NCBI GenBank assembly: GCA_002104935.1
Contig: MCGT01000001.1
Span: 1,381,001 to 1,445,000 of the forward strand
DNA from: Hesseltinella vesiculosa
Taxonomy: Eukaryota > Mucoromycota > Mucoromycetes > Mucorales > Cunninghamellaceae
Length of the DNA stretch: 64,000 nucleotides
Direction: 5' to 3'
The notes under the pieces are model-generated. The model made no database searches. It was not told the origin of the DNA and worked only from the letters and a program-made list of their open reading frames with translations. This document shows, in pieces, positions 1-64,000 of this stretch (position 1 is the first letter of the stretch; the number at the start of each line of letters is the position of its first letter). The position numbers and the translations under genes were made by a program.

Positions 1-1049
1 ATGAACGACAAGGAGATGATGATCCAGCATCTGCGCCAGGTCATCCAGCAACAACGCCAAGCATACGACGCCGACCCCCTGGTCAGCTTCTACCGCGACT
101 GCTCGCCCACCTCCTTTGCTATGCTGCCGACCATCTACGAAAGTGCATCACCTGCACTAACCCTTTACCCTGAAGACCAGGATGACACTACCGTCGACAA
201 CGATAGCGCCATCTCTTCCACATCGTCCTCGTCAGGCGCCATGGCCTCCACTGCATCCCCATCCTCTCGCCAACGCCTTGAGCACCAGCTTGACATCAGC
301 ACCCGTGCCTTGGACGACATGCACCAGAGGCACAAGCAATCGGTCGCCGAGAACGAGCAACTGTCGGACCAGATCAAGCAAATGATGTGCGTGTCCCGGT
401 CGGCCGAACAGCAAAGCGCCCAGCTACAGCAAGAACTCAGCAACGAAGTCAGCGACAAGCGCCGAATCATGGCCGAGCGTGACGCCGCCCTGGAACAGCG
501 TCAGCACATGGAAGACCAGATGGCCATCCTCATGGCCTCCAACAACCGCCTTGAGGCCCATATCAAACAAGAGCAACGCCGCATCCACGAACTGGAATCC
601 ATCCTTGCCACGTCGCTCCAGCCTACCGCAGCCACAGCCACCCAGGCTTGCATGTCCTATTCATCCTCGACCTACTCGTCCTTCACTGCTGAGCACGATC
701 CTTCCATGCTGGCTCTGTCGCCTGTCCTGGACAAGAGCATCAGCCAGCCGGCATGGCGGTCAGCCTCAACCTCACCTGCTTGCACTGGCCCTCTGGTGAA
801 TCAAGGACCATCGCCTTATTGTGAAATCTGTGAATGTCTTGGTCATGATGTTCTTGCCTGCACCTCTTTTTCAGAGCAACAGGACACACCTCAACTGGTA
901 AGTAGATTGCAAGTGATCGTTGGTGCCACCGCTGGCAACTCATCCTTTTTTTTTTTTTTTTTTTTTCATCAAAATAGTACTGCGTCAACTGTGATGTGTT
1001 TGGTAGCCATGCCACTTTGGACTGTCCCTGCTCAGATGAAACCTTTTGA
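1..1049 (+). CDS. CLIP-170-type microtubule plus-end protein, C-terminal part (5' partial)
   Basis: Exons 1-897 and 978-1049 join in frame to give the last 322 residues. The fragment is Ser/Thr-rich, then coiled coil (about residues 88-205), then two zinc knuckles: C274-x2-C277-x4-H282-x4-C287 and, in exon 2, C301-x2-C304-x5-H310-x4-C315. The protein ends in SDETF, a C-terminal acidic-aromatic tail like the DETF/EEY end of CLIP-170. In that family the knuckles and tail recruit dynactin and bind CAP-Gly domains. The N-terminal CAP-Gly domain expected for the family is not visible and should lie upstream of the window, so the ATG at base 1 is probably internal. The intron holds a long T run before AAAATAG. 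Family assignment rests on the paired knuckles plus the terminal motif; the coiled coil alone would not be diagnostic. Confidence 0.8.
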
Positions 1050-1171
1050 TCATGGCCGGCCATTTTTGACATGTGGTTGCAAACATAACTTCAATAGGAA
1101 ATAAAAAGTAGGGGTCCCTTTTTTTTTTTATTTATTTTTTTGTCTATCTACAGTTTACAATGGGTCTAGTT

Positions 1172-4035
1172 TTAGAACCTTTCCAGACGGATGGCGTCTT
1201 GAGGAAGATGGTTAAAAGAGGTTAGGCTGGCTCGAGGAGCCATGAGCTGAGAAACCGTCGGGAACTCGATGCGAGAGATGGGTGGCGGGGAAGGTGTGGT
1301 GGACGCTGTGCTGGGTGACGGTGCGACAAAGGTGCGGTCAAACGTCAGAGAAGTAGGCGGCTGCGTTGGCGACTGTCGTGTCGTTCCTGTGGACGTGTTG
1401 GGCAGCGATCCATGGCGGAGAGACGTGGAAGGATCCACGGGCGAGGTCGACGAAGGCGATACACGCTGGATCAAGGAGGATGCCATCTGCTCCATGCGGT
1501 GCAAGACACGTGTCAGCGTAGGTGATACTGGGCCCAAGTCGTCCTGATGCGTGGTATTGTTTGTGGCCGTGGTGGACGTAGGCGAGGAAGAGGGTGCGCT
1601 GGCTGGAGGAGGGGATGACGAGAATGCTGTGACCAAGGACAAGGGTGAGCCGGCGGCTGGTCTGGCAGGCGGAGAGGATGCCAAGGAGGAAGCGTTCATG
1701 GGGACAGGCATAGCCAGGCTCGTAGAGGAGGTGGCCAGGGGTGGGGATGAGGACGGTGGCGTTGGAGGGCTGTGGCCGCGGCCGAGAGGTGTGAAGTAGC
1801 GTTCCAGGGACTGCTGCTGCAGGGCACTTAATGGCAAGTCGTTGTCGCTATGACCGCGGCGGGTGGTGTTTGGCGCAGCCGCTGCTGACGCAGTTCCTTG
1901 GCGGTGCCACCGAAGGGCTGTGACTTCCATGCGATGGGCACTTTCCAGCGCACAGTCGAGTGAGCAAACAGTGAAGCGGACAGGGACTTGCATGCGGTTA
2001 TTACAGAGCCGTGCGAGATAAGCCACTTGGAAAGGGAACCAGGTGGACCACTGGTGACAGCAGTCGCACTGGCGAGCCTCGTTCAGGATGTGTGAGCGCA
2101 GCAGGCCGGGTATGGTGGCTGGCAGAGCATGGGATAGAAACTGACATTGCAAGCCTGGATCCATGTCTAATCGGCCGGCGAGGAGGTTGTCATGACGTGC
2201 GAAAGCGGTGGCGCCGTCGGGAAGAGGCGGTGATGGCGAAGGCGTGCAAAAGCGGAAGCCTGCGTTTGAATCCAGAGCGGCATGTTTCTGGCTGGTTTGC
2301 GGGGAGCCAAGGACCCAGTCGTAATGGCTCTGCCTCAGGTGCGCCTGCAGAGCTATTGTCTTCAAGGAAAGGACGCTGTGGAGAGACTGGAGCAGGTTGG
2401 GCGTAGCCAGCATGTCGATGGGTGGTGGCGTCAAGGCGGAGAGCAGGCGGGCAGCGGTCTCGTGCAATGTGTCAGAGTCGTGCTGGTTGCTGATCCATTT
2501 CCTTTTGATGCTGCGCTTCCAGTCGGCCGATGACAATTCCAGCGCAGCCGTCATGGGCTGCCAGGTGCGTAGCTGCGTCAACGACACGAGTGGGCACCAC
2601 TCGCCCGTGGCGGCAAGGTAGATGCCGTCCTGGTGCTCCATGTTGTCATTTTCGTAGAGGAGCAAGGTGCGTAGCGAGCCTCCCTTGCCGGCCAAGGCTG
2701 GTGGTGGTGGAGAGCGGTGGCGAGACCGGACCCATTGGTCTTGGATGTGGAACCTCCGAGGCTGAGCATGTTGAAAGGCAAAGGCGGTGGTGGGCACGAT
2801 GAGATGCAGATGCTGATCCAATTCACAGGCCGGAGCAATGGCGAGCAGAGATGGTGGCAGGTACGTCAGCAGGTTCCGCCGCAGGTCGACTTTTTCCAGC
2901 GACTTCATGTTTTGGAACACAAATGGAGGTAAGTGGCGGAGGCGGTTTTGAACGAGGCCGAGTTTGACGAGCTGGTCGAGGTTGGCCATGGAGGCGGGCA
3001 GGGTGGTGAGGCGGTTGTCGTTGAGATTGAACCACTGCAGCTGGCTGACAAGGCCGATGGTGCTGGGTAGGTGGAGGAGATTGTTGATGGCCAGATTGAG
3101 TCTCAGCAAGGGAATGCGGCACTGGTAGATGGTGGTGAACAGCAGCGGTGAGATGCGAGTCAGGCTGCACGTGTGCAGATCGAGGCTGACGAGCTGCTTG
3201 TACCCGTATTTTAAGAAATCCATAGGTAGGCCGCCCAGTGGGTTGCCAGACAGGTGTAGGTGCGTCAATGCCTGGGGTGGGTGGTACACAAGGGTCAGCG
3301 GCAGCTGTTCAAATTCATTGAACGAAAGGTTCAGCGTCTGGATGCTGTTGGGCAGCACCCCCGCCCCGTCGTCCAGCCCCGTCATTCGGTTTTTTTGAAG
3401 CAAAAGCACTTGTAGATTTGGGAGTTGCGAGATCACCGGAGGCATACCTTGGCAGGGACAGGCTGGTGAGCTTTGCCTTTTTTTTTTTTTTTTTTTTTTT
3501 TCATTTTCCACTCTTGGGGTTACCTTGAAAATCATTGCTGGAGAGGTCGAGCCCGCGGAGATTACCACAGCTGGCAAGGTCTGGAGGCAAGCTATTCAAG
3601 TGGTTGTCGCTGAGGGAGAGCCAAGCAAGCTGGTGAAAATGAGGGAACACGTTGACTGGGATGGATGTTAGTTTGTTCCTCGCTAGTGACAATGATGTGA
3701 GGTTGGTCAAGACCAGGATTTCCAACGGAAACTCTGAAAAGAGGTTGTTGCGCAGCGTCAGCTCTTTCAGAGAATGGCGCAATGTGGCAAGGGCCTTTAC
3801 AAAAGGAGCCATGGACGATAGCTGGTTGTTTCGCAGAAGAAGCGAGTGCACGGGTGGTTGGTTGGACTTTCGAAAAAACACGGTGCGAGTAGGCTCGAAA
3901 AGATCGATGTGGTGGGCCAAACTGAAAAGGTAAGAAAAAAAAAAACAGGTGAGCCAAGCTTTTACAAGCGTGAGCAACATACGCCTCACGATGATCGTCT
4001 AGATTGAGCCTTTTTTCATTATCATCCTCATCCAT
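1172..4035 (-). CDS. Leucine-rich-repeat protein with Ser/Pro-rich C-terminal region
   Basis: Three exons (4035-3983, 3921-3524, 3447-1172) give 908 residues in one frame; the first exon is only 53 nt. About ten LRR units with the LxxLxLxxNxLxxLP pattern fill roughly residues 35-330. A middle region carries a Cys-rich patch (CDCC, then CSLDC about 36 residues later) that could bind zinc. The C-terminal 250 residues are low-complexity Ser/Pro/Thr. There is no signal peptide, transmembrane segment, kinase, cyclase or phosphatase domain, so this is probably a cytosolic scaffold rather than a receptor or adenylate cyclase. Intron 2 carries a run of more than 20 A on the coding strand. Substrate and partners cannot be read from sequence. 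Confidence 0.8.
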
Positions 4036-4234
4036 TCTTGTCTTGTTTTGTGAAAAGAGGAGGACCCTTGCGAGTAAGGAAAGAAAAAAAAAAAAATAGT
4101 GGAGAGAGCGGGAAAAATGATCACTGAATCAGGCAGTTGCCAAAAAAATGCCCCCGGTTTCAGGTCCAACAAGCAAACAATTTCAGTAAAATGCAATAAA
4201 GTTGAAGATTTATCGAACAAACAAAAATTAAAGA

Positions 4235-5920
4235 CTATTTCTCTTTACTGTCTTGGTTAGCGCTGTCGGAAGGCATTCCTGGCTGAGAAGGCAAGGAAAT
4301 GGATAAATTCTTAGCAAAATTTTTCCAAGTCGACAGTAGGTCGGGCTGGATGATTTTCAGCAAGTTATGCGTGCAGCTGCTGGGCTGAATGGCTTTTTTT
4401 TTTTTTTAAAAAAAAAGAGATGAGTGACGTTCTTTTCGGCTGCTGCCATTCGATAGATTACCATGAACATCTTTAACACTACAAGTACAACGCGTCACGG
4501 TCTCTGGGTCCAGTGGACAATGAATAAAGCCCTCCTTTTGGTAACCAATGTCATTAAAGAAATGCACCTCACTCTTATCCAAAAACATGGACGCAGCAAT
4601 GGTGCGCACAGGATCACCCCAACTAAGAAAAAAAAAAAAAGAAGAATGAAACCCAACCGTTCCCTCCGGTTCCGTTGATCTTACCGCTCGTAGAAAAAAC
4701 CTCCCAGCTTATCCAAAAAGTCAAAATATTTTCGATAGGCTGAAGTGCGCACCCAGGAAAGGTCCATGATTTCAAAATTAGACCACATGTGGCACATGTT
4801 AAATTGGGCGTCGTCGGCATCCAGGATCCATGGCCGGATGGTTTCTTCTCTCGGCTTGATCAATTCAGGGTTCATGTTCATAAATGTACGCGTATTGTCC
4901 CACAATGTGGTCACAGCCTCGTGCTGCTCAACAAAGGACAAAGCAAAGCCTGCGAAAAAAAAAAAAAAAAAAAAAAAAAGTGTCATTATCAATGGCCGGG
5001 GTGGTTGGCCACTTGCCTAATTTCTTATTGTTTTCTTTCATAAAGGCAAAGGGATCATCAGGCATGGAACAGGAGTAATGAGCATTTGGCTCGACGCGCC
5101 AGGTGAATTCAGCATGGTTAAAAAGAGGATGTAAAAAGAAGAGACCGGCTTGATATCTGCGAAAAGAGTGAGACGCCTAATCCATTTTCTTTTTTTCATC
5201 GCTGGGCAGGGCTCACCTTAACAGCTGATGGTAAGAAAGGCTTTGGCCACGGAAAATGTTGTACATGTTGAGGATGGCTTCTTCTGCTTTGGGAATGTCC
5301 ACCCATCGAGGATAATTCCAGGCTTCGGTGTCAATTTTACCGAAAAAGATGGGCGCGTCGGTGATTTTGCTGACGTAGTGACGGAATTGCCAATGGAAGT
5401 ACTGATTATTCAAAAGGACCCAGGGATACTTGTACTTGTGATTGAAGCGATCTTCGACGTCACGCATGACGGCACGGGCTTGGGGTAGATTCTCATTGCG
5501 CACAATCATGTAGAGCACGCCGCGAGTGGTATGGTTTGCCCAGGTGGACAAGGGGATCTCGTGGTCATGGATGAAATCGGGATGGATCAAATGCGGCACC
5601 TTGTCATGCTCGGATTGGACGTGGTGAGGCAGAGGATGAGCAGGGGTGACAGGAGACGGCTCAGATAAAGCTGCCACGTCGGGGCGGTCCAGTAGCTCCG
5701 CCACGTTCAAAGCCCGCTTGCTGGGCAACAATGGCCGTTGTGTACCTGCATGGGCGTCGTAGAGCACATACATCAATGCCACGCCCACCAACACCGCGGT
5801 CAGGCGCATCCATGACCGTCGCATCAAACCCATTTTCCATTTGACTAATTGCATGCACGGCCTATGATGCCCTTTTAAATATCCCTCGTCGACCTCGGTT
5901 GAGTGTTTGATGCCGCCCAT
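4235..5920 (-). CDS. Alpha-1,2-mannosyltransferase, glycosyltransferase family 15 (KRE2/MNT1 type)
   Basis: Five exons (5920-5217, 5156-5017, 4949-4685, 4622-4462, 4392-4235) give 475 residues. It is a type II Golgi membrane protein by design: short basic cytosolic tail, one TM segment (about residues 41-57), stem, then a lumenal GT15 domain. Recognisable family blocks are VRNENLPQARAVMRDVEDRFN, YPWVLLNNQ, the TWRVEPNAHYSCS block holding the metal/nucleotide-binding acidic residue, FNMCHMWSNFEI and FYERWGDPVRTIAASMF, plus conserved cysteines near the C-terminus. It should add alpha-1,2-mannose to O- or N-linked glycans of secreted and wall proteins using GDP-mannose. Intron 2 uses a GC donor. 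Intron 4 ends in an A run directly before AG. A downstream Met at residue 23 is an alternative start. Confidence 0.93.
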
Positions 5921-6366
5921 GGTCGGTAAAGAGAATGGATGAAAATGAAAAGAAAATAGGACAAAAAGGAAAATAAATCAATCCTTGAAAAGAAGTACAT
6001 TCTAATAAAAAAAAAAAAAAAAAAGGACGGGGGGCCAAGGGGGAGGTTCCGTCCAAGCACACGCTTTGGCTCGATTCATAGATAGCCACCGTGAAATCTG
6101 TTGGGTCTGGCTGGATCCAATGGTGCCAATGCGACGCGCTGGTACAAATCGTTTGTTTTTTTTTGGTCGCCTTTTTTTTTGTTCGTTGTACTTTTGCCAG
6201 AAGGTGAGTTTATTTACAAAATGACAATGGGCTCTGGTTGAAAAGAATGCGATAAAAAATTAAAAACTTGAGATGATGTGCGGGTGATGCAAAAAAGAAA
6301 GCAGGGGGCAAAAAAGAATCCTTGGCCAGACAAGGAGAAAAAAATAACACGGGGCAAACCAACATT
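5921..6366. other. Intergenic spacer
   Basis: No supported gene. It contains homopolymer runs (for example at 6008-6024) and probable 5' leader sequence of the mannosyltransferase gene. The short frames here read through A/T runs. Confidence 0.6.
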
Positions 6367-6956
6367 TCAATCAACATCCATCCAATCCACAGGTTGCATG
6401 CTTTTCCAAGAAGGAGGTGACCTACCCAAAAAAAAAAAAAAAAAATTGTGAGCTCAGATGTATTGCCGCATTTCTTATTTTTGCCCTTCTGCTTTACCTT
6501 TGGATAGGAACTCGCAGGACAGCTTGGGGGATACACAGTTGACCATCATGACGTTTCTCCATCATTAGCATGTGACCATTCACCATGGCCGGTGCAAAGG
6601 AAGCGCCAGGGCTCAAAAGCTGACGAATATCTGGAAGCTGAGGCCCCGCGCAAGCTGGTTCGTCTTGATCTTGGCAAGTCATGAGGGTATCTTGATGCAT
6701 CGACAGTGACGCATTGGGCTCTACTAGGAACAACATAAAAAGATGTTACATGGATGTTAGCGCGAATCTTCAGTACCGTACCTTTGTAGGCTGGAGGAGA
6801 TGAGTGGTGTTGGATAGGAGCTGGCATGGGTAAAGGAGCTGGCCTAGAACATTCATACAGCTGTGATCGTTTCTGGCGTTTGTTCCACGTCACATCGTCA
6901 TGGCACGCTCGTTTTCGACTAAAATGAGAATGGAATGATGGGTATGCTGTCAACAT
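6367..6956 (-). CDS. Small uncharacterised protein
   Basis: Exons 6956-6782, 6723-6498 and 6421-6367 join in frame to give 151 residues ending SMQPVDWMDVD. The protein is polar, with a basic cluster (NKRQKR) near the N-terminus that could act as a nuclear signal and a Pro/Gln/His-rich centre. No known domain was recognised. The three splice junctions are good and the C-terminal part is compositionally protein-like, which is why it is retained. The 5' end is uncertain: upstream in-frame sequence (to about 7187) is T-rich and reads like an intron or leader, so the true start may lie in another upstream exon. Confidence 0.45.
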
Positions 6957-7252
6957 GGCTATTGGTACTAAGAAGATGCAATAAAATAAATATAATAAAT
7001 CAATAAAAAAAAGTAAAAGAAAAAAAAAACACGGGAGCTGGGGAAAAATAATGCACGATTTTAATTTTTTTTCCAGAAGCTTCATCAGCGCGCTCTGAAT
7101 TGACAGTTGCAAGGCCGGCGAGTCATGTTTATTGAAAAGGGAGAAAGAGTGGGTGCGAAAGGTGTGTATGTTACAAGCCATCATCAAATGACAGGAAGGA
7201 ATGGAAGAAACTATTGGTAGAACAGAGGGGAATCAATATGAAAAAAAAAAAA

Positions 7253-8928
7253 CTAAGGATCAAAATCATGGATCTCTAACACAGTTTTGTCGCCCTGGTC
7301 ACTGGCAGAGTTCTCGTCGATTGGGCGCTGCATGACGAGGATGGCTTTCGATTCGTTGAACTGCAATTTCCAGACAAGTTTGGCAGGGGTGGTCAGGGTG
7401 CGGATGAGGCGGCCATTGTGTGGGTTCCAGAGTTTGACACGGCCATCGTTGCCACCGCTGACCATCCAGCGATGATCGGTTTGAATGCAAGTGATGGAGT
7501 TGTCGTGCGCTGAGATGCGTTGCAGGCATTCAAAGGAGTCCCAGTCCCACACACGGATGCAGCCGTCAGCGCCGCCGCTGACCATGGTGGTGCGCCAAGT
7601 CGTCGGTTGGCCACGCTCGGTATGGGGTGAGGAGACCAGTTCCAATTGGCCAACAAGCGAGGTATGGCCGTGAAGGACAGCCAGACATTCACCGGTTTTG
7701 ACCGACCATACACGAATATGGGTAGCATACGAGCCCGTCGCCACCTTTTCGCCATCGGTGACGATCGAGTAGATTTGTGATTGATGACCCGACAGAACAT
7801 GCAAAAGTGTGCCAGTGTTGAGATCCCAGATGCGGGCGGTGGTGTCGTAGGAGCCAGAGACCAGAATATTGTCACAGATATCCAAACAGCGAATGGATTG
7901 TTGATGGCCCACCAACACATGCAGTAGCTTGCCTTGTTCAATGTCCCAAATACGGAGAGTATAGTCCCTTGATCCGGTCACCAAGGTACGTTTGTCCTTC
8001 ATCTTCAAGCATCGGACTGTCTGGGCATGGCCGGCTAGGACATGCAGCAGCTCCCCGGTTTCCAGGTTCCATACACGGACATCTCTGAGAAATTAAAAAG
8101 GATGACATCAGTTGTCAGCTTTCCTCCCCTCCTTTTTTTTTTTCTCTCATACCTATCACAACCAGCCGAGACAAGAATTCGATCGGGATCAAGTGGATCA
8201 TCACCACCTTTGAATTCCAAAGCCCACACACCGCCTTCATGGCCCAGCAACGTCCGGACTTTACGACCAGTGGCAGTATCAAAGACTTCAATGCGATGGT
8301 TGTCACAGCCGACCACAATGTACTTATCGTCACACTGAAGCGAGGTGACTAGCCCATCCAGGCCATGATCGACATAGCGGATCTGGCCACCCCGCTGCCA
8401 ATCAGCATTGGTCTTGAATTTTCGTCGAAAGAGCGCTCGATAAGATGCAGGCAGCACAGGCAATGGTGAGGAAGCAGGCTGGGCAACGGCATGGAGGTAG
8501 GGGATATCGTAAGCGTATTTTGCACATAACCGTTTCCAGATGGAATCATCCTTCAGCAGCTTGTTCCAATGCCGAGACACACGGGCAATCTGAGCCAATG
8601 TAAACGGTTTGTCAATGTGGGACAGGATGGCCAAGGCAATCTCCATCGGCAGACGTTTCAAAAAGTCAACCTTCAGACGGGGAGCAATGAGATTATGCAA
8701 ATAGGCAAGTTGTGTATGGTCGCATTGATCGATGATATCCGTGAGCAGCTGCTCCTGCTGTCGACTGGAGAGATGCTGAAAAGTGCATTTGACCTGCTCT
8801 GATGGGAAATACGCTGGCGTAGGGGTGCATAAACTACTGACAGGAGGGCTTGGAGGAGCATCGGGTATGGAGTTGTTGAAGGTCGTATTGAAATTAGAAT
8901 TATCTTGATTGGTCGTGGTAATGAACAT
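7253..8928 (-). CDS. F-box/WD40-repeat protein, SCF substrate adaptor (Cdc4/Fbw7-like)
   Basis: Two exons (8928-8153 and 8084-7253) give 535 residues. A disordered N-terminus precedes an F-box (about residues 90-137, starting LPMEIALAILSHI and ending SIWKRLCAKY). From about residue 205 a propeller of seven or eight WD40 repeats follows, with clear GH...WD signatures such as VRVWNLETGELL and LRIWDIEQGKLL. In this architecture the F-box binds Skp1 in the SCF ubiquitin ligase and the propeller recognises phosphorylated substrates. The Cdc4/Met30/Pop subfamily is plausible from the linker before the F-box, but the substrate cannot be decided. The single intron is 68 nt and lies inside a WD repeat. 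Confidence 0.9.
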
Positions 8929-9263
8929 GGTGACAAAGACGGTGGGATGGGAAAGAAGGACAGGCTAGCACAATATAAAAAAATAATAAAAAAACTGCAC
9001 AACGAAGACCGAGTTCAACAAATGCAAATAAGAATAAATAAAAAATAATACTATTACAAGAAGTCAGAGAAGGGATAAGACGGTGGGCAAAGCAGAGTAG
9101 GGGAAGCGACAAAAGAAGAAAACGAAAAAAAAAACAAGCTGCCCTTTTTTTTTCTCAAATTTGCTTCAAAAAGGGCACCAATCAGCGAGCTCAATTTTGC
9201 CCAAAAATAACTTTTTCCAAACAAGCTTTCATTTTTATTCAAATCGTTGGAGTTTAGGGATGT
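8929..9263. other. Intergenic spacer between COX7 3' end and F-box gene 5' end
   Basis: AT-rich with short A/T runs. No coding region or RNA gene was seen. Confidence 0.6.
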
Positions 9264-9518
9264 TTATTTCTCTTTGCCTACAGCCATTCTATTGAAAAGA
9301 CAGTCAGCAAATCTGTGATGGTGTGTGGAAGGAAAAAAAAAAAAAACACTTTACCGGAATACGCCATTGGTCACACCGACGAGCCCCACTGCGATCATGG
9401 CGCTGGCCACCACAACATATAATTTGTCTCTTGGCCCTTTCAGGAACAACGGAGTTTGATGGTATCCTTGGAAATGCTTTTGGTGCTCTATCACTCGGTT
9501 TCGTTTATTCAATAACAT
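9264..9518 (-). CDS. COX7: Cytochrome c oxidase subunit 7 (COX7/VIIa family)
   Basis: Exons 9518-9355 and 9288-9264 give 62 residues, matching the usual length of about 60. The N-terminal matrix stretch has the family pattern NxVIEHQKHFQ, then TPLFLKGPRDK, one TM helix (LYVVVASAMIAVGLVGVTNGV) and a short tail RMAVGKEK. The tail resembles the MATGKGKK end of filamentous-fungal homologues. It is a structural subunit of complex IV in the inner mitochondrial membrane. The second exon holds only the last eight residues, so the gene is easily missed. The start was chosen because an acceptor-like CCCAAG lies immediately upstream and the length fits; an extra 5' exon cannot be excluded. Confidence 0.85.
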
Positions 9519-10335
9519 CTTGGGCCAAAACAATGGGAAAAATAGAAAAGGGAGAGAAGAAAGAAAAAATGGATGGAGGAGTCGATGAAACATCTCATTT
9601 TAGTCTTTGTTTGTCCTTGGGAAAAAAAAAAAAATTAGGGTGTGTGACATGCACCAGCCTAAGCATTTTTGTACGCCTTTGGCACAAGCAAAGACGTTTG
9701 AGAAAAAAAGAACACCAGAGAAATAAACTGTTGACGCTTCGGCAATACAGGTAAACCCTCTTTTTTTTTGCATCTCTACCGGGGTTGGTTCTACCTCGAA
9801 GGGACTGTCCGTGGGGCCTGGTGCTCGTACCAATGTACAAACAATTTAAATGGTCATTCCAGGTAGGCATGCCTCCACTTTTCCAACAAAAACCAACTTT
9901 GACGTCATCATCGTTGTTCCTCTTCATGTGTGCACTTCTTGCTAGCAGCTATTTTTTTTGGTCCGACGCCTGTCGGAGCGTCAAACATTGGATGCCTGTT
10001 GGCTAGCCATTGTTGAATGTTTCCGCATGATGCAGACAATGTCATCCTCATGCTCTGCTGGGGAGCCTCGCTTTTAAACGAAGCAACAGCTTAGCCCAAA
10101 TAAAAAAAAAATAAGCCCTTTCTCTGTAACATCCTATCTTGTGGTGGGCATGTCCAGTAGAGACGATGGAATGGAAGCAGTGTCGGGAAACATCTTGAGC
10201 TGCGCCCTGACCTTGTCGACAAATTGGCTAAGCCGCCTGCCAAAAAAAAAAAAAAAAAAAAAAAAGACAAGCGGCGCTCATGCATTTTTTTTTCTTTCGC
10301 TTTCCCTCGTTTCCCATTTGCTATTCGTTTCAACC
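9519..10335. other. Shared divergent promoter region of COX7 and DRS1
   Basis: About 0.8 kb between two divergently transcribed genes. It contains several A/T runs, including one of more than 20 A at 10242-10264. The frames seen across it cross these runs and look spurious. Confidence 0.6.
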
Positions 10336-12909
10336 ATGGCCAAGAAGAAAAGCTCCAACAATGACTTTATCATGACCATCGAAGACGATGATCAATTCTC
10401 TGACAACATGGAGGAAGATATTGAAGAACAACAAGAACAGCCTAGCAAAAAGTCCAAAAAGAAACAGCAGCAGCAACCCGAAAGAGACTTTGATCATCAA
10501 TTCACATTTGCCATTGATGGTGGCGGCACCATTGGTATTGCAAAGCCATGGGATTTCACTGCAGCCCGTGATATGCTCAAGCAGCGTGTAAGAAACGACG
10601 CCCTCCATCATCATTCTCAACTCACCGTCTTTTTCACAGGCCGTTGAGCATGCTGATATTGATGATATCATTTCTAACAAGCGCAAACAAGTGAAGAAAG
10701 AGAAAAAGATGGCCAAGGCCTTGGAGCAAGGTAAGGAAGGCAAGGAGAGTTCCTCTCTGAGACTCCTTTTGGCTCATCCTTGCTTTTTTTTTCTTTCAAA
10801 GCCCAAGCTGACGACGACGAACAACCGGATGCTGTGCTGGACGATGAGGACGACGACGTTGCCGCTGACGGTTTTGGCGGTGGTGCTAAAGATACTGTCC
10901 GAAAGGAAGAAGAAAATGAAGAGGAAGAAGACAGCGACGATGATACTGAATCAGAAGATGACGGCCAAGACGACATGGTGCGCGGTGGCCAAGAATCCGA
11001 TGACGACGTAGAAGAAACGGAAGAAGAACGCCAGGTAGGAAGGCGAGAGAAAAAACACCTCCCATCCATCGTCCTCACCGGCTGTTTTATTTTTGGTTGC
11101 GACTGACATAGCGCAAGGAAGCCTACTTTGCCCCTGAAGCAGAGAACGAGACCCAAGAACATCAAACATTCACGACGATGAACGTTTCACGACCCATCCT
11201 GAAAGGCTTGTCCAACATGGGCTTTATTAAGCCCACCGATATCCAATCTCGCACGATCCCCATCGCTCTGCTCGGCAAAGATATCTGTGGTGGGGCCGCC
11301 ACTGGCTCTGGTAAAACGGCTGCCTTTGTCATTCCCATCTTGGAACGTCTGCTGTATCGCCCTCGCCAAACTGCTTCTACCCGCGTCTTGATTCTGTGTC
11401 CTACCCGTGAATTGGCTGCCCAGGTCCACAGTGTAGCCTCCAAACTCGGCACATTCACCGATATTACATTTTGTCTGTGTGTTGGTGGCCTCAGCGTTAA
11501 AAAACAAGAAGCCGATCTGAAACTCAAGCCTGATGTGGTTGTTGCCACACCCGGTCGACTGATCGATCATTTGCGCAACTCCATGGGCTTTGGCCTGGAT
11601 AGCTGCGAAATTCTCGTGATGGACGAAGCTGATCGGTAAGGAGAGGAGGCAGGAGGAAGCGGATGGCGTCTTGATTGACATGTTCTCCTGTTTAGTATGC
11701 TGGAAGATGGGTTTGCCGATGAATTGGGCGAAGTCATCAAGGCGTGCCCCAGCTCGCGCCAGACCATGCTCTTTTCCGCAACCATGACCGACAATGTGGA
11801 CCAGCTGATCCGCATGTCGCTGCGCAACCCTGTGCGTCTCTTCATCGACAAGACCAACCAGGCCGCCAGCCGCTTGGTGCAAGAATTTGTGCGTGTGCGT
11901 GCCAACCGTGAAGGCGACCGTTCCTCCATCTTGCTAGCGCTCTGCCGCAAAGTCTTCAAGCACAACACCATCATCTTTTTCCAGTCAAAGGCTGCTGCCC
12001 ATCAAATGAAGATTCTGTTTGGCCTGGTGGGGCTCAACGCTGGTGAACTGCATGGCAACCTTACTCAAGAACAGCGTCTGGCCTCCCTCGAACAGTTCCG
12101 CGATGGCCAAATCGACTATTTGCTTGCCACCGATCTTGCTGCCCGTGGGTTGGATATCAAGGGCATCGATACTGTCATCAACTACAACATGCCTACTCAA
12201 TTTGCGCAATATCTCCACCGTGTCGGCCGTACCGCTCGTGCTGGTCGCAATGGCCGGTAAGGCCCCCCCCCCAAGCTATGAAAGTGAATGTTGCTGATTG
12301 TTCTCCTTCCTTTTATTTTTCCATAGATCGGTGACACTTGTTGGTGAACAAGATCGTAAAATGCTCAAGATGGCCATCAAATCCGCTGAAAAATCCCAGG
12401 TCAAGAACCGCCTCCTTCGACCCGAGACGGTGCAGAAATACCGTGCCAAGATCGACAGCCTGTCTACACAGATCAAGGAAGTGCTGCAAGAAGAAAAGGA
12501 AGAACGGGCGCTACGCATGGCTGAGATGGAGCTCAAAAAGTCTGAAAATATGCTTGAACACAGCCAAGAAATCTATTCCCGCCCTGCCCGAACCTGGTTC
12601 CAAACCGAGACCGAAAAGAAGGCCGCTCAGCAAGAAAAGAAGCCCGAGCAATTCAAAAAGAAAAAGGATGCCAGCAACCCGAACGAGGTATAAGAAACGG
12701 ACCCCGCCCTTTCAATTGCAAAGGAAGCTCAACCTTCTATGTTTGCTTCCCAATAGGTACATGGAAGATACGACGGGTTGTCCCGCAAGAAACGAAGAAG
12801 ACTCCAGGCCATGGATGAGGACGAAGACATGGAAAAGGATGCCCGGAAACAAGTCCTGGCTGCCAAGCGCCATAAAAAATCCACCAAACCTCGCAAAATC
12901 AAAGCCTAG
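10336..12909 (+). CDS. DRS1: DEAD-box ATP-dependent RNA helicase of 60S ribosome biogenesis
   Basis: Seven exons (10336-10587, 10640-10730, 10802-11034, 11112-11635, 11696-12256, 12327-12687, 12757-12909) give 724 residues, close to yeast Drs1. The N-terminal third is acidic/basic low complexity typical of nucleolar helicases. The core has the Q motif, ATGSGKT (I), PTRELAAQ (Ia), TPGRL (Ib), DEAD (II), SAT (III), ARGLD (V) and [10 protein letters not shown] (VI). The C-terminus is a Lys-rich coiled coil containing [14 protein letters not shown], a Drs1/DDX27 hallmark. It acts in the nucleolus on 27S pre-rRNA processing. The start is the ATG of MAKKKSSNN; the same frame is open upstream but reads through an A run. 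The intron after residue R of DEADR splits the DEAD box region. Confidence 0.97.
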
Positions 12910-13339
12910 ACACGCCTGCATTCTATCTAATAAACGACACACCTCATTAAAAAGATGCAGTTCGGAAAAATGGCCGTGTACGCCACGCCATTTCTTTTAT
13001 ATAACAAAAGGACGGTCGAAGACGGTAGCTTCTAAGAAACAGGATACCAACGACTTGGGAGAGGGTGGAAGCAGAGAACGACCATCAGCGTGTTCTGATT
13101 GGCCGCGCCACGTTGCTGCCATGATTTGGCCAATCAGACCAACTGCTAAACCCTTTTCAAAGGGCACAGAAAAACAAAAAGCAAGTGCGTGCGAAATGAT
13201 TTTTAGTGCATGTTTGCTATCCTCCAAGCGGTCCGAAAGAGTTGTCCTTTTAATCATTGTCGTTTGTCACCATTTTGTACTGGTGTGAAAAATTTGGGGC
13301 GAATGTAGTTAGCCAATATTGCACTGTGATTTTTGATCA
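12910..13339. other. DRS1 3' flank leading into accessory island
   Basis: No gene seen. It contains a CCAAT-like pair (ATTGG at about 13099 and CCAATCA at about 13130) and unremarkable AT-rich sequence. Confidence 0.5.
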
Positions 13340-13545
13340 GATCGCCTGGGGGTCCCCTGGCGAAAATGGCCGATTTTACATTTTTTGAGCCGGTGAATCG
13401 GAGGTGTCAAAATAAAACGAATCGAAAGTTGGCTGGGCGACATTCACCAATCGACCTGAGTTTTTCAGCACCATCATTATTCATGCATTTGTGTTCCCTT
13501 ACAAAACTTCAGACCGATCTGATGACTCAAAAATGCTGTGCAGCA

Positions 13546-13578
<33 letters not shown>

Positions 13579-13645
13579 AAAATGCAATGTAGAAACTGGA
13601 GATCAAATTCAATTTCCGCACAATGCCGTTCATTCTTGGCTAGTG
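13340..13645 (+). repeat. Dispersed repeat, copy A
   Basis: Starts near TGGGGGTCCCCTGGCG. Its landmarks are a CGATTTT stretch, GGTGAATCGGAGGTGTCAAA, AGTTGGCTGGGCGAC, TTCACCAATCGACCTGAG, a long T run (about 27) and AATTTCCGCACAATGC. The same landmarks in the same order recur at 19776-20062. Partial copies lie on the other strand at 60070-60206 and 28397-28480. GGTGAA and TTCACC within the unit can pair as a hairpin. No ORF is conserved between copies, so a short non-autonomous element is the simplest reading. Confidence 0.85.
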
Positions 13646-13757
13646 CACGCACCTATTAATTTTTTAAAAAAAATGGGTTGAGTGCTAAACTTTCCATCTC
13701 AGATTCTTGCCTTGGCCGATTTTTTTTTGATTCCTCATACACAACCACGCTTTCGAC

Positions 13758-16026
13758 TTACTTTTTTAGCTTCCCAAGATCGATAAAGGCAAACACGTTG
13801 TCAGGTTCAGGGAGCCTAGGTCGTTCAGCCACAGGCTGGGCACTGGTTTGCTCGGCAGGCGAAGGATCGGATATTGGCTGTGCGGCGGCAACGGCTTCAG
13901 AGTGACCTTGAGGTAGAGGCGACTGGTTGGCAGCTTGTCGTTGTCGAGCGGGCAAAAGATGATGGAGAACATAGTGGTGTAAAAGTGTCGTCATGCCATC
14001 CTTGTTAAACTTTGTATAGCGGGGCTTGTACGATGGGATGGGCAGCAAAGTAAAGACACGAGATGCAGGCTTGATGAATATGGTTGGCGGAGCAAACGTG
14101 CCTGTAGTAATTTGATTCTGTGCTTCTTGTACTTTTTTCCGGACGACATCTAACGTTTGGGGGGCTGAAGGTGTGTGGCATCCGTCGTGTATCCAGGATG
14201 GCTTTGTCGTTGATGATTTTGGTGACAGCAAATGCTAGGCGGCTTTTTTTTCTGGTGTGGCAGTTTTTTCCATTCGGGCAGCTCGGAAAGCCAGTGTCGA
14301 GTCCATGGGACCAAGGCATGGTCCTGGGGTTCCGTTTGCTGTTCTTGATCACCTTCGTTCCACGCTTCAGTATTTGACAGCATGGATGCAAGCACTGGCA
14401 AGAAGAAATGAGGGTAGGTTGCGAGGGTGGTTGAGGTGATGGAGTAGCGCTCAACTTCTTGTTGATCAATTTCCATGCGTGACAAGCCTATCTTTCCAAC
14501 GGATTCATTCATGTTGGTGTCAACCGACATTACATCGTTGTCACTCGCGTCACGTTCGCCTTGCATGGCACCAGGTAACAATGCGGCAGCCGATGATGTG
14601 GAGGCCATTGGAACTGGCGCTTAAAGCCAGCAGCTGAAGATGGAGCTTGCGAGCGAGTAGCATACCGACGGCGACGGTTTCAGTTTTCTTGGACTTCTCT
14701 ACCGTATCTTGTTGCAGCTGGTGATCCATCTTGTCATAAGCGGGCTCGAGGAGAAGCCGAAAATCTCGGGTCACAACTGCAACGGCGTCTCTGATCCTTG
14801 TCAGAAGCGGTTCTTTGACAGACTTGAATTCGGGCCATTCAGCAACAAACTTTGGATCGGCAGCCACTTTTTAATACACATGGAGCGCATATGAGTGGCA
14901 TCGGCTACGGGTTACATCCTATGAAGAGGGGGAATAGAGTGAGTGCAAGTGTCTATGCCAGCCCTTTGCCCATGACCCACTTACAGTACGTGCAGCCTAC
15001 GCTGCAGGTCGGCATGAAGGTACAGTATGTCGTCGCAAACCCTTGGAAGTTTTCTGCCACATGGTTTCTCCATGCAGTTACATTTTCTTCCGCTGTCGAG
15101 GAGAGTACAGATCCAGTGAGGCTTACAGCGGGACGACCAACTGGCGAGGACAATTTTGAGCAGAATGTCTGGCGTGGCTCGGTTGATTCTTCGGCTGGTG
15201 GGTCAAACGAGGCTCGGAATGTAGTAAACGAGGCAAGTAATGCTTCTCGGAAGGAAGGTGATAGTGTTGACGTATTTGTAAGCTGCATACCCAACAGAAG
15301 CTGGTTGATCGCGTGAAAAAAGGGCTTGGTGAAGATCACAGGCGGCACAGGTTCGTTGGCGTTGATCAAGTTGGTCACAAAATAAAGCCTAAACGTGCTG
15401 GCCATGATATTCATGTCAGTATTGTACATGACGACGTTTTTGATGCCATCTATGAACTTATTCTTAGTTGCATCATCCATGGCAAAGTCCACGTTGTTGG
15501 AAGGTGTGGAGAGAGTGTGTTTGATCAGCGACTGAAGACCATGCTTCAAAATACTTGTCCTCGTGGTTCCCCACATCGCTGACTTGGTTATCACGCTTGT
15601 GGCTCGGACATTTGTGACTGGAGGACTTGGAATGGGTTTTTACAGCACGGCGGCTAGCTTCGGCGGCCTCGTGATAGCCAGCGTCATCCAAAAGCTTGGC
15701 TTCATGTAGACAGACGGGACAATCAGGCAGGTCTTTGTGGAACTCCAGATCTCGCTGGAATTTTTTTTGTGCCCTTTGTTTCTCTTTCTTCTCATCGACC
15801 AGTTGTTTTCTCTCCGTCGTCGACTTTGCTTTTCCTGTACGTTGACGCTTTGCAGCTAAACAAAAAAAAAAATAGACGTTTCAAGTGAGTGTATTTATTA
15901 TTTATGAAGGTTCGTACCTGATTCATCTCGATCTGATTCCTCCAGATCTTCATCTTCATTTTGATCTTCGCGCAGATCTCTTTCTGTAAACTTTTCGTCT
16001 TTAAACTGGTGAACTATGAGCGTCAT
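13758..16026 (-). pseudogene. Frameshifted multi-exon ORF, probably from a fungal repetitive gene family
   Basis: Begins at ATG 16026 (exon 16026-15918, then from 15855) with an acidic N-terminus, a Lys-rich segment and a possible zinc-binding patch (CPVCLHEAKLL ... HKCPSHK). The frame changes near 15.5 kb into a long open stretch (15594-14953, FAMDDATKNKFIDGIKN...). It continues around 14867 (AADPKFVAEWPEFKSV) and changes again near 14.25 kb into VRKKVQEAQNQ ... SRVFTLLPIPSYKPRY. It ends at 13758 beside an intact GTAAGT donor with no convincing next exon before repeat copy A. At least two frame breaks and the missing 3' part indicate decay. The overall pattern recalls repeated Mucorales ORFs whose full forms may have a transposase-like C-terminus; that is inference from memory, not shown here. 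Confidence 0.5.
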
Positions 16027-19000
16027 GGTGTCGTGGTGAGGTGAGAAAAAACAAAAAGAAGAAAGGTATCGCAGCACAAAAAAGGAACAAAAAAAAAAAC
16101 TTTCACACAAACGCTGAGCTTGAAATTAGTCATGCAACTTGGGCACCCCCTTTATTGAAATCAGAAATGATACAAAGAGAGAGATAAGCTGAAATTCCCC
16201 ACACCGCTTCACGTTGAAGGCTGTCAACGCATCACATAGTAATATATTATGCTCTTCATCCTCTAGAGAAGAAAGCGTCTTACCACAAGAAAGAAGTATC
16301 CAAAAAAGGGCCTGAAAATGACCAGAGCCAAAGAAATAACCCTGAGCATTCTTGGTGCCGATATCACAGCGTATGGGACTACATGTACACTATTTATGAG
16401 AACAAAAACTCATGATCCCAAGATGTGCTTTCCTGAGAACGCAACAACGCAAAAAAATGTGCGACATTGTTGATCATGCTTTTTTTTTAAAAAAAAAGGC
16501 AGCAAACGCACAGCACTTTGAGCGAAGATGTGAAAATGATCGACGGTGCCTGCCCAGCCAAGTTGACAGCTGTTTCATTTTGAGCGCCTCCATCTTCAGC
16601 CTCTAACTCTGAAGGTTTGATAGCCGTTGGCATAAACAAGATATGGCAAAGAAGAGCCGTGAATTCAGCACGGGAGACAAATCCGAGCGATCCCGCTGCA
16701 TAGAGCGTTTTAGTCATTTTTTCTTTATCGTGGAAGGATTTTCATCGACTTGCTAGTGTGTCCATTTTACCCAATTTCATTTTATCTGTCGTCATGTAAC
16801 ATCAAATCCTATTGACCATGACTTTACCGATGGAAGACATACCTGGTGGGGATAAAATGAGCCGAATGCAATTTACGCTGAAGCAATTGCTGATAGCTGC
16901 GTCCCCTTCGGCTTGCACATGTCGTTTCTCATGATGCTTAGGCACATGAATGAGACAAGAATTATATTAGAACTTGGTGCTTCTCGCAGAGTAGCTGGGT
17001 ATGCTCTGCCAAATCGCCATTTTGGCATGAGCAAAATGTCATCTTGAATCTGGCAGCTTTGGCAGCAACCATAGAACCTTACTCATGCTCACGCATAGGT
17101 TGTTTGCGTGATGAGTGGCCAGCTCTGAAAAAATAAACAAAAAGGAAGAGAATAAAGAACGCACCCACACTGAAAATGAGCTACTTAGTTTTTTTTTTTT
17201 TTTTTCTTCTTTCGTCCGTTCAGGATCCCTAGGATTCTGATGCCTCCAACGCACGATCGCTTCATGTTCATTAAAACTGAACAAAGTTGTCTTCAAAGAG
17301 GCTTCGCCAATATAAGCTCTTTTCTAGTCAATATGGCAGGCACTCAGCTACAACAAAAAATAAAACTACATGCGACTGATGGCACTGGCACTGGTAAAGT
17401 CCTCATTGCAGGTCAAAAAAAACAAAGCAAGCTGCTCTCATCGCAGATTGAAATTCTCAAAATAAAACTGTCACGAAAGACAACCTCTGCTGAGATTGAA
17501 GTTAGGTCTTTTTCATTTTTCAGTAATAGGGGAGCTTCAGAGACTGAAGCAAAGTCTTTTTCATTTTTCAGTAAAATAAGAGGGTGAAGCTTGTCCTGAA
17601 GAAGGAAGAATACCCTATGCCAAGGCAATGACGGACATGTGGCTACCGTCCTGCGCATCATTCTCGTAATGCCTCCTCAAACTCAAAAGAGTCAGGAGTT
17701 TATAGGCAGGCCCTTCACTTCAAAAGGGGCTTCAGTGAAGAAAAAAAAAAAACCTGAACGGAATCGTCCTGTATTTATACTTTTTCATTTTTTTTGACCC
17801 GGTTCCTTGACTTGCCAAAAGGAGAAGCCCCTGGTCACGTGCCTAAGAACGAATTGTGGGACAATGAAACCGCCTTTCACGGCAACAACTGCACCCTTTT
17901 TTGTGTTGTTCATGACAATGTGGCTATTGCTCGTGACATAGGAACAGTCATTTCAGTTTACAGATACACCTGCCATTACAATATTCCCCTAATGTATCAT
18001 ATCATTGCGCAATAAATCAGTTTCTGGCAATGATGTATGGGGACGCAGTTTTCCAAGTCTTGAGAATGACACGCCACACATAACTTCCTAATGACAGCTC
18101 CATCCAGTATCCATGATTGCCATCTAATACATTTTCTGATAAAGATGTGGATGATGATCCTTCATCTATAAAAGCATATCGCTGTATGTAATGGATCATT
18201 AAAGATTCAGGGAAACATGGCCGCAACACGGTATAAATGTTGCACTTGGCCAATTAAAAGAATTGTCTGAAAGATGTGGCATCAGGATTAACCCTTGCTG
18301 TTGAAACAGAATTGGCGCTTTTTTGATCCTATGAGGTACAAGGTTGGCCGGTAATGCACCAACTCGTGGCATACCCACAGAACAACGCCGACGTCAGCAC
18401 TTACAAGAATGCCTGTCGTGCCAGGAGAGGGCATGACGAGACTCCGGTCCAGATTGATCACGCAGGCATCAGCGCCATTTCCGACTTGATGGTAAATGTC
18501 ACAGACGCCATTGCCCTTGCCACTCGTGTAGCTGGCACGTGGACGGTACGACCTTCGCTGAATAAAAAGCGTCACCTATTTTTTATTTTTTTTTTTGGTG
18601 ATTGACATGGCACAAGAGGCTTTTATTTCTGTTGATGAATGAGACTAGAGCAACAGTAGAGATGGCTAAACGGCTGTCTTGGCAATTGGAAATGAAGAAA
18701 ATATGGTTGCCATCACGAGCAAAGTGGCAGTGCCTGTCAATGACAACATCATTGTTGAAGAAAAAAACAGTGGATTACGATTGCTGATCTGCCTTTTTTG
18801 AGCATACTCTGGCGTCACTGATTGGTGACAATCCTTGCGATGTAAACAAGTGGAATGACATGTCACGTGCATTTCATCTTCGAGAAAATGAGTGGACCAT
18901 CCGCGTCTTTGACACAACTTTGACAGCAAAAATTGTGCGGCTCATCAGCGACAGGATCTCCGAGACAAAGCGAGAGGGGCGATAACGGGGCAGATAATCA

Positions 19001-19775
19001 TCCGTCGCAGCAGGTTTGGTGATGATATTGTTGCCCATACCCTCAAGCCTTTGCGAAACTAGAGCCATACCAATATCGTGCACAAAAGGCAGTAACGATC
19101 GCTCCTCAAAATGGTCACTTTTAAGGGCAGATTTAGCGATCCTGGGCATGCTAAAGTATTGCCAAAGTGCTTTGCTTGACATCTGGCAGGAATAGAATGC
19201 ACGTTGGGAGTGTCGCTGCTACTTCAAGGGCACAGAGAGCAAGTATAACTCGTGCATATATTCTGTCATACCCGTTCCCTGACCATGCTACCTTTGACTT
19301 TTCCTCCGCTTACAATCAGGACGTGATTTGTCATTCTTTGCTGCATGGATATCCTTGATGTTCCAGCTACTGCCATCCCTGTGAAAAGAATGATATTATC
19401 CTTTTCTATTCATATTCGTAATAACCCTTGCATCTTGCACTATTGCCTTGCTCCAATGCAGATGCAGTCGCCAAGGATTCAAGTTGGTCGTTGACGGAAT
19501 GAAGAAAGATTAGCATCGGGATCTACAGATCAATGGCAAGAGCAAAAGGCATGGTTGCTTGACATTACGATTAATGATGTGATGCTGTTGCAGTTCTTGT
19601 TTTTACTTTATTATATGGATGCCATCCAAAAGGCGAACAAAAAAAAAAAGTTCGTTGACAAAGGAACATTTCAACACCGAAAAAAAGTATAACCATACCA
19701 AGGATCCAGTAGTCTCGGTAAATTCAACTCATAGGCATTTCTCGAAGAAATTTTGCTCTGCGGATTTTGGCCAGG
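16027..19775. other. Gene-poor accessory sequence
   Basis: No intact gene could be assembled. Short frames on both strands break off without splice continuity. A tandem duplication of about 21 nt around TCTTTTTCATTTTTCAGTA occurs at about 17508-17574. On the minus strand, protein-like but interrupted frames at about 19180-18600 (for example FEERSLLPFVHDIGMALVSQ, then SFHLFTSQGLSPISDARVCS) suggest further decayed mobile or duplicated genes. Confidence 0.4.
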
Positions 19776-20062
19776 TCGTCTGGGGGTCCCCCTGGCGAAA
19801 ATGGTCGATTTTTCGTTTTTTTAAGCTGGTGAATCGGAGGTGTCAAAATAATACTGGTCGAAAGTTGGCTGGGCGACCTTCACCAATCGACTTGAGTTTT
19901 TCAGCACCATCATCATTTATGCATTTGCGCTCCCTAACAAAATTTCAGGTAGATCTAACACTCAAAAGTGCTGCGTAGCTCTTTTTTTTTTTTTTCAAAA
20001 TGAAAATGCAGAAACTGGTGGTCAAATTTCAATTTCCGCACAATGCTGGTCACTTAAACCTC
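19776..20062 (+). repeat. Dispersed repeat, copy B
   Basis: Same landmarks and order as copy A at 13340-13645, same orientation: GGGGTCCCCCTGGCGAAAAT, AGCTGGTGAATCGGAGGTGT, AAGTTGGCTGGGCGACC, TTCACCAATCGACTTGAG, a T run, then CAATTTCCGCACAATGC. It lies directly beside the pogo-like relic at 20098-20345. Confidence 0.85.
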
Positions 20063-20097
20063 GATATTAAAAAGTCATCCAAAAGCCAACGTCACCC

Positions 20098-20345
20098 TTG
20101 ACAAACGGTTCCAATGCTGGTGATCACATCTTTCGATGTCATGCATGTTTCAATGTCACTCTCCACACCTTGGCTTGTCAAAAGCAGCTCAAAAATGTTC
20201 AGAAGCAGATCGAAGCAAAAAAAAGTTTCTGATTTTTTCCACTCTTCTGACGGAAATGCCATATGAAGCAATAAATCCAAACTAATAACTTTTATTTTTT
20301 CGAAAATCCCAAATCCATTTTTATAAGTTTAAATGATATTGACTG
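20098..20345 (+). mobile_element. Relic of pogo-like transposon 3' end (transposase C-terminus plus terminal sequence)
   Basis: Read on the plus strand it encodes a degenerate version of the last residues of the transposase at 62959. FRSRSKQKKVSDFF here corresponds to IRSRSKQNKVSDFF there, and PMLVITSFDVMHVSMSLS aligns with the segment before it. The following noncoding stretch, 20278-20345, is the reverse complement of 62878-62950 with few mismatches (shared CAGTCAATATCATTTAAAC and AAAAATGGATTTGGGAT). Only about 250 bp of the element remains. Confidence 0.85.
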
Positions 20346-21907
20346 TGTTCAAGATGTCATTGAGGTTGTGTCGAATATTTTTTGACACGACAGCCAGGTT
20401 TCCTTTTGACACTTCGCTGGATAAAATTGACGCCAGCTGGGTTAGTGGACGGTTCAGATCTTTGTTCCCCAAGATTCTCATTTCCACGGCGTCACCAAAC
20501 AACATCTTGATTCGCTCCAGTTCACCCAAGACTTTTCCAGTTGGGCAAATGGATGACATAGTGTTGACGTAAACAGAGGTGATCTTCGGATCTTGGTGTA
20601 GCAGGAGAGCTAATGCAATGTGTTTGAACAGTCGCGAATCAATGAAACTTGCCTTGTCAGAATCCATTTTTTTTTTGAGAGCCGTCCAGGTTTGCCAATG
20701 TATAAATGGTCAGCGGCTGACAGTACATTGGTGCGGCCAAAACGACGAGGCACGGACCAACAGATTCGTAGATGGGTGATGGAATTGTGAACGCAGCTGG
20801 CGAAGTTGATAAATGACGTTAAGGCGCTCAGCCAGAGAGGCACTGCGGTCTTGAACGGTTGTGAATGATAAATTCATGTTTTCGGCATCGACAAATACAC
20901 GGAGACCTTGACCATGCTAGACATGACTCTAGTTAAAAATAATACAGAGGCGTTATACACTAAGTAAGGCACGGGCATCCATGGTCGTTGATCCAATCGT
21001 GAGTTTCTGGCCATCCAATGTGTCGATCACACCAGTGGACTCACGTTTGTATGCTGAGAAAGGTGCTGGTGTAGATCGAGGTTTTTGTATGGGATATCTC
21101 GGTGGATATCATGCGTGGGTTGTCAGCCATAGACTTCCATGGTGTTAACCAGGATTGACCGCCCGCTGTCTTCATTCATAATGATGCACCCTGCCAAAGC
21201 CTGTGCGCAAGCGAATTTCGCGCCAGATTGTTGGTCCCAGTCTGCATAGAGAAGGACGCAAACGTTCTGGTCGATTTCGGTGTAGACTCGCGTTGCCAAG
21301 AGACGTTGGAAGGGGGATGTGTGGACCATGTTTGCCGATGAGGTCTTGACCGGTTCAGCACATTCATCATCGGTGCTTGCAGAGAGGGTAGGTCAAGGGG
21401 AACATTCATACAGCTTTCCAACGACACTCTTGCCGTTTGCAGGGTATGTCAAGGCATTGTACTCGGCTTTGAGTGGGCTGTCGTTGTGCTCGATCAATGC
21501 CATTGGTTCAAGCCCTATTTTTTCAAGTATCCATCATGCGTTGTTGGCTATTTCCTCGTTCGTTGTCCTCAAAGACTGGGCAGAGGCAGATGCGGCGGCA
21601 TGATGATGGCAGGGACGGCAAGCCTCAAGCATCATTAAAGACCTTCAAGGTGGCAGGCATGGATCACTGCCTGGTTTTATGTATGGCGAGGCCTGCCGCT
21701 TGCATGTCATGGGCTTCGTCAACGGACAATGGCAATGTTGAGCTCTCATAATCGCCTGCAGAGGCTGCTTCACCTACAATGAATGGATAAATGAAAATGA
21801 ATGAGCGGACGATCATGGATGTTGTGCATCCACTTGCCTTGACCAATCTGTTGGACTTCGATCCATGAACTATAGTTAAAAAATGAGGCTGTAGTACCAT
21901 TGTCTCG

Positions 21908-21939
<32 letters not shown>

Positions 21940-21960
21940 TTTCCCAAACAAAGGCTGTAG
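20332..21960 (-). pseudogene. Possible decayed multi-exon gene of unknown function
   Basis: Coding-like minus-strand frames occur in order: EPMALIEHNDSPLKAEYNAL at about 21510-21400, ANMVHTSPFQRLLATRVYTE at about 21340-21123, STPAPFSAYKRESTGVID at about 21085-20975, LRVFVDAENMNLSFTTVQDR at about 20910-20690, and SDKASFIDSRLFKHIALALL to the stop at 20332. One in-frame TGA lies between VSR and PFIHWQTW just before 20.68 kb. The last codons and the TAA come from the transposon terminal sequence. No family was recognised. The exon order is suggestive only. Confidence 0.35.
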
Positions 21961-22412
21961 CATATTTCCATTGATGATTCTTACTTAACGACGTCTTGGT
22001 CTTAACATCGTGTCCATGGCACAGAAGGTGAATGATGAGATGTTTTTATTTTGGAATAAAAACCAGGAATCAAGAAGGGGTGGTGATCGTGAGAACGGGA
22101 AAGGGATCAGTTTATTGCAGCTGATCAAAAAAACAAAAAAAAATGATAAAAAATGCAGCCTGGCGTCGAAATTGAACAGGCGACGGAAGAGCGCATTTGG
22201 AAGTGGGGGAAGGGCTGCCCAGCGTCTGTGCCACTGTTCAAGCGAGATTTGTCTTTGCTGTCATCCCTTTGAAGTCTGCGCCATCGAGCAGGTTTATTAC
22301 TGTGTACATTTTGTGACTATTTACAAATGATGCTTTAGAAAAAAAAAGGGGGACAACCGACGGAGGCTGACTGCACAGTTTTCCTTTTTTTTTTTTTTTT
22401 TTTTTTTGCAGA

Positions 22413-23012
22413 CTATGCTCGGGTATACCAGACGCTGAACGCGATGATGAAAAGGATTAGCAGGAGGCTGAAAAAAAGCGACATGAGGCGGTTGATGACT
22501 TGCCATCGATGGGCGATTTTGCTGATGCGGTCAGGGTGACGAGGAAAGAGGGCCCCGACCCACCACAAGACTGGACAAAGAAAGCCAAACCAAAAGAGCC
22601 AGACGCCCATGCCAGCTGTAAGCGGACGATCCAGTGCCCATTCAGGATCTTTGCTTTTTCCACGACCCGGTTGACTCGAGTCGGATGAAGGGGGAGACGC
22701 TCTTTCCGATAGCCTGGCCAGGTCGGACCAGAGCTGTGACAGATCCAGCGGAGGCGACGGGGTGGATTTCGGCGAGGGCTCAATGGTGGACAGCACTGGT
22801 TCGTAAGGCTTTGACCGGGGGTGGGGAAGGAGCAGAGGGGCTTTCTGTTTTTCGAGGCTGGAGGTCGTGATACGGCTGGAAGTGCGATTGGAAGATTGGG
22901 CTGTTGAGGATTCGCCCGTAGAGCTCACAGTGGAGTCCAACCCCCTGTTGCCAGGCTGGGTCGACAGGAGCTGTTGTGTTACTTGGTGCGTCCATGCTGG
23001 CAAAGGGGCCAT
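22413..23012 (-). CDS. Uncharacterised protein with two C-terminal transmembrane helices
   Basis: A single 199-residue frame. The N-terminal 130 residues are Ser/Pro/Gln-rich and probably disordered. Then come two hydrophobic helices (GVWLFWFGFLCPVLWWVGAL and LMSLFFSLLLILFIIAFSVW) separated by the polar, conserved-looking loop PRHPDRISKIAHRWQVINR. The arrangement (Ser-rich tail, helical hairpin, very short end) recurs among fungal small membrane proteins of unknown role. The start was chosen at MAPLPAWTHQ because the frame upstream runs through A/T tracts. Confidence 0.65.
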   Translation of the reverse strand: MAPLPAWTHQVTQQLLSTQPGNRGLDSTVSSTGESSTAQSSNRTSSRITTSSLEKQKAPLLLPHPRSKPYEPVLSTIEPSPKSTPSPPLDLSQLWSDLARLSERASPPSSDSSQPGRGKSKDPEWALDRPLTAGMGVWLFWFGFLCPVLWWVGALFPRHPDRISKIAHRWQVINRLMSLFFSLLLILFIIAFSVWYTRA

Positions 23013-23164
23013 GGTGCATGAAAAAAAAAGTGGGAAAGAAAGGAGAAACATGAAAAAAAAAAATGCTGAATGTTTATTTATGGGGAGGAGCCAATGGATG
23101 AGGGGAACCCTAAACACTAAAAAAGAGAGTGTAACAAAAACAAACCGCAGGTCCTTCCGCCCCA

Positions 23165-23825
23165 TCAGTGGCCACCACAGCAGGCGGTTTTCTTTGGCTT
23201 TCTATTTTTGCGATGGCTCCCCATGGCTTTTTTGATGGAATCATTGTCGCCTAATTCGGTATCCTTTGTGATATGCAATTCTGCCAAAAAAAAAAAAAAA
23301 AAAAAAAAAAAGGGTGAGTGCCGACGGCACTCGCTGTGAACACAACAAAACAGGCACTCACTGTATAATTCACCCCCATCAGCAGATTCTGCTTGTACCA
23401 CATTTCGTCGTAATAGAGTGGCTACTTGGTTAGCCAATGCCAATTTCTAATTGAAAAAAAAACATGTGAGCCACAGAGTGTCACCTATCAAAGATGTCCA
23501 CTTACTTCTTCCAAGACGTCCGTGTTGGCTTCATTCTTGTTTTGCATAAAGCGAGCATACGTTTCCTTGCGAGCAGCTATATAAAATAAGACGTCTGATC
23601 AGCAGCTGAACGGACGAACGTATAGTGTGCGAATGTCGTGATTGCGCATTGGTTTGGGTAGTGTCATTACCTTCCACAGCTGCAAGATCGTCTGCAAAGA
23701 AAAAAGGGGGCGCTTAGCTTTCATCTTGCTCTGCCTGTCAAGTACTTACTGCCAAAGACTTGCTTTTGTGTTTTCAATAGATTTCGATAAGCAGATATAG
23801 CAGCTTGTTTTGATGGAGTGGCCAT
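23165..23825 (-). CDS. MZM1: LYR-family complex III assembly factor (MZM1/LYRM7)
   Basis: Five exons (23825-23750, 23691-23671, 23576-23506, 23446-23362, 23280-23165) give 122 residues in one frame. Family features are the N-terminal LYR-type helix AISAYRNLLKTQKQVFG (AYR replaces LYR), AARKETYARFMQNK, VATLLRRNVVQAE and the signature LHITKDTELGDNDSIKKA. Mzm1 is a mitochondrial matrix chaperone that stabilises the Rieske protein Rip1 before its insertion into complex III. The tail KKTACCGGH is Cys/His-rich and unusual for the family. Exon 2 is a 21-nt microexon (NDLAAVE region) that keeps the frame. Confidence 0.9.
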
Positions 23826-23982
23826 GTCAGAAAGATTATGAGATTTAAAAAAAGGTACAAGAAAAAGAAGGCCCAGTTGTTTTTTTTATTTTTCCTCCGG
23901 TTTTTTTTCGGCGGGGTTGAAAAAAGAAAAATGTGACATACTGTACACCAAGGCACAATGGCTCTCCTTTTTATTTTATTTT

Positions 23983-26900
23983 TTAAGTGTACAATTCATT
24001 GATATCATCGCCCATGAAAGGAACGGATTCACCTTGGAGATCCACTTCTTCCAAAAAGTGCAGGGGGAATTCAACCAAATGGCCTTGGATGTCGTTCAAG
24101 CGGTTGACAATCATGTCCACAGGCATGTTTTCGTCGTGCACGTGGCCAATGTCCACCTTTTCAGGATCAGGGTAAAAGGCGTGGTATTGATCCCAGTTAC
24201 GAACTAGACAATGAAAGAAGAGAGGGCAGCGTGAGTATCAGGTTGGGGAGCCAGTTGCGTGTGTGCCATTTTTACCATTGTCATCGGGCACACAGTGGAA
24301 CACGTCACGGAAAGCTAAGAAAAAAAAATCAATTTGAGCGTCCATCATCAATCCGCGTCTTTTTTTTTTTACCTTCAGTGTTCTTGCGAGCCACCGAGTT
24401 CCAGAGTTCCAAAGTTTGGTCATCCAAAGGATCTTCGACAAGACGGTCTTCCTTGGTACCCATGTGGTATTCGTTGGGGATAGGCAAAGGCAACATGTTG
24501 TTGGTGACGTGATCGATTTCAGAGTCGCGGAGCAGACCAAGATGTTCTTGCCACAATTGGCGACGCAGCTGGCTAGCAAAGCGGCCGACTTGTGTCTAAT
24601 AGAGAATCAGCGTGAGTCTGTGGAGAGGTCATGTGCCATGACAAGCTTACTTGACGACCATCGATGGTAGCAGACACCAAGTCTTGATCTTCGACCACCA
24701 AGGCCACTTCAGAGTCACGGTCACCGCATTGGGAACGATCGTTCAAATTGGCGGAACCCATGATCACCAAGCGATCTAAAGAGACAGCGTCATAGAATAA
24801 GAATATGCCATACCAAGAAAAGAGCAAGGCCCTTCTATCTTACCATCGGCAATCAACAGCTTGGCATGGATGTACAATTCTTCCGACACAAAGTCGGAAG
24901 CCTTCCAGTCGGATTGGTCCTTGTGGTGGCGGCGCTCGCGCACACGTTCGCCAACAGAGGCATATTCGACTTCATGTTCAACATCAACGTGCTTGGAGTA
25001 GCCTTCGGCGTGGGTCAAGAGCTCTTCGACGGCTTCGCGCTTGATGCGGTCATGGCTTCTCAAACTGTAGAAGCGGATGTAGTCGGCGGCATTGACGCCA
25101 GCAGCTTCCAGTTTTTCGATGATACTGTGACCACCACGGCAGATGGAGATGTATTGGTAGTACATGACCAAGCTAGGGAAAGAGGTCAGCGGCTCATTCA
25201 ATGGAAAGGCTGTCTTACCGAGCAGTGGCAGCTTCCTTGGTGCTGAGGTCAGCAGGGAAAGCAGGCATCAATGGCATGAGCACAAACACCTTGAACTTTT
25301 GACGTTCTTCGGCAGCACGGAGGATACGCTTGACAATGGCTTCACCGATGCGGTTCTTCAAAATATAGCTCTTGTCATCGACATCTTCAGAGGCAGTGAC
25401 TGTTATAGACAGGGAGGTCAGTCGCTGGCAGCTCTTTGGGTAGGTCCCTTACTGAAGAATTGGTTTTCAATGTGCACGAAGCTTTGAGCATTGGTGATGG
25501 CATCGATGTAGGCGTTTTGGATCGAGTGCTAGAAAAGGAGGCATGAGTTCATGAGCCGAAGCGAGGCATTTTTCCCTCTTACTTCGGTGTTGACACCGTG
25601 GCTCCAATCAGAGCTGCTACGGAGCATTTGGGCGCGACAGGTGCCACTGATGCCACGAGTGCCATGACGATAACGGCGGCGGTTGTAGCGACCTTCGTTT
25701 TCGCTGGGCAGTTCAAAGTTTTGGTGAGCAAAACCGCCCACGGCTGTTTGCAAATAAGGGATCTTGTCGTTATCACGGTCCTTATCGTGCTTCACAAAGT
25801 TCCAGCGTTCGATAAAGTGGCGGGACACATCCAACACAGGAGCTCCCAGCTAGTCATGCAAAACAAAATAATGGATGTTAAAAAAACGATCATGTCAGAC
25901 ATTGGGCAACATACCATACAAAGACTGATGTCGTGCCATGGCATTCTGGGAACTGTGAAAAAAGAAAGAGGGATGGTGAATCAATGGGAGATGAATTCTG
26001 ATGCTTACTGGTGGTCTTGTCAATCAAACGCAAGTCCCAGTTCTTGACTGAGGATTGAAAAAAAAAAGGGGGGGTGTCAATGAAGTGTCTCCTTCAGCTG
26101 CATTCAACGTTCTTACCATCTTCGAAGTCACGGACGCGGGCATCACTGAAATCTTGACCAGGGAACACTTCATGATGAGGCACACTGGTGGTGAAATCGG
26201 CCAAGCGATGAGCATGAGTGTCCCAACGGCTAGAAAAAAAAAGAAAAAGAAAAAAAACCAATGGGTCAGACCTTGGCACCGATGGTTTAAATACGCCTTT
26301 TTTTTTCAGTTACCCAAAGCAAAGATCGATACCACCCAAGAAAGCAATCTTGTTATCGACAACCAAAAACTTGTCGTGATGGGACCAGAAGAAAGTGCCA
26401 CCAATGTCATGGTTGGGATGGCGTTGTACTACCAGCAAAAGAGAAAGTCAGGCACTGATTTTTTATGTCACACCAAGTGTCTTGCAGGTGTTTGTTTTTG
26501 TTTTCTTACCAATGATGTTCTCATGCAGACCTTCCAACGTTTCCTTGGTGTGGCGACTGTCCAAGGTCATGGCCACTTTGAATTCCTACCTCACCCGTCG
26601 TTTTAGCTGCGACTCGGCAATATCAATATCTTTATCTTACCTTGTAAACCACAACGTAGATCTTGACGCCTTCTTCAGCTTTACGCTTCAAAAGGGTATC
26701 CAAACGGTATTCGGGATACTTGTCCACGGGTCGACGAAGGTACTGAGAACAAAACAAAAAAAAACCATGCATCAGCCTCTGTTTTGCCCACCCTCTCACA
26801 TTCGTTTCAAAAGCATTACCAATTCGGGGGTCTAAACCAGTCCAAAAAAAGACGTGTGGGTGTCAGTCATGGATGCGTGATTTTTTTCATTTTATTCTTT

Positions 26901-27242
26901 TTTTCGTCAAGACGAATCCCTTACCAACCACCAGTCTTCAATGAAGATGACTTCTTGGGCGTGTTCAATGGCTTCAGCCACAGCCCTAGTTGCCACAGAA
27001 AACAAAAAAAAAAAAAAAAAAGAAAAATCGTGAGAAAAAAGACAGACGTAAACAGGGAAAAAGCCCTACCAGCAGTAATCTTTGCCATCCACAAAGTACT
27101 TGACTTGGGCATCGTGACGCACAGGGGCAAACGATTCAAACCGGTGAGATTCAGCAATCAAAGAAGCTTCCTTCTTCTCTTCTTCTTCTTCACCGTCAAA
27201 CAAATCGCTCACTTTATGAAACAGGCTAGTAAAAATAGACAT
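23983..27242 (-). CDS. Phospholipase D, short form without PX/PH domains
   Basis: A gene of about 14 short exons starting at 27242 (MSIFTSLFHKVSDLFDG) and ending INELYT at 23983. Both HKD motifs of the PLD superfamily are present: HHDKFLVVDNKIAFLGG (near 26.33 kb) and HAKLLIAD|DRLVIMGSANLNDRS (near 24.8 kb, split by an intron). The family blocks YFVDGKDYCWAVAEAIEHA, IEDWWLTPELYLRRP and FVHIENQFF are also present. It should hydrolyse phosphatidylcholine to phosphatidate and choline. The N-terminus begins just before the catalytic domain, so the PX/PH membrane-targeting module of Spo14/PLD1 is absent and regulation probably differs. The TPEL part of IEDWWLTPEL is a 12-nt microexon (26831-26820). 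Confidence 0.93.
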
Positions 27243-28758
27243 CGTCGAAAATAAAAAATGTAAAAGAAAAAAAGAAGAGAAGGAAGATTAAAAAAAAATG
27301 GTGCGGTTCTTGGCTCTTTCAAAAAGCAAGCACGGTTGAAACTCATCAATAGAGTCTGTGCAACGGAATCCCTTCGTCTTTAAACTCTAACCAGGTGCTA
27401 CAAAGATATAAACCGCACGCTTGATTGAAGCCTTTACTTAATGTGGCGACATGTCCGAAAAAAAAGAACCCGACCTTCTCTTCCTCGACGCCTATTTATC
27501 TCAATTTTCTACAAAATCTTCTCCATGCAAGTTTGTTGCTTGGCATCTTTTCCTGCCATTTGAGCTCTCAGCCAAAAGGGTCCACCCTCTCTTCCTGAGC
27601 GACCGTGCCAAAACCATGAGGCTGTTTTCTACTTGCCTCGCCACTTTTTACATCTATGCCAACAACAAATAAAAGGAAAGCAAATGGCATTTCATTTCAT
27701 GGAGTTGATGGTTGCACCGGAAAAGTGTCATGAGCGGAGACGCGGCCCGTGATGCGCTTCATAGCTTGCGCAGCCCCTCCCCCCTTCTCGGGAAACAGAA
27801 TTTCAGCTCTTCCCAGAGGATGATACCGGGATCCTCCAATGTAGCTATTCTGGTCTCTTTTCACGAAAAAAAAAAAAAAGTAGAAGAGTAAAAAAGACAA
27901 ACGGCATTATGCCCAGATGCGAGGTTGTTGGCCGACTGCCTGGGTTCATCCCATTGCGCTTGCACACTCTATGCTTGTAGACATGGAGATTCGTACCACT
28001 TGGCCACAACACAATTTACTCACAACCAATGCCCATGTCGTACTGGTTACTTCTATCGTTTTGAGCCAAGGAAGGCATTGTCATGTGTGCAGGGTTTGGC
28101 TCAAGGGACCGCTGTTTCCGTCGGCTCGAACTCTGAGCCACGACATCTGCGGTATCTGTTTTTTTTTCGGCCATGGTCGCCTTTTATCCTTTCCTACTTG
28201 TGCGTAAATTTTAAAGCGAATCGAGTTTTGATCATTTTCGCCCTGGTTTTCGTCCTGGCCGTTTTTTGTCCATGTCCAAAGGGGGACCCCTTTTGCTTTA
28301 TTATAAAAAAAAGGACGGTCTAAATCGTCTTTGAGCCAACAGGGCCGTGTGAAATATTGCACAGGTGCAAGCTTTTATTTTATGGTGTACATACTGAAAA
28401 ATCGGGTTGATAGGTGATGGTCGCCCAGCCAACTTGGTGACAATGAACCATTGCACTCCCAGCTAAAAAAAAAAAAAAAAACGAGGAAAAACAAAAAATC
28501 CCAACCTCAGCTAGCTTCAGTCTCCGCCGCCTGCTCTGGCAGAGCCTCCTTCCTGGCAAGAAGTAGCAGCTCCCATAAGTGTTGTCGTTGCATGGCCATT
28601 AATAAAGTCGTTTTAAAAGCATGCCCCTTCCAGGTCAGAGAGGACAGTAGATGTATTGAATTCACAAGGGGCAACCGAGCCTGCGAGCCGCCTACGCTGC
28701 TTCAAAAAAAAAAAAAAAAAGAATCTTCCATTTTTTTTTCTTTCGTTCCTCTTGAATA
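27243..28758. other. Intergenic region between PLD and HAD genes
   Basis: About 1.5 kb without an assembled gene. A minus-strand frame ending at 27697 (NSYIGGSRYHPLGRAEILF...) looks protein-like but has only a T-run lead-in and no upstream exon. A degenerate copy of the dispersed repeat lies at 28397-28480. Confidence 0.5.
28397..28480 (-). repeat. Dispersed repeat, degenerate copy D
   Basis: The reverse complement shows T run, AGCTGGGAGTGC, AAGTTGGCTGGGCGACCATC, ACCTATCAACCCGATTTTTC. This corresponds to the central part of copies A and B (AGCTGGTGAATC, AAGTTGGCTGGGCGACC, TTCACCAATCGACTTGAG). Confidence 0.65.
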
Positions 28759-30337
28759 ATGGTGCTCCTTAGACCTTGGGCACGTCCCATTTCCACAGCT
28801 GCGCAAAGGTTAAACTATGCATTTGCTTTTGACATTGATGGCGTTCTGATCAAAGTACAAAAAACAAAGAGTCCATGACTCATTCTTACACATTCATCTT
28901 TTCCTTTCTCTTTCTCTCTAGGGAAAGCGAACGATCCCCCAGGCCAACAAGTAATCCTACGCTCCCGGAGTCTTCGCCTTTTTCTTCATTGTTCTCACCG
29001 ATTCTTTCATCGATTACTCAGGGCCCTGCGTCTACTGAATGGCGACAATCCCCGGCAAAGGTGAGAAAATGATATTTGGCGGGCTGGGCCACAAAAACCA
29101 ATTCATGTCGCTTTTCCCTTAGAAAAGTGCCATTTGTGCTTTTGACCAATGGCGGTGGTATGACAGAGGCATCCAAGGCTGAACAAATATCAGACATGGT
29201 GGGCGTCAAGGTGCGCAAAAAAAAAAAAAAGAGGGGGAGGGACTGCCTTGCTCACTGGCGGTGGATTTTTAGATTGACCCTGACCAGGTGATTATGTCTC
29301 ATTCACCTATGCAAGCCCTGGCCAAAAAGTACAAAGAAAGACGAGTGTTGGTAGTGGGAGGTAAGGGTGATGCTTGCACTCGCTTGGCTCAAGGTTACGG
29401 CTTTGAAAAAGTCGTGACCCCCAACGATGTCCATCTATGGAATACCTCTCTCTGGCCATACAGCCAGCCAACGGGCGAGCCACGTGTAAAGAAAAAGATC
29501 CACTATGTCGTCGGTACGCTTGGCATGACCATCATTTTTATCTTTCGCTTAGGTCAATGTGGACTTCTCAAAGGAACCGGTAGAAGCTGTGATGGTATTC
29601 CATGATTCCTATGACTGCAAGTGCTCTAGCGTTAGACAATGGACGACCGCAACGCCAGGCTGACCTCCTGTTTTGTCTCTAGGGGGGCGTGATTTGCAAA
29701 CGACCCTGGATGCCGTGTGCAGTCAAGATGGGATCATGACCACCACAAAGTCTGATTTCTCGACGCAAACGATGCCGCTGTACTTTTCCAACGTAAGTCA
29801 CCAGAGAATCTGACGAGAGAAAAAGAAATAACCCGCGCTGTCTCGCTTCATGGATACCCCTCGGATTGGACATTTTAGAATGATTTGGTAAGTCTGACGC
29901 GAACAGGTCGTCGTCATTGAACTGACGTTGTCACTCTTGTTCAATATTAGGTATGGAGTACTGATTACCCTGTCAATCGCTTGGGACAGGGTGGGTTCAA
30001 AGTGGCCTTGGAAGGCCTGTATCACACACTGACAGGCCAACCGTTGCAGTCGACCTCGTACGGCAAACCTCATGGCACAACATACGCATTTGCAGAGCAA
30101 GTCATAAGCCGCCAGGTCCAACGTCAAACCGGCCAGGTCTATGTGCCAACTCACGTGTATGCCATTGGCGACAACCCTGCCGCCGACATTAAAGGGGCGA
30201 ACGCACACGGCTGGTCAAGCATTCTCGTGAAGTCTGGCGTCTTCAAAGGTCCTGGCAACTCTCCATTGTATCCTGCCGATCATGTCTGCGACAACGTGCT
30301 GGATGCTGTGCAATGGGCCCTCGCTCAAGAAGAATAG
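28759..30337 (+). CDS. HAD-superfamily hydrolase, CECR5/HDHD5-like (probably mitochondrial)
   Basis: Nine exons (28759-28854, 28922-28950, 29022-29060, 29123-29210, 29273-29485, 29553-29616, 29683-29792, 29879-29887, about 29951-30337) give 344 residues. Catalytic motif I is AFDIDGVLIKG (the two aspartates of DxD). Motif II lies in PFVLLTNGGGMTEASKAEQ, and motif III/IV is AIGDNPAADIKGANAHGW. The blocks VIMSHSPMQAL and VFHDSYDWGRDLQ identify the CECR5/YKR070W subfamily (class IIA HAD). The N-terminus MVLLRPWARPISTAAQRLNY is short, basic and serine-containing, consistent with a mitochondrial presequence. The substrate is unknown for the family. It includes a 9-nt microexon (NDL) and a GC-AG intron (29617-29682). 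Confidence 0.93.
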
Positions 30338-30445
30338 AATGAACTAAAAAAAAAAATCATCATTGCTTTACAGATGCTTTTATATGTTAAGAAGGAGGGG
30401 TAGTGGGGCATGCAAAAAAAAAAAAAAGAAAAAGGAAATGGTCAT

Positions 30446-32302
30446 CTACAAATGCTTGGCAAAGATTAATTCTATGATGCGAGTACCGTTCTTTGCTTTT
30501 TTCAAACGAAGCCAGCGTCCACGGGACAGTTCTTGACCAACGCCGATCACCAAAAAGGTACGGTTGCTAGAGGCGATGGTCTTGACTTGTAAGCTATTGA
30601 TGACACCGTCGACAGCGAGCTCAGCAATGGGCTTCAGCGACTTGTTGTCTTCTGCCAGTTTCCAGAAACGCACAAAGCCATCCCAAGATCCAGACACGAG
30701 CACGTCCGAGTATTTGATGCAAGCAAGGGCAGTGATCCAGCGCACCGTGTCGATGGCTTGGCCATCAGGGGTGTTCCCGTTGCTGTCGACAAAGCGTTCG
30801 GTCCCATGGGCTGTGTTGATGGTAAAGATGGGTTTCTTGCGATTGATATCCCACAAGGAGAGTGTGCCACTGTCGCCACCCGTGACAAAGAGCGATTCAT
30901 CGATCTGACTGACACAATCCAGGCTGCCCTCGATATACTTGGCTTTGCCTTGCTCATCTTTGGTCGTCACACCGCCACGGTACACGAGCTGTGATTGCTC
31001 CACAATCTTCCACAAACGCGTCGTCTTGTCCCGGCCTCCTGTTGAGATGCATCGTTCGCGAGCTAGGGTATCCAAGGAGGTGACGTGGTCTTGATGACCA
31101 AACAGCGTTTCGATGTAGCCCTTTTCAGCCGCATTCCAAAGCTTGATGGTACGATCGTATGATCCAGAATATAGTTGGTGGTGGCCGATGCGAAATGCGA
31201 GGCCCTGCATAAGAAGACTTCAGTACAAGCTTTTTCTTTCGGGGGTGGGGTGGGTCGTCTTACCGAGATAGCATCGCGATGCTGTGTAAAGGTGGCCCAG
31301 TGCTTATCTTCCTTGGCCGACCAGATGTTGATCTTTTTATCCTTGCCGCCAGTAGCCAAGTACTGGCCGTCCGAGGTGACAGCCATGCAGTAAATGGCAT
31401 CGGTATGGCCTGTGAACTCTTTGGCGCCTTTTCGTCCGCCAGGGAACACATGTAGCTTGTCCAGTGTCGTGGCGTCCCCTGAGATTGTCCAAGACATAGA
31501 TAGAAACGTGAGTGGTCTGTCTTTTCAGAGAGGGCATTTACATTTGATAATGGAGCCATCTTTGGAGGCAGAATAGATGAATTGGCCGTCGTCTGTCAAC
31601 ACAGCGGCTGTCACGGCCAGCTGATGCCCTTTTCGAGATTGTATTTTTTCGGCCTTAAGGCAGGATACGTCGAACTATAAGTTGCGTGCAAAAAAAAAAA
31701 AAAAAAAAACTGTTTAACCATCCCAGCTCTCTTTATCCTTTTGTTAGATTTACATGATCAGCAATGCGTCGATGAATCTTGCCGGCTTTTTCGTCCTAGC
31801 ACGAAAAAAAAATCAGGGGTCAGTGGGTCGGTGCATGTTCGTTTTTGTTGCATTGGCAAACTCACTTCTTCATGGCGCAGTCGTTCGGCAATCAAGTCTC
31901 TATCCAAATCAGCCGCATCAAAGCCGCCAGCAAACTGGTCTGCCATGACGGTAAAAGAGAAGCGGGTGAGGGGCCTGTGGTCGTGCTTGGGTTAGGGCAT
32001 TTACCTTCAAGATCTTGTTCAATCTTGTTCAAGTAGGCCTTTGCTAAACGCACCCGTTTCTCAGCAGCCGTTTCTTGCATTTCTTCTTCGGATTCAGGCT
32101 CGCTGTCCTGCAGATCCATATCACCAATAGGCTCATTGTCATCGTCGTCATCAATATCGTCATCGGTTTTCTTTGGGTTGGATCTTTTCATGGATTTGTA
32201 CGTGTTGCCACCAGCAGCTTTGCCACCAGCAGCTTTGCCACCGGATCGTGATGGTGTGGATCTCTTTCGCTTTGTTGCTGATGTGAAAAGGGCGTCTTTC
32301 AT
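30446..32302 (-). CDS. RRP9: U3 snoRNP WD40 protein (U3-55K)
   Basis: Six exons (32302-32005, 31939-31866, 31795-31754, 31674-31542, 31478-31264, 31204-30446) give 506 residues. The N-terminus is basic, then strongly acidic (DDDIDDDDDNE), with the conserved EKRVRLAKAYLNKIEQDLE helix. Seven WD40 repeats follow, including the Rrp9-specific SASKDGSIIKWD, ATGGKDKKINIWS, STGGRDKTTRLWKI and the LDCVSQIDESLFVTGGDSG block. Rrp9 binds the U3 snoRNA box B/C motif and is needed for 18S rRNA maturation in the small-subunit processome. It is divergently transcribed from the next gene across 155 bp. Confidence 0.95.
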
Positions 32303-32457
32303 TGAAATCGATCGGGTGAGAAAGAAAAAGAAAAAAGGAAGCAGGAAGAAAATAGAGAAAAAAAGTCTGCGCATAGAAATCGCCCAAGCGAAGCCACACC
32401 CGCCCACCCTCAAGAGCTCCGCTTGCACCGCAGAAAAATGGAGGCTCTCTTTCGGAT
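32303..32457. promoter_or_regulatory. Compact bidirectional promoter of RRP9 and ASA1
   Basis: Only 155 bp separate the two start codons, so both core promoters and leaders must lie here. It is purine-rich on the plus strand, with an A/G tract at about 32319-32365. No TATA box is evident. Confidence 0.6.
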
Positions 32458-33835
32458 ATGGCAAGACCTGCTCCTCAGCCTGACTACATCTTTAGAAGTC
32501 ATCAAGCCGATATTAATAGTCTATGCATCTTCGATAACGATGACCATTTTGCGTCTGCGTATGTCTCTGCTCTCGGTTACCAAAACAGCCAAGCAAAGAG
32601 AGCCTCATCCTTCATCGCCTTTTTATTCCGCTCATAGTGACATTCAAGGCCATGTCAAGATATGGTCATTGCGCACAAGACGGCCCATTTTACAATGGAA
32701 GGCTCATCATGAGTCTTGCCTAAGTGTTCATGCTATCGGCTCTGACACGCTGATTAGGTTAGCATGTCTCCCATCCGCCTTTTTAGCCTCACCCGCCTTT
32801 TTTTTTAATCACCAGCCAAGGAAGGGATCATGCCATCCACATTTGGAAATTCCAGCTTGAAAGCCATTTGCCACCTACGCTGGATTACACCCTGGAATAC
32901 GCCTGTATGGGCTTCTGCAAGCTGGCTGCCATTCAATGGCAAGGTAAACCCAAACGATGTTTGGTTGCGTGGCTATTGACTCGTAGCCAATTCTTTCCTT
33001 ACTTTTGTAGAGCACACCCTGCTCGCTCTTCCCGCTAAAGGCGACACTCACATGGTAATGCCACCGCTGGGTTGCTGGATTGGATGGGAAATCCTCACCA
33101 TGACCTCTCTTTAGATCGATGTGTTTGATTTGCACACGAAAAAATGGCGGTACTTGGATGTGGGCGATGCGAGCAACGAAAAACGCAGACTATGCATGAC
33201 TGTGTCTTTGGCCACGCTCGATGACGACCATCTCTGCCTTGTTGCTGGGTACGAAGATGGATCGATCGCCTGCTACCATCTAGATGAATCACGATGGACT
33301 GTCCAGTGGAGCGTGGAACTGCACCAGCACCCAGGTAAGTGGGCAAGTGACAGCCCATGCAGCCCGTGCAAAGAGAAAGGTGCTCAGCTATCTATTTTAT
33401 AGTGCTATCGCTAGCCATCCACCAAGACACCGTCCTCTCCACTTCTCTCGACAACCAAGTCATCAAATACAACCTAGCTGACGGACAGTGCCTGACGAAA
33501 ATCACAAGCAAGAAGTCAGGCCTAGCCTGCGTCGACATCCGCTCGGACAACAAGATCTTTGCTACTGGTGGCTATGACGCTCGGTAAGCGACTCTCTGAC
33601 GACGGCAGAGAAGAGGTGATCTGGAAAGCTGATCCAAACTGACCAACGCCACGCCTGTTCATCTTACAGGATCCGAGTCTATTCGATGAAAACCATGACC
33701 CCCTTGGCTGTGCTCTCCTACCACCAGGACAGTGTCTATACCCTGTCGTTCTGCCAGAAAGTTCTACCAAACGAAAACCATTGGCTACTGGCCGGTAGCA
33801 AGGACGGCCGCATCAGCCTGTGGGCCCTTTTTTAG
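32458..33835 (+). CDS. ASA1: ASTRA-associated protein 1-like WD40 protein
   Basis: Seven exons (32458-32558, 32638-32757, 32816-32943, 33011-33054, 33115-33334, 33403-33583, 33670-33835) give 319 residues. Almost the whole protein is a WD40 propeller. It opens with PDYIFRSHQADINSLCIF and A-DIQGHVKIWSLRTRRP, and it ends ENHWLLAGSKDGRISLWALF, an arrangement typical of Asa1/GNB1L. Asa1 belongs to the ASTRA/TTT assembly that matures PIKK kinases and touches the Tra1-containing chromatin complexes. Assignment is by overall layout and the two terminal blades; other small WD40 proteins cannot be fully excluded. Confidence 0.82.
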
Positions 33836-35977
33836 ATCCGCTGTCCTCGCTGCTTTTATCCTCCATATTCACGCATGCATACCCACCACGCCAGAGTAGC
33901 CCATCACTCGGCTCTACTTCGTTTGACCGCTTTCCACTGCCAGCGGTGCCTCTGTTTAAATCGCGCTTGCCCCGTGCCATTTTTTTTTTTTTTGCTCCAC
34001 AAACTAGAATAGCATAGAGGTGGAAAAAAAAAGGGACGATAATAATAAAATGAATATAAAACAGCAAAGATCAGAAAAGTGAAAAAAGAATGCCCAAAGG
34101 CTCAGCGTCGTTTCTTTTTGAAGCATGGTGGTTGGTGCCTAAGTCTGGCCATTTTCCATCACACAGCCAGCTTCCACCATGGACAGCCGGAACGAAGCCT
34201 CTTCGCTTGAAGCCCTGATACTTCACCATGGTCAGAGAGCCTTGTGAATTTGACCACCACTACTTATCATGATGTAATACTGTAGCGCAAAGGTTGATGG
34301 CCACAGTCCGCCCTTTCATCCTTCACCTGTTGCCACGCTACATTTCGGCAAAGCTGGCGGAGGCTCAATCTAGCTGGGGATTCTTCCCGGAGTCCCTCCA
34401 ACTGCATTCAAAGCGCTGGACAGCCATCAACTTGATTATATTTGCAGTATCATGATCACTCGTGAACGATGCATCGTACCCATGAAAAATTTCATATTGA
34501 CCCAGCTGTGCTGTGTGTTTTTTTATTGTTATAAGCAAAGCCAGAAGACGCCAAGGCTCTATCACATGTCAATTAGCCCCACCTTGGTTTTTTTTCTTTT
34601 GTTATTCCATGCTATCGATGCCATGACGCTCTGACAGGATTTTTTTAGCTTGAGGGGTAGGCATGGGCAATGAGAAGCAAAAAACTGCAAGATGCTTCCG
34701 GAAGGCAGAAAAAAAAATCCACCGATCAAGGATGCGGTCAGCCATACATCAAAAAAAAAAAAAATACCCATCTATGCTATGATTGGTTGGCTGGCTACTA
34801 ATCACAAGGTATTTTTTCCCGCCGTTGCGTCCTGTCCCGTCCAGACGGGAACTCTCGCAGGTTTTGCTTTTTTCCTTGTTGCTCCGAGGAATAGCCTTGG
34901 GAAAATCGACGGATTTGTGCTAGTTTCCATTTTTTTTTGCCGTCACATCCATGTCATTAGCTGCAAGTCAAAAGGTCCATCGCACCCGATGCAGAGAAGC
35001 TTTTTTTATGGCAAGTCTGCTTGGTTTTGGGCAAATGAATGGGAAAATGAGTGTGTTTAAATTTGTGCCACTCGAGGTTTTCTCGGGAAAACAGCACCTG
35101 TACTTCATTAAGGAAGCAGACTTGTGGCCCCTGGAGTCCCTTTTGAAAAGAAGGTAGCAGCCCAAATCGTTTTCCGCCAGATACAGCTCCAAATTTGGAT
35201 GGCGTGACTCACTTCAGAAACTCCTTTTTTCTCACCCTCCCCATCTCTTTTGTTCACAGCTGACCTTGCATTCTTGAAATAAAAAAGATCCCTTTTGTCC
35301 CTTCCAAAACTCTGCATAAAAAAGGTTTAAGTTTTTTCTTACAGTTTCATGGCTTTGAGCACAAAAAAAAAAAAAAGGAACGGTGGGCAGATAAGACAAA
35401 AGTAGCTGATCATCTGAAAATGATGGCAAAACGTGTTGGATAAGAGTTGCCCAGGATTTTGATTGGTTACTTGTCTTGGTATCAATTTTCCAACCCCACC
35501 TCCACAAGGCCAAGGTTAGGAAATGGAAACGCGGGAATTTAAAGTGGGGAGCAAGTGGAAGGAACCCTTTTGTCCCTATTTTTTTTTTTGGGCTTACAAA
35601 AAAAACCAAGTCTTGAGTTTAAATCTCAAATTGGAAACTTGGAAAAAAAGCTAAAATAACTCGACGCTTGTGACAACAGGCAATGTCGTCATGAGTGATC
35701 TTTACGAGTAAGATTTTGTTGCTTCTCGATAAGAATAAGGAAGCATGAAAAGAAAGATGGTCTACCACGGGACAAGAAAAAAAACGCAATCGTTTTGGAA
35801 GCCCTCGGGATTTTCAACATTCCCGCCAGATGGGGTTCCAAAACTTTCCGGCCATTACTCATTTTGGGTCCCTTTCTCCCCTTTTTTTTTCTTCGGTTTG
35901 GACTGATTTCACCCCCCCCCAAAAAAAAAACTCTCTTTCTTCTTCTTTCTCTTTCTTCCATTCCTTCATCATCCAAC
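33836..35977. other. 2.1-kb intergenic region
   Basis: No gene, RNA gene or repeat copy recognised. Small structures are a perfect 6-bp hairpin CCCGTCCAGACGGG at about 34844, and a nested inverted repeat at about 35607-35643 (CCAAGT ... ACTTGG enclosing TTGAG ... CTCAA). A C run followed by an A run immediately precedes the start of the WRKY-like gene. Confidence 0.5.
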
Positions 35978-36870
35978 ATGACCACCCGTTCTACCGCCAA
36001 CCACGAACAGCAAGTGAAAGCTCGGACGGATAGCTTCAGCCTAGACAAGGTCATCCAGCAATACGCATCGCAACCAGAGCTACTCAATCTCATTCTCTCT
36101 TGTAAAGTCGAGGAGGACCGTCGACGAGCCGAAGAAGCAAAGCTGAAACGTAAAGAAATTGAATACTATATCCATCAACAGCCTGCCCCTCAGGAACCAG
36201 CGTCCAAGGTCACCAGCCTTCCTCCTCCTGCCACGTTACAGCCTCTGCCTACTTGGCACCATCAACCAGCCTCTCCTCCCCTCACCTTGTCTTCCCCACG
36301 CCGTGCCTCCAACGCCAACAAGGATTGGCGACCTAGTGCCATTATCCTGCCTCCCTTGTCTTCTCCCCCTATTTCTTATGCTTCCACCACTTCACCCAAG
36401 GCTGAAGATGCGCTACCAAGCCCACAAAGGTAAGCAAAATAATTGTACATCAAATGAAGAGCCCCCATTTATTCATCTTTTTTTTTAGCATGACGGACAA
36501 GGCCTTCCCTACCAAGCGTCCTTTGGATCCTCTGCCAAAGCCTTTGATGAACACCCTGCCATCCCCCAAAGAAGAACACAACGACACCAATCAAATTCAA
36601 AAACGACGACGACGGGAAATGCAGGCCATTACCACCGTCATCGAAACGCGAGAATTTCCTTACAATGATGATTATTTGTGGCGCAACAACGGAAACACTG
36701 TTCACAAAAAGTCGGGAAACAAGAGCATCTATTACAAGTGTGCCAATAGCCAACAAGGCTGCCCAGTGAACAAGACCGTCACTTTCAAAGACAATGGTGA
36801 ATACTTGATCAAATACCGCGGCTCTCATTTGTCCGATTGCTCCACCATCAAACGTATTCATGAAGTATGA
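35978..36870 (+). CDS. WRKY-like zinc-finger protein (WRKY-GCM1/FLYWCH superfamily)
   Basis: Exons 35978-36429 and 36489-36870 give 277 residues. The N-terminal half has a short helix and a Glu/Lys/Arg-rich coiled-coil segment, then a Pro/Ser-rich linker and a basic cluster KRRRRE. The C-terminal 60 residues are one finger: DDYLWRNNGNTVHKKSGN, SIYYKCANSQQGCPVNKTVTF, IKYRGSHLSDCS. It aligns with plant WRKY domains (DGYxWRKYGQK, RSYYKC...GCPVRKxV, xYEGxHNH), with C-x6-C ... H-x3-C as zinc ligands. WRKY itself is replaced by WRNN. Probably a sequence-specific DNA-binding protein, but a domesticated transposase finger is equally possible. The family level is supported by the order of motifs and ligands. 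Confidence 0.8.
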
Positions 36871-37756
36871 TTTCCCTCCTCTTTTTTTTTATCGATACCC
36901 CCCCCCAGTTTTTTTTTTTCTCGCCTTCCTTCTGATCATCAAGAACGAATAAAGATGACCTCCAATGCCATACCCTAAAAAAAATGAGCGTCATCGGTCA
37001 AAAACGATCGAAAGAGAGGTTTTTTTTTCCCAGAGAAAAAAACGTGGGGGCTTGATTCTTTTTTTAGCTTTGCTTGTGAGTGTTCAACAAGGTTTTTCAT
37101 TTTGAGCCCTGCAGTCCCTAAATTTTTTGAAGAGGCACTCAAGCGCTCTGCTTTTTGATTGGCCAGAAAGGTAGCACCTCATTGTTCGCATCAGCCATTG
37201 GCACTGGGCTAGTGAGCGCCTCCATCAATGGGAAACCGATTTGCCGTGCGAAACCTTGATAGACACTGCTGGCCACAGACCGGCCTGCAGGTACAAAAAG
37301 GAAGGAAAAAAAAAAAAAGGAGTGACTTGATCATTGATCGTGAAAGGAGAACGGTGGGGAAGCCTTCTCTCGCTTTCATTGGCAATCCTGGTCCTCTCCT
37401 TGAATAAAAAAAAAAGAAAATGTTGATAAATAACCCCCCCCACCAACTTTCCGCGACAACGGACGAGCTGAGGTGACACCCAATGCGCAGCCTACGTTCA
37501 TTCTCCTCCCTGTTGACATGGATGCTGATAAGTCCATGCTATCTTGGCAGTCAACATCGAGAGCGTAGGTGCCATGACATCTTGTAATAAATAATAAATA
37601 AAAAGTAAAAAAAAAAAAAAAAAAAAAAAGAGGGCTCTAGGCCGAGTTTATGTATGAAATGCAGAAGGTGGAATGAATGAAATGAGGCATAGAATGGAGG
37701 ACAGAAAAAAAAGAGGGAGCAAGTGACTTTGGGACAAGCTAGGGCAGGCACTCTCT
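36871..37756. other. Intergenic region (convergent 3' ends)
   Basis: 3' flanks of the WRKY-like gene and UTP5, with several C, T and A runs (an A run of more than 20 at about 37608-37629). No coding region is supported. Confidence 0.55.
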
Positions 37757-39829
37757 TCACTCGGAGGCTTCCTCCATTTCATTATCTTCATCGCTGTCTT
37801 CGACACTTTGGTTCATGTCTTCATCGGCATCCATGCCTTGCTCTTCCATAAACATATCGTCAGCCTACACAAGTCAGGAGAATGAAAAAGGTGAGTGAAA
37901 GACAAAAAGAGGCGCTTGGGTAAGTACCTCGACGGCATCTAACAGAGCTTCATCGTCATCTTCGTCCGTCAAGACTTGGTCGTTTTGCAGAGGGCTGACC
38001 CACTCGTCTTCGTCCATGGCCAAGGCATCTTCTTCGTCTAGTTGGGCACGATTGGAGCGCATGTCGATTTGTAGTTGGATCATTTGCACGCGGGCTTGCA
38101 AAGCAAGGGTGCGAGGTAGGGTTTCTTCGGCATAAGGCCCGACCATTCGGGCAAGCTTGGCCAGGCGCTTGACAATACCTGGGTTATCCTTGATGGAATC
38201 GTTCAGGTACAGCACGAGCTGCTTGAGCCATTGCACAAGACACATGTCCTGCTGCACACGCGACTCGACCGATTGCAAGATTTGCAGCAGCAGCATGTGG
38301 CCAAAGGCTGCAGGCAATCCCTTGATGACCGCACCCATTTGGTCGACGGCAGAGGGCTGGCGCAGCATCTTCATCACTTGGCGATCTTCGCCGGTTTGCA
38401 AAGCAGTGAGCAGGTTGGCGGTCAGGGCGTCCTTTTCAGCCGTGGCATCGTCGGGCGGCTGGTCTACACTCTGCTTGCTGATTTCCGTCTCAGTGGACTG
38501 GCGCGTCAATGTGATCGTTTGGAGCCATTTGTCCTTTTCGTCGACGCATACCTATCACGGTCACAAAAAGGAGGTGAGTGCGACCGCCCATGGTTGCGAC
38601 AAGCGATGCTTACCACCGTTTCCAAAGTAGGCACAGTGACGGAGCCCGACACCAGGAGGACCGACGGCTGCTTCGATTTGGTAAAGGCGGCACGGCGGAC
38701 TCGGATGGATGATTGTTGCTGTGAGACCAGTTTGATCCAAGTGGAGGGTAATGGGGATTTCTTTTCGATGCTGTCGGTGATGGAGGACCAGATGGCGACT
38801 TCACCTTTGTGTGTGCAAGCCAAGATGTGGACGGAGGTGTCGTGTACATTCCGAACAATATCCAGGGAGCGAATGGTATCTTGATGAGGGCTATCAGCCA
38901 AGGCCAGGGTCTTGATGGGCTTGAGTTTTTTGTTACTGGTCAGGGCATTCCACATGTACACATGATGCTTGTCGTGCGAAATCAAGCAGTCATCTTGAGG
39001 TGTAAACGCCAAACTCGTGGGTGTGTCTGGCAGTTCAAAGGTCTTTTTTTTTTTTTTTACCCACAAAAAGCAAGTCAGTGATCGGTCATGATCATTGTTG
39101 AAAATGTTACCTTGAAATTCCGTAACTTGGTGATGTCCCATAATTGGATTTGGCCAAGCCCAGCGACAGCGAGGATGGAGCCATCGTTGGAAAGAGAGAG
39201 ACATGTAGGCTGGGCCAAATCGGTTTTCCATTCCCTAATTTTTTTTTAAAATGTGAGCATCACCGTATTCACAGCCATGAGCACGAACAGGACGAACTTA
39301 CAGGGTGGGCATGTTTTCGGCAAGATCCCAGCCAGTCAGCGCACCATCTTTTGACAGGACAAATGCCATGGTGCCCTGCTGATTGAAAACGATATCCAAT
39401 GCTTGAGCGGTAGCAAGTGTAGAGACGATCGAGCCACGCTGTAAAGAGTAGACCAAAACTCCATCGCTGGTGCCCAAGGCAACGGCCTTTGTCAGAGTGT
39501 TCGCCGCCCGAGCCTTTTTGGACTTTGGCTAGATGGGAACAAATCAGTCAGTGAGCTTAAAACCAAAATGAGCCCATGGATCCCGGTATTACCTGAGTAG
39601 AAGCAGGTTCTTCAGCAGCCACAGAGCCACTCGCTAAGCCAAGGACTTGTTGATCTTTGGTTAGATCTTGGTCGTGGATCTTTTTCCCCGTTGGATCAAA
39701 GAGGCGCAATCGTTGCTGGTGTTGATCGAGGCCATCGCTGACAATGGCAAAAAACTCACAAGGACTGCTTTGATCAAATACTGTAAACACTGATTCTTTG
39801 CCGGATTTCTTCTTGCTGCTTTTGCCCAT
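37757..39829 (-). CDS. UTP5: Small-subunit processome protein UTP5/WDR43
   Basis: Six exons (39829-39593, 39528-39302, 39234-39111, 39042-38614, 38551-37928, 37864-37757) give 582 residues. The N-terminal half is a divergent WD40 propeller (SLSNDGSILAVAGLGQIQLWD, SLAFTPQDDCLISHDKHHVYMW, HILACTHKGEVAIWSS). Then comes a Utp12-type helical domain (ANLLTALQTGEDRQVMKMLR ... LVQWLKQLVLYLNDSIKDNP ... LARMVGPYAEETLPRTLALQ) and a very acidic tail. Utp5 is part of the t-UTP/UtpA complex that loads on nascent 35S pre-rRNA. Intron 3 ends with an A run of about 16 directly before AG. Confidence 0.92.
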
Positions 39830-40045
39830 GACTAAATAAAGAGGGGATGGAGAAGAAAAGGAAAGAAGAAAAAAAAAATTTCATGAAGCGCAGTGTCACT
39901 GCTTTTTTTTTTTTTTACTTTTTTCTTTTTCTCCTCCCATTCAACCGACAGCCCTCTCTTTGTTATTATTGTTATACTCCTTATTTTGCCCAAACTGCAT
40001 TCCCTAACGTTATTCGCTACTCTCTTTTGTTTTGTGTTTATCTGA

Positions 40046-43000
40046 ATGAACCAGTCGTCCAGAAAAGGTGGCCGTTCATCCTCTGCTCGAAATGACTTTC
40101 ATCGTGGAACGCAAAACACCGAACAAAGGGCATTATTCAACCCGAATGCAGACCATCCCATCACCTTCAACAAGGATGCACCGCGGCCGACCATGCCGCA
40201 ACGCTCTCAACAGTCTGTAGCACCTATGATGCAGCATCAGCGCAAGCATCCTGACCAAGGCCGTGGCCGTCCTGCTGCCTCTGGCCGCACGTTGTGGGAA
40301 CCGAGCCAGTCTGTCGCAGCACCTGCTCGTCCTCCTGTGTCTTCTACCATTCGTTCCTCGCCACCGGACCCGCACTCAGCGCCATCCTCCCCGCCCACGA
40401 CAGCACGTTCCCCGAAGAAGTCAAGCACCGACCAAGCGGCCGACCAGCACCGACAGCTGCTGAAATCGAAGTGGCAGCAAATCCAACAGCTCGAAGCACA
40501 GGTGGCTCGTCATTGGAAGCTTGCTCAATCCACCACCTACGGGCAAGGCTTGGTGTACCAGCCAAAGGAACAAGATGAGATCTCGCGACATGATGCGGCC
40601 ATGACCAGTGCCACTGACCGGCCGCCACTCGCCCATCCTTGGCTGACCATGCAGCCGTCTGACTGGCAAGCTGCCGATGCCTTTTGGCAAGAAAAGATGG
40701 ACCTGCACTTTAAACTAGCCCGCGCCTTTTTGGAGATGGTGTGCCTGGATTACGACGTTGCCCTGAACAAGAACCTGGAAGGCCTGTGCTGGAAGCACGC
40801 CGTCTACGCCGTGGTGGTACAGCTACGACAAGCCCTGCAACAATGTCATGTTCTAGCCCTCGCGTTTCCTGAAGTGAAGGAAGATGCCGATTTGTCCAAG
40901 GTAACGCTCTCATGACCATGGCCCCCTCCTTAACAACCCGTTTTTTTTTTATCGCAAATTAGTCCAGGACAGTCTCTGCAGACGATATGGATGTTGGGAG
41001 AAGAGATGCTGACGCCGATGCAGATGAGCTCAAAGTAAAAAAAAAAAAAACCAAGATGGTGACAAATGGGAACGCCTATCCAAAAGCATTTGGCTCACCA
41101 CTTTTTTTTTTTTTTTTTTTTTTGCGCGCACGTAGTTGATCAAGTCCGATGAAAAAGACCGAGATGACGGCGTCACTGTGTACTTATTTAACGCTGGGGA
41201 TTTACAAGACGAGGTCGACAAGGACGATGGATCCGATCCCGATGAAGAAGCCATCATGGTTCCGGTGGTGACTGAACATGGGATGACCATGATACCCATG
41301 GCCAACAAGAAAAAAGAACACCCCGGCACCTTGCGAGCTTCAGAGAAGGCTTGGTCCCACAGACAAGTTTATGACCAGCACTGTCAATGGATGGCGACGT
41401 TTTTGGAACGAGCTGTTGTGTTTTACCAAGGATGGATGGCTGCCCTGTTCCGCTTGGATGGCCTTGATCTCAAGACAATGGATAGCCGGTTGCAGCTTTG
41501 GCAGCGTCGCCAGCGATGGAAATGGTTCAATGCTGTATTTTATCGATGTGACTTGGCACGGTACCAGTTTTTGCATGCCGATCGGAACGCCCCTGGCCAT
41601 ACCAAGGCTGCCGCTTGGCATTTGTTTGGTGCATGGCTCATGCCATCCTCTGGCCGCCTGTATGCGCAGCTTGCACTGCTATGCAGCAAGCAACAGACTG
41701 CAACCAAGACGGACCCCGCGCTCCACCTCCCTTTGCCTACCAAGCACATGCATCAAGTCTATTTCGCCACTCGGGCGCTGATGGTGCGACGCAATGCTGT
41801 GGCCAGCGCGCGTGAACACATGCTGGAACTCTTGGAGCAAAACCGCCAATGGCACGATCGCCACCTGTCTCCCTCAGCATCCGCTGGCAGCCGGAAAAAG
41901 GCGAAAAAGGCGAGCCAAGCGCTTCAACGACCGGTCGGATGCAGTGACAGCGACTGGGCTGTGGGCTTGTTTTTGCGACTGCATGGCTTGCTTTTCACGA
42001 AAATTGGTCTCGACGCCTTTGGCCAGGTGAAGACCGAGTTCTTGGCCCATCTCTTCCATGACAGCAAAGGTGAGCCCAGGCTTGAGCGCGGACAGCAAGA
42101 CGCAGCGCAAACGCCAGCCTTTGGCGGACAAGCGTGGTTCTGGATGGAAGCCCTGGTGTTGACGGTGTCTGCCGTGTACCAATACAACTATAGCACATCG
42201 ACGGTCAGCAAGAGCCTACAGGCGCCTTGGTCGGACGCCAACGATGAATTAATCCGCGACACGGTGGACAATATCATGGTGCAATATGCTCTGGATCTGC
42301 TGATGGACATGGTCCTGACGGTGCTGACCCGCCGGCCTGGTCTTGAAACGAGCCCTTGCTTGGCCCCGTTGGCTGCAGGTGACCAGGCGGTTGGTTTTTC
42401 GCTGCTCCGCGAGGCTTCGCTTGTCTTTGGCTCGTCTTTGGAACCCAACCGCACTGACATTGGCGATACTGAACATAGCGAACAGCACTCACCGCCCTGG
42501 CAGGATGACTCCGATACATCTCTTATCTTCCTTGGTCTGTTCTTGCAATGGATGGTGATGACAGGGATTGGGATCCGGCGCCGGCAGGGCTGCGCAAGCG
42601 CTTGGGAACAATGGACTGGGCACCGACCGCCCCGAGCCATGGCACGCTGGTGGCATGCCTGGATGCCTTTGCTCAATGAGCTCCTGCACAGCTTGGAGCC
42701 CGACGAACGCCATGCCCTGGTCCAACATCATATCCTTTCTGCTTCTTGGACGGATTCGGACGACTGGACCGAGGACCACTGGCAGCTTGTGCTAGATACC
42801 CTTGGGCCTCAGCCGCTGTTACCTGAAGACGATTATGTGCGTGGCTGTGGCTGGGTCGACGACTTTTTCCTCAAGCGATCACCTGCCTCTGTACCGATGG
42901 ACAATCCAATGGCTGCGTTGCCCCACCAACGACTTGTCCGGCTCCTCCACTATGCATTTCTACTCGTCAAGGTAGCATCCCAAAAAAAAAAAAAAAAAAA

Positions 43001-43965
43001 CCGATGCTGGGTTCAAAACTGACTGTCTCCCTATTTTGAACGAAAAAAAAAAAAATCCAGCAAATGAACTATGGCCTAGAATACGACCCTGTGCTCGAAG
43101 CGTTCCATGTCAAAGACGTGCCACTGGACGACAGCCGGGCAAAAGAAGAGCTACAAGGAGATGCTTGGGCAAGTGACGAGCTGGAGGACGATGGCTCGAT
43201 GTCAGTAGAAGCCACGCAAGCCCTGCAACAGATGGAGTTGATGGCGCTGTCGGATGACGAACAGGATGGCGATGTGTTTGGTGCACTACGCGAACGGCGA
43301 CAGCAACTGCAGGATCGCTTGGCTACCATTGCCTCCCCTCAACGGCCGACCGCCCAAGAACATTTACAACAGCTCCGAGAAAAGATTGTGCCGGGAAAAA
43401 CTGTGCTTGTGCTTGACACCAATTGTTTCATTGGCCATCTGGATCTGATCCGTCGAGTGTTTGAACAAGGTCAATGGCAAATCATCATCCCGCTTGCAGG
43501 TAAAAAAAAAAAAATCGATAGGGAGGGAGAGGAGGGAGGGGGGCTTTTTTTTTTAAAAGAAAAAAAAGGAGTGGGCAAGATGCTCAGCTTTTTATTTGGA
43601 TAGTGATCACGGAGTTGGACGGGTTGCAGGGAAATGCGCCACCTTTGGGACAGATTGCCCAAGACGCACTGACATTGATCGAAACGACACTGCAAAACAA
43701 AACCCGGCGTCGTGATTTGCTCCGGATTCAAACATCGCATCATCATTTTCTGTACGACATTGCTATTCGGTCTGAACAGTTTGATTTTGGCGAAACAGGC
43801 AAGAATTTAGATGATTTGGTGCTTTCGACCTGCCTGTGGTGGTTGAAGCAAGCGTCGGCCGTTCCTGTGTTTGTCCCCGTTTGTCTGGTCACTGCCGATC
43901 GAAATCTGAAAGTCAAGGCCAGAGCAAGAGAGGTGCACATTCTGCCTGTGCGAGCTCTGCTATGA
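40046..43965 (+). CDS. SMG6/EST1A-like protein: EST1 helical domain plus PIN endonuclease domain
   Basis: Five exons (40046-40900, 40963-41034, 41136-42971, 43061-43499, 43604-43965) give 1187 residues. A low-complexity N-terminus precedes the EST1-type region (RHWKLAQSTTYGQGLVYQPK, then FWQEKMDLHFKLARAFLEM; later WKWFNAVFYRCDLARYQF and the PSSGRLYAQLALLC block), a 14-3-3/TPR-like fold in SMG5/6/7. The C-terminal PIN domain begins about residue 1033: KTVLVLDTNCFIGHL (first catalytic Asp), VITELDGLQG, NLDDLVLSTCLWW and CLVTADRNLKVKARA supply the acidic cluster. In animals SMG6 cuts transcripts undergoing nonsense-mediated decay; fungal relatives also touch telomeres. The acidic set looks intact, so nuclease activity is expected. 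Confidence 0.93.
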
Positions 43966-44349
43966 CCGCTTCAATAAATCGTTTTTTTTTTATTTTTCAA
44001 TTGGACCAAAGGGGGGTGCCAAAAGAACAAAAAAGCCATGGCGGAGAACGAATCTGGACACAATCGGACCATGGGTCATGAAAGGGGTAGCTTTTTTTTT
44101 TTTTAAGAAGCCTCTTGTTTACTGGTGAAGCAAAATACATTAGTCGAGTTTTCGATACTTTTGAAACAAAGAGGCAAGAATACAAAAAAAAAAAAGTAGG
44201 GGTGAGCATTTAGTAAACATTAAAAAAAGGGGGGAAGACGATAAGGCAGGGAAGGGGTAAAAAATAATCACAACAACATTGAAAAAGGGCCATAACATTT
44301 ACAAGAAGAGAGTTTTTAACGGAGGGAATAAGTGGCTATGTATAATTAT

Positions 44350-45065
44350 CTAGTGGTCGTCTACAAGAGGTGGGGTAGGTAGTCGGAGCCGAGGATGAAG
44401 ATCATGTGAGGAAAAGCGATCATGGGTATCAAGTGTGGCAGGTTTGTGATCATCCAAATGGCGAAGGAACAGTTCTCGCTGGTGATGTAAAAGCAGCTGG
44501 TCACCGTAGCGCTGCAGCTCTTCGACTTGAATGTTCAAGATAAAATCGTTCATGCGTAAAAATTCCAATTCCAAAGCGTTGAGTTCTTTGACAGGTAAGC
44601 CGCCCACCTAAAACATCATTAAAAAATGAGACACTCTAGGAAAAATTAAAACATGTAAGAAGAACAAGGGGTTACCTTTGCGTAGCGGGTATTGGTATAA
44701 TAAACATCAGAGAAGAATTTACTGGACACCATGATGCCGGCAATAAGCAAGCGATGAACGTTCCAAGAGTCGAGCCGAAGTTGCGTGACGTTTCTCGCCA
44801 TGCGATCAAAATAGACCAAAAGGCTAAGAAAGCATTCATTGGCACAGGGACAGTATTTAAGAATGCGTAGCAAGTAAGCCCCAATGTCAATCGAGGGGAT
44901 GGCTCGGGCGTGGAAGCAGGTTAAACTGGAAGGAGGATGGCTGCGCTGTATCCGATCGTTGGTCTTTGTGATTTTTTCTAGTAAGCCTGTCAGCATGGCA
45001 ATGGTTTCTTTGACGGGATGATGCACAAGATCAAATCGTTGATGATAAAATGTTGCTGATGGCAT
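44350..45065 (-). CDS. Pho80-type (PCL) cyclin
   Basis: Exons 45065-44676 and 44607-44350 give 215 residues. The cyclin box carries the Pho80 features: AIPSIDIGAYLLRILKYCPC, FLSLLVYFDRMARN, WNVHRLLIAGIMVSSKFFSDVYYTNTRYAKVGGL and LNALELEFLRMNDFILNI. Such cyclins pair with Pho85/Cdk5-class kinases in phosphate, glycogen or morphogenesis control; which of these applies cannot be told. The C-terminus after the box is short, His-rich and apparently disordered. Confidence 0.93.
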
Positions 45066-45750
45066 ATTATAATATAAAAAAAAAAAAAAGTAGAAAAAGA
45101 GTAGGGTGGAATAAAGAGGGGAGAGAGAAAAAACACAAGAAAGATAGAAAAAGGAGGGGGGGATGACAAGCCAAAAAAAGGAGAAAAAGCAATTGCCTTT
45201 TCGGCTTTTTCAGTTCCGCCGTGATCCCATTTCAATGGGCAAATGGAAAATCAAGTCTGTTCTGTCGATCATGATTTGCTCTGTGTCGATGCCATCAAAT
45301 TGGGCACATCCACTCATTCCATTGACCAATGAACAGGCCGCATGAATTTGATAGAGAAGCACCCCATGCCTCCTTTTTTATATTTTTACATGACCAAAAC
45401 ATAAAAAGAATATCCATGGTAGACCACAGGCCATCCCATGACAAGATGGATCACATCTTTTCAGCAGTTTTTGCGTACCTGTTCACAGTGGCTGCAAACA
45501 GGGTTCAAACTTTGTTTTTTTTTGGTACCTTTTAAATTAACCTTATCAAATCATCAAGCAACTTTCAACACCCGTGCGCTGGATGCCTGGGAAATCCATT
45601 GAAGAATGGAAACAACTTTTTTTTAATGGTATGCAAAGAGAATCCACAAGCAATGAATTAAATAACTATACAAAAAAAAAAAAAAGGGAGAGAGTCGTTT
45701 TGAGAGCAAAAGGTGAAGAAAAGTGGTATCCAAGGAGTAGGGGGGGGGGT
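45066..45750. other. Intergenic region upstream of the cyclin
   Basis: An AT-rich spacer with purine-rich tracts. No gene is supported. Confidence 0.55.
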
Positions 45751-46973
45751 CTAGTTGGTGTTGAAATAAGCACGGGCATAATCACCCAATGTCACCATGC
45801 AGAGAGTTTGCCAGACACCAAGGCAGACACGGGGCACTGCACCACGGTAGAACCCGGCCATGCCACTGTTTTGATGAATCCACTTCGCAGCCTTGGCAAT
45901 GGTCATGTTCTCGGGACGGCCAGGGGTCTTGACTTGACTTTGCATTTCAACACGGATCACTTCAATAGGCTGATTCCAGCAAGACAGCGAGCCACCAATG
46001 ACGCTAGCCATGATGCGGTCAGCCGTCGACAGTTTTTGTTGAGCATTGGCCGATTCACCATAACGAGCCTTGACAATGGCGTCTTGAGCAAAACGGGTCA
46101 GCCCGAAGCGTGAAGCCCAGTTGGTGCATTGACGCAGAGCCACCGCATTGACGCCCTTGTTGATCCCGGCAATCCCTTCCTTTTTGAAGATGTCGGCAGC
46201 GATCTTGAAGGTGGATTCCTTGGTGGCCGACTTGTGTCGGGTCACTTCCACCGTCTTCATAAAGGTACAGAAGCCCATGGTTGTGTAGGCTTGAGCCAGC
46301 CCACCTACCATGCCACCAGCAATACCAGCCTATGAAAAAAAAAAAAAAAAAAAAAAAGTTGGGTTGAGTCAACGGCTGAACCCAGCAAACGGACGACTTA
46401 CCAGAAAAGGAGAGGCACCCGCCACTCGAGCACGGTATTCGGTTTCAGAGGCCGTGAAAAGCAACACCGCGCCTTTGGTCGAAGCTTCAATCCAGGCCCA
46501 AGGAATCAGTCCTTGGTAAAAGCCCAGCACGCCACCACGTTGGTAGATCGCTCGTAGAGCTTGTGCCATGGACTGGCCTCGGTTGGCTGCCAATTGGGTC
46601 TTGATCACCTATGCCAAGAACAAGACGGGTCAATTCGCCGCTCCTTTTTTTTCCAAGCCAGAGAAAAACCGTTATCTCTTCAACTTACTTCAAAAGGTTG
46701 ACCAAGCGTAGACACCTCAAACATGTTCAAACCTATACAATGATAAGAAAATGTCAGTTCGCTCTAATGTGTTGTCGCTCGCCCCTTCCATCCTGCTCGC
46801 CCGCCGTTCATTGCCATCTGGCTGTCTTTTTTTTTCACGCCATCATGACAGTCCTTTTTGTTTCCTCGTCTTCCTGGCCAAAACTTACTGGCACCTAACA
46901 GCAGGTTGGTGTAGGAAATAGGCTTCTTCTTGAGAGGAGCATTGGGTTCAGCAAAAGCAACAGCGGCAACCAT
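45751..46973 (-). CDS. YHM2: Mitochondrial citrate/oxoglutarate carrier
   Basis: Four exons (46973-46889, 46732-46689, 46608-46402, 46329-45751) give 304 residues, the length of yeast Yhm2. Mitochondrial-carrier signatures QPFEVIKT and [12 protein letters not shown] are present (the first Asp/Glu position is Glu). Yhm2-specific blocks are [40 protein letters not shown] and [17 protein letters not shown]. It is an inner-membrane antiporter that exports citrate for oxoglutarate and supports cytosolic NADPH and lipid synthesis; yeast Yhm2 was also found on mtDNA. The first exon holds only the N-terminal tail. Confidence 0.96.
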
Positions 46974-48420
46974 GGCGTAGGAGAATGGAATGGAATGAAA
47001 GATAAGGAAAAGTGTTTCTAGTTTTGGGCGCGTTCAACAGCTGCTTTAGCTAAGAATGGACAGTAAAATAATAATAATAAAAAGAGAAGAGGAATGTCTT
47101 TGATGAAAGAAAAGAAACGTCAAAGAAAGAAGAAAAATAAACATTATCTCCTTTTTTCGCCCCCTTTTCAACGTACGTGTTTCAACCTCCTACCCTTATT
47201 TTTTTCCAATCCCCCAAAAAGTTTCATCCCCAACACCGAGGCATGAGAAAAAGGCAATCTCTTAAAAAATGTCAGATCGTGCTTGTTCTTTGTTTCGTTT
47301 TGGAAGACCTGTCAAAGAACCTGACGAAACAGCACATCCTGCCTCGGTGCCGTCCCAAAAAAGGAAACGGGCATCCTTGCCACTCATTTTTGGGGAGGCA
47401 TGACTCCAATTAGCCCTGATTGGCCTGCTCCTCCGTCACCTCCCTTTATTGGCTCTGCAAAGGCCACCAAGTAAAAAAAAATTCGGGTGACATCTGCCAA
47501 AAAAAAAAAAACTTCACCGTTCTTATTTTTTGAATCGTGAGATCAAGAGGGTCCTTTCTTCATTACTGTTTTTGGAAATTGATGCACAGCATCAAAAAAA
47601 AAAAATTGGCGATCAAGGTGTCTTGTCATATAGTCATATAGCCTGATGAAGGTCGACCACCTGTGCCAGCCAATCCATTGACAACCCGACAAGCTGATGT
47701 TTTTGGTTGATACGGTGAAATCTGCCCTTATGAGTATCTGAATGGAGCTTAGCGCTTGATCGCGGTGTGTGGGAGGTTGGTTTTTTCAAATCATCACTTG
47801 TACGGCCTTCCGCTGATGCCGACCTTTTCCAGGCATCTTTGGGTTCGACTTGACTTTTTCTTTTGATGCTTGCGGGGCGTTTGACATCGTTCGGGCTTGC
47901 CTATATTTTGTCGTTTGCGCAGCATCCTCCTACAGCAAATTCCCCTTCTCCATCTGTTTGGATACAAAGAACTGCGCAGTGACATTCTTCAGGAGCCTTG
48001 GTTGCCGAGCAAACACTCTTGCAGCAGGTCCTTTGTTTTTACCGTTTGTTCTTTTGGTCATTGCCAGCCACAGACTAAACCACTTTCTCTTTTTGACCGT
48101 TGTTTGAACATGGAAAGCTTTCGTTGGCCTTCCTCCCCACTCTTTTTTTCTTATTTTTTTTAAAACGCTCTGTGTGCACCCGAGCTCTGGTTTGCCTGTG
48201 GAGATCAGTTTACGTGAGTGGAGAAGCATGTTCGCGCACGCTGAAATTGCTTTGCATGCAAATCAGTCATGTTTTGCGTTCAACTGTAATAAATTTATCC
48301 TGCGCGCTAATTCAGCATCAAAAAATGATGCCGTTGGCAGTATCGCTGTGTGATCAATACAGTCCTTCCGGAGTTTAGTGGTTCTTCCAAATTACTTAAA
48401 AAGGTACTCTTGGTCAGATT
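46974..48420. other. Intergenic region upstream of YHM2
   Basis: About 1.45 kb. Open frames on both strands between 47.8 and 48.3 kb show no splice continuity or recognisable motif. Tandem CATATAGT at about 47627-47641. No gene supported. Confidence 0.5.
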
Positions 48421-48424
48421 TTGG

Positions 48425-48580
48425 GAAAGACACGGTCCAAAAAAAAAAAATCATCTGTCCAAAAAAATGGACCAGATGAATTGAAGACAAGGATCTGGTC
48501 CAATCAGACAAAGCCCTGGCCCAAAAAAAAATCATCTGGTCCAAAAAAATGGACCTGGTCCAAAAAAATCATCTAGTCTT
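48425..48580. repeat. Cluster of direct and inverted GGTCC-A-run repeats
   Basis: Five to six copies of GGTCC/GTCC followed by an A run are interleaved with ATGGACCAGATGA and its complement TCATCTGGTCCA. Two arms (TCCAAAAAAATGGACC) are near-repeats. TCATCTGGTCCA at about 48531-48542 pairs with TGGACCAGATGA at about 48468-48479. The cluster ends only about 5 bp before the start of the recombinase-like gene. Confidence 0.8.
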
Positions 48581-48584
48581 AAAA

Positions 48585-49942
48585 ATGATAATAACTAGAG
48601 AGCAAGCACTGTGCATGCTATTTTGCGAAGTGTACAATGACGAAAACGTGAAAAAATTGGACGCCAAATTGAAGGACATGGGAGAGGTGGTGATTTGTTA
48701 TATAAATGATGATCCCAAGGAACCAGTTATACTACCGATTCGAAAACAAAGCTCCAACCCATTCAAGTACCATCCATACCCTCTCGAGAACGACAAAACA
48801 GATAAATTGGAAGGACAAAATGATTGCATCAACGAGTCCTTACTGGGTAATTAAAAAAGAGAAAATAGGATTTCAAAGTGCTAATAGCTTACAATAGTCA
48901 CAGATACAATGATCAAAGCTTTTCTTAACAAAGTTTTTCTGCCTGACGAACCATTCAATGACAATTATCGAAAAAAGCTTATGACGATGCCCAGTATAAT
49001 GGAAACATTGTCCAGGTACACCGTGAAATTTGACGAAAAAAGCAGTATTGCATTTGCCAAGTGGTGTGAAAAGGCAAAAGTCTCATTCATGAACGCGGAA
49101 GTGACAAGAAAAACTGGAAAAAGCACTTTTGGTTCGAAGATCCGATATCGAACGCTTTTTGTCCTGAAAGACGAGCTCGTTGGTAAGTGACAACGCTGTG
49201 CCAGTGCAGTTTGTTAGAGAGAGAAAAAAAAAGCGCATTCAACAAAAGGCTGTTTACATGTTTCTATAGACGATGTAGCCAAAGGCATAAAGGATTATAT
49301 ACCAAACTACCAAGCCCATATAACAAAGTTGAAGGAAGATGGATTCCAAATCATCGGGTACTGCAGAAAATCTAGGACAGGCGAAGACAATGATACCAGA
49401 ATAAGGCTGCTGCAGGACATGATTAATCAACTTCAACAAAGATCCTTGGTTGACAAGGTATTCGTGTCACCTTGTTCATCTGCTGGTGAAAATCTTAATG
49501 CCAGGGATGCTCAATCTGAATTTGACATGCACCAACTCCAGAATACCTCCGGCAATACTCAAGGTAAGAAGTCCATGGAAAGACATTGCTCAAATCTAAT
49601 AGTTTATTATTAGCTTTAATTTCCTACCTGGCTATGACAAAAAAAGTATGCATGGTTGTGATTGATTATGCTGGCCTAACCACAAATGCCAGAGATTTGA
49701 AAGAATGGTTAAGGTAATCCAATTCTAGTTAATATGCACACTTTTAACCAACATGGCTAATCCTTTTGTACAGTGCTAATCCAAATCTGGAGAATATTAT
49801 TGTCGACCAACTTCCCATTCAACATGAAATCAAGATTTTCAACCGTGCCCAGCTTCTTAATGATGCTAAAACTCTGGAACTGTTCAATTGCCGCAAGGGA
49901 TGTATACCAAGAGCCAAATGTTTATTGGAAAATCATGAATGA
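48585..49942 (+). CDS. Lineage-specific protein with C-terminal serine-recombinase-like domain
   Basis: Five exons (48585-48846, 48904-49182, 49270-49563, 49614-49713, 49774-49942) give 367 residues with every junction in frame. Domain 1 (about residues 1-70) contains EQALCMLFCEVYNDENV and ICYINDDPKEPVILPIR and has a paralogue at 49988-50230. Domain 2 (about 90-180) is unknown: FLPDEPFNDNYRKKLMTMPS ... KSTFGSKIRYRTLFVLKDELV. Domain 3 (about 205-312) resembles the resolvase catalytic fold: IIGYCRKSRTGEDNDTRIRLL (Y-x-R-x-S, S215), VDKVFVSPCSSAGENLNARD, and VCMVVIDYAGLTTNARDLKEW in place of the DRLGR strand-helix. The catalytic Arg pair of DRLGR is not conserved (DYAGL), so it may be inactive or repurposed. 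No DNA-binding C-terminal domain is obvious. Confidence 0.75.
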
Positions 49943-49987
49943 TATGTAGGCCAAAAAAAATAAATAAAGAAGGAAGGATGCAAGTTA

Positions 49988-50230
49988 TCAGCTATTGTTA
50001 TTGTTTGTTTTACTTCGCTTATCCATGGAAAGAGACGCATACATACGATACTTCGATGAATTTATGGCTATTGTACGAATTGGGATTAAAATAGGTTCGG
50101 TTGGATCATTAAAATAGCAGACATCTAATTCCATTTCATCTAAACGCTTTCCAAGGTGCATCACATTCTCATCATTATACTCTTCGCAAAACACCATACA
50201 AATGGCTTGTTCTTTCGTGACTTTTTTCAT
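49988..50230 (-). CDS. Stand-alone paralogue of the N-terminal domain of the recombinase-like gene
   Basis: A single 80-residue frame in inverted orientation, 45 bp from the stop of the neighbouring gene. It begins MKKVTKEQAICMVFCEEYND and continues ENVMHLGKRLDEMELDVCYF, then NDPTEPILIPIR. This is clearly homologous to the first 60-70 residues of the gene at 48585. It ends in a low-complexity KTNNNNS tail with a proper stop. The two copies differ at many silent sites, so the duplication is not recent and the protein sequence seems to have been kept. It may be a truncated copy or a functional single-domain partner. Confidence 0.65.
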   Translation of the reverse strand: MKKVTKEQAICMVFCEEYNDENVMHLGKRLDEMELDVCYFNDPTEPILIPIRTIAINSSKYRMYASLSMDKRSKTNNNNS

Positions 50231-50500
50231 TCGCAAAAAAAAGCAGGAAAGCAAAAAAAAAAAAAAAAACACTCCAAATTTGGTGCTTTCGGGATGGGTC
50301 CTTTTTTTCTCGGTTTTCACTGAAAGTGGGATGCTCGCAGTCATTCAAAATGAAAAAGAAGCCCAGGATTTTTTTTTAGCTATGGCTGATGGGGCTTCAC
50401 GTTATTTTCCTGGTGTTCAAGACTTGCCAAGGGACCATTAGGACCGAAATAGCCAAGAAGCAACAACCATTGGCTTTACGAGAGCTTTTGTTTCCCACAG

Positions 50501-50793
50501 AACCGGTTTTTTGGCAGTCAAGCTCCAAGGTGCTTCAGAGGGGCAGACCTATATGCTCGGCTTGCTTGTCTTCCCATTCCAATCGGACAAGCCAGGTAAA
50601 ATGACCCGATCCGGCATGACGACCTCAACGACTCTCTGCTCCCACCCATGGAGGCCACAAGCTTTTTTTTATAGGTGCCACTCTCATCCATCAATCGCCA
50701 CACGATGACCTTTGGAACAAAAACAAAAGAGGCGTCGGGCAAAGACCGAGTGTATGTTATTACTGTCATGCATGTCTAAGAGATGGCGATTAA
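50501..50793 (+). CDS. Uncharacterised protein, 3' exons (5' end unresolved)
   Basis: Exons 50501-50595 and 50675-50793 join in frame: TGFLAVKLQGASEGQTYMLG, LLVFPFQSDKPG|ATLIHQSPHDDLW, then NKNKRGVGQRPSVCYYCHACLRDGD. The acceptor before the first (TTGTTTCCCACAG) is strong. A protein-like frame upstream (MLAVIQNEKEAQDFF ... RYFPGVQDLPRDH, 50332-50442) is in the same phase but separated by a TAG, and no donor giving the right phase was found. The first exon(s) are therefore uncertain. The stop overlaps that of the convergent gene. No family was recognised. Confidence 0.4.
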
Positions 50794-51590
50794 ACAAGCG
50801 TGGCAGCAACGGCAGCGGAAGACGAAGTGAGGATCGGGAGCTCATCCGGCTGATAGGAAGGCCAAGGAGAGGCCATGGATCTGGAGCGTTCGAGTGGCCA
50901 AGGAGAGGTGACAAAGTGGTGGTAGTGGTGATGATGATGGACGCTTTTCTTTGGAGGGTGGATGCAAGTGGATGAAGCAGGGCCAATGAGCAAGCGATCG
51001 AGCTGTTGGTGGATGTGGGTCAGCAGGTCCATCAGCGCTTGGTCGCGCTCTTGGAAATCATTCATGCATTCCTGCCAGCATTTGCGCTCCTGTTCACACA
51101 AGGCCAGCTGATTCTTCAACTGACGCAATTCGTCACCGAGGGCCAAGAGACTCCCAGATGGACGGTGCCCACCTGCTTTGTGACACGGAATAAAAAAAAA
51201 ATGGCCAAATGAATGGAGATGATACAAGAGATAAAAAATAAAAGGGCAGGAGCAGTCCTGGAGGGCCAGGTAAAACAAAGACTTACCGGCTGGGTGGGAG
51301 GAGGAAGGAGGCTGGGGACTATCAAGCAGGGTTTTGTCCATGGTGTCGTTTGTGGTGGGCAGAGGCTGGGCAGGAAGGGTATGGTAGGAGGTATCGGGTT
51401 GGTCGAGTAAGAGGGTCGGTCGATCCATGCGAGGATGACCATAGGCATCGATCAAAGCGGTGGGAGTAGCATAACGAGGGGTGATGTCGACCATGGGTCT
51501 TGCTAAGATGCTATCGGCGTTCTGATGATGAGGTTTTGGTGGCTGTTTCTCGTGCTTGCCATGATCTAAAAAAAGGTGATGGAATCGCAT
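50790..51590 (-). CDS. Uncharacterised coiled-coil protein
   Basis: Exons 51590-51287 and 51172-50790 give 228 residues. The first exon is Pro/Thr/His-rich. The second has a coiled-coil helix (LGDELRQLKNQLALCEQERK, then CMNDFQERDQALMDLLTHIH) and a His-rich tail. No catalytic motif or TM segment. It may be a scaffold or cytoskeletal adaptor, but nothing identifies it. The start lies close to an acceptor-like CTTTTTTTAG, so an upstream exon is possible. Confidence 0.6.
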   Translation of the reverse strand: MRFHHLFLDHGKHEKQPPKPHHQNADSILARPMVDITPRYATPTALIDAYGHPRMDRPTLLLDQPDTSYHTLPAQPLPTTNDTMDKTLLDSPQPPSSSHPAGKSLFYLALQDCSCPFIFYLLYHLHSFGHFFFIPCHKAGGHRPSGSLLALGDELRQLKNQLALCEQERKCWQECMNDFQERDQALMDLLTHIHQQLDRLLIGPASSTCIHPPKKSVHHHHHYHHFVTSPWPLERSRSMASPWPSYQPDELPILTSSSAAVAATLV

Positions 51591-51788
51591 GGGTCAGCAT
51601 GTAATAGGAAGGAGACAGCGATCAGGAGGATGACAATAAAAAGAGAAGAAGAGGGGCGGAGTGAAAAAGAAGGGACTTTTTGAAAGTCTTTAATGTAGGA
51701 GCGACAATAAATAAATCATTAGGGGAGTGAGTGGGTAGAAAGTAGAAAGAGAAATAAATAGTTTAAAAAGGAGCACAATGAGAGGAGG

Positions 51789-52646
51789 TTACAGAAAAGA
51801 GAGATGGAGCCTGGGACTGCCAACGTGGATGGCAGGCAGCGAATCTTCGCCGTAGACGGGATACTTGACATCAACGCTGTAGTCCATGTCGTCCGACAGA
51901 AAACTGCAGTGTTTGGAGGAGAGGAGGGAGGGAGGAGGCTGCAGTAGCGAGGAACGTGGGGTGTAGATGGGCGGGGTGTCGACGGGAGCGGCCATGAGGG
52001 TGGAATGGCGATAGTCCAGGTGGTGATAAGGATTGGGCTCGAGCACAAAGGCAGGGAGGGAAGGTAAGCGGCTGATGCTAAAAGTGGCCATGAGTAGTAA
52101 CAAGATCCAAATCCCCAGGGTTGTCAGTCCCAATACAATGGTCCAGTCTAGCAAGGCACAAGGTGTTGATTTGTCCAAGTCGCAAGGAGATGACACTGCA
52201 AAGAAATCAAAAATGAGTCTCCTATGGAAAAGGGTCCTCCTTTTTTTTTCCAAACCACCGAGCTCCTATTTTTTTTTTTTCTGCCAAGCCTTACCATGGG
52301 AATGGGTGATGACCACCGAACAGACAGCGACCCACAAGGAGAGCATGACGATACTGAGGCTGATTTCGCACAGCAAGTACATTTTGGTGGGAACGAGACC
52401 TGATTCGTTGGAACGACAGTGATGGTACAGTTGAAGGCAAAGGGGGAGCGATGCTGCAGTGAAAGAGGTGATGCCCAGGACAATGAAGAGAATGTCTTGA
52501 GGACCAGGCTGTAACGAGACAAAACCGTGATGGGTTGGTTTGATGGTGTGTAGGCCGATGCTGTTGATGATGACGACAGCCACACTGATCCATTGTAGCA
52601 GTAGTAGTAGGCATACATGAATCATGCCTTCGTGTTTTCGGTTCAT
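51789..52646 (-). CDS. Four-TM membrane protein with cytosolic tail (tetraspan type)
   Basis: Exons 52646-52295 and 52195-51789 give 252 residues. Four hydrophobic helices are visible: VCLLLLLQWISVAVVIINSI, DILFIVLGITSFTAASLPLC, LLCEISLSIVMLSLWVAVCS and WTIVLGLTTLGIWILLLLMA. A hydrophilic tail of about 100 residues rich in Pro/Ser and Tyr follows. The small loop between helices 3 and 4 carries two cysteines (SPCDLDKSTPC). The layout resembles MARVEL/SUR7-like fungal membrane proteins, but no diagnostic motif was seen. Confidence 0.7.
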
Positions 52647-53109
52647 GATGTAGGTGAGAAGTAACCAGTGACAAGAGGGAAGAAAAAGAAAGGGCGAAGG
52701 CTCTTTTTTTTTTTTTACTTCTTTTTTAATTTCATTGAAACAATCAAATAAGGATAAAAATGGGAGAGCCAGTGTCAATAATTCCCAAATAAACGAACAT
52801 CTCCCTTTGCTTATTTTTTTACGCGCATCCTTGCCAGAGCAGTGACGAGGCAAGCGACATGCCAAGAATGGAAATGATCGGTTCTCTCGAGCAAAAAAAA
52901 AAAAAAAAAAAAAGAAAAAAAAAGAAAAAACGCAACTAGGGCTTGGGTGGATAAAGAAAACGGTCTCTCTTCAATAAGTGCCTACCTACGAACAAGAGCA
53001 GTAGACTTTGTTTTGCTCGCCTGCTTTTGTTGCACAATAGAAAAAAAAAAGGTGGAAAAAAATCCCGCTCCCTTTTTTTCTTCCTCCTTTTTTCCTCCCT
53101 CTTTTTAAG
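52647..53109. other. Divergent promoter region
   Basis: Spacer between the tetraspan gene (minus) and the phosphoesterase gene (plus). It contains A runs at 52893-52927 and C/T-rich stretches just before the 53110 start. No other gene. Confidence 0.55.
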
Positions 53110-55497
53110 ATGACAGTGACAGAAAGTTTGGATATATTACACTTTAATGATGTCTATCATGTGTCTCCTGGAAAAGAAGAACCGGTGGGTGGCGCCTCTC
53201 GCTTTGCAACTGTTTTGAAACAATGCCGTGCCTCCTTGCCCAATCCTCTTTTGCTCTTTTCAGGCGATGCCTTTAATCCTTCCTTGGAAGGATCGGTGAC
53301 TCGTGGATCCCACATGTAAAGTGTGTCTCTATCCATTGAGGAGATCTTATTAAACCTTCTTTTTTAATAGAACCAAAGTTCTGAATGAGTACCATATTGA
53401 TGTTGCTTGCGTGGGAAACCATGACTTTGATTTTGGCTTACCGCAGCTACGCAAATTGATGAACAACACAAACTTCCCTTGGCTGTTTTCCAACGTCATG
53501 TACCAAGACGGTCGGTCCCCTGTACCCTTGAAGCGCTGGCACGTTTTGGAACATGGCAAATTACGAATCGGTGTCATTGGCCTTGTCGAAGAGTCAGTCC
53601 ACCTTTTTTTTTTTTCTTCGCGGAACTCACCCCGTTTTTCACAGAGAATGGATCCTGACCATTCCATCCTTTCCACCCGATTTAATCTATCATGACTTTG
53701 TCACTGTTGCCAAGGAATTAACAGCCATGCTGCGTGATCCTCATGGCCCGTACAAGGTGGATTTGGTCATTGCCTTGACCCATATGCGTGTGCCCAACGA
53801 CGTCAAATTGGCCCAGGAATGCATCGATCACATCGACCTGGTGCTTGGCGGGTAAAAAAAAAAAAACGCATAAAAAATAATCCGATCGAGCCTTTCCCCC
53901 CCTCACCCGGATTTTTTTTTTTTAGGCATGACCATTTTTTTTACGTGTCAAAAGCCATCGACATTGTAGGGGATCATTGGACTCGTGAGCACAACTTGGA
54001 AGATGTGGGCTTCGATCCTGAACGCGACAATGATTTACCAGTCAAGGTGATGAAAAGCGGCACGGATTTCCGAGAATTGGGCCATTTGCACTTGGAAATC
54101 GGAACCAATCAACAGGGCAGAAAATGCATTCAGAAAATCACAGGTAAAACCGTTGCCTTTTTTTTTTTTTTTTCTGGGTGACTCATCTTTTTGAAGCGGA
54201 GCGGCTGGTGGTGGACGCCAGTGTAGAACTCGATGCTGACATGGAAAAGCTGGTGCAGGAAGTGACCAAATTGGTGTCGTCCAAGACAAAGCGCCCCATT
54301 GGCTACACAACCGTCCCATTAGAAGGCCGCAGCACCAAAGTGCGCACGGGCGAAACCAACTTTGGCAACTTGACTGCCGACCTGATGCTGGCCTCGTACG
54401 CCAGCCTGTCAACGCCCGCCGAACTTGCTCTTTGCTGTGGCGGCACCATTCGCAACGACAGCGTCTTCGACGTCGGCCCGCTGACGCTTGGTGATGTCAT
54501 GATGGCCTTCCCCTTCCAAGACCCGGTCGTGGTCGTGCGCCTGACCGGCCAACAGATCTGGGATGCACTGGAAAACGCCTTTTCTCAATACCCCAAACAA
54601 GAAGGCCGGTTCCCGCAGGTCGCTGGCCTGCGCGTCGAATGGTCTTCGACCGCCCCACCCGGCCAGCGGGTCAAGCGTGTGCTGTGCCTGCCCAGACGCC
54701 TGGCCGAGGAGCATCTCGCCCGCTCGCCCACATCCATCATTCCTGACGAATCGGAACTGCTTGCCCGTTACCAGCCCGAGAACATGGTGCCACTGGATCT
54801 GCAACGGGAATACGTCGTGGTCACTCGCAATTACATGACCCAGGGCTATGACGGCTATGACGCGCTGGTGACGCCCAAGGAAAAATTCATTGTCGACGAC
54901 GAAAACGGCGTGCTGATCACCACCATCTACCGCAAATTCTTCCTTGGCCTCAAATACATCAACGCCTTTCGCGAACACTTTATCAAACAGCATCAGCCCG
55001 ACGAACCGTCTTTGCCCTTCCCCACCCCCACCCCCACGCCCCCACCCACCGGCCAGCCCGAGCAAGACAAAGCGCGCAAGGAGCATGTGGATGCCTTGGT
55101 GGCCTCGATTGCGCGCCATTGGCGCAAGGAAGCCCTCAAGTTCCACGGCGGCACCGAGCATCACCAGCATGACAATCCCGTGGACAAGAAGCCATGTGCT
55201 TGCAAGGATGGCCAGACCTATATCTCCCATCAAGTCGAGGTGCGGGCCAAATGGCATTGTTTGAACGACACCATCATGGATGCCCTCGACAGCTCCGGCC
55301 TCGGCCACCCAGCCTGTCTCCGATCCGAGGAAGAAGAAGACCGACGACCCACGCCTCCCCTGTCGCTGTATGAGTGGCCTTCCAAGCAAGAAAGCCAGCC
55401 CGACACGGATTATACAGATGCCATGCACGAGTCCTGGATCAAGCGCTGGGCAAGTATCGGTCCTGTTGTTCAAGGTCGACTGGTTCAGCTAGATTAG
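53110..55497 (+). CDS. Metallophosphoesterase of the 5'-nucleotidase/UshA family, cytosolic form
   Basis: Five exons (53110-53315, 53371-53592, 53645-53851, about 53935-54143, 54197-55497) give 714 residues. The catalytic metallophosphatase domain shows DILHFNDVYH, LLLFSGDAFNPS, CVGNHDFDFG, ALTHMRVPND and GGHDHFF, the usual metal ligands. The C-terminal 5'-nucleotidase domain has TNFGNLTADLMLAS, CCGGTIRNDSVF and LTLGDVMMAFPFQDPVVVVRLTGQQIWDALE, plus VTRNYMTQGYDGYDAL. There is no signal peptide or GPI signal, so it should act inside the cell on nucleotides or related phosphates. The last 200 residues are Pro/Glu-rich and less conserved. The large last exon is much more GC-rich than its surroundings. 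Confidence 0.9.
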
Positions 55498-55818
55498 TTT
55501 TTGCATTCTTTTCCTAGACTTTTTTTTTTCTTTCCTTTTTTCATGCATAGAATCCCAGACGTTGATGGTCAATAAAAGGAGAAGAGGATAGGACGAAAGG
55601 GTGATGGCGACGCCTTGGTAAGGGAGGGAAAAGAAGGCTGCCGCTCATTTTTATTTCTCTCTTTCTTTTTAATTTTTTCTTTTTTTTTTTTTTTTTTCTT
55701 TCATCTCCCTTTCTGCTTTTCTCTCGATCCCAACCATTGTGCCAGCTGATCGTTGCCATCGTTGTGTGATTACCCTCCTTTTCTCTCAGATACCTCCAGA
55801 TACCATCTTGCATTCGAC
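55498..55818. other. Intergenic spacer
   Basis: T-rich, with a T run at about 55680-55697. It should hold the terminator of the upstream gene and the promoter of the TLDc gene. Confidence 0.55.
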
Positions 55819-56603
<785 letters not shown>

Positions 56604-57245
56604 TCCAATGCTGTTGGGGACACGTGGCAAACGGTGCCCAACAGCCGAAAAACGGTTCATCGTTTTTGCGCAGCTTTTTGTTGGGAAATTAAGGTTTTAT
56701 TCAGTGCATTGTCAAGTAAACAGCTGGGCCATCACTCTATTTTATTTGCATAAAGATCCCAGTGTCGTGATGCAACGCTTGTGTGGTTGGACCTGTTGAA
56801 ACTCCACTTGAAAGATCATCTCTTTTTTTGCGAGTCACTTTGCAAGGGATGCTCGAATTTTTTCAGTAAAAGAGAACAAAAAAGGGAACTCAGCGTCATG
56901 TAACCATGGCAGTAGGAAAAAAAAAAGGCTTGGCCACTAGAAAAAAAGTTCTTTTTGCATTGCAGTTTTGTTCATGACTAAAGAAAAAAAGGATCAGGAT
57001 TCGGAGAATCGATGATCCATCTCCTTTCTTATTTTTTTTTTTGGTACTCCCTATGCGTCCCAACACGGTCAAAAGCTGACGTTATTTGCAGTCTTTGTCA
57101 TCAGATCTTTTGGCACAGCAGCAGTCCGCGCCGCCATTTATTTTTCATTCCACGCCTGTCTTTTCTTTTTTTTTTTTTTCTTCTTTCAATCCCTTTTTAT
57201 TTTTCTTCTTCTTCTTCTCTTTTTTGATCTCCCTGTTTAACACAA
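56604..57245. other. Intergenic spacer upstream of G6PDH
   Basis: 3' flank of the TLDc gene, then a CT-rich stretch (about 57165-57235) directly before the G6PDH start. Such pyrimidine tracts are common in strongly expressed fungal promoters. No gene. Confidence 0.55.
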
Positions 57246-59161
57246 ATGAGTACACCTGCTCAACAAATTCACAACCAAGTGGAACAAGAACTCAATGGCA
57301 ATGTCACTATCATTGGTAAGATCTCGCGATCATGGCGAAAGAAAAAAGAATGGGCAAGATCAAACAAGAACCGTTGGCGTGTTGGCTTAGTTGTGGGCGA
57401 AAGGAAAATAGGGGGTAAAAAGAAGACACGATGGCATTGGATAGAACATCCCAATGGAACGGTGGAAGGGCTGTGCAGCAACAAAAAGGAGAGCCGTTAG
57501 AGGGGCCGTGAAGTGTGCACGTTGTTGGGCCACGGTTTGGTTATCTTGAATGCTATATGGGGAAGGTGATATCACAGAGATGCAGCAGGAGAGGTGTTAA
57601 GAGAGAACTGGAAAAAAAAAAAACTGTGAGAAAAACGAAAAACTCTAAATATTGTGCCACCTGCTCACCATGGCTTTTCTTTTGCATAGTGCTGGGCGCC
57701 TCGGGTGATTTGGCCAAGAAAAAGACTTACCCTGCCTTGTTTGGCTTGTTCAAGAATGGATTTTTGCCCTCCAATGCCCATATCATTGGCTATGCGCGAT
57801 CCAAGATGACCCACGACCAATACATTGAACGAATCACCCAGTACATCAAGCTCAAATCCGACCAGGACCGAGCCATGCTCCAAGCCTTTGTCAACATGAC
57901 CTCTTACCACGCTGGTCTCTATGATCAAGACGAAGCCTGGCAAGGCCTCAATGACTTCATCACCCGCAACGAAAACGACCGCCAAGTCCACCATCGTCAT
58001 CGCGTCTACTACATGGCCTTGCCTCCTTCTGTCTTCATTCCCGTCGCCCAAGGGATCAAGGCCCACGTCTACACCAACGGCTTCATCAACCGCCTGATTG
58101 TCGAAAAACCCTTTGGCATGGACACCGAATCCTCCAACCAGCTGGGCCATGCCATCGGCCAACTGTTCTCGGAAAACGAAATCTACCGCATTGATCACTA
58201 CCTCGGCAAGGAAATGGTCAAGAACTGTCTCAACCTGCGCTTCTCCAACATCTTCTTCAGCCAGCTGTGGCACCACCAGTTCATCGACAATGTCCAAATC
58301 ACCTTCAAGGAACCCTTCGGCACCGAGGGCCGCGGCGGCTACTTTGACGACTTTGGCATCATCCGTGACGTCATGCAAAACCATCTCCTGCAAGTCCTGA
58401 CCCTCATCGCCATGGAACGTCCCATCTCCACCGACGCCGAAGCCATCCGTGACGAAAAGGTCAAGGTGCTCAAGTGTATCCAGCCCATCCAACTCGACCA
58501 AGCCCTCCTTGGCCAGTATGTTGCCGACGGCGGCAAACCCGGCTACCTCGAGGACGACTCGCTCAAGAACAAGCAGAGCAAGACCCCCACCTTTGCTGCC
58601 CTGGCCCTCCACATCGACAACGAACGCTGGGACGGTGTGCCTTTTATCCTCAAGGCCGGCAAAGCCCTCAACGAAGCCAAGGTCGAGGTCCGTATCCAAT
58701 TCAAAAACGTCGCCGGCCAACTCTACCCCAACACTGCCCGTAATGAATTAGTCATCCGCATTCAGCCCAACGAAAGCGTCTATATGAAATTCAACAGCAA
58801 GCAGCCCGGCCTCTCCTATCAGACCATCCAAACCGACCTCGACCTGTCATACCATCACCGTTACACTGATCTCAGCATCCCAGATGCCTACGAAGCCTTG
58901 ATTCTCGACGTGCTCCGCGACGATCATTCCAACTTTGTCCGTGATGATGAACTTGAGGCCTCCTGGAAAATCTTTACTCCCTTGCTCCATGCTATTGATG
59001 ACCCTCAGCAAAACGTGCCAGTCCACCCTTACCCTTATGGCTCCCGCGGCCCTGCCCAGCTCAATGATTTCATCAAGGCGCATGGCTATGACTATACCGC
59101 AAGCAAGCAAGGTGCTTACGCCTGGCCCACCCAGTCCATGTCTCAACCTCCCAAGCTCTAA
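57246..59161 (+). CDS. ZWF1: Glucose-6-phosphate 1-dehydrogenase
   Basis: Two exons (57246-57315 and 57690-59161) give 513 residues, the usual length. The NADP+ motif GASGDLAKKK (residues about 26-35) is split from the start by the intron. The active-site block RIDHYLGKEMVKN, IVEKPFGMD and the structural NADP site region are intact. It catalyses glucose-6-phosphate to 6-phosphogluconolactone, the entry of the oxidative pentose phosphate pathway and main cytosolic NADPH source. The 374-nt intron is the longest in the window. Exon 2 is C-rich at third positions (AAC, ATC, CTC), consistent with high expression. Confidence 0.98.
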
Positions 59162-60516
59162 CCCTTCCTTTTCCCTTCCTCTTCCCTATTCCCTTCCTGC
59201 CCCGCCTCTTTCATTTACCTCTCAAAGAAGCTGCCTTCTATACATAGTTTATTTCTTGCTTTACCTCATGTTTCCTGGTTTTTCCCTTTTGCCTTTTTTT
59301 TTTTTTTTTTTGTCATCCCCATTACTGTTTCATTACCCCAGAGTCGGCGCCTTCCTCTTTTTTTTATACATACTTTTCTTTCTTTCTTTTTTGTCATCTC
59401 TCCCTCTATACATACTCTTGGAAAATAAATTATTCTTGCAATCTCCTCGTTGCCTTATCTCGGGTGGTGTGACAAAAGTCAAAATGAACGGATGCAGGGA
59501 CGATCCCCCCCTCCCTTTTCCCAGTCTCATATGACATCTCAGATATGGATCCGCCCTTCCCTTTTCAGCTTGATAAACACGATGAAAAACAGATGGGGAA
59601 GGAAGCAGCCGTAGACAGACACATTGAAACCACGTTAATACCCGTCAAAACTTTTTTTTTCTTGGTGAGTCATCATTAAGAAGCAGCTTGATCGGCTTGA
59701 GCAAACCGTGAGTCCAACACCTCATCCAAGCTCTCTGCACGCCTATCTCCCAGTCGGCAATTCAATAGCTTGATTTTTTGGCCCGTGAGAGACTCCTTGA
59801 CCTCACCTACATTTTCATTCTAACTGTAAAAAATCTACCTTTGAGAGTGTGGTCTAATTAAAATAGAAAGAACAAGAAGAGGGTAAGCAGCGCATCCGTG
59901 GCCACGGCTGACAATGGCCTCAAGCATGATAAACGTATAACCAACGACAGGGATGCTTATGCCCAAGACTTGATGAACCATGACAAATCCTTGTCGGACA
60001 CAGCCAAGGAGTCCTCGTTCGATTTGTCATCTGAGGTACACGTCCACAAGCATTTGCAGTACGACCACCCAAATGGCTGAAAAAATCAGGTCGACTGGTG
60101 AAGATCACCCAGCCAACGATTGAGCAAGGTGCGTTTTGACACCGCCGATTGCTCAGCTAAAAAAAAAAGAAAATCGGCCATTTTCACCAGGGAACCCCCC
60201 CCCCCAACCGTAAATCAATTTGACGCTAGTGCAGGCTCCTTTTTTTTTTTTTTTACTGCCTGCCTCATCCACATTCATGAACGAATACAATTATGACTCC
60301 TCGTAAACGTCAACTCCCTTGGTAATGACCAATCAGGCTGTGAAGCCAATGGGCAGCGCATACTGGAGCAACTGAAAAACAGAAAGTGACACCGAGTGAG
60401 AGGATTTAATAAAGAAGTGGGTGAGCTATGGTACATACGAGGCACGGTTGTCGGCGGCAAAAAAAAAAAAAAACAAAGAAAATGGCAAGAAAGGTTCGAT
60501 TGTGGGCAGAGGGTTG
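59162..60516. other. Intergenic region between G6PDH and SWC4 (convergent)
   Basis: A T/C-rich 3' flank of G6PDH, no supported gene, and a partial dispersed repeat at 60070-60206. Confidence 0.55.
60070..60206 (-). repeat. Dispersed repeat, partial copy C
   Basis: The reverse complement reads GGGGGTTCCCTGGTGAAAAT, GGCCGATTTTC, T run, AGCTGAGCAATCGGCGGTGT, CGTTGGCTGGGTGATC, TTCACCAGTCGACCTGATT. This matches the 5' and central parts of copies A and B in order. The region after CGACCTG-TTTTTTCAG is not shared. Confidence 0.8.
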
Positions 60517-62440
60517 TTATTGACCCAGTTTTCTACGTCGCTGATCGCCACTGCCTGCTGCACTACTACCACCACGGTTGCCACCAGGTAGTCCATGTTT
60601 CTATACAGAAAAACAATAAGCGGATGTACTCTTTGTCGCCGTTGATCGTTGGGTGCATGAGCTTACTCTGCCAACGCTGCTTGGTCCAGGTGAGGTCTTG
60701 TCCGGCATACGGTGGTCCAGGTTCAGTTTTTCAGCCACCTTTCTGATCTCCAGCAACGTCACTACTGTGTTTTGCAAATGATCGTACTTGTAACAAACGT
60801 CCTTGGTTGGCATGGTTGGTCGCGCTCCTGCACAAGCAAAAAATTTTTTTTAAAAAAAAAAGTCAGCGTTGCCTTTTCTTCTATCAAACAGCACTCACCA
60901 ATGCCCAGGTCAGACATGGTACGGATGACTCGGGTTTGCATCGTTGTCTTCACACCAGGTAGCTTTTGACTGCGGACATAAACGCCAGGAATAAGTTTTT
61001 CCTTTTTATCCGGCAAGGGCGGCAGGAGTTCTAGGACAGGCGAAGCATTAGAGAAAACGCACACCCGAAACCACAAGCTGGACTTACCTTCCACGGGTGA
61101 AGACGTAGAGATGCGTCGCGCTTTTTTGAGGATATCTTCCTTGTCTTTGCGTTTCTTCTGCTTTGATAGAACAAGCGTGTAAGTCGACGTCGAGCATGAA
61201 GGTTCCTTTTTTTACCTTTTCTGCAGCACTGCTCATGCCTCCGGTAATGCCTATGCCACCAGGACTGGACATGGAAGCGTTGTTCGAGGCGACCGAGGCT
61301 GTGGGTGTGGCATTCGCTGAGGTTGGCGTCGGCAAGTGGTGTGAAGAGCTGGCAGTGGTGGCCGAATTTGAATTGGACCGTCCGGCATAAGACCCAGTCA
61401 AGGGGGTCAAGGGGGTAGCGGGGATCTGTTGTGCTTGCTCCAGATGCAAGGTGCTGTACAAAAGCTCTCGCTGGGTCGTCAGAGCCTCCTTGTTCTCTTC
61501 CATGCGGCGAGCCTCCAAAAACAGCAGCTCTTCTTCCTCCAGTTGTTCCTTGGTGCGTTGGTATAATCGGAGCAGGCCCTGCTTGCGATCGGCTTCCTTG
61601 TTCTTATCAAAGGCATAGTACTGTAGTAGAGTTTGGCGGTCAAGGCGGCTATCGTACAGATCGTCGTCGGTAAGCCCGCCCCGCACCTTGATCAGCTTGC
61701 GGTTCACTGAATAGTATCGATCCTTCATATCCTCCAATGTCCTTGTCGACGCGTTGTAGTTGTATCGATCAAAGATCACCGGGAATCGTAAATCATACTG
61801 TCGGCATATTTTGAACAGGTAATCCGTCTCTTCTTTACTCCAATCCGTGTCTGGAAAAAAAAAACAAGATCAATCACTGCCATTGATGTTTACCACCTCC
61901 TTGCCTTTCCCATGCGGAATGCTCACCTGTCAGGTACTTTTCATAGTCGTCATCTGTATAGCTAATCACATCAATGATGCGATTAAACTTGGAAAAGTGA
62001 TAATCTATGAAGCAAGCATGAGTTATAGTAAAAAAGGAAGGCTAATGATATGCGTGTCGTTACCATCGTCTTCAGCTTGCTGATCGTCTCGTACCCAATG
62101 CTTCAAAATAAGAGCATCTCCACGGGAAGGATGAAGAAATGGTTTATGAGACCTATAAAAGAGATTAGCCGACAGTAGGCGGGTCGGTCGTAGGGTGTGT
62201 AGGGACGGTGCGGTTTCTTTCTCATCGAATTTACCATTGCCTTGGCTTGTCAACTGTCGATTTCAAGGAAGGATTGACAAACGATATAGGCGGCGCCCCG
62301 CCAATCATGCTGTAAAGATCCTTGTCTAAACCTGTTGGCATCATAAAAATACAAGTAAATAAGAAAGGTGTAGGCAACAGATGGCCGCCTCCGCAACAAC
62401 TCCACTTACGTTTGCCAGCACTTGCCACTTGTTCGGTCAT
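60517..62440 (-). CDS. SWC4: SWR1/NuA4 complex subunit SWC4 (DMAP1/EAF2)
   Basis: Nine exons (62440-62410, 62331-62235, 62152-62064, 62004-61927, 61850-61216, 61157-61088, 61030-60899, 60827-60667, 60600-60517) give 458 residues. The N-terminal block is SFVNPSLKSTVDKPRQWSHKPF ... LKHWVR. A SANT/Myb-like domain follows (DTDWSKEETDYLFKICRQYDLRFPVIFDRY, EDMKDRYYSVNRKLIKVRG). Next is a coiled coil (QRTKEQLEEEELLFLEARRMEENKEALTTQ), a Ser/Thr-rich linker, then the C-terminal DMAP1 block ARPTMPTKDVCYKYDHLQNTVVTLLEIRK. It acts in H2A.Z deposition (SWR1) and H4 acetylation (NuA4). Confidence 0.95.
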
Positions 62441-62877
62441 GATCGAATCTCACAGTAAATACGTAATAGACTATCAAAACAAAGCGATCGCAATAAATGA
62501 GCGTGGGCCTGTCAAGAACGCTTCTAATCAATGAAAACGAAGAAAGTGAAAAAAAAAGCGGGTCTTGCTAAATAAAAAAAAAAAACAAGACACCACTGCT
62601 TGTTTTTGATTGGCCGACGCAATGCTCCATTGACCTTCAGCTCATTCATAGATTTCTGCTACTTTGATTTCTTGCCAACCACGTAAAGAAAAATAGGTTA
62701 AACCTGCTTTTACTATGCATCACTTTGATTTCGGAAAGAAAGGCATCAGTTTGGGCATGAAGCTGGCAATGGCATGATATTGGCCGCGCACGGTTCTGAG
62801 GAGAGCTTGGATTTTGAAGGATAAGTTTATGACTGTATGCTTCAACCATTTGCAGGGCTCTGCGCAGCTACTGTATA
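62441..62877. other. Spacer between SWC4 and the transposon end
   Basis: Promoter side of SWC4. The minus-strand frame at 62646-62849 has no domain or splice context, and no gene is called. Confidence 0.5.
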
Positions 62878-64000
62878 CAGTCAATATCATTTAAACTTAT
62901 AAAAATGGATTTGGGATATTCGAAAAAATACAAATTATTAGTTTTGGCTTACTGCCTTCTATGGTACTTCCGTGTAACATAAATGAGAAGGTTGGAAGAA
63001 ATCAGAAACTTTATTTTGCTTCGATCTGCTTCTGATGGTTGACTTTAGTTCTGAAGCAACTTTGCCCAATACAATCGACAGTTCCATTTCAGCTTCAGTG
63101 TTGAATGGAATTGCATTCATGGTGTTGTTAACAAGCATGGCAAAATGATGAAGATCCTTGATCGATGTGGTTTTAGGCTCATCGTCCGTGCCATTGACTT
63201 CTTCCAATTGCCTCTTTTCTGTGTCCAAGTCAAAACCATGGCTGATACCATCAGCATCGTCGTTCTCCAAGTTGAACAAGAACATCAAATCGTTGACCGT
63301 AACATCTTTGCCAGTATCCCAGGGCATTGGGAAAGCTAAGCTGTCATAGTCCATTTCACTGGCAGAGGTAATATTGTCAATGATGCCTTTCGGGAGGCCA
63401 GCATTTCTGAGTCTTGCGATAGCGTCATCCGTTGACTTAGTCATGCCTTGAGTCCTGGCTAATTCTTCGCGTTCTAGTGATCCCAGTAACGTCGGAGGAG
63501 GGGCTTCAAAAAGTCCCGTTTTGATGAAGCAGTTCTTCATGGTCACTGGCGTGACATCGTTCCACGCCATTTTTGCAATGAAAATCGCTGTCCTCGCATT
63601 GATTTTATAAAGGTCTCTTCCTTTCATATTCTTGCTGAGAGGGGTTTCTGCAACGCGGAGGACGTGTTCCATTAGCTTTTTGCTGATAAAAAAATAAAGG
63701 TGAGTCACTGGTATCACACACCAGCCATGTGTATTTACCAATAATGACGTTTAAACGACTGGATGATACCAGCATCAAGAGGTTGGTACTGGCTGGTCGT
63801 GTTAGGAGGTAAAAATACAATTTCTACATTTCCAAGGTGCTTTTTAAGCTCATCATCAATTTCACGAGTTGGAGCGTTTTCCAAGATGAGGAAGCATTTT
63901 TGACCCCGGAGTTTTTTGTCAATTCTTGAACATATTTCCTGGATGCAGTGCCTGAATACATCTCTGGTCATCCAGGCTTTTGCATTGCCGTCAACCCAGC
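62878..64000 (-). mobile_element. Pogo/Tigger-type DNA transposon, 3' end (continues past window)
   Basis: Terminal sequence starting about 62878 (CAGTCAATATCATTTAAAC, next to TA dinucleotides as expected for Tc1/mariner-pogo insertion), followed by the transposase reading inward. The same terminal sequence occurs inverted at 20278-20345. The other end lies outside the window. Confidence 0.75.
62959..64000 (-). CDS. DDE-superfamily endonuclease (pogo/Tigger-like transposase), 5' part outside window
   Basis: Exons (window edge)-63739 and 63682-62959 join in frame. The visible part starts in the catalytic domain: AWMTRDVFRHCIQEICSRID, LILENAPTREID, VEIVFLPPNTTSQYQPLDAG, IIQSFKRHYCKKLMEHVLR. 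This is the order of the DDE_1 family (LLxDNAPxH, LPPNTTxxxQPLDxGIIxxFK). The usual second catalytic Asp in DNAP is Glu here and the following His is Arg, so activity is doubtful. The last Asp in QPLDAG is kept. After this come a helical segment (AWNDVTPVTMKNCFIKTGL) and a C-terminal tail ending SKQNKVSDFFQPSHLCYTEVP. Confidence 0.9.

Follow-up and report, generated by a model that had tools for sequence, protein, structure and literature searches.

A locus of the Mucorales fungus Hesseltinella vesiculosa looks like one member of a family of self-recognising DNA units, present in dozens of diverged copies and seemingly undescribed. In the account that we favour, and to which we give about an even chance, the main gene of each unit in this Mucorales family encodes a recombinase-derived protein that binds the array of short repeats belonging to its own copy.

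The window locus

The window, a stretch of 64,000 nucleotides, covers positions 1,381,001-1,445,000 of contig C1 in a genome of 27.05 Mb and 85 contigs. The locus comprises the following features, in window coordinates.

48425..48584, plus strand: short-repeat array directly 5' of the main gene, made of TGGTCCA and an A-tract at 19-21 bp spacing, with some inverted units
48585..49942, plus strand: main gene, five exons, 367 or 369 residues, domain order 1-2-3
48585-48846, 48904-49182 (alternatively 48898-49182), 49270-49563, 49614-49713 and 49774-49942, plus strand: exons of the main gene
48585..48794, plus strand: domain 1 (residues 1-70), predicted to hold a beta hairpin and two helices
48903..49337, plus strand: domain 2 and a long linker helix, about residues 90-205, assigned from secondary structure only; intron 2 lies inside
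49344..49900, plus strand: domain 3, about residues 208-356, predicted serine-recombinase catalytic fold; introns 3 and 4 lie inside
49365..49373, plus strand: codons of R215-K216-S217 (R-x-S motif)
49988..50230, minus strand: companion (mini) gene, 80 residues, a stand-alone domain 1 convergent with the main gene

The five-exon gene for 367 residues that an earlier note had described was borne out. Parsing of GT-AG introns from the ATG at 48585 gave 24 open splice combinations of 357-381 residues, 367-residue products among them, and the public H. vesiculosa protein P0001 (369 residues), whose intron-1 acceptor lies 6 nt upstream of that in the 367-residue model, is 99% identical to the main gene. 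The convergent 80-residue paralogue of domain 1 is likewise an intact frame, with 48% identity to the main protein. Searched with the companion's model, domain 1 had no convincing match in the PDB; the helix-strand order of domain 2 would be compatible with a winged helix. An Rfam search of the window returned no match. A candidate tRNA-Ala with anticodon ggc lies on the minus strand at 40561-40642.

The recombinase-like domain

Structure prediction gave domain 3 a resolvase-type fold. The earlier note had called this domain serine-recombinase-like and had named structure prediction as the means to refute it, and the predicted fold is not an unrelated one. The serine-recombinase catalytic fold spans residues 208-356 of 369, and structural alignments to Sin, gamma-delta, TP901-1 and Gin show 10-18% identity. 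The best Foldseek E value was 0.027, and no match at 0.001 or better was obtained, which counts against our preferred explanation. In the alignment with 2rsl, which begins at residue 208 of the model and residue 1 of the chain, S217 falls at residue 10 unless a gap intervenes. The R-x-S motif stands at the end of strand 1, with R in 40 of 40 members and S in 38 of 40; this motif and the R261-D262 pair are nearly invariant across 41 members. The arginines of the DRxxR motif (R68 and R71 of gamma-delta) are absent, and the family has D-Y/F-A-G-L/F-T-T-N (DYAGLTTN) at this place. Because both arginines are replaced, catalysis may be lost or changed.

The Pfam resolvase model PF00239 had no match in the genome, and no resolvase family was among the best 25 of the 44 Pfam families matched by 41 members. 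Among the best 25 families per database, Pfam, NCBIfam and PHROGs returned weak, scattered matches to the 41 members, with three members or fewer each. UniRef names one member 'Resolvase/invertase-t...', and PDB sequence searches returned nothing relevant. One peptide pattern per database found eight stretches in GTDB genomes and two in IMG/VR, none of them confirmed, a weak negative result in either case.

The repeat array of the window

The earlier note had also reported, before the main gene, a dense cluster of GGTCC/GGACC inverted repeats that ends about 5 bp from the start codon. The cluster is real, as six exact GGTCC/GGACC sites lie within 128 bp (48434-48561), compared to a maximum per 128 bp of three in the rest of the window and four in 200 first-order Markov sequences. 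However, most of its units repeat directly, spaced 19-21 bp apart, and only some are inverted; as a tandem repeat it is weak (TRF score 69-78, with a family cut-off of 80). The final exact GGTCC stops 23 bp short of the ATG, and the degenerate unit ATCTAGTC alone reaches within 6 bp of it. Folded as single-stranded DNA, 48425-48600 gave z = -4.4. The commonest 10-mer of the locus occurs three times, the same as in controls, which also counts against our preferred explanation. The 200-bp repeat stretch had no second match in the genome in a search that passes over both simple words and very common ones.

In the window as a whole, GGTCC occurs 77 times, below the shuffle mean of 97, and all but one of 100 shuffles reached 77 or more. 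The suggestion that GGTCC repeats might accompany other family members failed: most copies have a motif of their own, and among the other fetched loci TGGTCCAA is abundant only at L036. As a family-wide motif GGTCC was rejected, GGTCC-N5-GGACC having seven places in the genome compared to 21 for the reversed control. Triples of TGGTCCAA number 44 genome-wide, with 40 at L036, four at C27:17.5 kb and none in the window; the array at C27:17.5 kb has a 28-bp unit and looks phased, and no family match was found near it.

A dispersed family

A six-frame search of the genome returned at least 130 matches at E ≤ 1, which group into 65 dispersed clusters. These counts are lower bounds. The fetched loci are known as sequence and the remaining clusters by match coordinates. 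Domain 3 is present in 51 of the 65 clusters; own domain 1 was also detected in 20 of these and was undetected in 31. An extra stand-alone domain 1 (mini) accompanies 13 of the 20 and is absent from seven. The mini is convergent in ten of the 13 clusters, divergent in two and tandem in one. The C27 pair, for example, is convergent (mini 268739-268933, plus strand; gene 268950-269432, minus strand). At C37 there is a convergent mini with own domain 1 undetected, and the copy at C9:8.8 kb is a remnant. With the L056 mini set aside, eleven of 12 minis have an unbroken frame of 73-80 residues; the frame of the C9:9 kb remnant mini extends to 116 residues. Stops occur within some family copies. Domain-3 genes at L041, L042, L044, L046 and L051 have no detected domain 1, with frames of about 400 codons at L041, L042 and L044.

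Recent copies are few. One duplicate pair, at C6 and C26 (L054 and L055), is 98% identical over 5 kb; partial close pairs among the fetched loci are L037/L045 (86% over 367 bp), the tandem copies of L041 (84%) and two parts of L048 (90%). The C6/C26 module (L054 2341-5241, L055 2302-5205) has inverted ends, TA-CAGTTATTTC...GAAATAACTG-TA, and Tc1/mariner-like frames, recognised by eye, lie nearby. Because of these TA-CAGT...ACTG-TA bounds and the abutting Tc1/mariner-like sequence, its spread may run on mariner-type ends. To the left, the flank of L055 matches C33 with 100% identity as far as the TA; the continuation at C33, searched as a 26-bp pattern, was found once in the genome, and C33 was therefore rejected as the empty site of a simple insertion. 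A perfect 1,064-bp inverted repeat surrounds the family unit of L036 (1-1064 and 4538-5601) and may exceed the fetched end.

The TnpB/Fanzor zinc-ribbon family has 89 matches in the genome at E ≤ 0.01, of which a comparison by eye placed one (C12:116411, beside a degenerate copy) no more than 200 bp from a family cluster. The degenerate copy is at 2333-3136 of L045 (C12:113500-119000), with domain 1 in one frame and the last part of domain 2 plus domain 3 in another that overlaps it. Next comes a further overlapping frame that ends in a Fanzor/TnpB-like zinc ribbon; the arrangement is possibly chance debris.

Repeat arrays across the family

Repeat arrays, for which the data come from Hesseltinella, were compared between 20 wide family loci (136.7 kb) and a small control set of 12 pieces (64 kb; eight window segments and four other loci). 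Tandem repeats with a period of at least 7 and a score of at least 80 cover 13.7% of the family loci and 0% of the controls, and occur at 15 of 20 loci compared to none of the 12 pieces. Inverted repeats are found at 10 of the 20 loci and in no control piece. Lowering the score to 60 brings in one short, 15-bp control array. No score-80 array is present at five of the wide loci (L040, L043, L045, L051 and L053), which counts against our preferred explanation. The five narrow-flank loci include two with arrays (L056, L058) and three with none at score 80 (L057, L059, L060). The possibility raised earlier, that homologues would consistently lack both the repeats and the paralogue, is thus contradicted by the 15 loci with tandem repeats and the 13 of 20 clusters with a mini.

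The arrays are mostly private to their loci. The commonest 10-mer occurs 14-204 times in 11 of the 20 loci, 2-8 times in the other nine and at most three times in the eight control segments. Ten of 12 array motifs occur no more than three times at any other fetched locus, the duplicate L055 of L054 aside; the other two are common to two loci each, TGGTCCAA (window 5, L036 49) and CTTGCCCAC (L044 32, L039 36). Genome-wide searches were made for the TGGTCCAA triples described above and for the TGAACCGGTTCA pair, all 34 places of which lie within C10:353.3-354.6 kb, in an array that ends 20 bp before a mini ATG.

Position is also biased. Among 30 domain-1 start codons from 17 fetched loci and the window, an array of score 60 or more lies within 550 bp on the 5' side at 15 and on the 3' side at three, where two of the 15 come from the duplicate L055 and the starts of L056-L060 are estimated. 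Across the family the arrays consist mostly of direct repeats; they are inverted around the gene pair at L050 (104 plus-strand units on the left, 100 minus-strand units on the right) and L054 (8 units left, 15 right). The inverted arms measure 622 bp at 94.7% identity in L054 and 405 bp at 96.3% in L055, and such arms were not seen in most loci. At L052 (1161-2686) the repeat unit takes in part of the mini's first codons, as if the array had grown from there.

In 16 hand-picked array stretches the main spacing is helical (9-12 or 20-22) in 14: 9 at L038 and L056; 10 at L039a and both L050 arms; 11 at L036 and L048; 12 at L049 and both L054 arms; 20 at L041 and L044; 21 at L058; and 21/22 at L039b. 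The exceptions are L052 (53) and the window, with lags of 41, 21 and 19, none dominant. An automatic, unselected test of 37 arrays called 12 of 16 near domain-1 starts helical compared to 7 of 21 others (p = 0.014, duplicates counted); it called the window (18-19) and L049 non-helical. The 20-bp-spaced arrays of L041 lie between two domain-3 genes, and those of L044 lie 3' of the domain-3 gene and reach the contig end. Other periods, including 61, 62, 116 and 127 bp, also occur among the family-locus arrays.

Possible sequence exchange and relatives in other Mucorales

In five of nine main/mini pairs (L037, L039a, L048, L049 and L052), the two domain-1 copies show a DNA identity of 82-99% in codons 1-47 and of 33-54% in codons 48-70; this shared tract is absent from L036, L050, L054 and the window. 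Codons 1-47 of the five tract minis have their best match in the main gene of their own locus. Codons 48-72, short sequences at 36-52% identity, match another mini best in eight of ten minis and a main gene in two, the L048 remnant set aside. Judged from these alignments, the simplest account would be two old paralogous genes whose domain-1 copies undergo gene conversion in their first half, which halts, or meets counter-selection, near codon 47. A protein pair of Gilbertella persicaria, each on a contig of 740,518 bp, follows this pattern too, being identical at 48 of 48 positions and then at 4 of 24. The G. persicaria proteins P0054 and P0056 read FLRGIQRRYV where P0045 has FCEEYNEDNV, which looks like a pair of compensating frame shifts that the two have in common.

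Both window genes have relatives in a second genus. Halteromyces radiatus P0002 is 78% identical to the main protein at 95% coverage, and P0044 is 73% identical to the mini over 79 residues, from the same start Met to near the C-terminus. Each is on a contig of 942,607 bp, and the two genes presumably lie adjacent on one contig. If they are adjacent, the pair is older than the split of both genera, which argues for a function. In a tree of domain-3 cores from the fetched loci, a subset of the 51 clusters, the window core groups with Halteromyces, Rhizomucor, Syncephalastrum and Apophysomyces proteins (FastTree support 0.96); of the 23 Hesseltinella cores in the tree, no other falls in this clade. 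Vertical inheritance is probable for the window copy, whose array is short and weak.

Proposed mechanism and alternatives

In our preferred account, the window locus would belong to a family of such units in Mucorales. Its main gene would encode a serine-recombinase-derived protein with DNA-binding parts N-terminal to the catalytic fold, and the small inverted gene, found at most loci where the main gene is complete, a stand-alone copy of domain 1. The short, mostly helically phased repeats near start codons would be the unit's own binding sites, and by analogy with IS607 transposase on its subterminal repeats, several main-protein dimers might bind along the array cooperatively. The main protein acting on its own array could recombine or rearrange the unit ends where arrays face each other, or control its own promoter. 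The mini protein, sharing the first half of domain 1, may be a partner or a competitor. Points against this account, besides those named above, are the replaced DRxxR arginines, the missing match to the resolvase model, the seven of 20 clusters that have no mini, the three narrow-flank loci with no score-80 array, the two motifs common to pairs of loci, the automatic spacing test, in which the window array fell outside the helical bin, and the small size of the control DNA.

The repeats and the protein could instead be unrelated, the arrays being ordinary minisatellites in gene-poor DNA beside a fast-evolving gene family. The control region is small (64 kb), periods such as 61 or 127 bp are present in some family-locus arrays, and the phased-looking array at C27:17.5 kb stands where no family match was found; yet the 5' bias (15 compared to 3 of 30 starts), the mostly private motifs with helical spacing, the inversion on both sides at L050 and L054 and the lack of score-80 arrays in all 12 control pieces make this improbable. 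Less improbable, but still rather unlikely, is that the products regulate themselves as DNA-binding factors and have retained nothing but binding from their recombinase ancestor, with the array as an operator and the DNA uncut. Arrays near start codons, the missing DRxxR arginines and a mini consisting of the domain-1 domain only would fit such factors, although R-x-S and R261-D262 are almost invariant beyond what a scaffold needs and some loci have inverted arms at both ends.

A further alternative is that the units are ancient mobile elements of an IS607-like or foldback-like type, now largely immobile, with the arrays as ends, the main protein as transposase, the mini as repressor and most copies decaying. 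It agrees with 65 dispersed clusters, with the 31 of 51 domain-3 clusters lacking a detected own domain 1, with the inverted arms that enclose the gene pair in L050, L054 and L055, and with the 98% C6/C26 duplicate and the stops within some copies. We consider it unlikely, as recent copies are few (beyond C6/C26, partial close pairs only among the fetched loci), the C6/C26 spread may be mariner-type, no clean empty site was found at C33 and another genus has both window genes. The alternatives overlap with our preferred account and the probabilities do not sum to one, since recognition of the array is common to that account and to the operator and mobile-element versions, which lead to other outcomes.

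That account has a bolder form, which we regard as doubtful: eukaryotic self-recognising site-specific recombination, in which each copy has its own recognition sequence in helical phase near start codons and a protein that co-evolved with it. Recombination between inverted halves would keep the first half of domain 1 alike and the second half different, and a genome would hold dozens of insulated recombinase/site pairs.

Relation to known systems and significance

Compared to Foldback elements, which have long inverted arms of short tandem repeats, the arms of L050 and L054/L055 look similar, but in the Hesseltinella family they occur in some copies only, the repeat is locus-specific and the protein is different. 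Domain 3 is 10-18% identical to Sin, gamma-delta, TP901-1 and Gin and differs from them in the two missing catalytic arginines and in the lack of a C-terminal DNA-binding domain, as only about 13 residues follow the catalytic fold. Saccharomyces kluyveri, a member of another fungal phylum, offers a fungal comparison. It acquired IS607-type serine recombinases, present in several copies and under selection, which are recognisably IS607 and share 27-31% identity with the best-matching proteins of bacteria (PMC2715888). These genes are fungal and multicopy like the Hesseltinella family, and the available text of that report mentions no companion gene or arrays (PMC2715888).

A further comparison is with the IS607 family itself. 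The available text of one report describes in IS1535 four 9-bp direct repeats in helical phase that are bound cooperatively by the serine transposase, and IS607 elements whose ends are unrelated in sequence from one to another (PMC6188088). The spacing and repeats of the Hesseltinella arrays closely resemble this arrangement. Element-specific, helically phased short direct repeats are present in the family, though not at every locus, and the domain order of TnpA, with the serine-recombinase domain on the C-terminal side, would fit putative DNA-binding parts ahead of the catalytic fold, a winged helix in domain 2 being suggested by secondary structure. The family differs in having two N-terminal domains, of which domain 1 has no convincing PDB match, as well as introns, a companion domain-1 gene in place of TnpB, arrays that reach about 200 units, long inverted arms in some copies (L050, L054 and L055), missing DRxxR arginines and no match to the resolvase model.

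As far as the available literature text goes, eukaryotic serine recombinases appear as IS607-type imports in few lineages. Among the titles and abstract openings listed by literature searches there was no description of this family, and none paired 'serine recombinase' with Mucoromycota; resolvase with Mucorales returned a topoisomerase review only. A Mucorales family of this size, with introns and with phased arrays that are mostly private, would provide many natural protein/site pairs in which the evolution of recombinase specificity could be followed, and might yield orthogonal tools for DNA binding or recombination. It would also clearly exemplify sequence exchange within a locus that ends at a fixed point inside a protein domain.
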